A stretch of 64,000 bases of DNA, taken from NCBI GenBank assembly GCA_018266295.1, contig JAFEAQ010000019.1, positions 62,001 through 126,000 on the forward strand. Reading direction: 5' to 3'. Of this stretch, positions 1-64,000 are shown piece after piece. How positions within the stretch are numbered: the stretch's first letter is position 1; the number at the start of each line of letters is the position of its first letter. The stretch comes from Bdellovibrionales bacterium (GTDB lineage Bacteria > Bdellovibrionota > Bdellovibrionia > Bdellovibrionales > Bdellovibrionaceae). The notes beneath the pieces were generated by a model. It did not search any database and was not told where the DNA came from. It worked only from the letters and a program-made list of their open reading frames with translations. A program made the translations under genes and the position numbers.

Positions 1-1
1 G

Positions 2-409
2 TACGATCTGATCAGTGGTGAAGAATATCGGGTGACAGAAGGTGCTGTGACGATTTCTCCAGATGGCAGTTACATGATCACAGCGAGTGCTTCAGATCGC
101 GATATGAAGTGCGGTCGCTCACCAAGCTGTGATGTCGATATTAAGCTGTATCAGTGCAAAAAACGCAAATCGCAAGGCGCGGCTTGCGATCTGCAAAGTG
201 AAAAGAAGTACACCGTCAGTAAGCATGGCAAGGCCGCCTCTTTTAGTCCGGTGCCTCTGAAGTGGAATTGGAATAAACATAGAAAAGAACTCAAAGCCAC
301 CCTGGGTGGGTCCTCGCGAAGTCCGAGTAAAATCAACTGCAACATTTTGCCTCACTTCAGTTGCAGCGTTGCAAAGAAAGGCTCGCTCGAATTCAACTTG
401 AAGGAGTAA
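2..409 (+). CDS. C-terminal part of a TolB/WD40-like propeller protein (partial)
   Basis: The reading frame is open from the left edge and stops at TAA 407-409, so the start lies outside the window. Visible residues include SGEEYRVT and ISPDGSYMITAS, the 'xxSPDGxxI' pattern of PD40/WD40 propeller blades as in TolB-like proteins. Several cysteines (MKCGRSPSCD, YQCKK, CDLQ, INCN, FSCSV) suggest an exported, disulfide-bonded protein. The next gene, cydA, begins 30 bases downstream in the same direction, but a functional link is not evident. The fold call rests on a single blade-like motif, so the exact family is open. Confidence 0.55.
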   Translation, partial: YDLISGEEYRVTEGAVTISPDGSYMITASASDRDMKCGRSPSCDVDIKLYQCKKRKSQGAACDLQSEKKYTVSKHGKAASFSPVPLKWNWNKHRKELKATLGGSSRSPSKINCNILPHFSCSVAKKGSLEFNLKE

Positions 410-438
410 GCTTGACCGCTTGAGAGGACGAGCCTAGA

Positions 439-1755
439 GTGGCGGGCATGAATGACCTATTAGCTGCTCGATCGACAATGGCGTTCTCTCTTGGGTTTCA
501 TATCATTTTCGCTGCCATCGGCATGACGATGCCGTTTTTTATGTCAGCCGCTCACTATTTTTATCTCAAACGAAAAAGGCCGGAGTATCTCGAACTCACC
601 AAGATGTGGATGAAGGGCGTCGCCATTCTTTTTGCCGTGGGGGCTGTCTCGGGAACTGTTTTATCTTTTGAGCTCGGTTTGTTATGGCCGGGATTTATGA
701 AGTATGCGGGGCCCATCATCGGCATGCCTTTCTCGTGGGAGGGGACTGCCTTTTTTCTCGAAGCCATTGCGATTGGTTTGTTTTTATATGGCTGGAACCG
801 AATGCATCCGTGGGTTCATTGGGCGACAGGGTTGGTCGTTGGCATTTCAGGATTTGCCTCAGGCATCTTTGTGGTGTCGGCCAATTCATGGATGAACAAT
901 CCTCAGGGATTTACTTGGGTGAACGGAGTCGTGACCAATGTTGACCCGGTGGCGGCGATGTTTAACAAGTCTTGGCTTCATCAGACTTTACATATGCAAT
1001 TGGCGGCATTGCAGGCGGTCGGCTTTGCTGTGGGCGGAATCCACGCCTATTTGTATTTAAAAGGCAGAGCCCGAGATCTCAATCTGAAGGCCATGAAAAT
1101 AGCCATGGCCTTTGGTGCCGCGGCGGCTATTGTGCAGCCATTTGCAGGTCACTTTGCCGCGCAAAAAGTGGCTGAATATCAACCGGCGAAATTGGCAGCG
1201 ATGGAAGGACATTTCAAAACTGAGAAATCGGCGGATCTGTATATTGGCGGTATTCCGGATGTTGAAGATCAAGAGATGGACTACGGGCTGCCGATCCCCG
1301 GTGCTTTGAGCTTTTTGGCCTTCAATGATTTTAATGCCGAGGTGAAGGGGCTGGATCAATTTCCGAAAGAAGACTGGCCGCCAGTTGTTATTACCCATAT
1401 CAGCTTTCAGGTCATGGTCGCCATCGGCACATTGATGGCAATTTTGGGCTCTTTGTATTTTTATTACCTTTATCTTAAAAAATTTCCGAACAATTTTTTA
1501 CGAGCCTTGTGTGCGTGTATTCCGTTGGGATTTATCGGTATCGAGGCGGGTTGGGTGGTCACCGAAGTCGGCCGTCAGCCGTGGATTATCCAAGGTTTTT
1601 TAAGAACCAGCGAGGCGCTTTCGCCGATTCCGGGAATGCAGTTTCATTTTTACTTGTTCCTGTTGCTCTATCTCTTTTTAGGTTTTGTAACGGTGTGGTT
1701 ATTAAAGAGGATGATCCAGGCTACGCAAAAAAAATTCGAGGTCCCACATGATTGA
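439..1755 (+). CDS. cydA: Cytochrome bd quinol oxidase subunit I
   Basis: Inner-membrane subunit that carries the three hemes and oxidises quinol while reducing O2 to water. The protein (438 aa) begins with the conserved stretch NDLLAARSTMAFSLGF followed by His21, the family's b595 axial ligand position. The C-terminal half has WVVTEVGRQPW, the conserved GRQPW signature. It is shorter than E. coli CydA (about 520 aa), consistent with a short Q-loop type. The start is GTG 439 with GAGAGG at 422-427 upstream; an ATG three codons later (448) is an alternative. The 3' end overlaps cydB by 8 bases, so the two are translationally coupled. No cydX-like small ORF was found after cydB. Confidence 0.95.
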   Translation: MAGMNDLLAARSTMAFSLGFHIIFAAIGMTMPFFMSAAHYFYLKRKRPEYLELTKMWMKGVAILFAVGAVSGTVLSFELGLLWPGFMKYAGPIIGMPFSWEGTAFFLEAIAIGLFLYGWNRMHPWVHWATGLVVGISGFASGIFVVSANSWMNNPQGFTWVNGVVTNVDPVAAMFNKSWLHQTLHMQLAALQAVGFAVGGIHAYLYLKGRARDLNLKAMKIAMAFGAAAAIVQPFAGHFAAQKVAEYQPAKLAAMEGHFKTEKSADLYIGGIPDVEDQEMDYGLPIPGALSFLAFNDFNAEVKGLDQFPKEDWPPVVITHISFQVMVAIGTLMAILGSLYFYYLYLKKFPNNFLRALCACIPLGFIGIEAGWVVTEVGRQPWIIQGFLRTSEALSPIPGMQFHFYLFLLLYLFLGFVTVWLLKRMIQATQKKFEVPHD

Positions 1756-2743
1756 GATCTTACTGTTTTTTATCGGTGCTTCATTGCTTTTGTATGTTCT
1801 CTTTGGTGGCGCCGACTATGGCGCGGGGATTTTAGAGATGCTTCCCGCTGGCAAATTGCGCGAGGCTCAAAAGAAAGTCATCAACGAAGCCATGGGCCCT
1901 GTCTGGGAGGCCAACCATATGTGGTTGGTGCTTGTCGTGGTGATTCTGTTCATGGGTTTTCCGCCAGTTTTTACAACGCTGATGATTTCTTTGCACATCC
2001 CCATGGTGGCATTGTTGGTGGGGATCGTTATTCGCGGTTGTGCCTTTACGTTTAGGCATTACGATGCAGTTCAAGAGCCTCGGTCACAGCGTGTGTACAC
2101 GATTCTTTTTGCGCTCTCTAGTGTGTGGACGAGTTTGTGGCTGGGGATTATTGTTGCGAGTCTCAATCGTGGGCGTATGGATATGCATACGCAACATTTT
2201 TATGATGCCTATGTGGCTCCTTGGTTCGGGATTTATCCACTGACGATGGGGGTTTTTGTAGTTGTTATCTTTGCATTTCTTGCCAGCGTTTATCTGATCG
2301 GGGAAACGCAAGATTTAGAGCTCAAGAGGATGTTCACGCGTCGGGCCTTTTTCTTGAATATTTTTGTAGTTCTATGTGGGGGTCTGGTTTTTGCCAGTGC
2401 CGAGGCGGAGAGCAGTAGTTTATTGCAGGAATTTATAAAGCATAAGATTGCTCTTCTTATGATGGTGTTTGCAACTCTGATGTATATGTTGCTGTGGTTT
2501 GTAATCCGGCGACAAAAGACGCTCTGGGTGCGAATCTTATCCGCAGCCCAGGTGACTTTGATACTCGGTGGCTGGCTGTTTTTATACGCGCCCAACGCAC
2601 TGATAACAACGGAAGGCCCCATGAGCTTTTACACGGCGGCGGCACCGCCAGCGACGCAGCTCCAGCTTGTCATTGCACTCATCGTAGGAAGCTGTTTTAT
2701 TTTTCCCAGCTTGTTTTATTTGATGAAGGTCTTTAAAACCTAA
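1748..2743 (+). CDS. cydB: Cytochrome bd quinol oxidase subunit II
   Basis: Second subunit of the bd-type terminal oxidase, 331 aa, with eight or nine hydrophobic segments throughout. The N-terminal motif FGGADYGAGILEML and the following GPVWEANHMWLV stretch are CydB hallmarks. The gene starts inside the end of cydA, the usual cydAB arrangement. Its stop overlaps the stop of the convergent gene on the minus strand by four bases, leaving no room for a separate terminator. The oxidase would give high-affinity oxygen respiration at low O2; this is known of the family, not shown here. Confidence 0.95.
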   Translation: MIEILLFFIGASLLLYVLFGGADYGAGILEMLPAGKLREAQKKVINEAMGPVWEANHMWLVLVVVILFMGFPPVFTTLMISLHIPMVALLVGIVIRGCAFTFRHYDAVQEPRSQRVYTILFALSSVWTSLWLGIIVASLNRGRMDMHTQHFYDAYVAPWFGIYPLTMGVFVVVIFAFLASVYLIGETQDLELKRMFTRRAFFLNIFVVLCGGLVFASAEAESSSLLQEFIKHKIALLMMVFATLMYMLLWFVIRRQKTLWVRILSAAQVTLILGGWLFLYAPNALITTEGPMSFYTAAAPPATQLQLVIALIVGSCFIFPSLFYLMKVFKT

Positions 2744-3294
2744 GCGCGGTTTCGCATCGAGAACTTCTGAATCGCGAAATCTAAGAAGAGAATCACCAGG
2801 CACGGAATCCACACATAGTAGAACTCATTCTTCATGATGAAGATTCCTTGCTCCATAAAGCGATCCAGGCTCAATGGTGAAACCTCGAGAGGCCGCCACG
2901 GAAAGAAATAGCGATTGCAGTTCGCCGGCCAGAAGACCGCGACCCCGAGTCCGCCATTGGTGAGGGCATCGATCAACCCGTGCGAAGAAATCCCTAAGAA
3001 AAACCCCCAGAAGCAGTCTTTATTCAGACGATAACCTTCGGTGCGCACCATGGCTTTATAAATCAGCAGCAGAAAAACAGCGGCGATGAGGGCAATGGCA
3101 ATGGAGTGAAAAGCTCCGCGATGACCATAGCAATCGTTATAAGGGATGCCATAGTACTTCATCCCCAGAACATCGAGGTCCGGCAATATCGGCGCAATGA
3201 AGGCCATGATCCAATAGATCGGACTCACGGGTTTACGCACGCAAATGCGCGCCAAAGTGTAACCAACTATCCCGTGAGTCATGATCGTCGCCAT
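2740..3294 (-). CDS. Membrane-bound metal-dependent hydrolase (YdjM/DUF457 family)
   Basis: A 184-residue membrane protein starting at ATG 3294. MTHGIVGYTLA at the start, IAPILPDLDV, the HRGAFHS motif and SSHGLIDALTNGG are the conserved His/Asp motifs of the DUF457 (YdjM-like) putative metal-dependent hydrolases. A longer in-frame start upstream would overlap the preceding gene and is unlikely, because that gene's stop ends at 3296, one base before this ATG; the two are probably co-transcribed. FFPWRPLEVSPLS is also typical of the family. The substrate is unknown. Confidence 0.85.
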   Translation of the reverse strand: MATIMTHGIVGYTLARICVRKPVSPIYWIMAFIAPILPDLDVLGMKYYGIPYNDCYGHRGAFHSIAIALIAAVFLLLIYKAMVRTEGYRLNKDCFWGFFLGISSHGLIDALTNGGLGVAVFWPANCNRYFFPWRPLEVSPLSLDRFMEQGIFIMKNEFYYVWIPCLVILFLDFAIQKFSMRNRA

Positions 3295-3295
3295 A

Positions 3296-3706
3296 TTAGA
3301 ACCTACGTCCCCAGCCAGACAGATCAATGATGATGTGGCCTTCGTTAGTTGTAATCAACAAGCGGCCAGAGGTAAAACCTTCGCGCCAGGGCTGAAAGCG
3401 AACGCGGATCGTGCAGAAACTTGCCGGTGGCAAAGTCGCGGGACAGTTATAGACCGCATCGAAATCAACGCCACCGATGGCGATACGCTGAATGAATAAA
3501 GGCCCCGGGCCATGGTTGTTCAAGGTAAAATCCGTATAGAGCGGGAAGTTGCGAGTCGTAGAACCGAAATTATAACTGTAGTACTGGTCGGCGAAGGGCT
3601 GAGCAGCTCCGGGATTTAAAGTGATTTCAATCGGTGTCTGGATCTCGGTTGCAAAAGCTGATAGGGAGAGAAGCATAGTGGTCGCTAGCGAGAGAACTAG
3701 TTTCAT
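3296..3706 (-). CDS. Exported protein with an Ig-like ASH/choice-of-anchor domain
   Basis: 136 residues. A signal peptide (MKLVLSLATTMLLSLSAFA) is followed by a domain with TDFTLNNHGPGPLFI, FCTIRVRFQPWREGFTSGRLLITTN and DLSGWG. This pattern ('...C.I.V.F.P...G...G.L.I.....') is typical of the ASPM-SPD2-hydin / choice-of-anchor D immunoglobulin-like fold. A strong SD (AAGGAGG) lies just upstream of ATG 3706, which decides the start over longer in-frame options. It lies directly upstream of the DUF457 gene with a one-base gap. It is probably periplasmic; a binding partner cannot be inferred. Confidence 0.75.
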   Translation of the reverse strand: MKLVLSLATTMLLSLSAFATEIQTPIEITLNPGAAQPFADQYYSYNFGSTTRNFPLYTDFTLNNHGPGPLFIQRIAIGGVDFDAVYNCPATLPPASFCTIRVRFQPWREGFTSGRLLITTNEGHIIIDLSGWGRRF

Positions 3707-3839
3707 GGTGGCCTCCTTGATTATTTGTAAACAGCACCTAAATTGCATCCTGAAAAGTGGCCAATGACAAGGTTCTTGTCGCCATTCCTTGCTTTTTTGC
3801 ATTCCCCGAAGTACTCCCATGCCTTTAAAGAGGTGCAAA

Positions 3840-4352
3840 ATGGGTGATTTGGAGTTTTATCTTTATAAAGTCCCTTCTGAGATCGGCGATTGGCTCGCAG
3901 TTTTTGAAAAGGACGAGTTGATTTACTTGGACAGCTACAATCAAGGCAAAAAGCAGATGGAAGCGTTCTTGGAAAAGTTCTTGCATCAGCACTATCACTT
4001 CCACATCGGTAAATTCCAGCCGGCAAAGTGGACCAAAGGAAACTTCTGGACCAAAAAACATAAAATCAAACTTCAGGGGACTGAGTTCCAAATGAAGGTA
4101 TGGCTTGAGCTCTTGAAGATCCCACGCGGGACTTGTGTGACGTATTCAGACGTTGCGAAAAAAATCAGAAAGCCAAGTGCGGTTCGCGCCGTCAGCACGG
4201 CGATCGGTCAGAATCCAGTGTGTGTTTGGATCCCTTGCCATCGTGTCATCGGCAAAGGTGGCAATGTGTTTAAATATCGTGGTGGCAGCGAAACCAAAAT
4301 CGGTCTTCTGCAAAAAGAAGGAGCTCTCGCTATTTCGAAATCTTCGAAGTAA
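3840..4352 (+). CDS. ogt: Methylated-DNA--protein-cysteine methyltransferase
   Basis: Suicide DNA-repair enzyme that moves the alkyl group of O6-alkylguanine or O4-alkylthymine to its own cysteine. The active-site motif PCHRVI is present with the acceptor at Cys133, followed by GGNVFKYRGG. Upstream lies the helix-turn-helix region with TQFQMKVW-like residues (GTEFQMKVWLELLKIPRGTCVTYSDVA) that inserts the recognition helix into the minor groove. At 170 aa it has no Ada N-terminal zinc domain, so it is Ogt-like. ATG 3840 has AAAGAGG upstream. Its last 23 bases overlap the convergent Rrf2 gene. Confidence 0.92.
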   Translation: MGDLEFYLYKVPSEIGDWLAVFEKDELIYLDSYNQGKKQMEAFLEKFLHQHYHFHIGKFQPAKWTKGNFWTKKHKIKLQGTEFQMKVWLELLKIPRGTCVTYSDVAKKIRKPSAVRAVSTAIGQNPVCVWIPCHRVIGKGGNVFKYRGGSETKIGLLQKEGALAISKSSK

Positions 4353-4749
4353 GATCAGACAGGCGGATTTTGGAGAGATAGCTCAACGAATTCTCTTCAA
4401 ATCCGTCGACCACATCCGTCAGGATTTTTTTCATCGAGCAACTGACGGCACAGCCTTTCGCAGGCTCTTTCTCAGACAAAGTGCAAAGCAGCTTCTTGTC
4501 TTCCACCGTCGCCATATAGATATCTTTCAGTGTGATCTCTTTCGGGGACTTATTCAGAATAACCCCGCCGGCCTTACCTTTGAATGAATCCAAAAGACCC
4601 GCTTCAGACAATTTAGCCAGCAAACGGCGCACAACCGTGGGGTTGGTCCGGATGCTGTCGGCCAATTGGTCCGATGTCATCTTCTCGCCTTTATGGAAGG
4701 CCAGAGATGTCATGATATGGACTGAAACTGAAAAGCGTTGGTCGTTCAT
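4330..4749 (-). CDS. Rrf2-family transcriptional regulator with three cysteines
   Basis: 139 aa. An N-terminal winged helix (RFSVSVHIMTSLAFH...LADSIRTNPTVVRRLLAKLSEAGLL...GGVIL) matches the Rrf2 family (IscR, NsrR, YwnA, HypR). Cysteines fall at 89, 100 and 104. The spacing differs from the IscR and NsrR cluster sites, so either an atypical [Fe-S] site or thiol redox sensing is possible. The gene is divergent from a nitroreductase, and two palindromes sit in the shared 132-base gap, suggesting it represses itself and that enzyme under oxidative or electrophile stress (inference). Its 3' end overlaps ogt. Confidence 0.88.
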   Translation of the reverse strand: MNDQRFSVSVHIMTSLAFHKGEKMTSDQLADSIRTNPTVVRRLLAKLSEAGLLDSFKGKAGGVILNKSPKEITLKDIYMATVEDKKLLCTLSEKEPAKGCAVSCSMKKILTDVVDGFEENSLSYLSKIRLSDLTSKISK

Positions 4750-4754
4750 TCTTT

Positions 4755-4800
4755 AAATATACGATATTTCTCGGTTCTATACAATAGACTGTAATTGTAT
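4755..4800. promoter_or_regulatory. Two perfect palindromes between the Rrf2 gene and the nitroreductase gene
   Basis: AAATAT-ACG-ATATTT occupies 4755-4769 and ATACAAT-N8-ATTGTAT occupies 4779-4800. Both are perfect inverted repeats in the AT-rich divergent promoter gap. They are the natural candidates for Rrf2 binding. The TATA-like sequences inside them could also overlap -10 elements of either gene. Confidence 0.55.
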
Positions 4801-4881
4801 CTTTTATTGTTGCATTTAAAAGAGGTTTAATTCATAATGTGCGTATCTCTGGCACATTTATGCTCAAATAGGAGAGAAGAG

Positions 4882-5526
4882 ATGACCCACAATGAGATTA
4901 AACAGGCCCTAGAGTGGCGCTATGCCACGAAGCGCTTTGATGCAACCAAGAAGATTTCTGAAGCCGACTGGAAGATCCTCGAGGATTCCCTCAAAATGGC
5001 GCCGTCGTCCTATGGCGTGCAGCCGTGGAAATTCGTGGTTGTTGAGAACCCAGAAGTTCGTGAAAAACTAAAGCCCGTTTCGTGGAACCAAACCCAGGTG
5101 ACCGATGCGAGCCATTACGTTGTGCTTTTATATAAAGAGAAAATGGATGCTGACCACGTTCAAAAGTATGTGGATCGGGTGGCGGAAGTACGTGGTGTTC
5201 CGCTGACCTCTTTGGATGGCTACAAAAACATGATGATTGAAAATCTCGTCATGAATCCAAATGAAAAGAAAATCGAGAACTGGGCGCAAAGACAAACTTA
5301 CATCGCGATGGGCTTCCTGCTAGAAACGGCAGCACTCCTTAAAATCGATGCTTGTCCGATGGAAGGTTTTGACCCTGCGGCGTACGACAAGATTCTGAAT
5401 CTTGAAGGTACGGGTTGGAAAACTGTTGCGTCTGTGGCTCTCGGTTATCGTCATGCGGAAGATGGTTTCCAAAGTGCCAAGAAAGTTCGTTTCACTGACG
5501 ACCAGTTGATCCAACGAATTCGTTAG
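4882..5526 (+). CDS. NAD(P)H-dependent nitroreductase, FMN-binding
   Basis: 214 aa, NfsB-like nitroreductase family. The N-terminal RYATKRFDATKKIS and the PSSYGVQPWKFVVV segment are the conserved FMN- and substrate-binding parts. The C-terminal half has QTYIAMGFLLETAALLKIDACPMEGFDP followed by VALGYR, as in oxygen-insensitive nitroreductases and related dihydropteridine reductases. ATG 4882 has GGAGAGAAG directly upstream; a longer ATG frame from 4837 lacks a good ribosome site. Divergence from an Rrf2 regulator suggests induction by quinone, nitro or oxidative stress. The physiological substrate is not visible. Confidence 0.9.
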   Translation: MTHNEIKQALEWRYATKRFDATKKISEADWKILEDSLKMAPSSYGVQPWKFVVVENPEVREKLKPVSWNQTQVTDASHYVVLLYKEKMDADHVQKYVDRVAEVRGVPLTSLDGYKNMMIENLVMNPNEKKIENWAQRQTYIAMGFLLETAALLKIDACPMEGFDPAAYDKILNLEGTGWKTVASVALGYRHAEDGFQSAKKVRFTDDQLIQRIR

Positions 5527-5628
5527 TAATTCACAGAGTCATAACAAACTGACACCAAATCTGTAGAAACTGTTCCGGCATAAGATTTGCTCCCCTCGCG
5601 TGTGACACCACCAAGGGGAGGAATCAAA

Positions 5629-7224
5629 ATGCACCAACTTAAAAAATACGTTGCTGTTCTATCAATGGCAGCGATGAGCTTCAGTGTTTCTGTTCATGCG
5701 GCAACACCTTCAGAGAAGCTCACAACGACACTCACAAGAACAGCCGCTTCTGGCGTTCAAATCACAGACTCACTCGTTAAAAACGTCTTTCGACAAGATC
5801 AAGTTCAAGTTCCCTACACGGTTCAAGAGCCGTACACGGACACTGAGACTTACTATGAAAACGTTCCTTACCAAGATACTGAGACTTATTACGAGAATGT
5901 TCCTTATCAAGATCAAGAAGCTTACACAGACTACGAGCAATACACAGATTACGAATATCGTTGTGAGGAGCGCAGCCGCGATGAGCGCGTTTGTCACGAC
6001 GTCGAGAGCTGCCATATCGCTCCGGGTGTAGGCCCTGGTGGTGGACCGAACCGCGTCTGCACAACACAACCTGTATGTGAAAACGTGACTCGCCGTTATC
6101 AAGATTGCGGCAATGTTCCTGTGACTAAGACACGTGCTGTGACGAAGTACCGCACGGTTACGAAGTATCGTCAAGAACAGCGCACGCGCACGGTGACTCG
6201 CTACCGTCAAGAGCAACGCACTCGCACGGTGACTAAGTATCGTGACAAGCAAGTGTGCTGCAAAACTGAGACAAGAAACGTGTTTGATCACCAATTCAAT
6301 ATGCCAGTGGTTGTAAACTTCCCGGCAGAGACAGTCTTGGTTGGCAATGAGCAAGAAAGCTTCACAGTCTCTTTCTCAGGAACTGAAGCGGCTCCGGCAG
6401 TTCAGTTGGTACCGAAAACGACTTTGTTTGGCTACGCGATCGATCACCAGGAGTTCCGCGGTGGCGCGATGGTTATTGATTTAAAGCGTGTGGCTCTTTA
6501 TACGCAAGACCAATTAGGTGTTGCGAGCATCAAGGGTCTTGGCCTTCGTTTGACGAAGGACGGCGCTGAAATCCGTTTTACCGATCAAGGTTTGCGTCCG
6601 CGTGTAACCTCTGCTTACAGTTACCAAATCCATGAGGTCGGCGCTCAAGATATCTTGGCGCAAGGCTCATTGAACGCTCAAGACGCGCAAGTCGTGATTC
6701 CTGTGCAAGTGGTTTTGGTCGAAAACAAAACCTACCAAGTAGATGTTCGCGTTGTTCGTCAGGGTTTGCCTTTGGCGGCCGACATCGACGTGGTGGCGTC
6801 TGCAACTCAGAAGCTGTCTTCACTGAAAGACGCCAGCGTTTATGCGAATAAGGCGATGGTGAACACATTCGAGATCCGCGGTGAAAAAGAAGAAGCCCGT
6901 TTGTTCTTCCGTGATCAATCGCCAAAAGACGAAGGTGTCAGCACGACTTACAAGATCGAGATTCTTGCGGGTGATAAAACCAGCACGAAGGTTCTCGCAG
7001 TTAAAGAAATTGCACGCGAAAACATGATCGTGACGACAAAAGACTTCTTCCGCATGTTGTTGGGTGCTGACTTGGGTGTCCCAGCTCAAGCCGTGACGGA
7101 CCAGCTCCGCGCAGGTAAAACCGTGACGGCACGAGTGACGGTGACTCGTCAGCATGTTGGCCTGAATGAAGGAAACCCGGTCTCCTTCATCCTGAATCAC
7201 ACGGCGACGATTAAAAAGGAGTAG
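5629..7224 (+). CDS. Exported protein with acidic Tyr-rich and basic Arg/Thr-rich tandem repeats
   Basis: 531 aa with a signal peptide ending near VSVHAATP. Residues about 60-110 form a Tyr/Glu/Asp/Pro-rich stretch with two copies of the 12-residue unit ETYYENVPYQDT (73-84, 85-96). A Cys-rich, Gly-containing segment follows (RCEERS, CHDVESCH, VCTTQPVCENV, QDCG), then a Lys/Arg/Thr stretch with two copies of YRQEQRTRTVT(R/K) at 180-191 and 192-203, ending at VCCKTET. The remaining 320 residues look like beta-rich domains. An SD (GGGGAGG) precedes ATG 5629. I recognise no named family. The opposite charges of the two repeat blocks suggest intra- or intermolecular pairing at the cell surface. 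Confidence 0.8.
   Translation: MHQLKKYVAVLSMAAMSFSVSVHAATPSEKLTTTLTRTAASGVQITDSLVKNVFRQDQVQVPYTVQEPYTDTETYYENVPYQDTETYYENVPYQDQEAYTDYEQYTDYEYRCEERSRDERVCHDVESCHIAPGVGPGGGPNRVCTTQPVCENVTRRYQDCGNVPVTKTRAVTKYRTVTKYRQEQRTRTVTRYRQEQRTRTVTKYRDKQVCCKTETRNVFDHQFNMPVVVNFPAETVLVGNEQESFTVSFSGTEAAPAVQLVPKTTLFGYAIDHQEFRGGAMVIDLKRVALYTQDQLGVASIKGLGLRLTKDGAEIRFTDQGLRPRVTSAYSYQIHEVGAQDILAQGSLNAQDAQVVIPVQVVLVENKTYQVDVRVVRQGLPLAADIDVVASATQKLSSLKDASVYANKAMVNTFEIRGEKEEARLFFRDQSPKDEGVSTTYKIEILAGDKTSTKVLAVKEIARENMIVTTKDFFRMLLGADLGVPAQAVTDQLRAGKTVTARVTVTRQHVGLNEGNPVSFILNHTATIKKE
5845..5916 (+). repeat. Two tandem 36-base repeats (acidic Tyr block)
   Basis: 5845-5880 and 5881-5916 are near-identical 36-base units encoding the same 12 residues, with only synonymous differences, inside the exported repeat protein. 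Confidence 0.85.
6166..6237 (+). repeat. Two tandem 36-base repeats (basic Arg/Thr block)
   Basis: 6166-6201 and 6202-6237 encode YRQEQRTRTVT followed by R or K. Shorter partial copies (TKYRTV) lie just upstream. Confidence 0.85.
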
Positions 7225-7260
7225 TCGGTAGTTCAGTTCGTAGTAATAACTACTTACGAG

Positions 7261-7292
7261 AAGCCTCAGCGAAGAGACGCTGAGGCTTTTTT
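7261..7292 (+). terminator. Rho-independent terminator of the exported repeat protein gene
   Basis: Perfect 11-bp stem AAGCCTCAGCG / CGCTGAGGCTT with a 6-nt loop, then a T run. The stem doubles as the last codons of the convergent protease gene. Confidence 0.85.
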
Positions 7293-8081
7293 AATCCAGT
7301 CGAGGTAGTAGAACACGCTGGTATAGATCGCATTGTAGCGACAGACATCAAAGTCTTTGCGCTTTTTCGCCTCAGTATTTGTCGAGTAGACAGCCGAAGC
7401 CACTCCGAATACGACTTTATGATCACCCATATCTGTGAAAGCCGGGCCGCCGGAATCTCCGTAACAAATTCCATGGCCATTCGTTTGGTCCACTAAGAAT
7501 TGCGACTGCTCGGTGGTGACACGATTGCCTTTCACAGTTTGAGTCGTATACCGCAAAACGCCGCTGCCTCGAGGAATATCACTGCGAGCCGTTACCGTGC
7601 CATAGCCGGCAGCATAGAAGCGGTTGCCCATGCGACTGAGATCCCGTGCCGTGGGCAGATCCATCGGCACGAAGCCCTCGGGAGCTTCACCTTCAAAGCG
7701 AATGACACCGATATCTTTACGGTCATCATAAGCTACAGCATTGTATCCGGAGTTGGCTTTCATGGAAGATACATTGCGTGTGATGGTTTCAAAAGTGCGA
7801 GGACTTTTGCTGAAGTGAATGGTGTAGCTGCTTTCGGTCGCTTCGTCGATACAGTGAGCCGCTGTCAGAATCGTATTTTTAGAAATCAGAGTGCCGGTGC
7901 ACCAGTACCCAAGATCCGCATTGTGAATTGCAACGACATGCTTGGCGAAGTTCTCTTGATCGACAACCTGGCCGCCGACGATCGAACTTGAATTAGAAGT
8001 TAATAACTGAGCATTGTGATGCACATTGGGACCGCAACCAACGCCCGCGAGTAAAGCGAGAAAGATAAAATGTTTTTTCAT
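7266..8081 (-). CDS. Trypsin-like serine protease (S1 family), exported, probable lipoprotein
   Basis: 271 aa. The signal sequence ends LLAGVGC, close to a lipobox with Cys16 as the candidate lipidated residue, though glycine at -3 is unusual. An activation-type N-terminus IVGGQVV begins at 34. The catalytic triad is visible: His76 in LTAAHC, Asp123 in RKDIGVIRF, and Ser210 in CYGDSGGPAF. ICYGDSGG lacks the Asp found six residues before Ser in trypsin, so trypsin-type basic P1 specificity cannot be assumed. S1 proteases of this kind are numerous in predatory and epibiotic bacteria. It is transcribed alone, convergent with the repeat-protein gene. Confidence 0.92.
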   Translation of the reverse strand: MKKHFIFLALLAGVGCGPNVHHNAQLLTSNSSSIVGGQVVDQENFAKHVVAIHNADLGYWCTGTLISKNTILTAAHCIDEATESSYTIHFSKSPRTFETITRNVSSMKANSGYNAVAYDDRKDIGVIRFEGEAPEGFVPMDLPTARDLSRMGNRFYAAGYGTVTARSDIPRGSGVLRYTTQTVKGNRVTTEQSQFLVDQTNGHGICYGDSGGPAFTDMGDHKVVFGVASAVYSTNTEAKKRKDFDVCRYNAIYTSVFYYLDWIKKASASLR

Positions 8082-8192
8082 AGAATCGAGTACTTATTCG
8101 GGACCGTGGGCGACGACAAGTGACGTTGTTGTCATTGACGGAAACTTCTCTGCTTGTGCGATAGTTTGTAATGGCTCCGAAAACTCAAGAAG

Positions 8193-8217
8193 CCTGACGG
8201 CCTGGGAGGCCGGCAGG
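8193..8217 (-). terminator. Possible terminator after the desaturase gene
   Basis: CCTG-CGGCCT / AGGCCG-CAGG stem with one mismatched position and a 3-nt loop, 10 bases past the desaturase stop. The following sequence has only a short T-rich stretch, so termination strength is uncertain. Confidence 0.5.
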
Positions 8218-8227
8218 AGGTGGAGAG

Positions 8228-9349
8228 CTACGCCATTTTCATGTAGAGCTGCCATTGGCGCATGCCCATTTCGAATTCAAGGCGGGCCAATTGCATTTCC
8301 ATTTTGATTTGTGAGAGCTTTGCTTTTGAAGCGTCTTGGAGTTCGCTTTTCATGCGCTCGTAATCTTCCGCAAGCTTTTTCATTTTCATTTGAGCCGCCA
8401 GGATTTTCTCGCGGAGGTTTTCCAACTGCTCCTCAGAGAAACCGCGGCTTTTCATTTTCAAACCTTCGACTTGCAGGCGGGCTTTCAAGATTTCGGCGTT
8501 AGAAATTTGACGAAGCTTTGTCGCAAGACCCATCCACTTCAACGTGAGGATCGTCCACTTGGTTGGATCCCAGTGGTACCAGCGAATACCGTTACGGTAG
8601 TCGATTTGGAATTTGTGATGGAAGTTATGATAGCCTTCACCGTGAGTCAGGAAAGCAACGAACAAGCTGTCGCGCGCCGAAATTTCTTTTGAGTAAGTTT
8701 GATCGCCTAAAGTGTGGCACAGTGAATTTACGAAGAACGTGCTTTGTTGAGTCAAAGCAATACGCAGACCGCCAGCGATCGCAAGGCCCGCAAGGGCGCT
8801 TCCCATGAAGTAGCCGATCAGCATCGGGAATGCAAAACCCGTCGCAATCGCAACCCAAACGTAGTACTTGTCCTGCAAGTAAACCATTTTATCTTTTTCA
8901 AGATCCGGAGCTTGGATTGGCAAGTTCACGCTGTCTTTGCGGAACATCCAGCCCATGTGCGCGTACCAGAAACCTTCATGGATATTGTAAGGATCGTTTT
9001 CGCTGTCGATTTTAGAATGGTGACGGCGATGATCTGAAGACCATTTCAAGCAGGAACCTTGAAAGCCAGATGCGCCGACTAATAAGAATACGGCTTTCAT
9101 GATCGGATGCGCGTCGTAGCTCTTATGTGAAAACAAACGATGGTAGCCTGCCGTGATGCTAAGATTTGTCGCGGCGGCGAAAACTAAACCAAATGCGAGG
9201 ATACCCCAGTGGACGTGGTCCGTTGTCAGGAAGTAAGCAACAGTAAGGATCACAGAGAAAAGGGGGTTCAAAATCAAAAACAAAGACACAGTGAGGTCAT
9301 ATTGCGCAAGCCACTGTTTGAACCGTTGTTTTAGAGACTTTTTTTGCAT
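8228..9349 (-). CDS. Membrane fatty-acid (acyl-CoA/acyl-lipid delta-9) desaturase with C-terminal coiled coil
   Basis: 373 aa. The three histidine boxes of the di-iron desaturases are present: HRLFSH (70-75), HRRHH (107-111) and HNFHH (241-245), with hydrophobic segments around 22-66, 83-98 and 165-200. The layout matches stearoyl-CoA delta-9 desaturases, which introduce a double bond and tune membrane fluidity. Residues about 287-373 are unusual: a long charged, Met/Lys/Glu-rich helix predicted as a coiled coil, absent from the core family and probably used for oligomerisation or partner binding (inference). Transcribed alone. Confidence 0.93.
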   Translation of the reverse strand: MQKKSLKQRFKQWLAQYDLTVSLFLILNPLFSVILTVAYFLTTDHVHWGILAFGLVFAAATNLSITAGYHRLFSHKSYDAHPIMKAVFLLVGASGFQGSCLKWSSDHRRHHSKIDSENDPYNIHEGFWYAHMGWMFRKDSVNLPIQAPDLEKDKMVYLQDKYYVWVAIATGFAFPMLIGYFMGSALAGLAIAGGLRIALTQQSTFFVNSLCHTLGDQTYSKEISARDSLFVAFLTHGEGYHNFHHKFQIDYRNGIRWYHWDPTKWTILTLKWMGLATKLRQISNAEILKARLQVEGLKMKSRGFSEEQLENLREKILAAQMKMKKLAEDYERMKSELQDASKAKLSQIKMEMQLARLEFEMGMRQWQLYMKMA

Positions 9350-9445
9350 TAAGTTAATTCCTCCAACTGATTTTTATTGTGCCCGTAAAGGGGGCTTTTT
9401 TCCATGGGAAATACCATTTTGACAATTAACTGAATAAAAACGAAA

Positions 9446-9483
9446 AAAAGGCTGCGCCTATTAAAATTAGGCCAGCCTTTTTC
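9446..9483. terminator. Bidirectional terminator between beta-barrel and desaturase genes
   Basis: Stem GGCTG-(C)-GCCTA / TAGGC-CAGCC with one bulged base, flanked by A and T runs on both sides. It ends the minus-strand beta-barrel gene. Confidence 0.75.
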
Positions 9484-9513
9484 TGTTTGTTTTCGAATGT
9501 ATTTCTAAGTGAG

Positions 9514-10128
9514 TTAGATGCCGAAGCCAAGCAGTACTTTTATATACGAGCCAGACATATTGATATCTTGATCTGAGAGGTTCCCAGTCTTGTCGTGAGC
9601 GTCTTTCCAGCGGAAGTCTTCATAACCGGCCTCAGCGCCAACGTGGAAGCCAATAAGCTTCACGCCGGCTTCTAAACCAATGCTGTAAGAAGAGATTTTG
9701 CTAGAGCTAAAGTTCGCGGTTTCTGTTGAATTTGTAATCGCTTTGATTTCGCCAGAATGAGACAGGCCGTAACTGACGATTGGTCCCAAAAAGAGCAAAG
9801 TATCAATCAAACGATAGTTTAAAAGTAGTGCAGTGCGCGTATAGTTGGCTTTAAACTCAAGGCCACTGCTGCTGGCATCAACACCCATGTTTTCATAACG
9901 AACCCCGAAGCCAATTGGGAAGAGCGGCGGAGAGACAATGACGTCCGCGCCTAGACCATAGGTTGGGGCGACGGTCGGGATGCTACTTTGACCCGGAAAG
10001 AGCGGAGCCAAATCAGGTTTTGAAGCCAGCAGCCCGTAAGTGAGGCGGGCTTCAAACAAAGCGTGAGCCGGTGCGGAAATTAAAGAGCCCGTAATAATTG
10101 TGATTGCAAAAAGAAGTAGACGTTTCAT
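9514..10128 (-). CDS. Outer-membrane beta-barrel protein (OmpA/OmpW-like size)
   Basis: 204 aa with a cleavable signal peptide (MKRLLLFAITIITGSLISAPAHA). The rest alternates hydrophobic and polar residues, e.g. TALLLNYRLIDTLLFLGPIVSYGL and YSIGLEAGVKLIGFHVGAEAGYEDF. It ends SYIKVLLGFGI, a terminal aromatic-containing strand as used by BAM substrates. Length fits an eight-stranded barrel. No specific ligand or family can be named. It is transcribed alone and ends at a good bidirectional terminator. Confidence 0.75.
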   Translation of the reverse strand: MKRLLLFAITIITGSLISAPAHALFEARLTYGLLASKPDLAPLFPGQSSIPTVAPTYGLGADVIVSPPLFPIGFGVRYENMGVDASSSGLEFKANYTRTALLLNYRLIDTLLFLGPIVSYGLSHSGEIKAITNSTETANFSSSKISSYSIGLEAGVKLIGFHVGAEAGYEDFRWKDAHDKTGNLSDQDINMSGSYIKVLLGFGI

Positions 10129-10272
10129 ACGGATTTTTCCTCCTGAGGAAATCAGAATTTCATTGTATCTCGGGGATTTCTTGAGGGTCCAAAATTAAAA
10201 TCCAAAACGGACCTTGGTCTTTGCGCGAAGGGTTCTCGTGGTTTTAGAAATTCTTTGTGATACCTTTTATTT

Positions 10273-11247
10273 ATGAAGTTAGCCCTCGTCCCATTGGAAG
10301 AATGGGAAAGACTCAACGAGCAATTAAAAATCCACTTTGATTTAGCAGCCGACAATTCGGTAAGAATCTACAAGGGGATGGCCCATGCGGTTTTTGAAGT
10401 CGGTCAGGGGACGGCGCAATTCATGTCTCATAAGCGCAGTTTCGGTGTCGTCAGAGGTCAAACTCCCTACTTTGAGTCTCTGTTGCCCTATTTCTATAAA
10501 GAAGTTTACGGTGTGCAACCCATCAATCACCAGGCTTTGACGGATCCTGAGGCTTGGGTGAGTGGTCTTAAGAAAGACACGATCTTCGTCCTGCACGCCG
10601 AAGATCATCCTGTGACCGGGGAGATCTATAATTATGATCGCCTCGACGAACTTTTGAACGAGAAAAAAATCTTCTCATTCCGAATTTCGCACTTTCGCCA
10701 CAATTACGAAAAGAAGGAGCTCCGCCCGTACTCAGTACGGATGTGCTATTTGAATAATGATCTAGCGGTCGCATTCTGCGGTGAACGTTACAAGACGCCG
10801 TCGTTGATTGCACCACAGATGAGTTGGCACCCTTCGCAGATTCTGGAGACTGTTCGCAAAATTCATGTTAGCCCACAAGATCAGGCCTTGGTTGAAAATT
10901 TTGAAAAGTCTTTTGCCGAGATCGCGGCACCGTGGTTTGCAAGCCCCACCGCGCGCCTCTATGACCGTGTGTTGTTAAGGTTCCACGATGTAAATGCCGA
11001 AGCTTTGTTGCAAAGGCTGTTTGATCATCTGCAAGTGGATCCTTCGAAATACTACGAAACTCTAGACACCACAAACCTCTGCCGTTGGCTGCATTTTAAG
11101 ACTTTCACCAGCTGGTGGGAGCCAAAACCGTCTACAGAAGATCTGGCGTCCTTGCTGGTGATCGACTCTGGGTGGCTTGTCACAAAAGATTTTGCCAAGA
11201 TCCTTAAAACGACCTATGAAGAGATTAAGGCCGAGCAGAGCTGGTAG
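10273..11247 (+). CDS. Conserved-looking protein of unknown function, possible PLP-fold relative
   Basis: 324 aa, no signal peptide, normal codon use. I do not recognise a named family. The order of segments is reminiscent of fold-type I PLP enzymes: HKRSFGVVRGQTPYFESLLPYFY near the N-terminus, DTIFVLHAEDHPVTGEIYNYDRLDELL in the middle (compare 'NPxTG...D' stretches) and LYDRVLLRFHDVNAEALLQRLF near the C-terminus. However, the PLP-aspartate and a clear Schiff-base lysine motif are missing. If related it would be a catalytically altered member; this is weak inference. It sits 42 bases before recO and may share its transcript. Confidence 0.6.
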   Translation: MKLALVPLEEWERLNEQLKIHFDLAADNSVRIYKGMAHAVFEVGQGTAQFMSHKRSFGVVRGQTPYFESLLPYFYKEVYGVQPINHQALTDPEAWVSGLKKDTIFVLHAEDHPVTGEIYNYDRLDELLNEKKIFSFRISHFRHNYEKKELRPYSVRMCYLNNDLAVAFCGERYKTPSLIAPQMSWHPSQILETVRKIHVSPQDQALVENFEKSFAEIAAPWFASPTARLYDRVLLRFHDVNAEALLQRLFDHLQVDPSKYYETLDTTNLCRWLHFKTFTSWWEPKPSTEDLASLLVIDSGWLVTKDFAKILKTTYEEIKAEQSW

Positions 11248-11289
11248 TTTTGCAAACCCAATCTGAGGCCTCTTTCGTGGGGCCATTCA

Positions 11290-11895
11290 GTGGAAATCAA
11301 AGAACGTTTCATCATATTGCGAGCAATGAAGTATTCCGAAGCGGATCTCATTCTGCATGCGATTTCTCCGGTGGGTGAAAAACTGTCGTTCTTAGCCCGT
11401 GGCGCACTGAAAAGTAAAAAACGTTTCGGTGGCGGCGTGCTCGAACCTTCGCACTTCGTGCAGTTTACTTATAAGCAGGCCAGCGAAGGTAAGATCAATA
11501 CTTTGAACGAAGCGACCTTACTGAACGATTTCAAAAAAATTCGTCAGGACTACGATCATCTCGAATTCGCATTGCATGTTCTTGAATGTATCTCGCGTGT
11601 GAGCCAAGAAGGCGATAAGAACTCCGAAGCTCTCTTCAATCTTTTAGGCAATACTCTGAAAGCGGTTGAAAGCACCCAGGACGTGATGTTGCTGAGAATG
11701 CATTTCTATCTGAAGTTCATGATGCAGCAGGGGGTTCTGACGCCCGAGCCGTGGATGACTCCGCTCCTTCGCACCAACATCATGGAAAGCAACACTCTTG
11801 TGGATGATAAGAATCTGAAGAAAGACATTGCTCTGCATATGTCTTCGATTGAATCCGCAACTCAGCAGTATTTAAAGACCGCAGAAAATCACTAA
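11290..11895 (+). CDS. recO: DNA repair protein RecO (short form)
   Basis: RecFOR-pathway protein that anneals ssDNA and helps load RecA on SSB-coated gaps. The N-terminal OB-fold pattern is clear (RFIILRAMKYSEADLILHAISPVGEKLSFLARGALKSKKRFGG...LEPSHFVQFTY). At 201 aa it is shorter than E. coli RecO (242 aa), and the C-terminal CxxC-type zinc motif of many RecO proteins is absent. The start is GTG 11290. The stop overlaps by four bases the stop of the convergent Xer-type recombinase gene. Confidence 0.85.
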   Translation: MEIKERFIILRAMKYSEADLILHAISPVGEKLSFLARGALKSKKRFGGGVLEPSHFVQFTYKQASEGKINTLNEATLLNDFKKIRQDYDHLEFALHVLECISRVSQEGDKNSEALFNLLGNTLKAVESTQDVMLLRMHFYLKFMMQQGVLTPEPWMTPLLRTNIMESNTLVDDKNLKKDIALHMSSIESATQQYLKTAENH

Positions 11896-12800
11896 GCTTT
11901 CTTACGCTTACTGGGAACCGCGCTCAGGGGATGATGAGTCTCGAGCGTGCGCGCCAGTTGGTCCACTCCCAGATGAGTGTACTTCTCGGTCGCTTGCAGG
12001 CTCTCGTGGCCGAGCAGCTCTTGCAGGGTTCTCAAGTTCGCGCCACTGCTTAGTAAGTGTGTCGCAAAGCTATGGCGAAGTGCATGGGGATGCAGCGGTT
12101 TCATCAGCTGTGCTTTTGCTCCTCGTTGACGAACCCACTCATAAGCCACGCGCGGACTGAGTGGCTCCATGCCGAAGACGTAGTCGCCTTCGCCCTCTTT
12201 GCGAAGTTTTTGAAGAACATCCATCGCCATGCTCGGCAGAATCACGAGGCGTTCTTTTCCGCCCTTACCTTTTAAACGCAGGCTTCGGGTAGAGAAGTGC
12301 ACGTCAGACCACTTCAGCCCACACGCTTCACTCACCCGCAGGCCGCCTCCGTAGAGAACTAAAAACATCGCGCGGTCTTGCAGCTTGTGGGGAGTTTCAG
12401 GCTCACTGTCATAGGAGTGCAGAACTGCGAGCGCTTCATCGACGCTGAGGAAATGCGGAAGCTTCTTAGGTACTTTCGGGCAATGGATTTGGGTCGCTAA
12501 ATCGCGTTCTGTAAGCTGTTCCTGGTAAGCCCAGCCGAAGAAGCTCTTTAAAGTGGCGGTTTTGCGGTTCCGGGAGGCCAAAGAAAGCCCGGCCCAGCCG
12601 TTCAGGGCCTCGCGGGCAAGGTTCAAAAGCTCAGTTTCGGAAGGGTTTGGGGACGATCCCGCTTTGTCCTCGGAACCGAAGGCCTGTTCTAGGTCCTTAC
12701 GGTAAGCCTTCAGGGTGAGGGGGGATGAAGATTTTACAAAATTCATGTATTTCAAGTACTTAGATATACAATCGGAGAGGTTTAAGTACTTGGTGGCCAT
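11892..12800 (-). CDS. xerC: Tyrosine recombinase XerC/XerD family
   Basis: 302 aa. An N-terminal SAM-like core-binding domain (YLKYMNFVKSSSPLTLKAYRKDLEQAF) precedes the catalytic domain. Catalytic residues are visible: Arg in GGGLRVSEACGLKW, Lys in LKGKGGKERLV, HxLRH in HPHALRHSFATHLL, and GHESLQATEKYTH with the nucleophilic Tyr. Such proteins resolve chromosome dimers at dif; whether this one is XerC or XerD cannot be told by eye. The N-terminal start has only a weak ribosome site. Convergent with recO. Confidence 0.88.
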   Translation of the reverse strand: MATKYLNLSDCISKYLKYMNFVKSSSPLTLKAYRKDLEQAFGSEDKAGSSPNPSETELLNLAREALNGWAGLSLASRNRKTATLKSFFGWAYQEQLTERDLATQIHCPKVPKKLPHFLSVDEALAVLHSYDSEPETPHKLQDRAMFLVLYGGGLRVSEACGLKWSDVHFSTRSLRLKGKGGKERLVILPSMAMDVLQKLRKEGEGDYVFGMEPLSPRVAYEWVRQRGAKAQLMKPLHPHALRHSFATHLLSSGANLRTLQELLGHESLQATEKYTHLGVDQLARTLETHHPLSAVPSKRKKA

Positions 12801-12853
12801 GCCTAAAATCCATTCCTTTAGATTTTACGGGGTCCTAAAAAAAGTATAATGCC

Positions 12854-12916
12854 ATGCAAAAAATCGCTTGCATAAATTACAGCCCACCATGTATATTGCA
12901 TCACGTTAGACGCAAT
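12854..12916. promoter_or_regulatory. Two dyads in the promoter gap of the sigma-54 activator gene
   Basis: ATGCAA-N8-TTGCAT (12854-12873) and ATTGC-N12-GCAAT (12895-12916) are inverted repeats upstream of ATG 12952. TTGCAT and TATATT, 18 bases apart, could also serve as a sigma-70-type promoter. Candidates for autoregulatory binding; not conclusive. Confidence 0.4.
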
Positions 12917-12951
12917 GTATCAAAATTAGATTACTCGAAAGGCGGCACGTA

Positions 12952-14019
12952 ATGGAGAATAACAACGGTTCATCATCCTCACATACTGTTTTACCTTCTT
13001 CCCAAAACTCACAGCAAGTTCTTTGGAACAACTCAGTCCAAAAATCGAGCGAGAATAAGACGATTGTCTATCAATCAGAGATCATGGGTTCTTTGATGAA
13101 GATGATTGATCGCGTAGCTCCTTCTGCGGCAAACATCCTCGTTTTGGGTGAGTCTGGTACGGGTAAAGAGCTCATCGCTCGTCATATTCATGAAAAATCA
13201 AATCGTCGTAATAAGCCGTTTGTTGCTATTAACTGTGGTGCTCTTCGCGAGACTTTGCTTGAGAGCGAACTTTTCGGACACGAGAAGGGTTCATTCACAG
13301 GCGCCTACAACAAAAAAATCGGTTTGGCCGAAGCTGCTAACGGTGGAACTCTTTTCCTCGATGAAATCGGTGAGTTGAGCCCAGGTATCCAAGCGAAACT
13401 TCTCCGTTTCATCCAAGAGGGTGAGCTCTATCGCGTTGGTGGCAAAGATCCAATCAAAGTAGACATCCGTTTGATCTCTGCAACAAACCGTGAGTTGGAC
13501 GCTGAAGTTCAACGCGGTAACTTCCGTGAAGACTTGTTCTATCGTATTAATACAATTGTTGTGAACTCTCCACCTCTTCGCCGTCGTCGTGAAGATATCC
13601 CAGCCTTGGTAAACCATTTCTTGGGAAGCGCGACTCATTCATACTTGAACCGTGGTCGTAATATTTCTGAAGATGCTTTGAAAGTGCTTCAAAAATACGA
13701 CTGGCCGGGTAACATCCGTGAATTGCAAAACGTTTGTGAACGTTTGCAAATCCTCTCCGAAGGTCACACGATCATGGTGAACGATCTTCCAGAGAACGTT
13801 CGCAATCCAGAGAAAGCGGACGACATCATTGATTACGATCCAAGCTTGACTCTTCATGAGCTCGAGAAGCGTTACATTCTCAAGGCGCTAGCTCACTTCG
13901 GTGGCAACAAAACTCAAGCTGCTAACAACTTGGGAATCACGATCAAGACTCTCTATAACAAACTCCATGAGTACGGAGAGTTTGAGAAGTTCGCTGTTCA
14001 CTCTAAACCAATGAAGTAA
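12952..14019 (+). CDS. Single-component sigma-54-dependent activator (bEBP) without a receiver domain
   Basis: 355 aa. A 40-residue Ser/Asn/Gln-rich tail leads directly into a complete AAA+ domain: Walker A GESGTGKE (66-73), the sigma-54 contact loop GSFTGA (113-118, a natural variant of GAFTGA), Walker B TLFLDEIGEL, and the arginine-finger segment FREDLFYRIN. A Fis-type helix-turn-helix (NKTQAANNLGITIKTLYNKL) closes the protein. With no sensory domain it should, like PspF, be controlled by a partner protein or by its own level. All catalytic residues look intact, in contrast to the NtrX-like protein at 40319-41689. SD AAAGG lies upstream of ATG 12952. Confidence 0.92.
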   Translation: MENNNGSSSSHTVLPSSQNSQQVLWNNSVQKSSENKTIVYQSEIMGSLMKMIDRVAPSAANILVLGESGTGKELIARHIHEKSNRRNKPFVAINCGALRETLLESELFGHEKGSFTGAYNKKIGLAEAANGGTLFLDEIGELSPGIQAKLLRFIQEGELYRVGGKDPIKVDIRLISATNRELDAEVQRGNFREDLFYRINTIVVNSPPLRRRREDIPALVNHFLGSATHSYLNRGRNISEDALKVLQKYDWPGNIRELQNVCERLQILSEGHTIMVNDLPENVRNPEKADDIIDYDPSLTLHELEKRYILKALAHFGGNKTQAANNLGITIKTLYNKLHEYGEFEKFAVHSKPMK

Positions 14020-14039
14020 TTCTTCATCGAGGTTTCCGA

Positions 14040-14768
14040 GTGAAGCATCGTTTGTTAACACTCTTTATACCGCTCCTGACATGCTCAGCCTTTGCCAAGG
14101 CTGAGCATTCTTGTATGTACCGTCACATTGATGATGCGATGATTTTGAATCAGGCGCGAGCGCCGATTTATAATCGCCTCAGCAATGGTGAGAGTGCTAT
14201 CGTCAGCGAGGCCATGATCTCATTCGAGAAGGGCCTGCTCCGCAGTGCAAGTCTTGCGGATGCTGCCGCATTTCCGTTTCAGCTTTCCGGCATTCCTATT
14301 CTTTGTGTTGATTACATTCACATGAGCGAAACTCCGTCGTTCCGTAACTCATTTGCGCAAGGGGCGCCGAAGCTGTCGCAATTTCATCCACTGAATATCC
14401 AGTCTGTCAAAACAGCTCTGACGGCGGCTTTACAGTCTGATGATTTTGAATCCATGATTGAAATCGCCACTCAGTCTATAGAAGAGCTTAATAAAGAGCC
14501 GCGCTTTAACTGCATGGTTCGCCATTTTCTCGAGAGCGCGCGCCGAATTGCGGGACTCGCTCCACAATATCAAGTGATGGCGGGAAGTAGATTGAGTGCT
14601 TACGGAACAAAGTTCATTTCGAAAAAAATTCTCAAAGGGCATATCAAATCTTTGGACGAAGCGGCCCGCATTGATCTCTTGTCCGCTCCTGTGCAGGCTC
14701 AGAACATTCCTATCGTTTGCCAGGATGTTCCTCATATCCCAACCGCCCCAAACCTGCTCCAGCCTTAG
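14040..14768 (+). CDS. Exported protein of unknown function
   Basis: 242 aa from GTG 14040, twenty bases after the sigma-54 activator. A signal peptide is clear (LLTLFIPLLTCSAFAKA). The mature part is mostly helical and has five cysteines (SCMY, ILCVD, NCMV, IVCQD among them), suggesting disulfides in the periplasm. I recognise no family. Co-transcription with the upstream regulator is likely from the short spacing. Confidence 0.7.
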   Translation: MKHRLLTLFIPLLTCSAFAKAEHSCMYRHIDDAMILNQARAPIYNRLSNGESAIVSEAMISFEKGLLRSASLADAAAFPFQLSGIPILCVDYIHMSETPSFRNSFAQGAPKLSQFHPLNIQSVKTALTAALQSDDFESMIEIATQSIEELNKEPRFNCMVRHFLESARRIAGLAPQYQVMAGSRLSAYGTKFISKKILKGHIKSLDEAARIDLLSAPVQAQNIPIVCQDVPHIPTAPNLLQP

Positions 14769-14827
14769 ATCTCCTGTCAGGATTCTATTAATAAAGCTCT
14801 CAGGGGCTGTTCCTTTGTGCTCCCATC

Positions 14828-14836
14828 TGTTATACT
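14828..14836 (+). promoter_or_regulatory. Extended -10 promoter element before a small exported protein
   Basis: TGTTATACT (14828-14836) is an extended -10 (TGn-TATACT) about 40 bases upstream of ATG 14875. The -35 region is poor, which extended -10 promoters tolerate. Confidence 0.45.
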
Positions 14837-14874
14837 CGCGGAAATTTGTGAATCAATATTTAAGGAGAAGCTCT

Positions 14875-15231
14875 ATGAAAGCTCTTATGGTTCTTGCTCT
14901 GACTTTGATGACAACAGCGGCTCACGCAGCTCAAACAATCACTTGCTTCTACACAAGCAATTCTGAAATTCAAATGGATATCGTTGCTGAAGGCGACTAC
15001 ACAAATCCAATGAATATCGAGATGAAAAGTGTCTCTATCTACAATATGAACTGGAGTGAATTGCCAGAAGCAAAACGCCAGTCAGTTGTTGGTCAATACT
15101 TGAGCAACGACATCAACTTCGACGTTCGCTTGGCTGACGGCACTTACTTGCTCGTGCCACAACAAATCTTTGCTCCGGGTCACGACGGTTCTGTGTACGT
15201 GAACGGTAAAGACGAATATCGTTGCTTCTAA
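14875..15231 (+). CDS. Small exported protein of unknown function
   Basis: 118 aa with signal peptide MKALMVLALTLMTTAAHA. The mature part begins QTITCFYTSN and ends DEYRCF, so one disulfide between the first and last segments is plausible. SD AAGGAG precedes ATG 14875. A longer frame runs in from upstream but crosses the previous gene and lacks a ribosome site. It has its own promoter-like element and terminator. No recognised family. Confidence 0.8.
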   Translation: MKALMVLALTLMTTAAHAAQTITCFYTSNSEIQMDIVAEGDYTNPMNIEMKSVSIYNMNWSELPEAKRQSVVGQYLSNDINFDVRLADGTYLLVPQQIFAPGHDGSVYVNGKDEYRCF

Positions 15232-15253
15232 TTTTGAAGATTTAGAACTCCTC

Positions 15254-15289
15254 AAGGCCCTGTGTCGCAGAAACACGGGGCTTTTTATT
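15254..15289 (+). terminator. Terminator of the small exported protein gene
   Basis: GCCCTGTGT / ACACGGGGC stem (one T-G wobble) with a 6-7-nt loop and a T-rich tail. Confidence 0.8.
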
Positions 15290-15297
15290 TTCATCCC

Positions 15298-16056
15298 CTA
15301 AAAGCCATGCAGAAAATCCTGGAGCTCACTTCGTTCTTTCTGCGAAAGCGCAAAGCCCGGTGGCGGCATGTGACCGGCCTCGACCATGTGCTGAATGGTG
15401 CCGCGCTGCTGACGTTGGAGTGTGCCTCTTGCGAAAAGACCCTCGTTTTGATGGCACTTCACACACACGCCGACTCTGAGTTCATCTTCATGAGGGGGGC
15501 CGCGAAAACGAAAAGGCACTTCGCGATGAGCATCTTCTCGGTCTTCAGCCGCATCGTAGCGAACCCGTCCGTAAGTTTTGATTCGTAAATTCCACCAGGC
15601 TGTCTTTATTTTCTCGCGGAGTGTGAGCGGGGCAGAAGAGCTCTCAGTCATCGGCCGGATCGCACGCGGTCCATTATTGTGACAAAGAAAGCAGCTCGCG
15701 CGATAAGGGATCTGCTGTTTTAGCAAATCTTCGTTCCATTCCAAAGGCCCCGGTTTAAATTGATAAAAGTAGGCGACCTTCGGCGATTTCGTTTTGTCGA
15801 TGACAATGGCGATGCGATCCCATTTTTCGGGCGGAGGTTTCCGTCCGAAATGACTTTGATTCATCATCCAAACATCGCGATCAGCGCCTGGAAACCAACG
15901 GATCTCGTTAAAGACCGATTCAAGTTGGGGATTCTTGGATTCTTCGGATTCGATGAAAATGCCGGTGGTATTGGTTTGCACCCAAAGCCAAAGGCCCGCA
16001 CTCAAAAGAGCCAGGGCCATCGTCAATGCAATTGCGAGTTGCGCGAACTTTTTCAT
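15298..16056 (-). CDS. Membrane-anchored or exported diheme c-type cytochrome
   Basis: 252 aa with an N-terminal hydrophobic segment (LAIALTMALALLSAGLWLWV). Two CxxCH heme attachment sites are present: CFLCH and CVKCH, the second followed by NEGLFARG and a C-terminal HMPPPGFALS, where Met is a likely axial ligand. Several Trp-rich stretches lie between. It probably carries electrons in the periplasm. The ATG overlaps the TAA of the upstream gene (TAATG), so translation is coupled to that gene. Confidence 0.85.
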   Translation of the reverse strand: MKKFAQLAIALTMALALLSAGLWLWVQTNTTGIFIESEESKNPQLESVFNEIRWFPGADRDVWMMNQSHFGRKPPPEKWDRIAIVIDKTKSPKVAYFYQFKPGPLEWNEDLLKQQIPYRASCFLCHNNGPRAIRPMTESSSAPLTLREKIKTAWWNLRIKTYGRVRYDAAEDREDAHREVPFRFRGPPHEDELRVGVCVKCHQNEGLFARGTLQRQQRGTIQHMVEAGHMPPPGFALSQKERSELQDFLHGF

Positions 16057-16442
16057 TAGTAGGTGCAGGAAAAAGTCTCAGGTTCACTCGCACCCACCGT
16101 GAGTTTTGCATAGATATCCCAGCTAGAGGGTTCAGACAAGGTCGTGCCTGCACAACGACGGCAACCGCCACCATAGCGCGGAACCGATTTGACTTCCAAG
16201 GCCACTGGTTGGCCATCTGTCGAATTCAGATTGTAGCCGGTTGTTTGCGTATAAGTGCCTGTCCAAGTCTGCGTGTTATTTAAAATCACAGAGACAACGC
16301 CTTCACCAGTGGCAAAACCTTCTTGAGCTGGGTGTTGGATCGTCAGTGTGTTGCCGTTTCCGTAGTTCTTGCAGTGATAGTTTGCCAGAGCCTGCTGGCC
16401 CAAAACCAAACCGAGAGTTGCAAGAGTGATCATCTTCATCAT
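16056..16442 (-). CDS. Small exported Cys-containing protein of unknown function
   Basis: 128 aa, signal peptide MMKMITLATLGLVLGQQALA. The mature part has NYHCKNYGNG at its start, GGGCRRCAGT in the middle and ETFSCTY at the end, that is a CxxC pair and two further cysteines. AAGGAG lies six bases before the first ATG. It is directly followed by, and overlaps, the diheme cytochrome gene. It is divergent from a LysR-type gene across a 105-base AT-rich gap. No family recognised. Confidence 0.75.
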   Translation of the reverse strand: MMKMITLATLGLVLGQQALANYHCKNYGNGNTLTIQHPAQEGFATGEGVVSVILNNTQTWTGTYTQTTGYNLNSTDGQPVALEVKSVPRYGGGCRRCAGTTLSEPSSWDIYAKLTVGASEPETFSCTY

Positions 16443-16547
16443 AATTGTCTCCTTTTTAGTAGGGTTGTTCTCAGATGAAATTTAGGAGATTTTCCAAAAT
16501 TAGAAAAATTAATTGTTTTTACATATACATTAAAATAATTAATACCT

Positions 16548-17405
16548 ATGAAGATCTCAAGCCAGGGCCTGCAGGCCTTTACTCAGACAGCACTGACTCT
16601 TAACATCACTCAAGCTGCTGCCGACCTGGGCCTTACCCAGTCAGCACTTTCGCAGCGTCTCGCGGCCTTAGAAAAAGACCTCGAAGTGACGCTGTTTATT
16701 CGTGAGCCGCGTGGGCTTAAGCTCACGGAAGCGGGTCACAAGGTCCTGCGCTTTGCGAGCCTGAATCAGAAAGTCGAAGAAGAGCTTTTGTTTGAGCTCA
16801 AAGGGCATGCGCAAGAACTCGCGGGGACTTTCCGCTTCGCCGGCTTTTCTTCCGTTTTACGATCCGTGATTATTCCGGCTTTGGTGCCGTTTCTGCGAAA
16901 GCATCCGGGCGTGCATATCGATTTTCAGTCCTATGAGATGTTTGAACTGCCGGACGTTTTAAAATCGGCCAAGGCGGATCTCGCAGTGATGGATTATTCC
17001 CTGCAAAAGAAAAATATCCTCGAAGAGACTCTAGGTCATGAAGAGTACGTCGTGATTGAAAGTGCCAAGCAAGAAACGCCGGTGGATCTCTACTTGGATC
17101 ACGGACCTGAAGACAATGCAACGGAGTCGTTCTTCCGTGAGCAGGGCAAGGCTCCCGAGTTTTACCGTCGTTCATTCATGGGTGATGTCTATGGCATTAT
17201 TGATGGTGTTGAAGCGGGCCTGGGCCGCGCGGTGATGAGTAAGCATCTCATTGTGAATAACTCGAAGGTGAAACTGATCAAAGGATACGGGGCTTACAAG
17301 CGCCCCGTGGTATTGCATTACTTTGAACAACCTTATTATTCACGCCTGCATAAGAGCATCTTAAAAGAGCTGCAAGACAAGGCGCCGAAGTTTTTAAAAC
17401 CTTAG
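16548..17405 (+). CDS. LysR-type transcriptional regulator
   Basis: 285 aa. The N-terminal winged helix-turn-helix is typical (LQAFTQTALTLNITQAAADLGLTQSALSQRLAALEKDLEVTLFIREPRGLKLTEAG), followed by a linker helix and a PBP2-like co-inducer domain. It resembles ArgP/IciA-sized members, but the effector is unknown. Its divergence from the 16056-16442 gene makes that gene and the cytochrome the first candidates for its target. The stop overlaps by four bases that of the next, convergent gene. Confidence 0.88.
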   Translation: MKISSQGLQAFTQTALTLNITQAAADLGLTQSALSQRLAALEKDLEVTLFIREPRGLKLTEAGHKVLRFASLNQKVEEELLFELKGHAQELAGTFRFAGFSSVLRSVIIPALVPFLRKHPGVHIDFQSYEMFELPDVLKSAKADLAVMDYSLQKKNILEETLGHEEYVVIESAKQETPVDLYLDHGPEDNATESFFREQGKAPEFYRRSFMGDVYGIIDGVEAGLGRAVMSKHLIVNNSKVKLIKGYGAYKRPVVLHYFEQPYYSRLHKSILKELQDKAPKFLKP

Positions 17406-17785
17406 CGCATCCACACATGCACTGGTAGAGGCATGCCCGGGTTCTTCGCGCGCACATACATGCGCACGAATTTCACTTTGCTGGATTTGAAGTAGCCGGT
17501 GTACTCATGGCCGGCCGTCATAGCGCCATCAAGGCCCGACACTTGAGTGCCCCACAAGAAGAATGAAATGATATCGAAGCGGTCCATGATCGCATCGCTG
17601 CCGACAACGACTTTCACCTCCGAGTAAGTGCCCGGATTGTGAATGAGGATGTCGGTGTATTTTGGCGACTGCTGGTTTTCGAGCAAGGTCGTCGCGACGA
17701 CGGGAATCCACGCGTCCTCAGAGGCGAGGGCGGGCGAGGCATTGAACAAAAAAATCGTGCTGAGAGTCAGTAAAATATTTTTCAT
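17402..17785 (-). CDS. Exported protein of unknown function
   Basis: 127 aa with signal peptide MKNILLTLSTIFLFNASPALA. The mature sequence (TTLLENQQSPKYTDILIHNPGTYSEVKVVVG...HEYTGYFKSSKVKFVRMYVRAKNPGMPLPVHVWMR) looks beta-rich, without cysteines. No named family recognised. Its 3' end overlaps the LysR gene tail to tail. Confidence 0.7.
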   Translation of the reverse strand: MKNILLTLSTIFLFNASPALASEDAWIPVVATTLLENQQSPKYTDILIHNPGTYSEVKVVVGSDAIMDRFDIISFFLWGTQVSGLDGAMTAGHEYTGYFKSSKVKFVRMYVRAKNPGMPLPVHVWMR

Positions 17786-17852
17786 ACAGCCTTTCTATCG
17801 CGTGGAGGTGCCTGCTGCAAATGACGAAGTCTTGACGACTTATTCATATCCA

Positions 17853-18245
17853 CTAATGAGTCCACAGAGTTTCTTGCCACTGACCGCCGCGCAGAGTTTG
17901 CGCCTTGAGGATGTCTTCTTCTTTCCAGATACACAATGTGTAAGCCGGACCGCTGTGGTGGATGTAGCCGCAGTACATTTTATTGTCTGAGAAGTATAAA
18001 TACCCCTGACCATTCTTTTGGCCGTCTTGATAAGTCGTGACGAAGAGTTTTGTTTTTTCACCCTTCTTAGGCGAGATGAGCTTCACGACGATTTCTTGAT
18101 CGGCTTCTGGGCCGTTCCAATGTCCGACAAGATCGCTAGGTGCTTGATTCAATGGAAACGGAATGGGATCATCGCCAGGTCCTAAGCGGGCGGCCCAACT
18201 GAGAGAGAAGCTTAAAAGTGTCAGAAAAATCAAAAATGCTTTCAT
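17853..18245 (-). CDS. Exported protein of unknown function
   Basis: 130 aa, signal peptide MKAFLIFLTLLSFSLSWAA. The rest (LVGHWNGPEADQEIVVKLISPKKGEKTKLFVTTYQDGQKNGQGYLYFSDNKMYCGYIHH...TLCIWKEEDILKAQTLRGGQW) has the 'GxW...GxxxLYF...' rhythm of small beta-barrel lipocalin or DUF2147-like proteins, but no diagnostic motif. It starts 12 bases after the TPR regulator gene, so the two are probably one operon. Confidence 0.7.
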   Translation of the reverse strand: MKAFLIFLTLLSFSLSWAARLGPGDDPIPFPLNQAPSDLVGHWNGPEADQEIVVKLISPKKGEKTKLFVTTYQDGQKNGQGYLYFSDNKMYCGYIHHSGPAYTLCIWKEEDILKAQTLRGGQWQETLWTH

Positions 18246-18256
18246 GGTTATATCCC

Positions 18257-19336
18257 TCAGAGAATTGAAATCTTGGTGTCTTTATTCAGCAGATATCCGT
18301 CGCGTGATCTCAGAATATAAGTGTGCTGTTGTTGGTTTGGTTCAATCAAAGTTCGAATGCGCTTAATCGTAACATAGATACCATTGTCATGAATGGCAGG
18401 ATTGTATTTTTGTTGCCACAGTTTCTCTGCAAGATCTTCTTTAGAAAAGGGCACGCCGGGATTGGACATTAAAAGCTTCATCAAATCCATCAGAATAAAT
18501 TGGTTCTTGAGTTCAATCATTCCGTTATTACGTTCAATCAGAGTCTTTTTCTGCAAATCTAAAATCAGATCAAACCCTTGGGTTGGTGCGTCTCCGGCTC
18601 TACGAAGGAGATTATTAGTAACGCGCGCAAGACGCTTGAAATTCACAGGGTCGATCATGCGATGAGCGAGATTGAGGTAAATTCTCGCAGTCTCGTTGTC
18701 TCCGGACTCAAGATAGATGTGACCAATTTTCGCAGTGACCGACAAAGCATAGTGATGATTTTTCAAAACCTTCACGAGGTCGTACGCTTTCCAGGCATAC
18801 TCAATCGCGCGGACATTATTCTTTTGTGCGAGTTCTTGATTGGCTTTCAATAGCAGGACGGAAATTTGCAAATCGGTGCGTTGGATTTGCTGAGTGATCA
18901 TCTCAAGCTGTTTAATTTTTTCAGTCAGCTCCGCCGGAGGCCTTTTCAGTTGGTAAGCGGCTTGCACACAGCCGAAAAGTGCCTGCGCTAAAGTAAACAG
19001 GCAGTTACCTTCAATTGCAGAGCTGAGAGCTTCTTCAAAAAGCTGCAGGGCCTCGGTGGCTTTGCCTTCAGTAATCGCGTGATAACCTAAGAGATAACTA
19101 TGGGTCGCTAAACCTTTTTTACCAAGAGTCGCGAGGTGAGGAGAGATCTCGTGAATAAGACTAAGGCGCTTGTCGGTTTCTTCGAGCTCAAGATAAATTC
19201 TCAGGCGGATTAAAAGAGCCTCGATGTAGTTTGTATCTGTGGCATCCGTCTCACCACAGAATTTTTCGAGCGCATCGAGTGCTCTTAAAAATTCTCCTTG
19301 ATGGTAAAGGCTTTGGCCGAGATCAAACAAACTCAT
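18257..19336 (-). CDS. TPR protein with C-terminal OmpR-type winged-helix DNA-binding domain
   Basis: 359 aa. Residues about 1-250 are helical repeats of TPR type (LGQSLYHQGEFLRALDALEKF, AITEGKATEALQLFEEAL, IYLESGDNETARIYLNLAHRM). Residues about 270-355 form a winged helix of the OmpR/PhoB class (LMKLLMSNPGVPFSKEDLAEKLW...YVTIKRIRTLIEPN...YILRSRDGYLL). The order is the reverse of SARP/BTAD regulators, which have the DNA-binding domain first. No receiver or sensor domain is visible, so TPR-mediated protein contact may be the signal. It probably forms an operon with the next small exported protein. Confidence 0.82.
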   Translation of the reverse strand: MSLFDLGQSLYHQGEFLRALDALEKFCGETDATDTNYIEALLIRLRIYLELEETDKRLSLIHEISPHLATLGKKGLATHSYLLGYHAITEGKATEALQLFEEALSSAIEGNCLFTLAQALFGCVQAAYQLKRPPAELTEKIKQLEMITQQIQRTDLQISVLLLKANQELAQKNNVRAIEYAWKAYDLVKVLKNHHYALSVTAKIGHIYLESGDNETARIYLNLAHRMIDPVNFKRLARVTNNLLRRAGDAPTQGFDLILDLQKKTLIERNNGMIELKNQFILMDLMKLLMSNPGVPFSKEDLAEKLWQQKYNPAIHDNGIYVTIKRIRTLIEPNQQQHTYILRSRDGYLLNKDTKISIL

Positions 19337-19457
19337 CGAGGACAGGTTTTGTCATTTTTTGATGATTGCGGCAATGAAAATGACAGAAAATTAAATTATT
19401 AAACTCTGTGTTGTATCAAGGGCTTGAAGGATACAGGCGGGAAACAGCAAAAAAAAA

Positions 19458-19483
19458 AGACCGCCCAGAGGCGGCCTTTTTTA
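19458..19483. terminator. Terminator between the histone-like gene and the TPR regulator
   Basis: CCGCC-CAGA-GGCGG stem with flanking A and T runs, 25 bases past the stop of the histone-like gene on the minus strand. Confidence 0.65.
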
Positions 19484-19506
19484 TTCACGAGAAGTGAACT
19501 CAGAGA

Positions 19507-20043
19507 TTAGAAGTAACCTTCTTCATCGTCGTCGTTTTCTTCGTCTTCATCGTCATCGTCTTCATCATCGTCAGACTTGTTCGTTGTATCTTCCAAGTCT
19601 TCGAAAGAATCGTCTTCTTGCTCTTCAGCGTCTTCCCAACCTTCTTCTTCGTTGATTGGCTCTTCTTCGATATCAACCATGCTATCAAGTTCAGCTTCGT
19701 CGTCGAACTCGTTAGAGATATCATCCAAAGCAGTTTCAGGTTTGATTGCAGCAACAGTTGCAGCACCTACAACCGCACCGACTGCCGCAGCTTTAGCTTT
19801 TGGAGCTGGAGATTTTTTAGCTGCTTTTTTCGGAGCAGCCGCTTTTTTCGCTGCAGGCTTTTTAGCTGCTTTCTTAGGGGCAGCTTTCTTAGCAGCTTTT
19901 TTTGGAGCGGCCTTTTTAGTCGCTTTTTTCGCTGCAGGTTTTTTAGCGGCTTTTTTAGGAGCTGCTTTCTTAGTTGCTTTTTTGGCAGCCTTTTTTGGCG
20001 CCGCTTTTTTTGCTTTTTTAGTTTTCGATGCTTTTTTTGCCAT
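19507..20043 (-). CDS. Histone H1-like Lys/Ala/Pro-rich protein with a long acidic C-terminal tail
   Basis: 178 aa in two opposite halves. Residues 1-85 are almost only K, A and P, with repeats of the PKKAAKK(A/P)xKK type, like eukaryotic H1 tails and bacterial AlgP/HctB-type proteins. Residues about 110-178 are Asp/Glu-rich, ending in a nearly pure D/E run before GYF. A short Ala/Val hydrophobic stretch (KAAAVGAVVGAATVAAI) joins them. The basic half should bind DNA or RNA. The acidic half could mask it or act like a chaperone tail (inference). A strong hairpin covers the ribosome site. Confidence 0.85.
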   Translation of the reverse strand: MAKKASKTKKAKKAAPKKAAKKATKKAAPKKAAKKPAAKKATKKAAPKKAAKKAAPKKAAKKPAAKKAAAPKKAAKKSPAPKAKAAAVGAVVGAATVAAIKPETALDDISNEFDDEAELDSMVDIEEEPINEEEGWEDAEEQEDDSFEDLEDTTNKSDDDEDDDDEDEENDDDEEGYF

Positions 20044-20047
20044 GAGG

Positions 20048-20103
20048 TGCCCCCTTAGAAGTTAAATCGCATGGAATAGAGCCTAGCGATTTTTTAGGGG
20101 GCA
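20048..20103 (-). promoter_or_regulatory. Nested hairpin covering the ribosome-binding site of the histone-like gene
   Basis: Outer stem TGCCCCCT (20048-20055) / AGGGGGCA (20096-20103), inner stem AAATCGC (20064-20070) / GCGATTT (20086-20092), both perfect. On the minus-strand mRNA the 3' arm contains AAGGGGG, the only SD-like sequence, six bases from ATG 20043. Confidence 0.65.
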
Positions 20104-20114
20104 AGCAATAGATA

Positions 20115-20142
20115 ATTATACTCTCACAGTCTCCTGACCTAA
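20115..20142 (-). promoter_or_regulatory. Likely promoter of the histone-like gene
   Basis: Minus-strand TATAAT (20120-20115) is an exact -10. TTAGGT 16 bases upstream is a weak -35. Transcription would start just before the nested hairpin. Confidence 0.5.
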
Positions 20143-20166
20143 GTCCTTTACGTCACACTATGGTCA

Positions 20167-20919
20167 TTAGAAGCGGAAGTGGTCATCGATGATTGCTGCT
20201 ATAGAATCCGGCATTTGCGTATTCATGAAGAAGCCGCCATTGAAACCGCTCTTCGCAGGCACTGTGGCGAAATAACCAATCGTGTCCACGCCTCTGCGGA
20301 TCGGGAAATTGATTGCAACATAAGGATCAAATGGGCTGGAAAGAAACACTCCGACCACATTGACGCCGATGTAAAAATTGAACTTCACGTTATTTTTGCC
20401 TGGAATCGCAATCGCAACGCTTGGCAACTCGCCACTGGCGACCTGCGGAAGTGCATCTCCATTTGGCAAACGAGCAGGGTTTAAGAAGCTTGCTCCTTTG
20501 CGCACATAGCGTAAAGGAACACTCACCGCCAGGTAAGAAGCTCCCTTGTCGTCTTTGTAAGTCATGAAAGTGACGTCTGGAAGGTCTGGAATAGTTCCCT
20601 GAGCACTTTCGATATATGGATTTACCTGGAGTGGGAGGATCAGTAAAAGCGCATTGTTTGTCTTGTCGATATCAACGACCAAAGTACCGTCATCGCTACC
20701 GCCAGAGATCGTTCCTTTATATTGGAGCTTTTGATATGCATCCGGGTCGGCTGGATTGACACCTGGATCTACGCCACCATTGCCTACAGAGCTAGAGCGA
20801 TTGCCGCTATTGTCGAAAACCGAGTTAGCAAACTCAAAACCGCCGTTGCTGCCGCATGCAGTAAGGCTCAGAAGCGCGCAAGTGACTGCTAAACTTTTGA
20901 AGATGGTTGGTCGTAACAT
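20167..20919 (-). CDS. Lipoprotein of unknown function
   Basis: 250 aa from ATG 20919, which has GGGAGG upstream; an ATG five codons earlier is less well placed. The signal ends LLSLTACGSNGG, a canonical lipobox with lipidated Cys. A Gly/Asn/Ser-rich linker follows, then a beta-rich domain (KLQYKGTISGGSDDGTLVVDIDKTNNALLLILPL...VTFMTYKDDKGASYLAVSVPLRY...FNFYIGVNVVGVFLSSPF). No family recognised. Probably outer- or inner-membrane anchored. Confidence 0.78.
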   Translation of the reverse strand: MLRPTIFKSLAVTCALLSLTACGSNGGFEFANSVFDNSGNRSSSVGNGGVDPGVNPADPDAYQKLQYKGTISGGSDDGTLVVDIDKTNNALLLILPLQVNPYIESAQGTIPDLPDVTFMTYKDDKGASYLAVSVPLRYVRKGASFLNPARLPNGDALPQVASGELPSVAIAIPGKNNVKFNFYIGVNVVGVFLSSPFDPYVAINFPIRRGVDTIGYFATVPAKSGFNGGFFMNTQMPDSIAAIIDDHFRF

Positions 20920-21081
20920 AAGTCCTCCCGACACCTTATTTTTCGGATAAAGGTCGGGCAGACTTTAGTTAAATATTTGATATTATTAGTAAAATAGTTA
21001 TACAGAAAAATTCAAAATCCCCGGACCAAACGCCGGGCTTGTCGATAACTTTGGCGAAAAAACCGGGATCAGCTACGCGCC

Positions 21082-23319
21082 TTATGGTTTGAGTGCGAGG
21101 GAGTGTGAGCCACCGGCTGAGATCTTCGCCCATGTCAGGTCGGTTCCGATCTGTACAGGGGAGGACGTGGTCGTGGTATTTCCAGTTCCAAGCTGTCCCG
21201 AAGGATTGGTGCCCCAAGCCCAGAGGCTGCCGTCGGCTTTCTGCGCGATGACGTGTGACGCTCCGGCTTTCACTTTACTCCACGTTGTGCCGCTGCCGAC
21301 TTGAACCGGCGAAAAAGCATATTGATCAGAGCCGGGATTAAATCCGAGCTGGCCGCCGTCATTGCGGCCCCAAGCCCACAGCGTGCCATCGGTTCTAATT
21401 CCGATGGTGAAAGATTCACCGGCGGAAATCTGCTTCCAGTTTGTCACGGTTCCGACTTGGCGAGGGAAGTTGTAGAGGAAGCCGAGTTCGCCGAAGGTGT
21501 TGATGCCCCAGCCCCACATGGAGCCATCGATTTTAACTCCCATCATTTGGGCGTAACCCACAGAGGCCCGGGACCAGGTATCACTGCCGACTTGCACTGG
21601 TGAACTGCGGCTATTGCCACTGCCTTGGCCGAGCGTAAAGAAGCCACCGTAGCCCATCACCCAAAGAGTGTCGTCGCTTTTAATCGCTGCGGAATTGAAA
21701 GCTCCGGCGGAAACATATTTCCAAGAAGCCGACCCAATTTGTACCGGCGAACTGCGGTGAGTTCTGTTGCCGCTTCCGAGTTGGCCGTCGGAATTCCATC
21801 CCCACGCCCAAAGCGTGTTGTTGGTTTTTATCGCAAGCGTGTGCCAAACGCCGCAAGAGACGGATTTCCAGTCAGTCAGTGTGCCGACTTGAACAGGGCT
21901 TGTGATGGATTGGCTGGCGGAGCCTAGGCCGAGTTCACCGGAGTTGGCCTTGCCCCAGCTCCAAAGGGTGCCGCCGGTTTTCACAGCAACAGTGAAGTAA
22001 GAACCTGCGGAAACATCTTGCCAATCGGTGTCTGTGCCGACTTGGGTGGGGACCGAGCAAGCGGTGTACCCGCCGACTCCCAGTTGGCCATCGTAACCAG
22101 CGCCCCAGGCCCAGAGGGTGCCATCTGATTTAATCGCAACGTTATGAGAAGTTCCCGCGGCAATTTTCACCCACGTCGAGCCCGCACCGATTTGCACCGG
22201 AGAGCTTCGGCTCGTCGTTGCGCCATCGCCGATACTGCCGTTGCGATCAAGGCCCCAAGACCACAGTGTGCCGTCACTTTTTAGAGCCATCGAGCTCCAG
22301 GTATTGACGGTGGCTTTTGTCCATGTCGTGAGGGCGCCAATTTGAACGGGGTATTGTCTGACAGTGGTATTTTGTCCGTTACCCAACTGGCCGTCGTAAC
22401 CATTTCCCCAAGCCCAGAGTGTGCCGTCTGCACGCACCCCTAAGCCACCGCCGATGCCGGTGATGGTGTTTTGCTCGCTATCGATATTTCTTTGCGAAAC
22501 CTCAAGCCATGAATCTGTATTTGCTTGTATCGGTGTTGTTGATACAAAGCCGATCTGCCCCCAGGAGTTATCACCCATTCCCCAAAGAGTTCCATCGGTT
22601 TTCACCGCCATTGTATGCCAGCCGCCGCTGGTGATCGAGGTCCACGTCGTGTCCGTGCCCACTTGCACCGGAGAGCTGCGATTGATGAATGTGCTGTCAC
22701 CGACGGCGCCGTAGGTGTTGGATCCCCAGCTCCACATTGTGCCATCCGTTTTTATGGCAGCGCTGTGCGAGCCCCCCGCAGAGATTTTACTCCAGTCGGT
22801 GAGCGAGCCAATCAGCACCGGAGAGCTTCGGTTCGTGCGAGTGCCGTCTCCGAGCTGACCTTGTTGATTGTTTCCCCACGCATAGAGGTTGTTATTGGAT
22901 TTAAGAGCGAGCGAGTGATTGTTGTTAGTTATGATCGACGCCCAGTCGGTGAGAGCGCCCACTTGGACCGGTGAGCTGCGGTTGGTGCGAGTGCCGTCAC
23001 CGAGCTGGCCGTTGTTGTTGGTGCCCCAATTCCAAAGCGTGCCGTCGGTTTTCAGTGACAGAGCGTGGTTTGCTCCCGCGCAAATGTCACTCCAGTTTGT
23101 GAGTGCGCCGATTTGCACAGGTGCTGATTTGTCGAGGATCGTGCCGTCGGCCATTTGACCGAGGCCGTTTTCTCCCCAGGTCCATAAGCTGAGAGAAGTT
23201 GAAGCCGATGGTTGTTTCCAGAAAGCAAACGGAATCATTCCTCCCAAAGCTTCTTTGAAAGTGAGTAAAACCGAAGAGGCGAGAACAGACTTTAAAAACT
23301 GGCGGCGCTGATGTTCCAT
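21082..23319 (-). CDS. Tat-exported RCC1-repeat double beta-propeller protein
   Basis: 745 aa. The N-terminus has a twin-arginine signal (HQRRQFLKS, Arg5-Arg6) and a hydrophobic segment, so it should be exported folded. The rest is 14 RCC1-type repeats of about 50 residues with the frame 'G-T-L-W-x-W-G-x-N-x-x-G-Q-L-G-x-G...R-S-S-P-V-Q-V-G...W...I-x-A-G...H-S-x-A-L-K-x-D'. Fourteen repeats make two seven-bladed propellers. Repeats 5 and 12 are divergent or shortened. Such propellers mediate protein binding; extracellular RCC1 proteins of bacteria are poorly characterised. Transcribed alone. Confidence 0.88.
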   Translation of the reverse strand: MEHQRRQFLKSVLASSVLLTFKEALGGMIPFAFWKQPSASTSLSLWTWGENGLGQMADGTILDKSAPVQIGALTNWSDICAGANHALSLKTDGTLWNWGTNNNGQLGDGTRTNRSSPVQVGALTDWASIITNNNHSLALKSNNNLYAWGNNQQGQLGDGTRTNRSSPVLIGSLTDWSKISAGGSHSAAIKTDGTMWSWGSNTYGAVGDSTFINRSSPVQVGTDTTWTSITSGGWHTMAVKTDGTLWGMGDNSWGQIGFVSTTPIQANTDSWLEVSQRNIDSEQNTITGIGGGLGVRADGTLWAWGNGYDGQLGNGQNTTVRQYPVQIGALTTWTKATVNTWSSMALKSDGTLWSWGLDRNGSIGDGATTSRSSPVQIGAGSTWVKIAAGTSHNVAIKSDGTLWAWGAGYDGQLGVGGYTACSVPTQVGTDTDWQDVSAGSYFTVAVKTGGTLWSWGKANSGELGLGSASQSITSPVQVGTLTDWKSVSCGVWHTLAIKTNNTLWAWGWNSDGQLGSGNRTHRSSPVQIGSASWKYVSAGAFNSAAIKSDDTLWVMGYGGFFTLGQGSGNSRSSPVQVGSDTWSRASVGYAQMMGVKIDGSMWGWGINTFGELGFLYNFPRQVGTVTNWKQISAGESFTIGIRTDGTLWAWGRNDGGQLGFNPGSDQYAFSPVQVGSGTTWSKVKAGASHVIAQKADGSLWAWGTNPSGQLGTGNTTTTSSPVQIGTDLTWAKISAGGSHSLALKP

Positions 23320-23467
23320 AGAATAAGTTTAGGAACGCTCCGCTCAAGGCGAATACTGAAAATTCAAAATCAGGATTTCAAATTGTACCCATGTGTTCCA
23401 AAAAAGGTCCTGTTCCAATTTTTTCGACCACAAAAGGGCCAGTGCCGTGGGCTACGAAAAAAGAAAA

Positions 23468-23500
23468 ATGCCGATGGGGTTGGCCATCGGCATTTTATTT
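23468..23500. terminator. Bidirectional terminator after flagellin
   Basis: Perfect 10-bp stem ATGCCGATGG / CCATCGGCAT with 6-nt loop, A-rich on the left and T-rich on the right, so functional for the minus-strand flagellin gene. Confidence 0.88.
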
Positions 23501-23549
23501 TTTATCGAGCTCAGCAGCGAGCAGGGCCCGCCGCTTTTATTTCTGACTA

Positions 23550-24383
23550 TTAACCGATCAGTTTCAAAGCCAATTGGTTAACTTGGTTCGCTTGAGCAAG
23601 AGTCGAAGTACCAGCTTGCAACAAGATATTGTTACGAGTCATCTCAGAAGAAGCCTGAGCTACGTCAGTGTCACGGATACGTGAGTTAGACGCAGACATG
23701 TTCTCAGTAGCAACACCCAAGTTGTCAACAGTCGAAGTCAAACGATTTTGAAGGGCACCAAGATTAGCGCGAGTACCATTCACTGAAGTTTGAGCAGCAT
23801 CGAGGAGTGCAAGAGCTGACTGAGCACCTTCTTTAGAAGTGTAGTCAAGACCTGACAATCCGAGAGCATCGAGAGTTGCAACGTTTTCACCAGCGTGGAA
23901 AGTGATGCGATCTTCTTCTTGATTGTTGAACAAACCAACTTGGAAATCGAAGTCTGGTGTAGAACCATCCAACAATTTTGTAGTACCCCAAGTAGTTACT
24001 GAAGCGATACGTTGAATCTCAGATTTCAACTGTTGAACCTCTTTATCCACGAAACCGCGCTCAGTTTGTCCAACTGTATCAGAAGCAGCTTGGATACCCA
24101 ACTCACGAAGACGAACTACGATGTTGCCGATCTCATTAAGACCACCCTCAGCAGTTTGCACCATTGAGATACCATCGTTCGCATTACGTTGAGCTTGTAC
24201 ACCAGAGCGGATTTGAGCTTTCAAGTTTTCACTGATTGCCAAACCTGCAGCGTCGTCAGCAGCTTTATTGATACGGCTACCAGAAGCCAATTGAGCCATA
24301 GAGCTGTTGATTTGACGTTGGCTACCGATCAAGTTTCTTTGAGCGTTCAAAGCCGAAATATTTGTTGTTACACGCATTCCCAT
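23550..24383 (-). CDS. fliC: Flagellin
   Basis: 277 aa. The N-terminal D0/D1 (MRVTTNISALNAQRNL...LASGSRINKAADDAAGLAISENLKAQIRS...ANDGISMVQTAEGGLNEIGNIVVRLRELGIQAASDT) and C-terminal D1/D0 (LGALQNRLTSTVDNLGVATENMSASNSRIRDTDVAQASSEMTRNNILLQAGTSTLAQANQ) are highly conserved. The variable D2/D3 domains are nearly absent, giving a short flagellin. SD GGAGG lies 8 bases before ATG 24383; MR at the third codon is an alternative start. A long 5' region precedes it. No flagellin-class sigma-28 promoter is evident by eye. Confidence 0.96.
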   Translation of the reverse strand: MGMRVTTNISALNAQRNLIGSQRQINSSMAQLASGSRINKAADDAAGLAISENLKAQIRSGVQAQRNANDGISMVQTAEGGLNEIGNIVVRLRELGIQAASDTVGQTERGFVDKEVQQLKSEIQRIASVTTWGTTKLLDGSTPDFDFQVGLFNNQEEDRITFHAGENVATLDALGLSGLDYTSKEGAQSALALLDAAQTSVNGTRANLGALQNRLTSTVDNLGVATENMSASNSRIRDTDVAQASSEMTRNNILLQAGTSTLAQANQVNQLALKLIG

Positions 24384-24675
24384 TTAAAATTCCTCCGTTT
24401 AATAATTTATTTTTTTCATCTCAATACCTTCCTTGTTTTTATTTCCCCCGAGTCCATTTTTGTGGGGGCGGCATCCGAGCCGATTTTTATTTTCTTTGGC
24501 CTATTACTATTTAAGAAAACTAACTGAACATTCTATTGTTCGTTTTTTATCTCATCCGTGAAGGCCCTCCTTTCGGTTTACTAGGAGAGAGTGTGACCTT
24601 GTTGCTCTCTCTCCGGTCCGTCCTGGATCCACATTAGTAAGTGTGAATACAAAAACTCATTGATGCGTTTAAGAT
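24384..24675. other. Gene-free leader and spacer upstream of flagellin
   Basis: About 290 bases without a supportable gene. On the flagellin (minus) strand there are CCCCC/GGGGG arms around 24449-24469 and GGA motifs close to the start codon. On the plus strand a hairpin with perfect 8-bp arms GGAGAGAG (24584-24591) / CTCTCTCC (24607-24614) stands out. I see no confident promoter in either direction. Confidence 0.5.
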
Positions 24676-24962
24676 CGGGATTCGCGACGAAGTCTTGACA
24701 GGACTGTAGGCGGGTTTTGCGCTTTTTTTACAATACTAGCCCAAGGATAGTGGGACTCTCAGAGGGGAATCAGGACGAAGGATTGTCCTGCGTCAGTCTG
24801 TTACAATACTTTGGGTGGATTTTCAGAGGGGAAACGGGACTTTGGATGAGTCAAAAATTAGCGGGGACTTTTTGTTACTGGGCTTTGTTTTGGAAAATGG
24901 ATTTTAGTCGGTTTTAGTTAGGCGGTGTGGGGTGGCTTTTTCTGCTGGCTCCGCACCTCTTT
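24676..24962 (+). ncRNA. Candidate GGA-rich small RNA (CsrB/RsmZ-like, CsrA-binding)
   Basis: No gene is supportable here. The plus strand has 14 GGA triplets between 24678 and 24901, where about 3-4 are expected by chance. Several sit in loops of short perfect stems: CCCA-AGGATAG-TGGG (24739-24753), CAGGAC-GAAGGATT-GTCCTG (24772-24791), ACA-GGAC-TGT (24698-24706). A[N]GGA in hairpin loops is the CsrA/RsmE recognition rule. A GGTGTGG / CCGCACC stem (24934-24957 region) followed by TCTTTCT may terminate it. Two copies of TTACAATACT (24728, 24801), each followed by TCAGAGGGGAA (24759, 24823), suggest internal duplication. The 5' end and promoter are not identified. Confidence 0.45.
24728..24833 (+). 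repeat. Imperfect direct repeat inside the GGA-rich segment
   Basis: TTACAATACT at 24728-24737 and 24801-24810, each followed by TCAGAGGGGAA at 24759-24769 and 24823-24833. Spacing is 21 bases in the first copy and 12 in the second. Confidence 0.7.
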
Positions 24963-24975
24963 CTGCATCCTGCAA

Positions 24976-25136
24976 TCGGGGCGACTGCCCCGAACCCCGT
25001 AAAGGCCGGCCGTCGTGGCCGCCCTTCCGACGTCACTTGGGAGCTCAAGAGCAGCGTTAGTACTTGTCTTCATTGTACGTTGGACAGCCGGCCACGATGG
25101 CCGGCTGTAGCTGGAGCTCGAGGACAGAGTCCTCGA
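24976..25136. repeat. Cluster of four GC-rich perfect hairpins
   Basis: Arms: TCGGGGC/GCCCCGA (24976-24993), GGCC/GGCC (25008-25020), ACAGCCGGCC/GGCCGGCTGT (25084-25108) and TCGAGGAC/GTCCTCGA (25118-25136). In addition 25004-25020 can pair over 17 bases with 25090-25106, with two wobble pairs. Base composition is more GC-rich than the flanks. No coding frame is convincing. Confidence 0.65.
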
Positions 25137-25185
25137 TTCACATGGATGGATGTACTTCGGCGCAGCCAGTATGGTTAAGGGAGCT

Positions 25186-25440
25186 CTAATCAATCTCAAT
25201 AAAACGACACTGAGCTATTTTACCTGACATATTGTAATCAGCCTGCTGCTGCGCACGCAGATGCGGCCCCGTCTTATAGCCGAGCGTACAGGTCACCGAA
25301 ATCGAATTAAAATGCGAGCAGTCTTCGCAGGCCGTGCGGAAGTCATATTTGAGATAATCCGTTGGATTGATCCCGTCCTTCTTAATGGAAGGATGTATGC
25401 GTTTTGGTTGAAATTTTGGGTTAGGTTTACCGCCGAACAT
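25186..25440 (-). CDS. Small four-cysteine protein of unknown function
   Basis: 84 aa from ATG 25440 with AGGAGAG upstream. The N-terminal half is basic (FGGKPNPKFQPKRIHPSIKKDG). The C-terminal half has CEDC-x9-C-x26-C followed by RFIEID, arranged like a small zinc- or Fe-S-binding fold. No signal peptide, so cytoplasmic. It diverges from clpB across 47 bases, so the two may share regulation. No named family recognised. Confidence 0.7.
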   Translation of the reverse strand: MFGGKPNPKFQPKRIHPSIKKDGINPTDYLKYDFRTACEDCSHFNSISVTCTLGYKTGPHLRAQQQADYNMSGKIAQCRFIEID

Positions 25441-25487
25441 TGACAATCTCTCCTGAGGCCTCATTCTTAATACAGACGGAGGACATC

Positions 25488-28076
25488 ATGAGCAACGACA
25501 TTGAAAAAATGACGCGTAAAAGTCAGGAGGCCATGCAGGCCGCTGCCCAAAACGCTGAAACTCGCGGCAATCCCTCAGTGGAGCCCGAGCACCTCTTGCT
25601 GGAGCTTTTGCAACAGTCTGAGGGCATCGTTCCTCGTGTTCTTGAGAAGCAAAATCTCTCCGTCAAATCAATGATAGAAGACTTGAAATCGAAGATCGAT
25701 AAACTGCCCCGCGTGAGCGGTGGCGGTCAAAAGATTTTTGCCAGCAACCGCCTACAAAAACTGTTTACAGTTTCTAATCAGGTGGCTGCAGACTGGGGAG
25801 ATGCCTATATCTCCACCGAGCACTTTTTGTTAGCAATGCTCGGAATGAGCGATAGTGAGTTGAATGCTTTTTTTAAAAAGCATCACGTGAAGCATGATCC
25901 AACGGTTCAGGCTCTTCGGGAAGTTAGAGGAAACCAAAAAGTGACAGATGATGATCCAGAAAACAAATACGAAGTCCTTGGCAAGTACGCCCGGGATTTA
26001 ACGGCACTCGCGGCCGAAGGAAAGCTCGACCCCGTGGTCGGTCGTGACGAAGAAATCCGTCGCGTGATTCAGGTGCTTTCACGTCGTACAAAAAACAATC
26101 CGGTTCTGATCGGGGAGCCAGGCGTGGGTAAAACCGCAATCGCGGAAGGTCTTGCCGTGCGCATCCTGAAACAGGACGTGCCCGAAAATCTTATTGGCAA
26201 AAAACTGATGTCGCTCGATATGGGCGCCTTGATTGCCGGCGCGAAATATCGTGGCGAGTTCGAAGACCGTTTGAAAGCCGTAATCAAAGAAGTCACCTCA
26301 AGTGACGGTCAGATTATTCTTTTCATCGACGAGATCCATAATCTCGTGGGTGCGGGGAAGACTGAAGGTGCGATGGACGCCGGTCAGTTGTTGAAGCCGG
26401 CATTGGCCCGTGGTGAGTTGCGCTGTATCGGTGCGACGACTTTGGATGAGTATCGCAAGTACATCGAAAAGGATGCGGCTCTTGAACGCCGTTTCCAGAC
26501 TGTGCTTGTCGATGAACCAAGTGTCGATGATGCGATCACGATTTTGCGTGGTCTCAAAGAAAAGTACGAACTCCATCACGGGATCCGTATCATGGACTCC
26601 GCACTGGTTGCGGCGGTGAAGCTCTCGCATCGTTATATCCAAAACCGTTTCTTGCCGGATAAAGCGATCGACTTGATCGACGAAGCGGCAAGTAAGCTCA
26701 GTATCGAAACGAAGAGCGTGCCGGAAGAGATCGATAAGATCGAGCGCGAACTCATGCAGCTCAGAATTGAAAAAGAAGCTTTGAAGAAAGAAAAAGACGA
26801 GGGTGCCAAGGACCGCTTACAGATCATTGAAAAAGAAATCAAAGATCTGACGGCGCAGAATCAGCAATTGCGCGAGCAATGGAATTTTGAAAAAGGCGGC
26901 ATTGAACAGATTAAGAAAATCAAAGCCGACATCGAAGAGGCTAAAAATTTAGTCGCAAAAGCAGAGCGCGAAGGCGATCTCGGCAAGGCGGCGGAATTAA
27001 AATACGGCAAACTGCCTGAGATGGAAAAGAAGCTCAAAGACTTCGAGGCTCGCAGTCAGAAGTCGGCGAATGAGACTCGCATGTTGAAAGAAGAAGTCAG
27101 TCCTGAAGACGTGGCGGAAGTCATCGCGAAATGGACGGGCATTCCAGTTTCAAAAATGCTTGAGAGCGAGTCGCACAAGCTTCTCCACATGGAGGAGCAA
27201 TTGAAGAAACGCGTTGTCGGTCAGGATCATGCGCTGACAGCGGTGGCGGATGCCATTCGTCGGGCGCGTGCTGAGATTTCTGATCCAAACCGTCCTATCG
27301 GGACTTTCATTTTCTTGGGTCCGACGGGTGTCGGTAAAACCGAAACGGTAAAGGCTCTCGCGGAGTTCCTGTTTGATGACGAGCAAGCCGTGGTTCGTAT
27401 CGATATGAGTGAGTACATGGAAAAGCATTCTGTGGCTCGTTTGGTCGGCGCGCCTCCGGGATATGTGGGCTACGAAGAAGGCGGTCAGTTGACGGAAGCC
27501 GTTCGTCGTAAACCCTACAGCGTGGTGCTCTTGGATGAAGTTGAAAAAGCTCATCCGGATGTTTTCAACATCCTGCTGCAGGTTTTGGATGATGGACGCT
27601 TAACCGACGGTCAAGGCCGTACCGTAGACTTTAAAAATACGGTCCTGATTATGACTTCAAATATTGGTTCGCATGCGATCATCGATCCGAATATGAGCGA
27701 AGAAGCAAAAACCAAAGCCGTCAACGAGGCAATGCGTGCGCACTTCCGTCCTGAGTTCTTAAACCGCATCGATGAGATCGTGATGTTTAAAGCCCTTGGC
27801 GAAAAACAAATCGCAGGCATTGTGAAAGTGCAGCTTGATTTGGTTGAGCAACGTCTAAAAGCGAAGAAGATTGCGATCGACTTCGCAGATTCGGCGATTC
27901 AGTATCTCGCGAAGAAAGGCTACGACCCGGTATATGGTGCTCGTCCTTTGAAGCGCGTGATCCAAAACGAATTGCTGAACCCGCTTTCAAAGCAGATCAT
28001 TGCCGGCGATGTGCGGGCGGGAGATCAAGTGAAAGTGGAATCCGGCGATGGCGGACTCAAGATCAGCAAAAAATAA
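25488..28076 (+). CDS. clpB: Disaggregase chaperone ClpB
   Basis: 862 aa Hsp100 AAA+ hexamer that works with DnaK to extract proteins from aggregates. An N-terminal Clp_N repeat ([17 protein letters not shown]...[12 protein letters not shown]) is followed by NBD1 with Walker A GEPGVGKT (209-216) and Walker [12 protein letters not shown]. The coiled-coil middle domain (about 400-530) has heptad-rich [11 protein letters not shown]...[19 protein letters not shown]2 has GPTGVGKT (611-618). ATG 488 bases into the line region, at 25488, has CGGAGGA upstream; a frame from 25440 is longer but lacks a good site. No sigma-32-type promoter is obvious in the short intergenic gap. Confidence 0.96.
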
Positions 28077-28097
28077 CCGCTAAACAATCTTCTAACT

Positions 28098-28128
28098 AAA
28101 AAAGCCCCTCTTCTGAGGGGCTTTTTTT
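28098..28128. terminator. Bidirectional terminator between clpB and marR-like gene
   Basis: AAGCCCCTC / GAGGGGCTT stem, 4-nt loop, A run before and T run after. Confidence 0.88.
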
Positions 28129-28648
28129 ATGTTCGCGGTTTCATCAATTTTGGGATCGCTCCGAGCAGGATCTTCTTTTCTTCGGCACTGAGTGGTTCGA
28201 GGAAGTCGGTTTCAAGCTTTCGCATTTCGGGAGTGATCTGATCCAGGAACTTTCGACCACGCGGAGTGATTTGCAAGTATTTCTCGCGTCTGTCGGTTTC
28301 AGAACTCACGCGCACGACATAGCTGAGTTTCTCAAGACCGTCGATCAGCTTCACAATGGTTGCCTTATCGATGCCCATTTGCAGGCCTAATGAAACCTGG
28401 TTAAGACCGTCCGATTCTTTAAGAATATTCAAGATGCCGAATTGTGGGGCGACGAGTCCCGCATCGAGAAGGTATCCGTCGACGATGGATCTAAATTTTA
28501 AAGCCACCTTATATAGACAATAGCCTAGGTGCTTTTCCAAAACCGGGTGGAGCATTCCGCCCGCCGACGGGGGCGCTCTCCGATGGGCACCTATCATCTC
28601 GTTCTTGATTTGAGCCAGCTTTGGTTTTTTTGGTGATTTTGTCGTCAT
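28127..28648 (-). CDS. MarR-family transcriptional regulator
   Basis: 173 aa. The winged-helix core is typical of MarR/EmrR (QFGILNILKESDGLNQVSLGLQMGIDKATIVKLIDGLEKLSYVVRVSSETDRREKYLQITPRGRKFLDQ), with the DRR wing motif. A basic/Pro-rich N-terminal extension of about 35 residues is unusual. It is divergent from a TolC-EmrA-EmrB-type operon with a perfect 9-bp palindrome between, so it is very likely the repressor of that operon, released by a small phenolic or similar ligand (family knowledge). Confidence 0.92.
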   Translation of the reverse strand: MTTKSPKKPKLAQIKNEMIGAHRRAPPSAGGMLHPVLEKHLGYCLYKVALKFRSIVDGYLLDAGLVAPQFGILNILKESDGLNQVSLGLQMGIDKATIVKLIDGLEKLSYVVRVSSETDRREKYLQITPRGRKFLDQITPEMRKLETDFLEPLSAEEKKILLGAIPKLMKPRT

Positions 28649-28666
28649 ATATGATAGATTCTAACA

Positions 28667-28693
28667 CAAATGGTTAGTTCAGCAAACCATTTG
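28667..28693. promoter_or_regulatory. Likely MarR operator
   Basis: CAAATGGTT-N9-AACCATTTG, a perfect 9-bp inverted repeat (28667-28675 and 28685-28693) in the 80-base divergent gap between the MarR gene and the efflux operon. Confidence 0.75.
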
Positions 28694-28728
28694 GGAATTA
28701 AACGATAAGTAAAACGACCGAGGTCCTC

Positions 28729-30054
28729 ATGCACCTTCTCAAGTTGAGTCAACGTCTTTCTTTTGCCTTCTTCGCCGCCCACTTACTTGCATCGACATCG
28801 TTTGCGCAAGAGCTGACTGTGCAACAAGCGATCAGTGAATCTGAGACTCACTCGCCGCGTATTCAGAAAGCAAAATCTGCGCAAGAAGAAGTCGCTTGGA
28901 AAAAGACCGAAGCGTTAAATACTTTCCTGCCTTCTGTGCAGGCCTCAGCAAGTTACCTTTTTGATAAGAAATATGTCTTTACGGATATCTCTCTCGGTGG
29001 CGCACCGGTTTCTGTACCGGGCGTTGTTCCAACGACAAATCTTGCCATCACAGCAACTTATCCGTTGTTTGAAGGCATGGCGGGCGTTCGTCGTTATTCT
29101 TCGGCAAGTTCGTTCTCTTCTGCAGCTCAAAAAGAATACGACTGGGCGGAGTTTCAATTAAGCCGTGAGGTCATTCTTCAGTTTTATAAAACACTCGCGG
29201 CAAAAGATCTTCTTCAGGTCGCGGAGCAAAACTTAAAGACGTTGCAAGATCACTTGCGTGACGTGAATCTTTTTAAGAAAGCAGGAATGTCGACGAACTA
29301 TGACGTTCTTCGCGTCGAAGTGCAAGTCAGTGAAGCTGAGTCTGAAGTTCTCAATGCGACGGACAACCTTGCGGTGGCCCGCACGAAGCTTGCAGAAGTG
29401 ATGGGTCTTGAAAAAGACGAGCGCGCTCTGACTGGCGTTTGGCCGGCGTTTAACCCTAAGAACACAGAAGGTCTTCGTAAAGAATCTTTGAGCTCACGTC
29501 CTGATTTGCAAGCGTTGGAATTACGCACCGAGGGTTCGCAAAGCCTTTCAAAAGCGGCCGGCAGCTACTGGGTGCCACGTTTGTCTGTATTTGGCCAATA
29601 TCAATATTATAATAACCGTAATGATAAGTACGATGACTGGGATAATTTCCGTAATGCCTATCAAGTGGGTCTCAGTATGACTTGGAACCTGTTTGACGGG
29701 ATGACTTCGATTGCCCGTGACCATCAGGCTTTTGAGCAATCCGTACAAACAGAGAAAACTCTCGTACAGGCGCGTTTGAAAGCGCAGCAGGATCTTGAGT
29801 TCTGGAAAAGAAAGTATCTCTATTATGGAACTGTTTTCAAGGCTCGTCAGAACGACGTTGTAAAAGCAGAAGAATCCGTTCGCTTGGCTCGCCAAGGGAA
29901 GAAAGTCGGAACCAGAACTGACACGGATTTGCTGGATGCCGAAGCGGAGCTTTTCAGAGCCCGCGCATTGATGGTGAATGCGCAGATGGGTTCCCTTGAA
30001 AGCTTGGTCAATCTAGAACTCACCACCGGTAATAAATATTTGAATTTTAATTAA
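28729..30054 (+). CDS. TolC-type outer-membrane efflux protein
   Basis: 441 aa. Signal peptide (LSFAFFAAHLLASTSFAQ), then the two-fold repeated helical/beta layout of the outer-membrane efflux protein family: LTVQQAISESETHSPRIQKAKSAQEEVAWKKTEALNTFLPSVQASASY in the first half and SRPDLQALELRTEGSQSLSKAAGSYWVPRLSVFGQY in the second. It should form the trimeric tunnel through the outer membrane for the pump encoded downstream. First gene of a three-gene operon under the MarR operator. Confidence 0.92.
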   Translation: MHLLKLSQRLSFAFFAAHLLASTSFAQELTVQQAISESETHSPRIQKAKSAQEEVAWKKTEALNTFLPSVQASASYLFDKKYVFTDISLGGAPVSVPGVVPTTNLAITATYPLFEGMAGVRRYSSASSFSSAAQKEYDWAEFQLSREVILQFYKTLAAKDLLQVAEQNLKTLQDHLRDVNLFKKAGMSTNYDVLRVEVQVSEAESEVLNATDNLAVARTKLAEVMGLEKDERALTGVWPAFNPKNTEGLRKESLSSRPDLQALELRTEGSQSLSKAAGSYWVPRLSVFGQYQYYNNRNDKYDDWDNFRNAYQVGLSMTWNLFDGMTSIARDHQAFEQSVQTEKTLVQARLKAQQDLEFWKRKYLYYGTVFKARQNDVVKAEESVRLARQGKKVGTRTDTDLLDAEAELFRARALMVNAQMGSLESLVNLELTTGNKYLNFN

Positions 30055-30077
30055 GAATTTTTTGAAAGCAGGGATTT

Positions 30078-30923
30078 ATGGATAAGAAGAAGATTTTAAT
30101 GGGCGCAGGAGCGGTTGCAGCTGTCGCAATTGCGTACTTCGGGTTCGAGCAAATCATGTATGTCACAACGGACAACGCGCAGATCGAGGCGCCGGTGGTG
30201 ATGCTAGCGGCGAAAGTGCCGGGTTATATCGTTGAGGTCAAAGTGGTTGAGGGTCAAAAGGTAAAAGCCGGGGATGTGCTGGCTGAAATCGACAGCCGCG
30301 ATTACCAAAACACTTTGAAGCAGGTCCAAAGTGAGCTGCTCAGCCTTGAATCACGCCGCAGAGACGCCGAGCGCAACTACCAGCGTATTTCTGAGCTCTA
30401 CAAACAGAGCGCCGTCAGTACTCAACAGTACGACACGGCAACTGCAAACTACTCGGAAGTAAAATCGAAGTATGAAGCTGTTTCTGCACAAGTCGATCAA
30501 GCGAAGTTGAATCTTGAAAATACCAAAATCAAAGCTCCGATGGATGGGTCGATTGCAAAGAAATCGGTTGAAGTCGGTCAGTTGGCTTCGGCAGGCGTTC
30601 CTTTGATTGGTTTTGTCGGCGGCTCTGAGCGCTGGGTGATGGCGAACTTTAAAGAAACCGAAATCGGCTCTATCAAAGTTGGCAGCACCGTGGATGTTGA
30701 AATCGATGCCATCGGTGGCAAAAGTTATCACGGCAGCGTTTCAGCGTTGAGTGCGGCGACGGGAGCTACTTTCACGCTCTTGCCTCCAGACAATGCGACA
30801 GGCAACTTCACAAAAGTGGTGCAGCGTGTGCCAGTGAAAATCAAACTTGAGAATCTCGCGGATGCGGATCTTGAGCTTTTGCGCGCCGGTCTTTCTGCTT
30901 ACGTGAAAGTGAAAAAGAACTAA
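30078..30923 (+). CDS. emrA: Membrane fusion (adaptor) protein of EmrA/HlyD type
   Basis: 281 aa. An N-terminal membrane anchor (ILMGAGAVAAVAIAYFGF) is followed by TDNAQIEAPVVMLAAKVPGYIVEVKVVEGQKVKAGDVLAEIDSRDY, the first lipoyl half. A coiled-coil hairpin follows (LLSLESRRRDAERNYQRISELYKQSAVSTQQYDTA...), then the second lipoyl half (NTKIKAPMDGSIAKKSVEVGQLASAG) and a beta-barrel. It bridges the inner-membrane pump and TolC. Spacing to neighbours is 23 and 15 bases, so one operon. Confidence 0.93.
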   Translation: MDKKKILMGAGAVAAVAIAYFGFEQIMYVTTDNAQIEAPVVMLAAKVPGYIVEVKVVEGQKVKAGDVLAEIDSRDYQNTLKQVQSELLSLESRRRDAERNYQRISELYKQSAVSTQQYDTATANYSEVKSKYEAVSAQVDQAKLNLENTKIKAPMDGSIAKKSVEVGQLASAGVPLIGFVGGSERWVMANFKETEIGSIKVGSTVDVEIDAIGGKSYHGSVSALSAATGATFTLLPPDNATGNFTKVVQRVPVKIKLENLADADLELLRAGLSAYVKVKKN

Positions 30924-30938
30924 TAACCTGAGGGTTTT

Positions 30939-32501
30939 ATGAATAAGCCGAATCCGCTGATTATATTTGTCGCGGTCTTAGCCTCATTGCTGGAAATCAT
31001 CGATACCTCCATCGTGAACGTGGCACTCACGACCATGATGGGGAATCTCGGGGCGACGCTCGAGGATATCAGTATGGTGATCACCGGCTATGCGATCGCG
31101 AACGCCATCGTCTTGCCGATCTCTGGCTGGTTCAGTGAACGCATCGGTCGCCGCAAATACTTCCTCGGATGTATCACGGCATTTACTTTGACGTCCGTGG
31201 CTTGCGGTCTCGCACCGAATTTAACGACGTTAATTGTTTTCCGTATCTTACAAGGTCTCTTCGGTGGCGCTTTGTTGCCGACATCTCAAACGCTGATTTA
31301 TGAACAATTCCCGAAAGAAAAAGCAGGTATTGCAGGCGCCATCTTCGGGATGAGTGTCATGGTCGGCCCTACTTTGGGTCCGGTGATGGGTGGTTATCTG
31401 ACTGATAACTTCGGTTGGAGATCTATTTTCAATATCAATCTTCCACTCGGTATTTTGGCCTTGGTTGTTGGTATGAGTGTCATCTTTGATCGTGCTCCGC
31501 AAGCCGGTGAAGCCGCTGCTGAAAAGCCAAAACTCGATTGGACGGGATTTGCTTTGTTGGTCCTCGGTATCGGTTGTCTGCAATTCGTCCTTGAACGCGG
31601 TGAAGCCGACGACTGGTTCTCGTCAAAAGTGATCTTGCTCAATACCATCATTGCAACAGTGTGTATCCCGGCCTTTATTTGGTGGGAGCTAAAAGTTAAA
31701 AATCCTATCATCAATATGCGCATGTTCAAAAATCCCCTCGTGCAAAACGGTGTGATGTTGATGGGCTGCTTGGGATTTTTCCTATACGCCGTGGTCTTTA
31801 TCTTGCCTGTCTTTGTGGGGCGCGTTTTCCATTACGATGCCACCCAGACGGGGGCTCTGTTTATTCCGGGTTCGCTCTTAACGGCCTTAATGATGCCGTT
31901 TATCGGTCGCATGATGATGAAGGGTGTGAATCCAAAGTACCTGATTGCGATCGGCTTCCTTTCCCTGGAGGTCTGTTTGTGGATGATGTCGGGCCTGGCT
32001 CCACAATCGTCGAAGGCAGAGGTGCTGAATCTGCTTTATGTGCGCGGTTTCGGGATGGCCTTCTTGTTCGTGCCAATCAATTCATCGATCCTTAGCCAAT
32101 TTAAGGGGCCGGATCTAGGGCAGGTATCAGGCTTGCTGAATCTTTTCCGTCAAATCGGCGGCAGCATTGGTGTCGCGATGGTGGGGACCATTCTTACCAA
32201 GCACAACTATCAGAACTACGCGGATATTTCTAACAAGGTGTCATTGTTGAATCCCGCTGTGCAAGCGCAGTACTACAACACTGTCAACGGCATGAACAGC
32301 AAGATGTCCGACGGAGTCGGCTTCTATCATGGAACTGAAGCAGCGATTAAGAGCATCTGGGGACGCGTGCAAAATCAAGTCTTCATGATGAGCTTCTTAC
32401 AGCTCTGTTTTATCCTGATGTTCATCGTAGCCATTGGTTTCATCCCTCTGTGGAGAATTCGTCTGAAAGAAGGCCCTACGAAAGTGGTCGATGCTCACTA
32501 A
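30939..32501 (+). CDS. emrB: DHA2-family (EmrB/QacA) drug:H+ antiporter
   Basis: 520 aa with 14 predicted membrane segments. MFS motifs are visible: LEIIDTSIVNVALTTMMGNLGA (motif D1 of DHA2), ISGWFSERIGRRKYF (motif A), RILQGLFGGALLP (motif B) and GPTLGPVMGGYL (motif C). It exports hydrophobic toxic compounds through the EmrA-TolC-like partners encoded just upstream. A strong terminator follows. Confidence 0.94.
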   Translation: MNKPNPLIIFVAVLASLLEIIDTSIVNVALTTMMGNLGATLEDISMVITGYAIANAIVLPISGWFSERIGRRKYFLGCITAFTLTSVACGLAPNLTTLIVFRILQGLFGGALLPTSQTLIYEQFPKEKAGIAGAIFGMSVMVGPTLGPVMGGYLTDNFGWRSIFNINLPLGILALVVGMSVIFDRAPQAGEAAAEKPKLDWTGFALLVLGIGCLQFVLERGEADDWFSSKVILLNTIIATVCIPAFIWWELKVKNPIINMRMFKNPLVQNGVMLMGCLGFFLYAVVFILPVFVGRVFHYDATQTGALFIPGSLLTALMMPFIGRMMMKGVNPKYLIAIGFLSLEVCLWMMSGLAPQSSKAEVLNLLYVRGFGMAFLFVPINSSILSQFKGPDLGQVSGLLNLFRQIGGSIGVAMVGTILTKHNYQNYADISNKVSLLNPAVQAQYYNTVNGMNSKMSDGVGFYHGTEAAIKSIWGRVQNQVFMMSFLQLCFILMFIVAIGFIPLWRIRLKEGPTKVVDAH

Positions 32502-32505
32502 GAAG

Positions 32506-32533
32506 AAGCCCGGTGATGAACCGGGCTTTTTTT
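32506..32533 (+). terminator. Terminator of the efflux operon
   Basis: AAGCCCGG-TGATGAA-CCGGGCTT stem-loop with T7 tail. Confidence 0.9.
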
Positions 32534-32690
32534 ATAGCCTTGGAATCAGGAATTAATTTCAACGGGCGGGCTGAGCTCTGCCAAAGCTTCAATAGACGCT
32601 TTTATTAACTCTACATTACACCAAGATTACTTCTCGTTCAGACCCATTTTCTGGTGATGACAGTCGGCTGTAGACCATGATCTTATTCCT

Positions 32691-32763
32691 GCCAAACGTA
32701 TAAACCCCGAATTGGCGGGGTGTTTCTACCGGGCTCCGCAAAAGTCCGTCTACGGAGGATATC
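32691..32763 (+). promoter_or_regulatory. Purine riboswitch aptamer, guanine type
   Basis: P1 CGTA/TACG (32697-32700, 32751-32754), J1/2 TATAA, P2 ACCCC/GGGGT with loop ending in GG, J2/3 GTTTCTACC (32722-32730), P3 CGGGC/GTCCG with loop containing CC and CAAAA, and J3/1 TCTAC. P3 and its loop match the Bacillus subtilis xpt aptamer nearly base for base. The C before TA in J3/1 is the specificity position (C for guanine or hypoxanthine, U for adenine). P1 abuts the SD GGAGG (32754-32758), so translational control is likely. Confidence 0.85.
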
Positions 32764-33219
32764 ATGAACAAGCAGTTTCTCATTGCTATCACGATAGCTT
32801 TGATCTTTAACACTTCTTTGAGCTTCGCCCAAAGCGGCGATCATCCAGGAAAAATCTCGGACGATTCAGCTCTCGTAGCAGCCGAAGAAAGTCATCAGAA
32901 TGTGTATTATGTCGAGGCCGGGAATCTCACGGTTTCAAACATTTTGCCTGATGATACGACGGGTTTGCCACATCAGAAATGGCAAGCCAAGCTTTCGGAT
33001 GGTCAGACGATCACGGTGATTTACAATTCAGATATGGGAGCTCGTGTTCCAGTTAAGATTGGCGATAAGTTCGGCGTGGGTGGTCAGTATATTCAAACTC
33101 CCAACGGCGGCTTAATCCACTGGTTGCATGATGACCCAAAACACAATCGCCCTGACGGCTACGTGTATTTGAACGGTGTCGTTTATGGCGACACCGATCA
33201 CGAAGACAGAGGTAACTAA
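32764..33219 (+). CDS. Exported DUF3465-family protein
   Basis: 151 aa with a signal peptide (MNKQFLIAITIALIFNTSLSFA). The mature part carries the DUF3465 pattern: NILPDDTTGLPHQKWQAKLSDGQTITVIYN, then VPVKIGDKFGVGGQYIQTPNGGLIHWLHDDPKHNRPDGYVYLNGVVYG. The HWxHxD..H cluster could bind metal. Function is unknown in the family; it looks like a small OB-fold. A purine riboswitch ends at its SD, which ties its expression to guanine or hypoxanthine level, an unexpected regulation for a periplasmic protein. Confidence 0.9.
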   Translation: MNKQFLIAITIALIFNTSLSFAQSGDHPGKISDDSALVAAEESHQNVYYVEAGNLTVSNILPDDTTGLPHQKWQAKLSDGQTITVIYNSDMGARVPVKIGDKFGVGGQYIQTPNGGLIHWLHDDPKHNRPDGYVYLNGVVYGDTDHEDRGN

Positions 33220-33233
33220 TTCCCAGGCGGCGA

Positions 33234-34643
33234 TTAAGCCGCTGTGATCAGGTGAGTGAGCTGTTGAACGACGGTCTTGAGGCTTTCGCTTTGGCCATTC
33301 ACTTCTTTTGCAATATTGCTGATCTCGCCCGTGGCAGAGGCATTAGACTGCACAGACTGGTCAATTTGATTCATCGCTTGAGTCAGTTGACCAACGCCTT
33401 GTGATTGCTCTTGGCTCGCGGTCGAGATTTCCTCATTCAAAGCACTGACTTTCTTAATCGATTGAACAATTTCGGCAAGGACCGTGCCGCTTTCAGAGGC
33501 AACGAGAACACCTTTATCCATTTTCTCAACCGAGTCTTTAATCAAAGTTGAAATGCCTTTTGCCGATTCGGCACTCTTTTGTGCCAGCGTCCGGACTGCA
33601 TCTGCAACGACCGCAAAGCCCTTGCCTTGCTCACCGGCGCGAGCGGCCTCAACTGCCGCATTGAGCGCCAAGAGGTTGGTCTGAAAGGCGATATCATCGA
33701 TCACATTGATGATATCCGCAATTTGCTTTGAAGACTTGGCGATCTCATTCATGAAAGACACAAGATTTTGAACTCCTTGTTCGCCGCGAACCGCAACTTC
33801 CTGCGCTTGAGTCGATAAAGAAGCCGCTTGTTTTGCGTTTTCGGAATTCATCTTAATCATCGACGTCATCTCTTCCAAGGAAGCCACGGTCTCTTCAAGA
33901 GAAGCCGCCACCGTATTTGAGTTGCCGGACAGGTTCACTCCTTGGGTGTTCAAGTTCACAATTGTAGAGTCCATGTTTTGAGTCGTCTTGGTTAGCGTCG
34001 TCATAGATCTTAAGAACGCAGTCACCGCGGAATTCAGAACGAGGAAGATAATCGCAAAACCAATTAGGAAGCTCGCAATCAAAACACCCAAAGCCGTGTA
34101 TGAGGACTGGGCTTTGCGCTTTTCAATCTTTTCAATCAACTCATGTGAAAACTTATCGGCGCTCTCTTTTAACGTGGCGAAGTTGTCCTCTTGGATTTTT
34201 CTCGCAGGGACGTACTCGTTCATATAATAGGCGAGCGCTCCGGCATCGCCTTTTTCCACAAGCTGAGCCACTTCTGTTTCTTTTTTATCTAAAGTTGTGG
34301 CGTCATAGTCGGCCATCTTTTTATTGATCTCGGTAATTTCAGCACTGTCTGTAACTAAAGCTGTGAGATCCTCGGACAACTTTGCATAGGCATCATCGGC
34401 CTGTTTTTTGAGCTCATAGTTTTTTTTGTTTTGCGGATTTAAAAGATAACCGCGGAGATGCTCTGACATCTTCACCATTTGCAGCTCTTGTTGACTGATA
34501 ATGCGTGAAATTTCGAGTGCGCGTTCAATCTCAGGATCTTTCACCAATCCAAATTGATAGATTTTGACTCCCACTAAGATAGCCGCTGCTACCAGGGGAA
34601 TTGTTGATAAAAGGATTTTTGCCTTTAACCCTAAAGCTTTCAT
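33234..34643 (-). CDS. Methyl-accepting chemotaxis protein
   Basis: 469 aa from ATG 34643, with AAAGGAAG upstream. An N-terminal membrane segment ([22 protein letters not shown]), a four-helix-bundle periplasmic domain with CHASE3/4HB character (residues about 30-185), and a second membrane segment ([21 protein letters not shown]) lead to the signalling domain. The hairpin tip is intact: [42 protein letters not shown]. No NWETF pentapeptide for CheR/CheB docking is present at the end. A near-consensus FliA promoter precedes it, so it is a late flagellar-class gene. Confidence 0.94.
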
Positions 34644-34667
34644 GAACACTTCCTTTGCCTTTTTAAA

Positions 34668-34693
34668 TTATCGGCGGCGCTGTTATAAACTTA
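34668..34693 (-). promoter_or_regulatory. Sigma-28 (FliA) promoter of the chemoreceptor gene
   Basis: Minus strand TAAGTTT (34693-34687), 11-base spacer, GCCGATAA (34675-34668): the -10 is identical to the sigma-28 consensus and the -35 differs at one position. Transcription would start about 15-20 bases before ATG 34643. Confidence 0.85.
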
Positions 34694-35027
34694 ACAAAAT
34701 CAATTATTTGCACTAAATGTGGAACTGTTGTTTGCGAACATTCCGGAACTCTCGCTGCGGACTTTTCTGGCTCCGACAGTCGTCTTGAAAAAGACGCATC
34801 ACAAAGCGAGATGGCTAAACTCTGATCGAAATTTTGAAAACTGGACCACGGGTGTTTTGTGTGGCCACGCGCAGATTTTTTAATACAGGAAAACTTTTTG
34901 ACGAAACTCCATGATCCCGACTTTGGTTGAAAAAAGTCCTCAACTGCACCAAAAGTCCGGCCGAAAGGATCTAAGTCGAGTGAAAAAAGAGAATCACCAT
35001 CGTCACCAAAGGAAACGGGAGGAACAG
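34694..35027. other. Gene-free stretch before an exported protein gene
   Basis: No supportable gene in about 330 bases. It includes a TGG-A-CCAC / GTGG-CCA hairpin (34842-34867) with a T6 run nine bases later, possibly an attenuator for the downstream gene, and a small GTCTT/AAGAC hairpin near 34794. A minus-strand open frame across the area has no ribosome site and atypical composition. Confidence 0.45.
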
Positions 35028-36125
35028 ATGGGACCACAGAATAAGTTTTTGAAGAACGTACTAAAGGCCGGGATGCTTTGTTCAGCAGCAGGTATGATGA
35101 TGGGTAACCAATCATGCCAGGAAGAAGCAGTTGCAACCCGCGAACTCAAACGTATCGTTGAAATGGGTAAGATCACCGCTCCGTCTATTACATTGCCTCA
35201 AGGCGGTAGCTTCGACTTCCAATACGTCGCTAATCAACAAATCTACGCCGTACTACAAAATAGCGATCACTTTGCTCTGAGATATGGAACTCCAGTAGTT
35301 CCTGTCAGCACAAGCAGTGTGGAGTCTAAAGCTCTGAATGTATCACGCAATGACCAAGTGATGATGAAAGCATCGGCGTTGAATAATGGTGTGTCCGAGA
35401 AACCTCAGTACTCTAAAGATGCAGAGTGCTTGATCAACTTGCCAAACGCGCGCATCGGAGGATCTGTAAATGCCTTCGAGATGATCGGTGGCGTGGGCGT
35501 GCAAATCGGTTTCAATGCGGCGGGTCCTTTGGATGTGTCCGGTTTGACGGGTTTGGGTTTTGATATTGAATGGGCACAACTGGATCTAAGCATGATGGCC
35601 ACTCATCCGCTGACAGCGGGTCTTTTGTCAGCAGCGAACGTGACTTCAAAGCAAACGAAAACAAAAGTGAATTTCACTTTGAATGTCGGCGCGTTCTCGA
35701 TTGGCCCAAGCGCATACTATCAAACGCCACTCGCAAAAGTTACGCAGACGGCTCTGACGACGGCGTCTAATAGTTTGTACGACGGCTTGAAAGCAAAAGA
35801 AGAATGGTATTCTCGCGTGTTGATGGATCACGACACTCACTTGGTGATCCTCGGTGGTAACAACGTGGGCGCCAAAGTCGGTGATCAGTTCAATATCTAC
35901 AACGAGATCTACTACTGGGAAGGCGATCCATGTAATTCAAAATATTACGGTGGCGCTGGCTCAAACCCAGTGGCGACCATCGAACTCGATTCAGTTGGAG
36001 ATGAGATTTCTTTCGGTAAAGTGATCAGCCAAACAGATGAAAATCCTGTCCTTGGCGCGAAGGTGAAAATTCTCAAATTGGCTCCAGACGCGACGGCAAA
36101 AACGGCGGCTAAAAGCTCAAAGTAG
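35028..36125 (+). CDS. Exported protein of unknown function (possible lipoprotein)
   Basis: 365 aa from ATG 35028, which has GGGAGGAACAG upstream. The N-terminus (FLKNVLKAGMLCSAAGMMMGNQSCQEE) is hydrophobic and ends in Cys, but the lipobox (NQSC) is poor. The middle part (AECLINLPNARIGGSVNAFEMIGGVGVQIGFNAAGPLDVSGLTGLGFDIEWAQLDLSMMA) is Gly-rich and beta-like. The C-terminal part (GAKVGDQFNIYNEIYYWEGDPC...VATIELDSVGDEISFGKVI) resembles the C-terminal domain of FlgT-like or curli-assembly-type proteins in character only. No named family claimed. Followed by a terminator. Confidence 0.7.
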   Translation: MGPQNKFLKNVLKAGMLCSAAGMMMGNQSCQEEAVATRELKRIVEMGKITAPSITLPQGGSFDFQYVANQQIYAVLQNSDHFALRYGTPVVPVSTSSVESKALNVSRNDQVMMKASALNNGVSEKPQYSKDAECLINLPNARIGGSVNAFEMIGGVGVQIGFNAAGPLDVSGLTGLGFDIEWAQLDLSMMATHPLTAGLLSAANVTSKQTKTKVNFTLNVGAFSIGPSAYYQTPLAKVTQTALTTASNSLYDGLKAKEEWYSRVLMDHDTHLVILGGNNVGAKVGDQFNIYNEIYYWEGDPCNSKYYGGAGSNPVATIELDSVGDEISFGKVISQTDENPVLGAKVKILKLAPDATAKTAAKSSK

Positions 36126-36162
36126 TGCTGAATCGCTCTGAGAGTGAAAAAACCACAAAAAA

Positions 36163-36187
36163 GGGGGCTTAAAAGGCCCCCGTTTTC
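36163..36187 (+). terminator. Terminator after the exported protein gene
   Basis: GGGGGC-TTAAAAG-GCCCCC stem with a TTTT tail; separates it from the riboflavin operon. Confidence 0.8.
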
Positions 36188-36218
36188 TTGCCAAGTCCCT
36201 GTAAAGAGTGTAGTTTCC

Positions 36219-36241
36219 GGCCCATCAAAAGGGGCCTTTTT
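36219..36241 (+). promoter_or_regulatory. Hairpin at the ribE ribosome-binding site
   Basis: GGCCC (36219-36223) / GGGCC (36232-36236) with loop ATCAAAAG and a TTTTT run ending at the ATG of ribE. It could act as a short terminator or mask the AAAAGGGG ribosome site. No FMN riboswitch signature is present. Confidence 0.5.
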
Positions 36242-36844
36242 ATGTTTTCAGGGATTGTCGAGGCTGTCAGCGAAATTCAAAGCTCGCAAGAGCTCGTAAA
36301 TGCTTACCGCATTCAGATCAATAAACCCACGCACTTCAATGATCTTCATTTAGGCGATAGCATCGCTGTTGATGGCGTTTGTTTAACTGTTGAGGCCTTT
36401 GATGAAAAGCAAATGACCTTTGCGTTGGCGGCTGAAACCATCCGCGTTCTGAACTGGAATCCAACTAGCTGGATCGGCAAACAAGTAAATCTTGAAAGAT
36501 CCTTGCGTTTCGGAGACCGCATTCATGGTCATCTCGTTACCGGTCATGTCGATAGTCTCGCGGAAGTCACTCGTGCAGAATTGCAAGGCGAGTCCTTTTT
36601 CCTTGATGTGAAAGTGGCGTCGTCAGTTCTGCCGTATGTTTGGAAAAAGGGCAGCATTACAATCAACGGCGTGAGCCTCACGGTGAATGAGCTCAAAGGC
36701 TCCGTGGTCGAAGTTTGTCTCATCCCTGAAACTTTAAAACGTACAAACTTGGGCGCACTCAAAGTGGGTCAGGTCGCAAACATCGAGCCAGACTACATGG
36801 CTCGTGCTGTCGTCGCCGCGACCAGAAATGTGGAGGCTCCATGA
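36242..36844 (+). CDS. ribE: Riboflavin synthase alpha chain
   Basis: Catalyses dismutation of two 6,7-dimethyl-8-ribityllumazine molecules to riboflavin. The protein (200 aa) shows the two internally repeated barrels: [12 protein letters not shown]...[19 protein letters not shown]...AAETIRVLN...[16 protein letters not shown] in the first, and [18 protein letters not shown]...[13 protein letters not shown] in the second. MFSGIVE at the start fixes ATG 36242. The last four bases overlap ribB (ATGA). Confidence 0.95.
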
Positions 36845-37491
36845 GTTTAAGTGTGAGTTTCAATTCTATCACGGAGCTGATCGAAGATATCCGCGCCGGC
36901 AAGATGGTGATCTTGGTTGATGACGAAGATCGTGAAAATGAAGGTGATCTTGTTTTGGCTGCGGATCACGTCACTCCTGAAGCGATCAACTTCATGGCGC
37001 GTGAAGCTCGCGGTCTGATCTGTTTGCCGTTGAGCGCCCAGCAAGTGGAGCGTCTGCAATTGCCGCAGATGGTTCCCGAAGACAGAAATCATTCATCTAA
37101 CAAAACCGCGTTCACCGTCAGTATCGAAGCGGCTCAAGGGGTGACAACAGGAATTTCGGCTGCAGACCGCGCGCACACGATTCGTGTCGCCTCCAATCCA
37201 AACGCGAAGGCGGCCGATGTTCATATGCCGGGTCATATTTTTCCGATCCGTGCAAAAGACGGTGGCGTGTTGAAGCGCCCGGGTCACACGGAGGGCAGCG
37301 TGGACCTTGCAGTTCTTGCGGGGCTTAATCCGGCGGCGGTGATTTGTGAAGTCATCAATGATGATGGCACCATGGCGCGCGTTCCGGATCTCAAAAAATT
37401 TGCACAGAAGCACAATCTAAAAATCGGCACGATTGTCGATTTGATTCAATACCGCCGCACAACTGAGGCCGGTAAACAACTTGTTCAGTAA
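36841..37491 (+). CDS. ribB: 3,4-dihydroxy-2-butanone-4-phosphate synthase
   Basis: Converts ribulose 5-phosphate to the four-carbon precursor of the lumazine ring. 216 aa with the acidic metal/substrate motif [16 protein letters not shown], then [23 protein letters not shown]...[10 protein letters not shown] and the [28 protein letters not shown] active-site segment. There is no GTP cyclohydrolase II domain, so it is RibB, not a RibBA fusion; ribA must lie elsewhere. It overlaps ribE and sits 10 bases before ribH. Confidence 0.95.
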
Positions 37492-37501
37492 GAGGATCAG
37501 C

Positions 37502-38041
37502 ATGACACAATTCAAAGTCGGAGTCGTTACGGCTCGTTTCAATAGCGAAGTAACAGACAAATTGGAAGAAGGAGCTCTCAGCTATCTTGAAGGCACAGGC
37601 CTTGAAGTTTTAGCGGTGAAAGTTCCTGGCGCAGTAGAGATTCCTCTGGCGTGTAAAGCATTATTCGATGCTGGCTGCACGGGTGTTGTTGCTTTGGGTG
37701 CAGTGATCCGTGGCGAGACTTCTCACTATGATTATGTTTGCAACAGCGTTGAGCGCGGTGTGACAGCACTGATGCTGGAATACAACAGACCCATCGGCTT
37801 CGGTGTGTTGACGACAGAAAACGAAGAGCAAGCGATGGACCGTGCCGGTGGTAAACACGGCAACAAAGGTGCAGAAGCGGCTCAAGTTGTTTTAGAGATG
37901 ATGGGTCTTTTGACTGAGCTCGGCAAAGAAGCCGCGGTGAAGAGCGCACCAAAGACTTCGTCGGCTCAAGAGCGTCGTGGTGGAAAAGCCACTAAGAAAA
38001 AGGCCGCAAAAAAGCCTACCAAGAAAGCAAAAAAGAAATAA
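37502..38041 (+). CDS. ribH: 6,7-dimethyl-8-ribityllumazine synthase with a basic C-terminal tail
   Basis: Condenses the butanone phosphate with the pyrimidine to lumazine; normally forms pentamers or icosahedral capsids. 179 aa. Family motifs: VVTARFNSEVTDKLEEGAL, KVPGAVEIPLACKALF, GVVALGAVIRGETSHYDYVCNSV, RPIGFGVLTTENEEQAMDRAGGKHGNKGAEAAQ. The domain ends near residue 145; the remaining 34 residues are Lys/Ala/Thr-rich (ATKKKAAKKPTKKAKKK), like a histone-H1 tail and unlike the usual 150-160-residue RibH. ATG 37502 is preceded by AGAGGA. Confidence 0.94.
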   Translation: MTQFKVGVVTARFNSEVTDKLEEGALSYLEGTGLEVLAVKVPGAVEIPLACKALFDAGCTGVVALGAVIRGETSHYDYVCNSVERGVTALMLEYNRPIGFGVLTTENEEQAMDRAGGKHGNKGAEAAQVVLEMMGLLTELGKEAAVKSAPKTSSAQERRGGKATKKKAAKKPTKKAKKK

Positions 38042-38051
38042 ACTTACATAA

Positions 38052-40322
38052 ATGGCAGACAAGAAAAACCAAGTCGAAATAGACAGCGAGATCCGCGAAG
38101 CCAAAGTCGTGGATCTTTCTCCGAAGATGGAGTTCCGCAAACGGCGCCGAGAGCTCATTACCATCGCGCTGCTGTCTTTGCTCGTCTTCTTTCTGACTTG
38201 GTTTGAAATCCGCATTCTTGCAACCAGCAAGCAGCTGCCTTTCGTACACAGCATTTTCTTCTTTGGTCTGGTTAACTTCAACATCATCCTGTTGTTGCTT
38301 TTGATCTTCCTGATTTTCCGTAACGTCGTAAAAGTTTTCGTTGAGCGACGGGGCAAGATCTTTGGCAGCAGTTTGAAGGCCAAACTGATTGCCGCGTTCG
38401 TGGCGTTTAGTACAATCCCGACCTTGTTGATGTTCGTGATCTCGGTGTTTTATATCAACTCGAGCTTCGATAAGTGGTTCAGCGTAAAAATGGTCGGAGT
38501 TCTTAAGAGTTCGCTCGAAGTGACCAACGCGTACTACGCGGGGACAAAGACCAAGAACTATCACTTTGCTCACCAGATCGCGAACCGTGTTCAAAAAGAA
38601 CGGAACCCGGCCGCAATTCAAAAAACCATCAATCAGCTTCGTAAAGAATATGCTCTTGATTCGGTTGAATACTATCCTTCGTTGTTCCAGGGCCGCATGT
38701 CGTCGTTCTCTGAGGATGACAACATTCCGCCAATTCCGCCGGTCTCTCTTGAGTTCTTACAGAAGGGCGTCAAGGCCCATCGCGAGTGGAGTACCATTCA
38801 TCAATTCGGTGAAGGAAATCTCGTTCGCGTGATCGTGCCGGTGAAAGAGGGCGAAGATCGTGGTGCCATCGTTGTATCAAGCTTCGTTCCGCTGTCGTTG
38901 ATTTCGCGGATGAACGACGTGGGGACCGCCTACGAAGAGTTCCGCGACATCAATCCGCTTGAATATCCGCTCAAATCTATTTACCTGATCATCTTGTTCT
39001 TGATCACATTTGTGATTCTGCTCGCCGCGACTTGGTTTGGTTTCTACCTCGCTCGTCAGCTGGCGGTGCCGCTCGTGCAGCTGGGTAAAGCGACCTTGCG
39101 AGTTGCCGGCGGAGACTACACACAGAAAATTGAAACGAGCTCCGGCAGTGAAGAGATCTCATTGCTGATCACGTCGTTTAATAAAATGACTGAGACTCTC
39201 GCAACGTCCGAGCGTGAGTTACATAATACTTTGCAAGATTTGGATCAGCACAATCGCTACATCGAAGTTGTGCTCGGGAACGTCAGCACGGGTGTGATCT
39301 CTGTAGGTCAAAACGGCCAGGTCACAACGATCAATCGTCACGCGGCGGATCTGCTTAAGATCGATCCAGCGAAATACGTCGGCCGTCCAGTGCGTGAGCT
39401 TTTGACTCTTGAATATTTCCGCACTTTCTCTGAATTGCTCAAGACCATGCAGGATCACAAGATTGAAAACATCTCGAAAGAATTCCATGTGAATGTTCAA
39501 GGCCAATCGATCCCGCTGCAAATGAATCTATCGATCTTGAAAGACGAACGTGGTCAGGAAGTCGGTATGATTCTCGTCTTCGACGACATGAGCCCAATCG
39601 TCAATGCTCAGCGTGCGGCGGCTTGGACGGAAGTCGCTCGTCGTATCGCCCACGAAATTAAGAATCCGCTGACACCCATCAAACTTTCTGCAGAACGCCT
39701 GCAACGCAAGTTTGGTGCGCAGGTCACGGATCCGGCATTTAGCGAATGCACGAACATGATCATTCACCAAGTCGATGATTTGAAGAAAATGGTTAACGAG
39801 TTCAGTCAGTTCGCCCGCTTGCCGCAAAGTAAACCTGTGACGGGAACGCTCAACAAAGTCATCGAAGAGTCTCTGATGGTCTTCCGTCAGGCGCATCCGA
39901 ATGTGAAGTTCGACTTCCAAGAGGATCCGAACTTGCCAGAGTTTAAATTCGACCCGGATCAAATCCGTCGCGTGTTCGTGAACTTGATCGACAACTCCGT
40001 GGCAGCTCTCAGCAAAGAGGCTGAGCCTGTGATTACGATCACCACTCGCTACGATGCGGATCTTAAGATCGTCCGCCTGACCGTGGCAGACAACGGCGAG
40101 GGGATTCCGGCAGCAGAACGCAACCGCATCTTTGAGCCTTATTACAGCACTAAAGAGGGAGGCACCGGTCTCGGCCTTCCGATCGTTAAAAGAATTATTG
40201 AAGATCATAATGGCTTCATCCGCGCGACTGCGAATGAGCCTAAAGGAACTAAAATGCTGATGGAACTTCCAGTAAACGTCGTTGACGCCTGGAGCCCGTC
40301 AAAGGCAGGGAATAAAGTATGA
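38052..40322 (+). CDS. ntrY: NtrY-like membrane sensor histidine kinase
   Basis: 756 aa. Four hydrophobic segments (about residues 35-55, 70-95, 112-135, 310-335) enclose a periplasmic domain, followed by HAMP (ARQLAVPLVQLGKATLRVAGGDYTQKIE), PAS (HNRYIEVVLGNVSTGVISVGQNGQVTTINRHAADLL), HisKA with phospho-acceptor His534 (ARRIAHEIKNPLTPIKLSAERL) and HATPase_c (NLIDNSVAAL, DNGEGIP, GGTGLGLPIV). The layout is that of NtrY. Its stop overlaps the start of the NtrX-like gene (ATGA), so both are co-translated. It is 10 bases behind ribH, an unusual operon partner. Confidence 0.88.
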   Translation: MADKKNQVEIDSEIREAKVVDLSPKMEFRKRRRELITIALLSLLVFFLTWFEIRILATSKQLPFVHSIFFFGLVNFNIILLLLLIFLIFRNVVKVFVERRGKIFGSSLKAKLIAAFVAFSTIPTLLMFVISVFYINSSFDKWFSVKMVGVLKSSLEVTNAYYAGTKTKNYHFAHQIANRVQKERNPAAIQKTINQLRKEYALDSVEYYPSLFQGRMSSFSEDDNIPPIPPVSLEFLQKGVKAHREWSTIHQFGEGNLVRVIVPVKEGEDRGAIVVSSFVPLSLISRMNDVGTAYEEFRDINPLEYPLKSIYLIILFLITFVILLAATWFGFYLARQLAVPLVQLGKATLRVAGGDYTQKIETSSGSEEISLLITSFNKMTETLATSERELHNTLQDLDQHNRYIEVVLGNVSTGVISVGQNGQVTTINRHAADLLKIDPAKYVGRPVRELLTLEYFRTFSELLKTMQDHKIENISKEFHVNVQGQSIPLQMNLSILKDERGQEVGMILVFDDMSPIVNAQRAAAWTEVARRIAHEIKNPLTPIKLSAERLQRKFGAQVTDPAFSECTNMIIHQVDDLKKMVNEFSQFARLPQSKPVTGTLNKVIEESLMVFRQAHPNVKFDFQEDPNLPEFKFDPDQIRRVFVNLIDNSVAALSKEAEPVITITTRYDADLKIVRLTVADNGEGIPAAERNRIFEPYYSTKEGGTGLGLPIVKRIIEDHNGFIRATANEPKGTKMLMELPVNVVDAWSPSKAGNKV

Positions 40323-41689
40323 GCGAAAACAAAAAATACAAAATCCTGATTATCGACGACGAAGCACCGATCCGCGAGGTTTTGGGCGCGACTCTCAAAG
40401 ATGAAGGCTACACCGTTTCTAGCGCCCAAGATGGCGTTTCGGGCCTTCAGGCGATTCGTCAGTTTAATCCTGACATCGTCTTCCTCGACATCTGGATGCC
40501 GGGCGATCTCGATGGGATTCAGGTTTTGAATCAAGCCCGCAAAGAATTCCCGCAAGTGGACTTCGTGATGATCTCCGGCCACGGAACGATCGAGACTGCC
40601 GTAAAAGCAACGAAGCTTGGCGCTTACGACTTTATCGAGAAGCCGCTTTCAATGGACAAGATCACGATCATCATCTCAAACATCTTGAACTACCAAGCTG
40701 AGCGTGAAGAGAAGGTTTTGCTCTTAAATAAACTCCGTAAGAGCATTGCTCTCATCGGTGAAGCGCCGGCGATCATGGCGACAAAGCAAATCATCGCGAA
40801 GATGGCGCCGACGCAGTCTTGGATTCTCGTTGCCGGCGAGCCGGGCGTAGGTAAAGCGCTGGCGGCGCAAAACATCCACTACCTCAGCACGCGCGCAGGT
40901 AAAGCTTTCGTCGACGTGAACTGCGGTACGATTCCTGAAGATCTTCTCGAGAGCGAAATCTTCGGTATCGAGAAGGGCGCAATGCCCGGTGTGGAAAAAG
41001 TTAAAAAAGGAAAGCTCGATCTCGCTCAGGGCGGGACGTTGTTCCTCAATGAGGTCGCGGCTTTGACTCCGGAAGTTCAACACCGTCTCGTAAAATTCTA
41101 CGAGACGAAAGCTTATTACCGTGTCGGTGGCTCTGAAGAAATCCGTGGCGACGTTCGCATCATCGCCACGACGACCAAAGATCTTGAAAAAATGGTTAAA
41201 GAAGGCCGTTTCAGTGAAGACCTCTACTATAAACTCAACATCATCCCGTTCCGTATGCCGACCATGCGCGAGCGTCCAGAGGACATTCCAGTTTTGACTT
41301 CTTACTTCAGCGACCACGTAGCTCGTGAGGGTGGTTATTTGAAAAAGGCCTTCTCGGAGCAAGCGATGGAGGCCATGATGAAATACGAGTGGCCGGGCAA
41401 CGTGCGCGAGTTGAAGAACTTCATCGAGCGCGTGTACATCCTCACTCCAGGCGAGTTCGTTGATTTGCATGACGTGCGCTTTGCCGGTCTTGTCGGCAAA
41501 GAAGACGATAAAATGAGCATGGACGCGATGTCGACCTTCCGTGAAGCTCGTGCGCGTTTCGAAAAAGAATACCTTCTCAAGAAAATTGCTGAAAACGGCG
41601 GCAACATCAGCAAGACCGCTGAAGTGATTGGACTTGAAAGAAGCTATTTACATCGTAAGATTAAGTCTTACGGCATCGAGGTATCATAA
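40319..41689 (+). CDS. ntrX: NtrX-like response regulator with degenerate AAA+ domain
   Basis: 456 aa. The receiver domain is intact (DDE at 13-15, Asp57 in FLDIWMPG, Lys108). The AAA+ domain has lost key residues: Walker A is GEPGVGKA (173-180; Ser/Thr after Lys missing), the GAFTGA loop reads GAMPGV (220-225), Walker B is LFLNEV (Asp to Asn, 241-246), and the arginine-finger segment is FSEDLYYKLN instead of FREDLYYRLN. A Fis-type HTH (NISKTAEVIGLERSYLHRKI) remains. It should therefore bind DNA when phosphorylated but neither hydrolyse ATP nor activate sigma-54. Alpha-proteobacterial NtrX also lacks a working sigma-54 loop. Confidence 0.85.
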   Translation: MSENKKYKILIIDDEAPIREVLGATLKDEGYTVSSAQDGVSGLQAIRQFNPDIVFLDIWMPGDLDGIQVLNQARKEFPQVDFVMISGHGTIETAVKATKLGAYDFIEKPLSMDKITIIISNILNYQAEREEKVLLLNKLRKSIALIGEAPAIMATKQIIAKMAPTQSWILVAGEPGVGKALAAQNIHYLSTRAGKAFVDVNCGTIPEDLLESEIFGIEKGAMPGVEKVKKGKLDLAQGGTLFLNEVAALTPEVQHRLVKFYETKAYYRVGGSEEIRGDVRIIATTTKDLEKMVKEGRFSEDLYYKLNIIPFRMPTMRERPEDIPVLTSYFSDHVAREGGYLKKAFSEQAMEAMMKYEWPGNVRELKNFIERVYILTPGEFVDLHDVRFAGLVGKEDDKMSMDAMSTFREARARFEKEYLLKKIAENGGNISKTAEVIGLERSYLHRKIKSYGIEVS

Positions 41690-43191
41690 TGTCACAAACA
41701 GCAATTACTCCTACACGCGCGCAAAATTATCCAGAATGGTATCAGGAGGTCATCAAGGCCGCTGATATGGCTGAGAACTCGCCGGTTCGCGGTTGCATGG
41801 TGATTAAACCATGGGGCTATGCGATCTGGGAAAACATGCAAAAGGTTCTCGATGGCAAGTTCAAAGAAACCGGCCACATGAATGCTTACTTCCCACTTTT
41901 GATTCCATTGAGCTTTCTTGAGCAGGAAGCTGAACACGTTGAGGGATTCGCAAAAGAGTGCGCGGTGGTTACTCATCATCGTTTGAAAGCCGGACCAGAC
42001 GGCAAATTGATTCCAGACGGTAAACTCGAAGAACCTTTGATCATTCGTCCAACCAGCGAAACGATCATCGGTCACCAATACGCAAAATGGGTTAAGTCTT
42101 ACCGTGATTTGCCAATTCTCGTGAATCAATGGTGCAACGTTATGCGCTGGGAAATGCGTACGCGTATGTTCCTCCGCACAGCGGAATTCCTCTGGCAAGA
42201 GGGGCATACTGTTCACGCGACAGCTGAAGAAGCTAAAGAAGAAACTCTGAAAATGTTGGACGTTTACGCTGACTTTGCCGAGAACTACATGGCGATTCCA
42301 GTGACGAAAGGGATGAAAACTCCAGACGAGAGATTCCCAGGCGCAGTTGATACTTACACTATCGAAGCGATGATGCAGGATAATAAGGCTTTGCAATCAG
42401 GCACGTCTCACTTCTTGGGACAGAACTTCGCAAAAGCTTCCGGCATTAAGTTCCTCAGTAAAGAGGGCAAAGAAGAGATTGCATGGACGACTTCTTGGGG
42501 TATGTCGACTCGTATGATCGGCGGCCTCATCATGACCCATAGTGATGACGACGGCTTGGTGTTGCCGCCAAAAATTGCCCCACTTCACGTAGCCATCATG
42601 CCGATCTACCGTAACGATGAAGAGCGCACACAAGTGCTTGAGTACGTAAATACTTTGGCAAAAGAAATCCGCGCTTCACGCTACGATGGTCAACCGATCA
42701 TGGTGAAAGTCGACGACCGCGATATCCGCGGCGGCGATAAAGCATGGCAGTACATCAAGCAAGGTGTTCCAGTTCGTGTAGAAGTGGGCCCTCGCGATAT
42801 GGCGAAAGGCGAAGTATTCGTCGGCCGTCGTGATAAAGGTGTTAAAGAAAAATCAGGAATGGCTCGTGGTTTGTTTGTAGAATCTTTGCCGAAGATCCTT
42901 GAAGAAATTCAGCAAAACATCTTCAACAAAGCTAAAGCACATCGTGAGGCCAATACCAAGAAGATCGATAATCTGAAAGACTTCGAAGCCTTCTTCGGTG
43001 GCGATGCCGAGTCTCAAGCGGGTGGCTTTGCGCTTGTTCACTGGAATGAGGCGGCGATCGGTCACGAGATCCTCGCGAAGTTAAAAGTCACTCCACGCTG
43101 TATCCCTCTCGATGGGCCGGCGGAAGACGGCATCTGTATCTTTACTGGTAAGCCGTCTAAGAAACGTGTTATTTTTGCGAAGTCTTACTAA
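41689..43191 (+). CDS. proS: Prolyl-tRNA synthetase, archaeal/eukaryotic type
   Basis: 500 aa class II synthetase charging tRNA-Pro. It lacks the editing (INS) domain of the long bacterial form and matches the short archaeal/eukaryotic-type ProRS: RGCMVIKPWGYAIWENMQKVLD, HMNAYFPLLIPLSFLEQEAEHVEGFAKECAVVT, motif 2 PTSETIIGHQYAKWVKSYRDLPILVNQWCNVMRWEMRTRMFLRTAEFLWQEGHT, and GTSHFLGQNFAK. The C-terminal zinc-like domain extends to KRVIFAKSY. The ATG overlaps the TAA of ntrX (TAATG), so it is the last gene of the rib-ntrYX operon. Confidence 0.95.
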   Translation: MSQTAITPTRAQNYPEWYQEVIKAADMAENSPVRGCMVIKPWGYAIWENMQKVLDGKFKETGHMNAYFPLLIPLSFLEQEAEHVEGFAKECAVVTHHRLKAGPDGKLIPDGKLEEPLIIRPTSETIIGHQYAKWVKSYRDLPILVNQWCNVMRWEMRTRMFLRTAEFLWQEGHTVHATAEEAKEETLKMLDVYADFAENYMAIPVTKGMKTPDERFPGAVDTYTIEAMMQDNKALQSGTSHFLGQNFAKASGIKFLSKEGKEEIAWTTSWGMSTRMIGGLIMTHSDDDGLVLPPKIAPLHVAIMPIYRNDEERTQVLEYVNTLAKEIRASRYDGQPIMVKVDDRDIRGGDKAWQYIKQGVPVRVEVGPRDMAKGEVFVGRRDKGVKEKSGMARGLFVESLPKILEEIQQNIFNKAKAHREANTKKIDNLKDFEAFFGGDAESQAGGFALVHWNEAAIGHEILAKLKVTPRCIPLDGPAEDGICIFTGKPSKKRVIFAKSY

Positions 43192-43210
43192 TTAGAATCT
43201 TTTAAAATTA

Positions 43211-43246
43211 AAAAGAGGAAGCCCCTAAGGCTTCCTCTTTTTTTTT
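43211..43246 (+). terminator. Terminator of the ribE-proS operon
   Basis: AAAAGAGGAAGCC / GGCTTCCTCTTTT stem with 5-nt loop and T run. Confidence 0.92.
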
Positions 43247-43264
43247 GCGCTCTGAAATAGAAAT

Positions 43265-44791
43265 CTAGTTGGCTATTTTTACTTTTAAGTGCGGCGTCTC
43301 TGTGAAGACGTCCATTGTGTTGCTCTTCACACGACCGACGAGCCAAATTTCGTAGTTGCCATTCGGGAAAATCGTGGTTCTAAAGCCTATTTTCATCTGA
43401 TCCAAAACTGTCTCGGAATTACGAATGATCTCTTTGCCAGCCGGAGTTTTAATATGGAACTCAACGCCACTCAAAGGCACGCTCGACGATTTTACACTCA
43501 AGAGCAATTCCGGGCGATCAACCAGTGGTTTACTGAAATCAACGCCGTCAGCGCCTTTGAAAGACAGACTGATCGTCGGCTTCTGATTCACCACATAGAA
43601 GAACTGTCTTGTAGAAGATACCAGCTTATCGCCGTGCGCATTCACCGCCACAGCCTGAACTTCATAGCGGCCTTCTGCAAAAGCGGTGCTGTCGAAGTCC
43701 GTTTTACAGCTTCCGCGGCCCTGGCATTCTCCAGTCCAAACAGACTTGCCGGATTTATCAAAGACCGAGTAGCGCATGCCCTCTGCTTTGTTATTCGTCG
43801 AAGAAGCATCGAAAGAAACTTTGCCGGTGATATAGCTGTAATCGCGAGGGTAGTTCACGATCGCAGCCCCATTCCCAAGATCAACATCCATCCACCAAGT
43901 AGATTTACCCAGCTGAGCCCCGCCATTGTCATAAGCGACATAGCCATAACCGTCGATGCCCCAATCCGTGCCCCAGCTATTACGAATGATGTAAGCCTGT
44001 TTGCTATCATCATATCCGACGATGGCAATCGCATGGCCACCCAATAGATCACCCGTAGTCTGCTTATAAACTCCGCCGGCATAACCAACGAAGTCTGTAT
44101 AGATTCTCAAAGTTGCCATCACAGGACCATGTTGCAGAGCTTTTTTAACCGCAGTGACATTTTTAAAGAAGCGAGTTGGAGTGCCGAAGTCGGTGACTTT
44201 ATACGCACGTTTCGCAGCATCCGCACAAGCGCCATCGCAAGCGGCATCTTTCGCAGTTGCACCTGAAGTATAAGGCATGCAAGCCTCATCAGCGACGCCG
44301 ACATTTTGCAACTGCTCAATTGCGCCGAGTGGATACCAGCCGTTGTCACAGCTACCGCCACCGCAAGCAAAAAGATGCTGCGGAGAAAGGCGGATATTCA
44401 TCCCTGGGATCAGCGCCGAAATATTGAGCTGAGTCTCCATCACTGCTATCGAAGCAAAAGCGACACAGCTTCCGCAGTTGGCTTGATTACGAATCGGCGG
44501 CACCCAGTTACGACCATTTTTATTACGCCAGTCCAAAGAAGAAGGAAGAGATTGCTGAATAGAAAGCTCTTCGGGAGCTTCGAATTCGACATCCGAAAAG
44601 AAATCATCTTTTACGCCCATCATGCGCTGAAGATCTTGCTTCGGCAGGCGAGTCAGTGAGTTTTCCCGCGCAAACCAAGTGGCATTTTTCTTCGTTAGGG
44701 TTTCATTGAGATTGTTAACGTTGATGAGTGATTCTGCTTGAGTAATTTGTGAGAAAAGCAAGATCACGAAAAGTGATTTGAGTGCATTCAT
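43265..44791 (-). CDS. Exported papain-like (C1) cysteine protease with Ig-like C-terminal domains
   Basis: 508 aa from ATG 44791 (GGAGGGG upstream). Signal peptide (LFVILLFSQITQA), a short pro-region (about 20-80), then the peptidase domain: SLDWRNKNG, QANCGSCVAF with nucleophile Cys109, GGGSCDNGWYPLGAIEQL, GGHAIAIVGY with His253, and IIRNSWGTDWGIDGYGYV with Asn271. Residues about 330-505 look like two Ig-like beta domains (VSFDASSTNNKAEGMRYSVFDKSGKSVWTG; PTISLSFKGADGVDFSKPLV). Trp of the papain GSCWAF motif is Val. It is a secreted hydrolase, plausible in degrading other cells' protein. Confidence 0.92.
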   Translation of the reverse strand: MNALKSLFVILLFSQITQAESLINVNNLNETLTKKNATWFARENSLTRLPKQDLQRMMGVKDDFFSDVEFEAPEELSIQQSLPSSLDWRNKNGRNWVPPIRNQANCGSCVAFASIAVMETQLNISALIPGMNIRLSPQHLFACGGGSCDNGWYPLGAIEQLQNVGVADEACMPYTSGATAKDAACDGACADAAKRAYKVTDFGTPTRFFKNVTAVKKALQHGPVMATLRIYTDFVGYAGGVYKQTTGDLLGGHAIAIVGYDDSKQAYIIRNSWGTDWGIDGYGYVAYDNGGAQLGKSTWWMDVDLGNGAAIVNYPRDYSYITGKVSFDASSTNNKAEGMRYSVFDKSGKSVWTGECQGRGSCKTDFDSTAFAEGRYEVQAVAVNAHGDKLVSSTRQFFYVVNQKPTISLSFKGADGVDFSKPLVDRPELLLSVKSSSVPLSGVEFHIKTPAGKEIIRNSETVLDQMKIGFRTTIFPNGNYEIWLVGRVKSNTMDVFTETPHLKVKIAN

Positions 44792-44880
44792 AGGACATCC
44801 CCTCCAGACTGAAATCATCTAGCGGGAAATTCTCTGAACCAAGCTCTGTACACAGTTCTCAGTGGATTCTTAGACCTATG

Positions 44881-45672
44881 TCAGGATGCTCCCATGCGCT
44901 TTTCTTGCAGAAGACGAACCACTCGTACAAGCAGCCCGCGCGGAGAAAGGCGTACAGAAAATGCCATCAGCTTATTCGCCCAGCCTTGAACAGCGACCGA
45001 TTTTTTCGCCATCAAAGATTGATAGCCATACTCAGCAACAATGCGGCTGTTTGGAATCGGCATTTTGAAAAGCAACGTCGTATCCATGCCGGCAGCCTCT
45101 TGAAAGCCGGAGATCGTCGGTCCCGGGCACAGAGTTGTCACGTGCACTCCGGTGCCTCGAAGCTCCTCGTTCAGTGCTTCCGAGAAACTCAGAACATAGG
45201 ACTTCGTCGCATAGTAAACCGCCATAAAAGGTCCAGGTTGGAAAGCCGCCGTCGATGCCACATTCAGAATGGCCCCTTCGCGGTTGGCGATCATCTCGGG
45301 AATGAAAAGGTGACAAAGATGGGTCAGGGATTTCATGTTGAGGTCCATCATCTGGGCCTGCTTGCGCCACTCTGATCTCGCAAAAACAACGTTGTCTCCG
45401 AAACCGGCATTATTCACCAAGATATCTACATTCAGGCCATGTTCTTGGCAGTAGTTGAACAAGGTTTCAGGCGAAGAATCGAGACCTAAATCCAAGGCAA
45501 CAACTTCGACTTTTACTTTGTGCGTGTTCCGTAAGTCTTCAGCCAGCTTCTCAAGGGTTTCTTTCGAGCGGGCTGTCAGGATGAGGTTGTGGTTTTTAGC
45601 TGCGAAAATCTTCGCAAGTTCAAAACCAATGCCACTGCTCGCGCCGGTGAGTAGGGTGAATGAGTCTGTCAT
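44881..45672 (-). CDS. Short-chain dehydrogenase/reductase (SDR)
   Basis: 263 aa classical SDR. NAD(P)-binding TGASSGIG (9-16), NNAG (87-90), catalytic Ser140 and Tyr153-x3-Lys157 (YYATK), and the CPGPT motif after. Arg35 after the second strand (LTARSKE) suggests NADPH preference. Such enzymes reduce carbonyls in lipid or secondary metabolism; the substrate cannot be inferred. A C-terminal basic stretch with a hydrophobic core (MAFSVRLSPRGLLVRVVRLLQEKR) may contact membrane. It is divergent from the PhoD-like gene. Confidence 0.93.
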   Translation of the reverse strand: MTDSFTLLTGASSGIGFELAKIFAAKNHNLILTARSKETLEKLAEDLRNTHKVKVEVVALDLGLDSSPETLFNYCQEHGLNVDILVNNAGFGDNVVFARSEWRKQAQMMDLNMKSLTHLCHLFIPEMIANREGAILNVASTAAFQPGPFMAVYYATKSYVLSFSEALNEELRGTGVHVTTLCPGPTISGFQEAAGMDTTLLFKMPIPNSRIVAEYGYQSLMAKKSVAVQGWANKLMAFSVRLSPRGLLVRVVRLLQEKRMGAS

Positions 45673-45758
45673 GAGGCCTCCATCTGCTCTCTCTTGTTAC
45701 CACTGGACTGGACTTCGTCGCAAGTGCCTTCAGCAAACAACTTTGAGAGCATTTATTT

Positions 45759-47084
45759 ATGGCTCACAAAAAAGATCCCCAACTGGCGCGACGCCAGTTT
45801 CTCCAAGGTTTGGCTGCTGCACCACTGATGCTCACCTTCGGCGCGGCGTCCGCTCAAGAAACAGATCCCTCGCTTCAAAAAGCTCGCAGGGTTCCGATGT
45901 TGCAAGGGTGGACTGATGAAACGGAAAGTCTGATTGTTGTCTTAGGTGCCGCGGGATGGTCTTTTAAATCTCTTTCCGGGAGCCGCATTCAAGTCAACGT
46001 CGTCAAAACTCAGAATATCAGCAATACAAATTACGTCTTATACCGTCTGCAGGTCACGGGCCTTTCCACGATCGCCTATAGCCCCATCGGCGTCTATGAT
46101 GCAAACGGAGTCCTCCTCGATACACGCAGCCTAAAGGGGATTGATCTTCAAATGTCGTCGCCACGGATTGCGGTCGCTTCCTGTGCAAATTATCGCAAGC
46201 TCGATTTGCAAGAGGCGATGTACAACCAAGTTCAACAGCAGTCGCCGGATATGATTTTCTTTATCGGTGACATCGTTTACAGCAATTCCCGAGTCAGCTC
46301 TGTGATCGGGACACCCGAAGACCCAAGCACGGCCCTCGAGCGCTATGTGCAAACATGGAATACCGTAAACATGTACCAGCTCGAGCCATTGATCCCGACG
46401 ATTGCAGTTTGGGACGACCATGATTATGGAACCAACAATGGTGGAGCCAATCATCCTTACAAAGCAGTGATGAAAGAAATGTTCCGTTCTTTCTATCCGC
46501 TCCCGGATCAGCATAGCCGCCTTTCGCTCGGCCCAGGGACCGCCTTTCGCTTGAGAGCTTTCGGCATGGACTCTTATTTCATGGATGGGCGCTCGTTCTT
46601 TGAAAAAAAGAAAACTCAATGGGGAGATGCTCAAGAAGCTTGGTTTAATCAAGATTTTAACTCCAGTAACCTTCCGGTTTGGCTTTTAAACGGCATTCAG
46701 TTCTTCCGCTATTTCTTCACTGTGGAATCTCTGCAAAAAAGCGCCGAACCAAGTTTATTGAGACTGCAAACGATGTTGCGCAGCCGGAAAAAACCGGTGG
46801 CCCTATTCTCCGGCGACGTTCACTGCTCGCAGGTGCAAGAGATTCCGGAGTCTTTCTTTGGCTTTAAAACCTATGAAATCACTTCCAGTGGTATTCATAG
46901 CAGCTCTGCCGGCCGGGCCATGCATCGCAAGGACGACGCCAACCAGCTTTTTTACTACGGAGATGAAAATTTCTTAATCGTTCAGCCGACTCTGCAGAAC
47001 GCAACTATGGATCTAGAGATCAGTTGCGCAACCGCGGGTGGGACTGCTCCTGTGGTAAATCGACCGCTTCGAATCGCCGTATAG
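45759..47084 (+). CDS. Tat-exported PhoD-like metallophosphatase
   Basis: 441 aa. The N-terminus carries a twin-arginine signal (LARRQFLQG, Arg11-Arg12) with a hydrophobic run ending AASAQE. The catalytic domain has RIAVASCANYR, DMIFFIGDIVYSN, WDDHDYGTNN, and VALFSGDVHCSQVQ, the Asp/Asn/His pattern of the PhoD/DUF7800-type alkaline phosphodiesterase family. It likely cleaves phosphate mono- or diesters in the periplasm with Fe/Ca cofactors. The N-terminal 95 residues resemble a small beta domain. Confidence 0.88.
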   Translation: MAHKKDPQLARRQFLQGLAAAPLMLTFGAASAQETDPSLQKARRVPMLQGWTDETESLIVVLGAAGWSFKSLSGSRIQVNVVKTQNISNTNYVLYRLQVTGLSTIAYSPIGVYDANGVLLDTRSLKGIDLQMSSPRIAVASCANYRKLDLQEAMYNQVQQQSPDMIFFIGDIVYSNSRVSSVIGTPEDPSTALERYVQTWNTVNMYQLEPLIPTIAVWDDHDYGTNNGGANHPYKAVMKEMFRSFYPLPDQHSRLSLGPGTAFRLRAFGMDSYFMDGRSFFEKKKTQWGDAQEAWFNQDFNSSNLPVWLLNGIQFFRYFFTVESLQKSAEPSLLRLQTMLRSRKKPVALFSGDVHCSQVQEIPESFFGFKTYEITSSGIHSSSAGRAMHRKDDANQLFYYGDENFLIVQPTLQNATMDLEISCATAGGTAPVVNRPLRIAV

Positions 47085-47085
47085 A

Positions 47086-47114
47086 TTGACAGCTCCCAGA
47101 ATTAGACATAATCA
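47086..47114 (+). promoter_or_regulatory. Promoter of the zinc metalloprotease gene
   Basis: TTGACA (47086-47091), 17-base spacer, TAATCA (47109-47114), about 27 bases from ATG 47141. The -35 is perfect and the -10 weak; CATAAT at 15-base spacing is an alternative. Confidence 0.6.
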
Positions 47115-47140
47115 CTCTCAAGCTTTTTGAGGGGGATCTT

Positions 47141-49282
47141 ATGAAAAGTCTCATGGGAATTTCGGTCGTAGCAATGACATTGGCAGTAGCTCTTACTGCA
47201 TGCACGAAAACCGAAAAAGAAATCGTTTACCAATATCCGCCAAAAGATGTTCTCGAGTCTTTCTCAACTGCAACGTGTGCAAAAAAGAACTGCGTGAAAA
47301 TCGCAAAGTCTTCTTTGAACAAAACGTTTTTGTTGATGATCTCCGGTAAGTCAATCGACACAACACCTCAATGGATGGACTTGAAACCTTCTGTTGTGAT
47401 CTTCCAGCAGTCAGGCGCGCAGGTCGGCCTCTTCGCAGTTTCAACCGAAGCTATCTACGGCAACGAGGATGCAAAGAACTTGATCCAAAGTTTCGATGTC
47501 ATCGCCGACGACGCGGACTCCGTTACTTTCGATTGGGGTGCCGGTATTACAAGTCTTCGAACCCAAGGTACTTTTGATACTGAGATCGATATGGGTGATG
47601 ACGACGGCACCAACGGTTCGTCTTTGCAGATTTTGAACTCTTTTGTGAAGAGTGTCAGTATTTCAAAAGATCTCATCGAAGTTAGTCAGATCTCCAAGAT
47701 CCTTCAGACAAAGCTCATTTCAAAGAAAGACAATCCTTTTGATCCTAAAGACGAAGGAAAGCCAAAGATCGACGTGACGGAAAGCACATTGAACATCAAT
47801 GTTCAATTCTATCCTTACTCGAAAAATCCGAACTTCACACCAAAAGCAGCCGACAAGTCCCGTACCGTTGGCTTCTTCGTAACGAAGATCGCGACTCCTG
47901 AAGTTGCAGATGAAAAACAGATCTTCATCACGAAGTGGGACTTCAGTGCGCCAAAAGGCCCTGTGCGCTTTTTGGTTTCTGCAAATACGCCAAAAGAATA
48001 TCTCGAGTCTGTTCGTGAGGGCTTGCTCTACTGGAACAAAGTTTTCGGCTTCGAGGCCGTTCGTGTAGAGACGGGCGTGGATGACTCTTCAGTGCCGCCA
48101 TTGCACGCCGTCATGGTTCGGTGGATTCCATGGGAAGACGCGGGCTTTGCATACGCGCAGGCGCAGAACGATCCACTCACGGGTGAAATGCTCCGCGGTC
48201 AGCTGTTCCTGACTCCGGCCTTCGCGCACACAAAAGGTTATGTGAAAAAGCTCACTCCAGTGATCAACCCTCTGGTGGCGTGTGATTTGACGAAGTCCTA
48301 CAACAAAGGCGATTTCCTTCCGAGCAACCCGGATGAGCTCCGCATTGCTCAAGACGATGTTCGCTCTGTTGTTGCTCACGAAGCGGGGCATGCACTTGGT
48401 TTGCGCCACAATTTCGCGGCCTCTGCGAGCGTATCGCTTACACAAAAAGGTGTGTTGAAGGCCGTCAGTGATTACCTCCATGACGCTAATAACGACAGCG
48501 TTATGACTGGCACGACAGTTATGGATTACCTCAAAGGCACGGAAGACATCCTTTTGGGTAAATATATCAAAAACCACCCACTTCCTTATGACCAGATGGC
48601 TATGAAGTGGGCCTACTCCCAAGGGGTCGACGGTTTGAACCCTGCAGTTTCAAAATACTGCAGCGACGAGGACTTGATCATTTCTCAAGGTCGCGACAAC
48701 GTGACCATCTTCGATTGCCAGCAAGGTGATGCGACTGGCAGCACGCTGACATCCCTTATCAATAATCACCTACGTAATCGTCAGAGTATGTTGCAGACGA
48801 AGTATGATGCGATCCTTGCGTCGCTCTTCCCTGAAGATCAAGAGGTCTACACCGGCAACCTCGATATCATCCTGAACGAAAACCACACGGAATTGGGGCT
48901 CAAAGATCTCAAGGCCTATCTTGAAATGCAAAAGAACCATGCGGGTTTTGTCAGTCTCGATAAGTGGAAGAATGTCATTCAACGCGGTTTGAAATCAGAC
49001 GCGGATCCCGCGTTGGATCAGATGCTGAAAGACGATCTTGCGGAAGTCGGCACGTTCGCTGATGCGAAGAACTTGCTAACGCCAGTGAGCTCTTCCTGGA
49101 CAACGACAGACCTGCAAATGGTTTTGGATTCCATTGCAAAAGGACAAGGCACTATCAAGGGCCGTACCTACCAGCTGACAGCCGATCAACAGGCGCGTTT
49201 GAATCAGTATTTCAAAGACGAAGCCGCATATGTTGAAACGGAACTGCAAAAACAGTTGAATGACCTCTTTGTAGGCCTCTAG
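47141..49282 (+). CDS. Zinc-dependent metalloprotease lipoprotein
   Basis: 713 aa. Signal ending in a canonical lipobox (LALTAC, Cys21). The catalytic zinc motif HEAGHALGLRH is at 413-423 (HExxHxxGxxH, metzincin type), preceded by SVVA, with a Met-containing turn (SVMTGTTVMDY) about 25 residues later as expected of metzincins. The layout (N-terminal domain 30-230, catalytic 250-540, C-terminal helical 560-713) fits the DUF4953/DUF5117-like large zinc proteases. It is probably anchored to the outer or inner membrane and faces the periplasm or outside. Confidence 0.9.
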   Translation: MKSLMGISVVAMTLAVALTACTKTEKEIVYQYPPKDVLESFSTATCAKKNCVKIAKSSLNKTFLLMISGKSIDTTPQWMDLKPSVVIFQQSGAQVGLFAVSTEAIYGNEDAKNLIQSFDVIADDADSVTFDWGAGITSLRTQGTFDTEIDMGDDDGTNGSSLQILNSFVKSVSISKDLIEVSQISKILQTKLISKKDNPFDPKDEGKPKIDVTESTLNINVQFYPYSKNPNFTPKAADKSRTVGFFVTKIATPEVADEKQIFITKWDFSAPKGPVRFLVSANTPKEYLESVREGLLYWNKVFGFEAVRVETGVDDSSVPPLHAVMVRWIPWEDAGFAYAQAQNDPLTGEMLRGQLFLTPAFAHTKGYVKKLTPVINPLVACDLTKSYNKGDFLPSNPDELRIAQDDVRSVVAHEAGHALGLRHNFAASASVSLTQKGVLKAVSDYLHDANNDSVMTGTTVMDYLKGTEDILLGKYIKNHPLPYDQMAMKWAYSQGVDGLNPAVSKYCSDEDLIISQGRDNVTIFDCQQGDATGSTLTSLINNHLRNRQSMLQTKYDAILASLFPEDQEVYTGNLDIILNENHTELGLKDLKAYLEMQKNHAGFVSLDKWKNVIQRGLKSDADPALDQMLKDDLAEVGTFADAKNLLTPVSSSWTTTDLQMVLDSIAKGQGTIKGRTYQLTADQQARLNQYFKDEAAYVETELQKQLNDLFVGL

Positions 49283-49292
49283 AATAGAGCTC

Positions 49293-49688
49293 ATGAAGAA
49301 TGAGCTCTATCAAGAAATCAGCTTTGAGTTCACCCGCAGCCGTGGCGCCGGGGGCCAGCATGTGAATCGCACAGAATCCGCCGTGATTCTGCGCTGGAAC
49401 CTCCTCGAAACCCGCGCCTTTTCTCCAATAGAAAAAGATCGTTTGATCTATAAACTCAGCTCCCAGCTCACCAAAGAGGGAGAGCTCTTGATTCGCGCCG
49501 AAGTTCATCGCGATCAAGACAGCAATCGCAAAGAAGCCGTTCGTAAATTCGAAGAGATTCTCGAAAAAGCACTCTTTGTGCCTAAAAAACGCATCAAAAC
49601 CAAACCGACGAAGTCCTCTCAGCGCAAGCGCTTGGATTCGAAGAAAAAAGACTCGCAGAAAAAACGTATGCGCAGTGAGAAATGGTAG
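49293..49688 (+). CDS. arfB: Alternative ribosome-rescue factor ArfB (YaeJ-like)
   Basis: 131 aa peptidyl-tRNA hydrolase that frees ribosomes stalled without a stop codon. The GGQ loop is at Gly20-Gly21-Gln22 (SRGAGGQHVNR). The basic C-terminal tail (KKRIKTKPTKSSQRKRLDSKKKDSQKKRMRSEKW) is the part that enters the empty mRNA channel in the family. Ten bases after the metalloprotease stop and four bases before the enoyl-CoA hydratase start, so perhaps co-transcribed. Confidence 0.93.
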   Translation: MKNELYQEISFEFTRSRGAGGQHVNRTESAVILRWNLLETRAFSPIEKDRLIYKLSSQLTKEGELLIRAEVHRDQDSNRKEAVRKFEEILEKALFVPKKRIKTKPTKSSQRKRLDSKKKDSQKKRMRSEKW

Positions 49689-49691
49689 CCC

Positions 49692-50510
49692 ATGGATTCT
49701 TTCTATTCGCAAACTTATCCACACATCAAACTTCAACGCCGTGATCATCAGCTTTGGATTACGCTGAACAATCCCGAGCAAAGCAATGCGATCACTCTTG
49801 AGATGGTCGACTCTTTCTGCAAAGTTTTGAAGTACGCCGACTTCGATCCAAGCATCCGCGTGATTATCGTTACTGGCGAAGGAAAAAACTTCTGCTCCGG
49901 CGGCGATGTGAAGGCGATGCAGGAAAAAAACGGCATGTTCCGGGGTGAAAGCAATGAACTTCGTATGCGCTACATGCACGGCATTCAGCAAATCCCCAAA
50001 ACGATCGAAGATCTTTCAACGCCGATGATCGCGATGGTCAATGGTGCTGCGATCGGTGCTGGCTGCGACCTTGCAATGATGTGCGATCTCCGCATCGGCA
50101 CAAGCACCACAAAATTTGGCGAGACCTTTACAAAAATCGGACTTATCCCTGGTGACGGCGGCACCTTTTTCGTTCAACGCGTAGTGGGTTACTCCAAGGC
50201 GATGGAAATGACTTTGACCGGAGATATTTACGAAGGGCAAAAAGCCAAAGACTTCGGCCTGATGAATTTTCTCGTGGAAGAATCGCAGCTCATAGCTGAA
50301 ACCGAAAAGCTCGCGACGAAAATCGCCAACAACGCGCCGGTGGCTCAGCAAATGGCAAAAAAAGCGATGAAGATCTCCTATCTGCATGACTTGCAAACTT
50401 CTCTAGATTTGCTCGCATCCTTCCAGGGAATCACACAGCGGACTCAGGATCATTTCGAGGCGCTCGAGGCCGTCAAAGCCAAGCGCACTCCGGAATTTAA
50501 AGGAAAGTAA
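49692..50510 (+). CDS. Enoyl-CoA hydratase/isomerase family protein
   Basis: 272 aa crotonase fold. Oxyanion-hole segments are visible: GKNFCSGGDVKAM and MVNGAAIGAGCDLAMMCDLRI, followed by FGETFTKIGLIPGDGGTFFVQRVVGYSKAMEMTLTGD. A glutamate in FGETFTKIG can serve as catalytic base; the second glutamate of true hydratases is replaced in the LIPGDGG segment by Asp, so isomerase or hydrolase activity is possible. Likely role in fatty acid beta-oxidation. Starts 4 bases after arfB. Confidence 0.9.
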   Translation: MDSFYSQTYPHIKLQRRDHQLWITLNNPEQSNAITLEMVDSFCKVLKYADFDPSIRVIIVTGEGKNFCSGGDVKAMQEKNGMFRGESNELRMRYMHGIQQIPKTIEDLSTPMIAMVNGAAIGAGCDLAMMCDLRIGTSTTKFGETFTKIGLIPGDGGTFFVQRVVGYSKAMEMTLTGDIYEGQKAKDFGLMNFLVEESQLIAETEKLATKIANNAPVAQQMAKKAMKISYLHDLQTSLDLLASFQGITQRTQDHFEALEAVKAKRTPEFKGK

Positions 50511-50568
50511 AAGCTTTTTTAAGCGGGGACGGTGATAAATCCTCCCTTGGGACTTTAAACTCAAGCCC

Positions 50569-50883
50569 GTGAAGGCTTTGCATTTTATTTTAGCGATTTT
50601 GTTTATGAGCTATCTCCTCCCGCAAGAGAGGTGGCTTTCTCTCGTGCAAGCTCAGTTCCTTAAAGTCGCAGCTCATGATTTCATCCACTCACTACCGTCC
50701 ACGGAATCGCTCGCAGTTCGTACGCTGCACCCACCGGAAAAAAACTTTCAGCCCTTTATTTTCGCAAACTCAACGCCGACATCCGGCCCACAAAAAGCCT
50801 GTTTTTGGCGCATAACTCGAGTCAATGAATTCAATCGATTGCTCATTTTCACTGCGTACAACTCCCGTGCTCCGCCAATCTAA
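50569..50883 (+). CDS. Doubtful small protein of unknown function
   Basis: 104 aa from GTG 50569, with an N-terminal hydrophobic stretch (FILAILFMSYLLP). There is no SD and the composition after residue 60 is unremarkable. It may be a membrane-anchored small protein or a chance frame. Kept because nothing else occupies 50511-50883 and the signal-like start is followed by an open frame of fair length. Confidence 0.3.
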   Translation: MKALHFILAILFMSYLLPQERWLSLVQAQFLKVAAHDFIHSLPSTESLAVRTLHPPEKNFQPFIFANSTPTSGPQKACFWRITRVNEFNRLLIFTAYNSRAPPI

Positions 50884-50904
50884 ACCCTTCGCAAAAATAG
50901 TTTC

Positions 50905-50975
50905 CGGTGCATAGCTATTAGGCTCACCGAAACCATTCCAGTTTCAGTAATCCAGATCGTCCTGGAAGACCCAGG
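50905..50975 (+). promoter_or_regulatory. Three consecutive small hairpins before a 35-residue membrane peptide
   Basis: CGGTG/CACCG (50905-50929), GAAAC/GTTTC (50929-50945) and CCTGG/CCAGG (50961-50975), followed by the SD of the 51008 ORF. A structured leader or a small RNA domain; no known riboswitch recognised. Confidence 0.4.
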
Positions 50976-51007
50976 CAGTTTTATTTCTCGTTTAAAAAGG
51001 GGTTTTT

Positions 51008-51115
51008 ATGACTAAAGCAGAAGCAAAAGGTATCAAAGTATTGTTGGCCATCGTTGTTTTGGCGTTCTTATTTCGTATTTTTGCGTATGATCACATGCTC
51101 GCGCTGATGAAATAA
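51008..51115 (+). CDS. 35-residue single-span membrane peptide
   Basis: ATG 51008 to TAA 51113-51115. The sequence starts MTKAEAKGIKVLL, continues with a single hydrophobic span of about 16 residues (VLLAIVVLAFLFRIFA) and ends YDHMLALMK. SD AAGGGG lies 6 bases before the ATG. A GC-rich stem-loop follows the stop. Composition and layout are those of small inner-membrane regulatory peptides (compare CydX, KdpF, AcrZ in type only). No family assigned. Confidence 0.65.
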   Translation: MTKAEAKGIKVLLAIVVLAFLFRIFAYDHMLALMK

Positions 51116-51126
51116 GCGCACTCCGC

Positions 51127-51150
51127 GGCGGCGGCGTCACCCGCCGCCTT
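51127..51150 (+). terminator. Possible terminator after the small membrane peptide
   Basis: GGCGGCGG-CGTCAC-CCGCCGCC, a perfect 8-bp stem, followed by a weak TTATCTCTT tail. Confidence 0.6.
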
Positions 51151-51204
51151 ATCTCTTGAGTCCCCTGGGGAAAACTCCTAACATGGGTCAACCAGGAGAT
51201 CTTT

Positions 51205-51924
51205 GTGAAGACCAACCAACGCTCTCATCCCATGAAAAATCCGATCATCGTAGCCCTTGACGTCGACAGTCGCGAGCAAGCCCTCAAGCTTGCAGATCAG
51301 CTCGCCGATGTGGTCGGAGGATTCAAAGTCGGCCCAAGATTATGTCTTCGCTACGGCCAAGATCTGGTTAAAGAAATCGCCGCGCGTGGCCCGGTCTTCG
51401 TCGACAACAAGCACTTCGATATTCCCTCGACCATGGAGGCAGCTGTTCGTGCAAGCTTCGAAGCCGGCGCAACCCTCGTCACAGTCCATGCTCTCGCTGG
51501 AAAAGAGGCCCTCACCAAGATGGCGGCCGTCGAAAAAGAGCTCAATCAGCAGCGTCCTTTTAAAATTCTCGCAGTGACGATTCTGACTTCGTGGGATCAA
51601 AACTCCATGCCTTCGAATCTCAAACAACAACCGATTTCCCAGCACGTGACCGATCTGGCGAGCTTGGTTCTTGAATCGGGTATGACGGGCCTTGTGTGCT
51701 CTCCGCACGAGCTAGATCTTTTACAAAATAAGGGCCTGTACCTTGTAACTCCTGGAATTCGTTTTAGTATGGACTCCCTTGGAGATCAGAAGCGCGTGAT
51801 GGGCCCGGCAGAAGCCATCCACGCAGGAGCCTCGGCTCTTGTCGTCGGACGCCCTATCATCGAGGCAAAAAATCCCCTTGAAACAGCGACAGACTACGTG
51901 ATGGCACTCTATGAGAAAAAATAA
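51205..51924 (+). CDS. pyrF: Orotidine 5'-phosphate decarboxylase
   Basis: Final step of UMP synthesis. 239 aa. Conserved IIVALDVDSREQALKLADQL, GGFKVGPRLCLRYG, and VFVDNKHFDIPSTMEAAV, where Asp-x-Lys-x-x-Asp is the catalytic charge network, and VTPGIRFSMDSLGDQKRVMGPAEAIHAGASALVVGRPI at the phosphate-binding end. GTG 51205 is chosen because AGGAG lies 7 bases upstream; ATG 51232 is possible but has none. It overlaps rlmB by 14 bases. Confidence 0.94.
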   Translation: MKTNQRSHPMKNPIIVALDVDSREQALKLADQLADVVGGFKVGPRLCLRYGQDLVKEIAARGPVFVDNKHFDIPSTMEAAVRASFEAGATLVTVHALAGKEALTKMAAVEKELNQQRPFKILAVTILTSWDQNSMPSNLKQQPISQHVTDLASLVLESGMTGLVCSPHELDLLQNKGLYLVTPGIRFSMDSLGDQKRVMGPAEAIHAGASALVVGRPIIEAKNPLETATDYVMALYEKK

Positions 51925-52804
51925 TTCAGGTAAATTCAGTGGCAATAAATCTCAAAACCAATCGCGCCCGCAACAAGGCGGCCGTCCACAGCAGGGCTCT
52001 CGCCCTCAGCAAGGACAGCGTCCTCAAGGCGGCATGGGTCGAGGCAAAGAGCCCGAGATTCCGAAAGACTGGCGTCCTGTCATCGGCACTCACGCCATCA
52101 ATGAAGCTCTGAATGTGCGCCCGCAAATGGCAAAAATCATGTGGCTCCGTCAGGGCTGGGAGTCCTCGGGCGAACTTCGCGAGATTCAAGAGCTCGCTTT
52201 GAAGGCGAAAGTGAAAATCGAAATCAAACCTGAGAGTGTGATCGACCGTTTTGGCTCATCCCATCAGGGCGCCGTGGTATTTATGAATGGCGCGCCGACA
52301 CTCGACATGGAAGGCCTCGAAAACTTCGAAAAATCCATCATGCTGATCCTCGACGGGATCGAAGATCCGCACAATCTCGGTGCGATTCTCAGAACCTCTT
52401 GGTTGATCGGTGTTCAGGGTGTTTTAGTGCCTGAAGATCGGGCAGTGGGCCTCACTCCGACAGTTCACAAAGTGGCTTGCGGAGGCGCAGAACACGTGCC
52501 TGTTGAAGAGACCACAAATTTCGCTAAGTACGCAGAAGACTTTAAGAAAATGGGATACTGGATCTATGGTCTTAGCCCTCGTGGAAAGAAGTCGATCTTC
52601 GATCTCCAGCTGCCTGAGAAAGTCGTATGGGCGATTGGCTCTGAGGACAAGGGAATGAGAGTCACCACAGAGAGACTTTGTGATGAATTAGTGTACATTC
52701 CGCAGTCTTCTGCAGCGGCGAGTTACAACGCCTCTGTTGCGACGGCTATGGCTCTCACAGAGACCCTTCGTCAGCACCAGTCTGCGACCTCGAGAAAAAA
52801 ATAA
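51911..52804 (+). CDS. rlmB: 23S rRNA (guanosine-2'-O-)-methyltransferase RlmB/TrmH family
   Basis: 297 aa SPOUT methyltransferase for position 2251-type G in the peptidyl-transferase loop. The substrate-binding L30-like domain starts at WRPVIGTHAINEALN. The knotted SAM domain has LILDGIEDPHNLGAILRTSWLIGVQGVL, WAIGSEDKGM and IPQSSAAASYNASVATAMALTE, the three SPOUT motifs. The first 45 residues are an added Arg/Gln/Gly/Pro low-complexity tail with repeats of RPQQG, perhaps RNA-binding. It overlaps pyrF and probably shares its transcript. Confidence 0.9.
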   Translation: MRKNNSGKFSGNKSQNQSRPQQGGRPQQGSRPQQGQRPQGGMGRGKEPEIPKDWRPVIGTHAINEALNVRPQMAKIMWLRQGWESSGELREIQELALKAKVKIEIKPESVIDRFGSSHQGAVVFMNGAPTLDMEGLENFEKSIMLILDGIEDPHNLGAILRTSWLIGVQGVLVPEDRAVGLTPTVHKVACGGAEHVPVEETTNFAKYAEDFKKMGYWIYGLSPRGKKSIFDLQLPEKVVWAIGSEDKGMRVTTERLCDELVYIPQSSAAASYNASVATAMALTETLRQHQSATSRKK

Positions 52805-52821
52805 GTAAAAAAACGAATAAT

Positions 52822-52848
52822 ACCCTTTGACTGTCGAGGGTCTTTTTC
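52822..52848 (+). terminator. Weak terminator after rlmB
   Basis: ACCCT (52822-52826) / AGGGT (52837-52841) with 10-nt loop and CTTTTTC tail. Confidence 0.45.
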
Positions 52849-52856
52849 AGTACAAA
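52827..52856 (+). promoter_or_regulatory. Possible promoter of the tRNA-tuf operon
   Basis: TTGACT (52827-52832) followed after 18 bases by TACAAA (52851-52856), about 50 bases before the first tRNA. It overlaps the rlmB terminator-like hairpin. TTGATA near 52864 is another -35 candidate. Confidence 0.35.
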
Positions 52857-52905
52857 GTTTCGGTTGATAAATTCGACTTTTTAACTATTCGTATTTATCG
52901 AAGGT

Positions 52906-52981
52906 GCTGGTTTAGCTCAATTGGTAGAGCAGCTGATTTGTAATCAGCAGGTTGCGGGTTCGAGTCCCATAACCAGCTCCA
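52906..52981 (+). tRNA. tRNA-Thr (anticodon TGT)
   Basis: 76 nt cloverleaf. Acceptor GCTGGTT / AACCAGC, discriminator T and encoded CCA. D-loop AATTGGTAGA, anticodon arm CTGAT-TTGTAAT-like loop with TGT, and GGTTCGAGTCC T-arm. First gene of the tRNA-tuf cluster. Confidence 0.95.
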
Positions 52982-53012
52982 AGTTTTTTGAAGTGCACGT
53001 TCTTGTGAGAAC

Positions 53013-53098
53013 GGACAGGTGCCCGAGTGGCTAAAGGGGACGGACTGTAAATCCGTTGTTTCACAACTACGAAGGTTCGAATCCTTCCCTGTCCACCA
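53013..53098 (+). tRNA. tRNA-Tyr (anticodon GTA)
   Basis: 86 nt class II tRNA with a long variable arm. Acceptor GGACAGG / CCTGTCC, discriminator A, encoded CCA, anticodon GTA, T-arm GGTTCGAATCC. Confidence 0.95.
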
Positions 53099-53177
53099 TC
53101 TTAGATAACATGTAGTTCAAAAAACTTGAGGGAATGCAAAGCGCGAGCCGAACATTCGCTTAGGGAGATCGAGTCGG

Positions 53178-53254
53178 GCGGGAATAGCTCAATTGGCTAG
53201 AGTATCTGCCTTCCAAGCAGAGGGTTGCGGGTTCGAGACCCGTTTCCCGCTCCA
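53178..53254 (+). tRNA. tRNA-Gly (anticodon TCC)
   Basis: 77 nt. Acceptor GCGGGAA / TTCCCGC, discriminator T, encoded CCA. Anticodon stem TCTGC / GCAGA with loop CTTCCAA, so anticodon TCC. A 79-nt spacer to the preceding tRNA holds nothing I recognise. Confidence 0.95.
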
Positions 53255-53263
53255 AAACTAAGC

Positions 53264-53338
53264 GCCCTTGTAGCTCAGTGGTAGAGCGCACCCTTGGTAA
53301 GGGTGAGGTCGTCGGTTCGGCTCCGATCAAGGGCTCCA
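53264..53338 (+). tRNA. tRNA-Thr (anticodon GGT)
   Basis: 75 nt. Acceptor GCCCTTG / CAAGGGC, discriminator T, encoded CCA. Anticodon stem CACCC / GGGTG with loop TTGGTAA, so anticodon GGT. Lies about 110 bases before tuf. Confidence 0.95.
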
Positions 53339-53450
53339 TCAATATGTCTCTGAGAGTTATTAGGACCAGGTTGTTGGAATTGTTTTGAAGTTTGTTTTGA
53401 TTTGAATTTGAATTTTACAAAATTAATAAAAATCTCTTCAGGAGGAAATA

Positions 53451-54641
<1,191 letters not shown>

Positions 54642-54675
54642 TCGCGTCTTCATTTAAATTGAAGATTGACAGCCA

Positions 54676-54701
54676 GGGGACATCTCGACGAGATTGTCCC
54701 C
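54676..54701 (+). terminator. Hairpin between tuf and tRNA-Trp
   Basis: GGGGACA-TCTC-GAC-GAGA-T-TGTCCCC, one bulged T. The following T content is poor, so partial termination or an RNA-processing site are both possible. Confidence 0.55.
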
Positions 54702-54735
54702 TTCGGCTTATTTAGGGCTTAAAATTTTTTGGTGC

Positions 54736-54811
54736 AGGGGTGTAGCTCCAGCGGTAGAGCGAACGACTCCAAATCGTTAGGTCGTGGGTTCGAATCCCTC
54801 CGCCCCTGCCA
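54736..54811 (+). tRNA. tRNA-Trp (anticodon CCA)
   Basis: 76 nt. Acceptor AGGGGTG / CGCCCCT with one T-G pair, discriminator G, encoded CCA. Anticodon stem ACGAT-like with loop CTCCAAA, anticodon CCA. Located between tuf and secE, as in many proteobacteria. Confidence 0.95.
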
Positions 54812-54854
54812 ATTTAATGATGAGCTTAACTCTTTTGTGGAAGTAGAGAGCACA

Positions 54855-55232
54855 ATGGAAAAGACAAACTCAAAAATTATCACTCTCAGCTTTGCTATCG
54901 CCGGCGCTTTGTCTGGTCTCGTAGTAAGCTTGCTAATTAAAGCATTTGCTGGTGCCTTTGCGGTCGTTGCTCGCGCAGCTGACTCAGACCTCTTCCGTCA
55001 CGGTTTGCCGTTGATTGTTGGCTTCGGTCTTTTTGCTTATTTCCAATTTAACTCTAAAATCGTCGCTTGGGCTGACGAGGTTGTGGCTGAAGTTCGCAAA
55101 GTAGTATGGCCAACTCGTAAAGACACTACTGCGATGACGATCGTTGTGATCATCATGGTTTTGATTTCCAGCGTGATTATCAGTTCTTTCGATTTGATGT
55201 CTGGATACGTTATTAACTCCCTCATGAGATAG
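54855..55232 (+). CDS. secE: Preprotein translocase subunit SecE
   Basis: 125 aa from ATG 54855. Three membrane segments of the long SecE type: about 10-32, 45-62 and 92-113, with the conserved amphipathic/C-terminal core VVAEVRKVVWPTRKDTTAMTIVVIIMVLISSVIISSFDLMSGYVINSLMR. It clamps SecY in the SecYEG channel. Upstream frame continues into the tRNA and is not coding. It is 9 bases before nusG. Confidence 0.93.
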   Translation: MEKTNSKIITLSFAIAGALSGLVVSLLIKAFAGAFAVVARAADSDLFRHGLPLIVGFGLFAYFQFNSKIVAWADEVVAEVRKVVWPTRKDTTAMTIVVIIMVLISSVIISSFDLMSGYVINSLMR

Positions 55233-55241
55233 GAAGTGGCC

Positions 55242-55775
55242 ATGGAAAAAAAATGGTACATCGTAAATACTCAGACCGGTTGTGAATCAACAGCTAAAAC
55301 TGCCATCGAAGAGCGTATCCGCTCTCAGAAGATGGAAGAGTTCTTTGGTCAAATCCTGATCCCTTCTGAAAACGTTGTGGAGCTGGTAAAAGGCCAAAAA
55401 CAAACAAAATCCCGTAAATTTTTCCCAGGTTACATGTTCGTTCAAATGTTCTTGAATGACGAGACGTGGCACCTTGTAAAACATTCATCAAAGGTGACAG
55501 GCTTCGTTGGGGGTGCTAAAACTCGTCCTCCCGAAGTTCCAGAGGCCGAAGTTTTGCGCGTAACTCAGCAAATGGCTGGCGTTGCCGAGAAACCAAAACC
55601 TAAGGTGAAATTCTCTGTGGGCGAGAACGTGACTGTTATTGACGGTCCATTCTCTAACTTCAGTGGAACTGTTGAAGAGATCAATGAGGACAAAGCGAAA
55701 GTGAAAGTTCTCGTGAGCATCTTCGGAAGACCAACCCCGGTGGAGTTGGACTTCATTCAGGTGGAAAAGCACTAG
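55242..55775 (+). CDS. nusG: Transcription termination/antitermination factor NusG
   Basis: 177 aa. The NGN domain begins [24 protein letters not shown] and contains FPGYMFVQM...[16 protein letters not shown]. The KOW domain shows [54 protein letters not shown] 55242 has AGGAAG six bases upstream; a GTG two codons earlier is less likely. NusG links RNA polymerase to Rho or the ribosome. Confidence 0.95.
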
Positions 55776-55837
55776 TTTTTTAACTCTCTAAACTTTAGAG
55801 AGAATTATTAATAACAACCCTATTGCAGGAGTGGGTC

Positions 55838-56263
55838 ATGGCAAAAAAAGTTACAGGAATGATCAAGCTGCAGATACCGGCAGGGAAAGCTAATCCAGCT
55901 CCTCCCGTTGGACCGGCGCTCGGACAGCATGGGGTAAACATCATGGAATTCTGTAAGCAGTTCAATGCTCGTACACAAGCATTGGGTGATAGCATCATCC
56001 CTATCATCATTACAGTTTACCAAGACAGATCGTTTACCTTCATCACAAAAACACCTCCGGTGTCTTCTCTGATTAAGAAAGCATTGAAATTGGAATCAGG
56101 TTCCAAAATGCCTCAGAAAGATAAAGTTGGAAAAATTAAAAACGATCAAGTTAAGCAAATCGCGACTACTAAGTTGCCAGATTTGAACTGCTTGAAAGTA
56201 GAGTCCGCTATGTCGCAAGTCATTGGTACTGCGAAAAGCATGGGCATTGAGCTTGCGGACTAA
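55838..56263 (+). CDS. rplK: 50S ribosomal protein L11
   Basis: 141 aa from ATG 55838 (CAGGAG upstream). [46 protein letters not shown] is the L11 N-terminal signature. A CTCTCTA/TAGAGAG hairpin lies in the 62-base gap after nusG. L11 forms the GTPase-associated centre with 23S rRNA. Confidence 0.97.
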
Positions 56264-56274
56264 GGTGGTGATGT

Positions 56275-56979
56275 ATGGCAAATAAAAGATTCAAAGCAGC
56301 TGCTAAAAAAGTTGATTCTACAAAAAAATACACTGTAGACGAAGCGTTCAAAATGGTTGTTGAAAATGCGACAGCAAAATTCGACGAAACTATCGACGTA
56401 GCTCTTCGCCTTGGTATTGATCCAAAACAATCTGACCAGCAAGTTCGTGGCGCGATTGCGCTTCCTCATGGTCTTGGAAAAACCGTTAAGGTTGTTGTTT
56501 TCGCAAAAGGTCCTAAAGAGGCTGAAGCGAAAAACGCAGGCGCAGACTTCGTGGGCGCTGACGACCTCGTGGCTAAAATCCAAGGCGGTTGGTTGGACTT
56601 CGACAAATGTATTGCTACACCGGATATGATGGCGACTGTTTCTAAAGTTGCTAAGATCCTTGGCCCTCGTGGTTTGATGCCAAATCCAAAAGTTGGCACT
56701 GTTACTATGGCTGTTGGTGAAGCAGTAACTGCCGAGAAGAAGGGTAAATTGGATTTCCGTGTTGATAAGGCGGGTATTGTTCACGCTGGTATCGGCAAGA
56801 AATCTATGGGCGATGCTAAACTTCGCGATAACTTCCTCACTTTGATGGGAGCTATCTTGAAGGCAAAACCTGCTTCTTCAAAAGGTATCTATCTTCAATC
56901 TATTGCTGTGTCCTCTACAATGGGCCCAGGCATGAAATTGGATACGAACCAAGCGGCTAGCATTGCAACTAGCGTTTAA
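56275..56979 (+). CDS. rplA: 50S ribosomal protein L1
   Basis: 234 aa. KRFKAAAKKVDSTKKYTVDEAFKMV at the start, then IDPKQSDQQVRGAIALPHGLGKTVKVVVFAKG and RGLMPNPKVGTVTMAV. Eleven bases after rplK. In E. coli L1 represses the rplKA mRNA; a similar site was not identified here. Confidence 0.97.
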   Translation: MANKRFKAAAKKVDSTKKYTVDEAFKMVVENATAKFDETIDVALRLGIDPKQSDQQVRGAIALPHGLGKTVKVVVFAKGPKEAEAKNAGADFVGADDLVAKIQGGWLDFDKCIATPDMMATVSKVAKILGPRGLMPNPKVGTVTMAVGEAVTAEKKGKLDFRVDKAGIVHAGIGKKSMGDAKLRDNFLTLMGAILKAKPASSKGIYLQSIAVSSTMGPGMKLDTNQAASIATSV

Positions 56980-57002
56980 TTAATTTATTAAAGAAAACTA
57001 TT

Positions 57003-57075
57003 GCGATCAGAGACAGTAGGTCGTCCCCAGCTTAACCACCGGGGACTTTAATTCCAGATGGATCCTACCGAGATT
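57003..57075 (+). promoter_or_regulatory. Ribosomal protein L10 leader
   Basis: AGACAGTAGG...CCTACCGAG: GTAGG (57016-57020) pairs with CCTAC (57064-57068), and GTCCCC (57023-57028) with GGGGAC (57041-57046). This is the L10(L12)4 autoregulatory leader arrangement, in the 180-base gap before rplJ. Confidence 0.75.
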
Positions 57076-57157
57076 AGGCAAAAAGAGTTTACTTCCCAAA
57101 GTACCCTCCCGAAACCGACCTGATTCGCACATAAATCTAGTGAAAGGAGGCCCTTAT

Positions 57158-57688
57158 ATGATGATCACTCGTGCTGATAAAGAACAAGAGATTAAGCTTT
57201 TGACTGACAAACTTGCCAAGTCAAAAGGGGCCTTCGTCGTAGATTTCAAAGGTATGAAAGTGGAGCAGGTTACTTCTCTCCGTAAAAAACTTCATACTTC
57301 TGAATCTGAGATGAAGGTTGTTCGTAATACTCTTGCGAAAAGAGCGCTAAAAGATCACCCGGCCGTAGAGAAAGCTTTGACGACTTCCCTTAAAGGAACC
57401 AATGCAATTGTGTTCTCTTATGGTGAGGTTAATGCCACTGCTAAAGTTTTGGCAGACTTCGCGAAAGACGTTGAAGTTTTGCAAATCAAAACTGGTGTAA
57501 TGGACGGCGAAGGAATGGACGCTGCGAAGATTAATTTCTTGGCGACTCTTCCTGGTAAAGATCAGCTTCGTGCACAATTCTTGGCTACTCTTAATGCGCC
57601 AGCGGCAAAACTTGCTCGTTGCATTAACGAATACGTTAAGAAATTGGGCGGCGAAGATGCTTCTGCTGCAGCGGCTCCACAAGCTTAA
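57158..57688 (+). CDS. rplJ: 50S ribosomal protein L10
   Basis: 176 aa from ATG 57158; AAAGGAGG lies 7 bases upstream. [59 protein letters not shown] is the L10 core. The Ala-rich end ([13 protein letters not shown]) is normal. It anchors L7/L12 dimers to the ribosome stalk and likely represses its own mRNA through the leader. Confidence 0.96.
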
Positions 57689-57741
57689 TTGTGAAGCTAG
57701 TATTTGTATTTATTTTTTAAAAATTTATTTCGGAGGATTTT

Positions 57742-58113
57742 ATGTCTTTGACTAATGATCAATTGATCGACGCATTGTCGACTAAAACTGTTCTTGAACT
57801 TGCTGAACTTGTTAAAATGTTGGAAGAAAAATGGGGCGTTTCTGCTGCTGCTCCTGTAATGATGGCTGGTGGCGGCGGTGCTGCTGCAGCTGTTGAAGAA
57901 AAAACTGCTTTCGACGTTATCCTTGTTGACGCGGGCGCTAACAAAATCAACGTTATTAAAGAAGTTCGTGGCTTGACTGGTTTGGGCCTTGCTGAAGCTA
58001 AAGCACTTGTTGAAGCTGGCGGCAAAGCTGTTAAAGAAGGCGCGACTAAAGAAGACGCTGAGAAAATCAAAAAGGCTCTTGAAGCAGCCGGCGCGAAAGT
58101 TCAAGTTAAGTAA
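57742..58113 (+). CDS. rplL: 50S ribosomal protein L7/L12
   Basis: 123 aa. N-terminal dimerisation helix ([26 protein letters not shown]), an Ala/Gly hinge, and the C-terminal domain ([71 protein letters not shown]). SD GGAGG upstream. Multimer of the ribosomal stalk that recruits translation factors. Confidence 0.97.
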
Positions 58114-58128
58114 TCATTTTATGATCTT

Positions 58129-58180
58129 ATGGCCTCTTTTTAAGCAGCAATGCAAAAAAGAGGCCATTTTGCGTTTTTCT
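58129..58180 (+). terminator. Strong terminator/attenuator between rplL and rpoB
   Basis: 13-bp perfect stem ATGGCCTCTTTTT / AAAAAGAGGCCAT (58129-58141, 58155-58167) with a 13-nt loop, then TTTTGCGTTTTT. Matches the known attenuator position of the rplJL-rpoBC operon. Confidence 0.85.
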
Positions 58181-58192
58181 TGAAAAGCAACA

Positions 58193-58221
58193 TTGACCCC
58201 TAGACGTAGGGGGATTATATT
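58193..58221 (+). promoter_or_regulatory. Promoter for rpoBC
   Basis: TTGACC (58193-58198), exactly 17 bases, TATATT (58216-58221). A TCGGC/GCCGA hairpin follows in the leader. rpoBC can thus be transcribed independently of the ribosomal genes. Confidence 0.75.
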
Positions 58222-58338
58222 TTTTCGGCTATGCTTTTGCCGACGGGATAGGTTTACCCCAATCCCAGTGTATTTCTAGTGTTGAAACATGAGAACGGTT
58301 TCAACGACTTAGATGGTTTGATCTTTAAGGGAGATTAG

Positions 58339-61300
58339 ATGGATAAAACTCCAATCACGGCCTCAAATCTGCGCATCAGAAAATCTTTCGCTCAAAACAA
58401 ACAAGTTATCGACATTCCAAATCTGATTGAATTGCAAAAATCTTCTTACGAAGCATTCTTGCAAAAAGATACAGATCCAGATCGTCGTGGAGAAGCTGGT
58501 CTTAACGGAGTTTTCAAATCCGTTTTCCCAATCAGCGACTTCAATAACACTGCGAGCTTGGAATTCGTGAGTTACACTCTCGAGCCAGCTAAGTACGACG
58601 TTGATGAATGTCGTCAGCGTGGTATGACTTTCGCAGCTCCGATCAAAGTGACTCTTCGTCTCATCGTATTCGACGTTGATGAAGAAACTGAAGCACGCAG
58701 TATTCGAGATGTAAAAGAACAAGAAGTATATCTCGGTGAAATCCCTCTCATGACTGCGAACGGTTCTTTCATCATCAATGGTACTGAGCGCGTTGTCGTG
58801 TCTCAGTTGCATCGTTCTCCGGGCGTCTTCTTTGACCACGATGGTGGTAAGAACGCGACTTCTGGTAAACTCATCTACTCTGCACGCGTGATCCCTTATC
58901 GCGGTTCTTGGTTGGATGCTGAGTTTGACCAAAAGGATTTGATCCACGTACGTATCGATCGTCGTCGTAAATTCCCAGTGACGATCCTTTTGAAAGCTCT
59001 TGGTTACAATACTGAAAAACTTCTCGAATACTTCTACGATCTCGATGAAGTTTACGTAAAATCCGGCAAGCTCTACAGAAAACTCGACATCGAAAGAATG
59101 TCTGGTCAACGTGCGATTGCTGACATCGTAGATCCTAAAACTGGTGAGGCACTCGTTAAAGCGGGTCGTCGTATCACTCGTGCTGTTGTTAAGAAAATCA
59201 AAGACATCAACTTGACTGAAGTTGAAGTAAATCCAGAAGATTTGGACGGCAAAGTTCTTGCGAAGCCTTTGATCGACGAATCTACGGGTGAAATCATCGC
59301 TGATGCGAACGCTGAGTTGAGCGCAAGCTTGATCAAAAAAGCAATCGCTTTGGGTATCGATCGTTTCTTCATGATCTTCTTCGACGGTTTGACCGTTGGT
59401 CCTTACCTCAGAAACACTTTGCTTGTTGATAAAGTTAACAACAAAGATGAGTCTTTGATCGAGATCTACAAGCGTCTTCGTCCTGGTGAGCCTCCTACAT
59501 TGGAAGCTGCTACGACATTCTTCCATCGCTTGTTCTTTGATCCTGAGACATATGACCTCTCTGAAGTAGGTCGTATCAAGATCAATCATAAATTCGGTAT
59601 CTCTATGGAAGAATGCCCTCCTGAGTTCAGAACTCTGACTCACAAAGATATTCTTTCTACTATTAAAACTTTGATCGACCTTAAGAATGGTCGCGGTGTG
59701 ATCGATGATATCGATCACTTGGGTAACCGCCGTGTTCGTTCCGTAGGTGAGTTGTTGGAAAACCAATACCGTATCGGTCTCGTTCGTATGGAACGTGCGA
59801 TTCGTGAGCGTATGTCTCTTCAAGACGTTGAGACGATGATGCCTCATGACCTCGTGAACGCTAAACCAGTGAACGCGGTTGTTAAGGAATTCTTCGGTTC
59901 TTCTCAATTGTCACAGTTCATGGATCAAACAAATCCGTTGTCTGAGATTACTCACAAACGTCGTTTGTCAGCTCTCGGTCCCGGCGGTTTGACTCGTGAC
60001 CGTGCCGGCTTCGAAGTACGTGACGTACATCCTACGCACTACGGTCGTATTTGCCCTATCGAAACTCCAGAGGGTCCAAACATCGGTTTGATCTCTTCTT
60101 TGGCAACATACGCACGTATCAACAACTATGGTTTCATCGAGACTCCATACCGTAAAGTTGAAAGCGGTAAGATCTCTTCAAGCATCAATTACTTATCTGC
60201 TTTGGAAGAGGCGGGTCACTACATCGCTCCAGCTGCGCGCGATGAAGCTGGTCACAAAGAAATTCAAACTCCAACCACTATCACTCGTCGTGATGGTGAG
60301 TACGAAATCGTTGATAAAGAAAAAGTTGGTTTGATGGACGTTTCTCCATCTCAGCTCGTTTCTATCGCGGCTTCTTTGATTCCATTCCTTGAGCATGATG
60401 ACGCCAACCGTGCCTTGATGGGATCGAACATGCAACGTCAAGCGGTGCCATTGCTCCGTTCTCGCGCCCCACTCGTTGGTACAGGCGTTGAGAGACTCGT
60501 TGCTCGTGACTCTGGTACGTCTGTCGTTGCATTGAACGACGGTATCGTTGAAGAAGTGGATGCTTCTCGTATCGTGATCCGCCGTTTTGCAAAAGGCGGT
60601 GAGCTCGGTGCGAACGTAGATATCTACAACTTGACGAAGTACCAAAGAACAAACACGAACACATGCTTCAATCAAAAACCTATCGTAAAAGTAGGTGATC
60701 GCATTTCTAAGAGCGATATCGTCGCTGACGGTCCGGCAACGGAACTCGGTGAGTTGGCTCTTGGTCAAAACATCTTGGTCGCGTTCACTCCTTGGATGGG
60801 TTACAACTTCGAGGATTCTATCTTGATCTCTGAGCGTCTCTTGAAAGAGGACGTTTATACATCAATCCACATCGAAGAGTTCGAGTGTGTTGCTCGTGAT
60901 ACAAAACTTGGTAAAGAAGAAATCACACGCGATATCGCGAACGTGGGTGAAGAGGCTCTTAAAGACCTCGATACTTCAGGTATCATCCGTATCGGTGCTG
61001 AAGTTCGTCCAGGTTACATCCTCGTTGGTAAAGTAACGCCGAAAGGTGAAACTCAACTTTCTCCTGAAGAAAAGCTCTTAAGAGCAATCTTCGGTGAAAA
61101 AGCCGGCGATGTTCGTGATACTTCTCTCCGTGCTCCATCAGGTGTTTACGGTACAGTGATCGATGCTCAAGTTTACTCTCGTGAAGGCGCAGACCGCGAT
61201 GAGCGTTTGTCTTCAATCATCGAAGAGAAAAAACGCAAGCTTGAAAAAGACTTGGCGGTTGAGCAGAACGTTATCAAAAATAACGCGATCTCTAAACTCC

Positions 61301-62553
61301 GCGACATCTTGGTAGGCAAAGTAACTACCGGCGTTCTTTTGAATGAAGACGGTAGCCAAAAATTGTTGAATAAAGGTCAAAACCTCACTGAGGCGGACCT
61401 TGAAACTATTCCATTTGAGCTCCTGAGCTATATCCCTCTTGAGCAAGATCTTGAGTTCCAAGTAAACAAGATCATCGATGGCGCTCGTAACCAATTGGAT
61501 GCTGTTAAGTTGGTATTCAATGAGAAGATTGAACGTCTCCGTAAAGGTGACGAGCTTCCTCCAGGCGTTATCAAAATGGTTAAAGTCTACGTTGCGATTA
61601 AACGTAAGCTTCAAGTCGGTGATAAGTTCGCCGGCCGCCACGGTAATAAGGGTGTTGTCTCTAAAGTATTGCCTTTGGAAGACATGCCTTACTTGGCAGA
61701 TGGTACTCCAGTAGACATGGTTTTGAATCCACTGGGCGTTCCTTCGCGTATGAATATCGGACAGATCTTGGAAGTTCACTTGGGTTGGGCTGCTCGTAAC
61801 TTGGGTACTCAGCTTTCAGCGTACATCCAAAACTTCAAGTCTGATGAAGCACGTAAAGCAATGAAAGACGTTTTCGATGATTCTGATATCTCTGCGAAAA
61901 TTGACAAAGCAGACGACGATTCATTGAAACAAATGCTCGTGAAAATGAAAGACGGTGTGCACGTTGGTACGCCTGTATTTGATGGTGCTCGCGAAAAAGA
62001 TGTGAAGGGCTTGTTGGCAAAAGCAGCTCTTCCTGAGCGCGCACAAGCTATCCTCTTTGACGGTCGTTCTGGTGAGCCATTCACGAACCCTGTTACAGTG
62101 GGCATCATGTACATGCTGAAACTGCATCACTTGGTTGAAGAAAAGATCCATGCTCGTTCAATTGGACCTTATTCACTCGTTTCCCAACAACCTCTGGGCG
62201 GTAAAGCACAGTTCGGTGGTCAGCGTCTCGGGGAGATGGAGGTTTGGGCGATCGAAGCATACGGTGCCGCTTATTCATTGCAAGAGTTCCTCACTGTTAA
62301 GTCCGATGACGTAGCAGGAAGAACACGCATGTATGAAAGCATCGTGAAGGGTGAAAACATCCTCGAACCAGGCTTGCCTGAGTCGTTCAACGTATTGGTG
62401 AAAGAGCTTCAATCTCTTGCATTGAATGTTGAGTTGATGGAGTCCGACATCTTGAGAGATCAAGACGAAGATTCTGAAGAGGGTGAAATTGAAGAGGTGA
62501 TTGCAGCTCCAGCTATTCCGACTCCGGAAGAGCCGGGCAGTAATCAACACTAG
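58339..62553 (+). CDS. rpoB: RNA polymerase subunit beta
   Basis: 1404 aa, within the usual size range. The rifampicin region is normal: [68 protein letters not shown]. Other conserved blocks include [24 protein letters not shown] and [31 protein letters not shown]. The last 40 residues are Glu/Asp-rich ([19 protein letters not shown]). A 40-base gap separates it from rpoC. Confidence 0.98.
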
Positions 62554-62590
62554 GAATTAATTTAATAACAACAAGAAAATGTAGGGGTGA

Positions 62591-64000
<1,410 letters not shown>

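Follow-up and report, generated by a model that had tools for sequence, protein, structure and literature searches.

Guanine-class purine riboswitches of the Rfam family RF00167 are the closest described relatives of the leader reported here. The likeness extends to the three-way junction, the J2/3 segment GUUUCUAC, the letters U22, U51 and C74, the loop-loop letters and the covariance score. The described targets of this class are purine synthesis, salvage and transport, whereas those found here are exported nucleases and DUF3465 proteins; moreover, P1 abuts or enters the Shine-Dalgarno (SD) sequence instead of a terminator, and position 73 is often U. A second comparison is offered by the 2'-dG-II class (RF03165), whose gene associations likewise include endonuclease I and further genes for DNA handling (PMC8872408), but the aptamers considered here have neither C51 nor the J3/1 insertion of that class and give no RF03165 match above the cut-off in 60 relatives. 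Regarding the protein families involved, no assigned function of DUF3465 (PF11948) was found in the literature searched, and one member belongs to the proteins that Asaia releases (PMC12502724). Secreted nucleases of Bdellovibrio include Bd0934, Bd1244 and Bd3507, the last of which is secreted into prey (PMC7925074). No description of a guanine riboswitch regulon in Bdellovibrio was found in the literature searched, subscription papers lying largely outside that search.

The window, i.e., the whole stretch of 64,000 nucleotides analyzed here, comes from a relative of Bdellovibrio. When it was compared in full with all Rfam families (cmscan), RF00167 was matched at 32676-32772 on the + strand with 53.9 bits (E 2.2e-06; gathering cut-off 37 bits), the E-value being 8.4e-09 with the search narrowed to 32600-32850. 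This covariance check had been proposed in an earlier note, made from the letters alone, which had read a guanine-type purine riboswitch at this place; both the significant score and the presence in the window aptamer of all three pocket letters of the guanine class (U22, U51, and C74) bear that reading out.

The aptamer core, a P1-P2-P3 three-way junction on the + strand, occupies 32697..32754. As read from the sequence, P1 is short, with 4 pairs between CGTA (32697-32700) and TACG (32751-32754), and is followed by J1/2 (TAA, 32701-32703), by P2 (ACCCCG, 32704-32709, with CGGGGT, 32716-32721), which is closed by the loop L2 (AATTGG), and by P3 (CGGGCT, 32730-32735, with AGTCCG, 32743-32748), which carries L3 (CCGCAAA). 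The alignment places J2/3 GTTTCTAC at 32722..32729, with U51 at 32727. The J3/1 segment TC (32749..32750) combines a U at position 73, where the consensus has A and which is the sole departure from the consensus in the junction, with C74, the specificity cytosine of the guanine class. The core nucleotides that the earlier note had named in J2/3, in P3 and at the specificity position are all found in the sequence or the alignment. Judging from the sequence and the consensus alignment, the GG of L2 (32714..32715) can form loop-loop pairs with the CC of L3 (32736-32737). The SD GGAGGA (32754..32759) has its first G in common with P1, in agreement with the earlier statement that P1 directly abuts it, and in the fold of minimum energy P1 is extended, its lower part being formed by an SD-complementary stretch on the 5' side (TCCTGCC, 32687..32693). 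Since the folding energy of the leader is ordinary (z -0.43), the case for the aptamer is made by the covariance score and by the relatives, not by stability. The leader in the window is an ordinary member of the known riboswitch class RF00167.

A single gene lies directly downstream of the leader, namely the + strand reading frame 32764..33219, which starts with an ATG at 32764 and encodes a DUF3465 protein of 151 amino acids (PF11948, 73.1 bits, 2.6e-20, cut-off 25) with the invariants of the family and a hydrophobic N-terminal segment. The next gene is a chemoreceptor on the opposite strand. Upstream lies a gene for an MFS transporter, which ends at 32501; behind it stand a GC-rich hairpin and seven T in a row (32506..32528, + strand), so that the riboswitch probably heads a transcript of its own; a palindrome scan listed this hairpin on the minus strand and gave no excess over shuffled sequences. 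The host genome contains four RF00167 aptamers over the cut-off, of which two precede HNH-like exported proteins, one a PD-(D/E)XK-like exported protein and one the DUF3465 gene.

What sets this leader apart becomes visible at the scale of the phylum. RF00167 aptamers were detected in 36 of 60 relatives and in 77 of 291 phylum genomes, and a set of 135 aptamers with their first genes was drawn from both surveys. These first genes comprise 67 HNH, 36 Endonuclease I (EndoI), 11 PD-(D/E)XK-like, 11 EamA, five EEP, three DUF3465 and two EndoU genes, i.e., exported nucleases of five unrelated kinds stand behind 121/135 aptamers (90%). The link to nucleic-acid degradation or to the handling of prey-derived nucleobases, which had been one of several suggestions in the earlier note, is now well supported by this count. 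The unusual feature is the regulon: one guanine-class leader is common to five unrelated exported nuclease families in a phylum that includes predators, whereby an RNA metabolite sensor is linked to the digestion of nucleic acids by predatory bacteria.

The identity of these nucleases is documented to different degrees. All 24 EndoI proteins scanned match PF04231, and the two EndoU proteins match PF14436 (6.9e-16 and 9.9e-11). The EEP proteins match PF03372 or PF19580, one of the three tested remaining below its curated cut-off. HNH models were found on 32 of 34 HNH proteins, mostly as weak matches and below the curated cut-offs where these were shown, but consistently so, and in these proteins the letters DH, GG, N and NLWP do not vary. 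Predicted export is based on the hydrophobic N-terminal segment, which is present in every nuclease of the regulon and in DUF3465. As a separate observation, the PD-(D/E)XK-like proteins form a small exported family (L001:924-1505 on the - strand and ten homologues) located behind a guanine aptamer in 11 genomes. It has no Pfam match, shows the invariants E47, E80-L81-D82 (GELD), E98-V-K100 (EVK) and Q115, and the hits ranked highest for its structural model are restriction-endonuclease-like folds, their E-values being weak. Neither DUF3465 nor the HNH-like or PD-(D/E)XK-like protein has a match in NCBIfam.

Considering the position of P1, the reading towards which we lean on sequence grounds is that of a guanine-responsive, probably OFF, translational switch, through which exported nucleic-acid-processing proteins would be made when guanine is scarce. 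Guanine (or hypoxanthine) would bind the junction and stabilize P1, the 3' strand of which enters the SD, and ribosome entry would be blocked; with a fall in guanine, P1 would open and the protein would be made and exported. DUF3465 would in this way share its control with exported nucleases of the HNH, Endonuclease I, PD-(D/E)XK, EEP and EndoU kinds, which may free nucleotides from outside nucleic acids, either of prey or environmental. DUF3465 itself is predicted to have an OB fold, to be exported and to bind or process nucleic acid. A simple hypothesis would then be that nuclease production during predation is timed by purine need.

Several comparisons bear on the direction of control. The SD starts 1-7 nucleotides past U75 in 124/124 nuclease and DUF3465 leaders and in 0/11 EamA leaders. 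The two strands of P1 form more contiguous pairs with their own than with shuffled partners (4.98 vs 3.43; 0/5000), and more SD letters are included in P1 (1.56 vs 0.57; 0/5000), although this shuffle test is inflated by sequence relatedness, and the pairing excess does not extend much past the sixth pair. With the register left free, the 5' flank pairs with the SD no better than in shuffled sequences. The two divergent DUF3465 leaders allow a P1 that has a single mismatch (CGATcTA paired to TAnATCG) and whose end lies at the SD or beside it. Constrained folds give an SD accessibility of 0.27 with P1 and 0.38 without it, the corresponding values for the window leader being 0.16 and 0.23; because these differ only modestly between folds, they support the direction weakly. 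An OFF switch is favored by these data with fair confidence, its direction being deduced from the sequence.

The same guanine aptamer might instead work as an ON switch, prey-derived guanine turning the nucleases on, which we regard as unlikely yet the most serious of the alternatives. In the ligand-free state, CTCCG (32734-32738, in P3/L3) would pair with CGGAG (32753-32757) and hide the SD, and guanine would fold the aptamer and free it. The window does contain this perfect 5-bp anti-SD, and an ON mechanism is predicted for two relatives, guanine-II and xanthine-II (PMC9295807). Across the family, however, P3/L3-SD pairing does not exceed that of shuffled sequences (3.53 vs 3.51 in 96 distinct leaders), five Watson-Crick pairs being reached by only 3 of the 96, and neither P3/L3 nor P2 shows an anti-SD of general occurrence beyond the level of shuffles; in addition, the first SD letter is already used in the formation of P1.

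The behavior of Bd3507 in the B. bacteriovorus type strain HD100 also belongs to this question. HD100 has three Endonuclease I genes, and the exact Bd1244 primer of PMC3593177 lies in the middle one, so that by order the first would correspond to Bd0934 and the third to Bd3507; the published sizes of the mCherry fusions (~59 and ~55 kDa; PMC7925074) fit the lengths of the HD100 reading frames. Only the third gene stands behind an aptamer (3414605-3414702), and we infer from this order that Bd3507 carries a guanine-class leader, unlike Bd0934 and Bd1244, which have no aptamer match. The papers on these three nucleases (PMC7925074 and PMC3593177) make no mention of a riboswitch. The mRNA of Bd3507 is elevated at 1-2 h (PMC7925074), and the protein is up about 5-fold at 3-4 h, late in predation, when PurF is down (PMC12546842). 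This late rise, together with the decrease in de novo purine synthesis, favors an ON switch, and it is not the simplest expectation for an OFF switch, should purines be abundant at that time; it would fit an OFF switch if free guanine, unlike total purine, were low during replication. A second guanine aptamer of HD100 (G036:C1:2004836-2004933, - strand) is located before an HNH-like exported gene near 2.005 Mb, and no HNH enzyme appears among the HD100 nucleases listed in PMC3593177.

Regarding DUF3465 itself, the leader turns out to be the exception. The family occurs in 61 of 291 phylum genomes, mostly without a leader. Of 36 scanned loci of the family, 34 have no aptamer; among these are the paralogue from the host genome (L041) and the closest orthologue, which is 73% identical (L005). 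Only the window's own locus (L048) and one locus of genome G008 (L046) bear it, a third case (G025, of the same genus g9 as G008) having been found via the riboswitch search, which brings the members seen with a guanine leader to three. The expectation of the earlier note that the leader would be conserved before DUF3465 orthologues thus fails. The leader marks the nuclease regulon and not DUF3465, since other DUF3465 loci, even that of the 73% identical orthologue, lack it; for the same reason its absence there does not speak against the riboswitch, the conserved partners being nucleases and DUF3465 an occasional recruit. Likewise, the proposed role of DUF3465 in purine uptake found no support, the candidates for uptake or efflux in this regulon being the EamA transporters.

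EndoI leaders come closest to the window aptamer (84% and 81% identity) and make up 13 of its 20 nearest neighbors. The two DUF3465 aptamers of g9 are most similar to one another, with HNH leaders next. Within the four largest gene classes, 108 of the 125 aptamers have a nearest neighbor from their own class. Because the DUF3465 leaders resemble those of two different nucleases, EndoI-like here and HNH-like in g9, the simplest reading of these similarities is that DUF3465 was probably recruited twice into the nuclease regulon. By a rough estimate that assumes 3000 genes per genome, chance would place DUF3465 behind any aptamer ~0.013 times, and two such events would be expected at ~8e-5. In the two g9 leaders (L021/L046, G008:C48; L017, G025:C6), aptamer and DUF3465 are separated by a reading frame that begins with TTG; the frame in G008 overlaps the DUF3465 start codon (ATGA), which suggests translational coupling.

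The aptamer before DUF3465 could also be the relic of a replaced nuclease gene, in which case it would be uninformative on DUF3465. Its EndoI-like character would agree with such a history, given that the one EndoI gene found in the same genome has no aptamer match at its position, as would the closest DUF3465 orthologue without a leader. Nonetheless, the aptamer, its loop letters and the SD spacing are intact, and a divergent DUF3465 branch (g9, two genomes) has an HNH-like leader, pointing to a second recruitment, so that we consider a relic improbable.

With recruitment as the preferred reading, DUF3465 may be suspected of handling nucleic acids outside the cell, because nearly all related aptamers precede exported DNA- or RNA-cutting enzymes. 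The structural model (pLDDT 87.4) suggests an OB fold, with DNA-binding OB domains (HIN, RPA, telomere proteins and PriB) as the most similar structures at VIA Z of 8-10 (best 10.3). The Foldseek E-value is 4e-3 at best, and comparison of the DUF3465 sequence with PDB chains returned nothing convincing; the OB fold is common to many proteins and no proof of nucleic-acid binding. The phylum alignment shows D64, H70, H119, W120 and H122 as invariant. Tentatively, then, one may envisage both that DUF3465 is an unrecognized exported nucleic-acid-processing family, possibly a nuclease acting via the invariant Asp and His, and that Bdellovibrionota employ a single guanine riboswitch class to control exported nucleases of several families together, in line with purine need. 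A family without an assigned function thereby gains a testable role.

With regard to the ligand, the guanine class is the best assignment on the basis of the alignment, because none of the 135 aptamers has lost U51 or C74 and no RF03165 match exceeds the cut-off, neither in the 60 relatives nor in the host genome, where this model gave no match at all. Position 73 is A in 89 of the 135 aptamers, U in 45, the window (32749) being among them, and G in one. That another purine (2'-deoxyguanosine, guanosine or xanthine) is the ligand is very unlikely: the DNA-degrading targets of the aptamer do resemble the gene associations of 2'-dG-II (endonuclease I and ComEC, as quoted in PMC8872408) and the window has U instead of A at position 73, but U51 and C74 are retained throughout, whereas the 2'-dG classes have C51 and xanthine-II has G51 (PMC8872408; PMC9295807), and RF03165 gives no match above its cut-off. 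Individual classes can also be set aside in the window, i.e., the adenine class, which has U at position 74, by the C at 32750; 2'-dG-II, characterized by C51 and the J3/1 insertion, by U51 and the RF03165 result; and xanthine-II, characterized by G51 and insertions in J2/3 and J3/1, by U51 and the lack of insertions.

The aptamers in front of EamA genes (L055, L072, L075, L117, L131-L133, L138, L139, L148, and L078) mostly have C at position 48 (GTCTCTACC). As these leaders also have no SD nearby, a different expression platform is likely for them.
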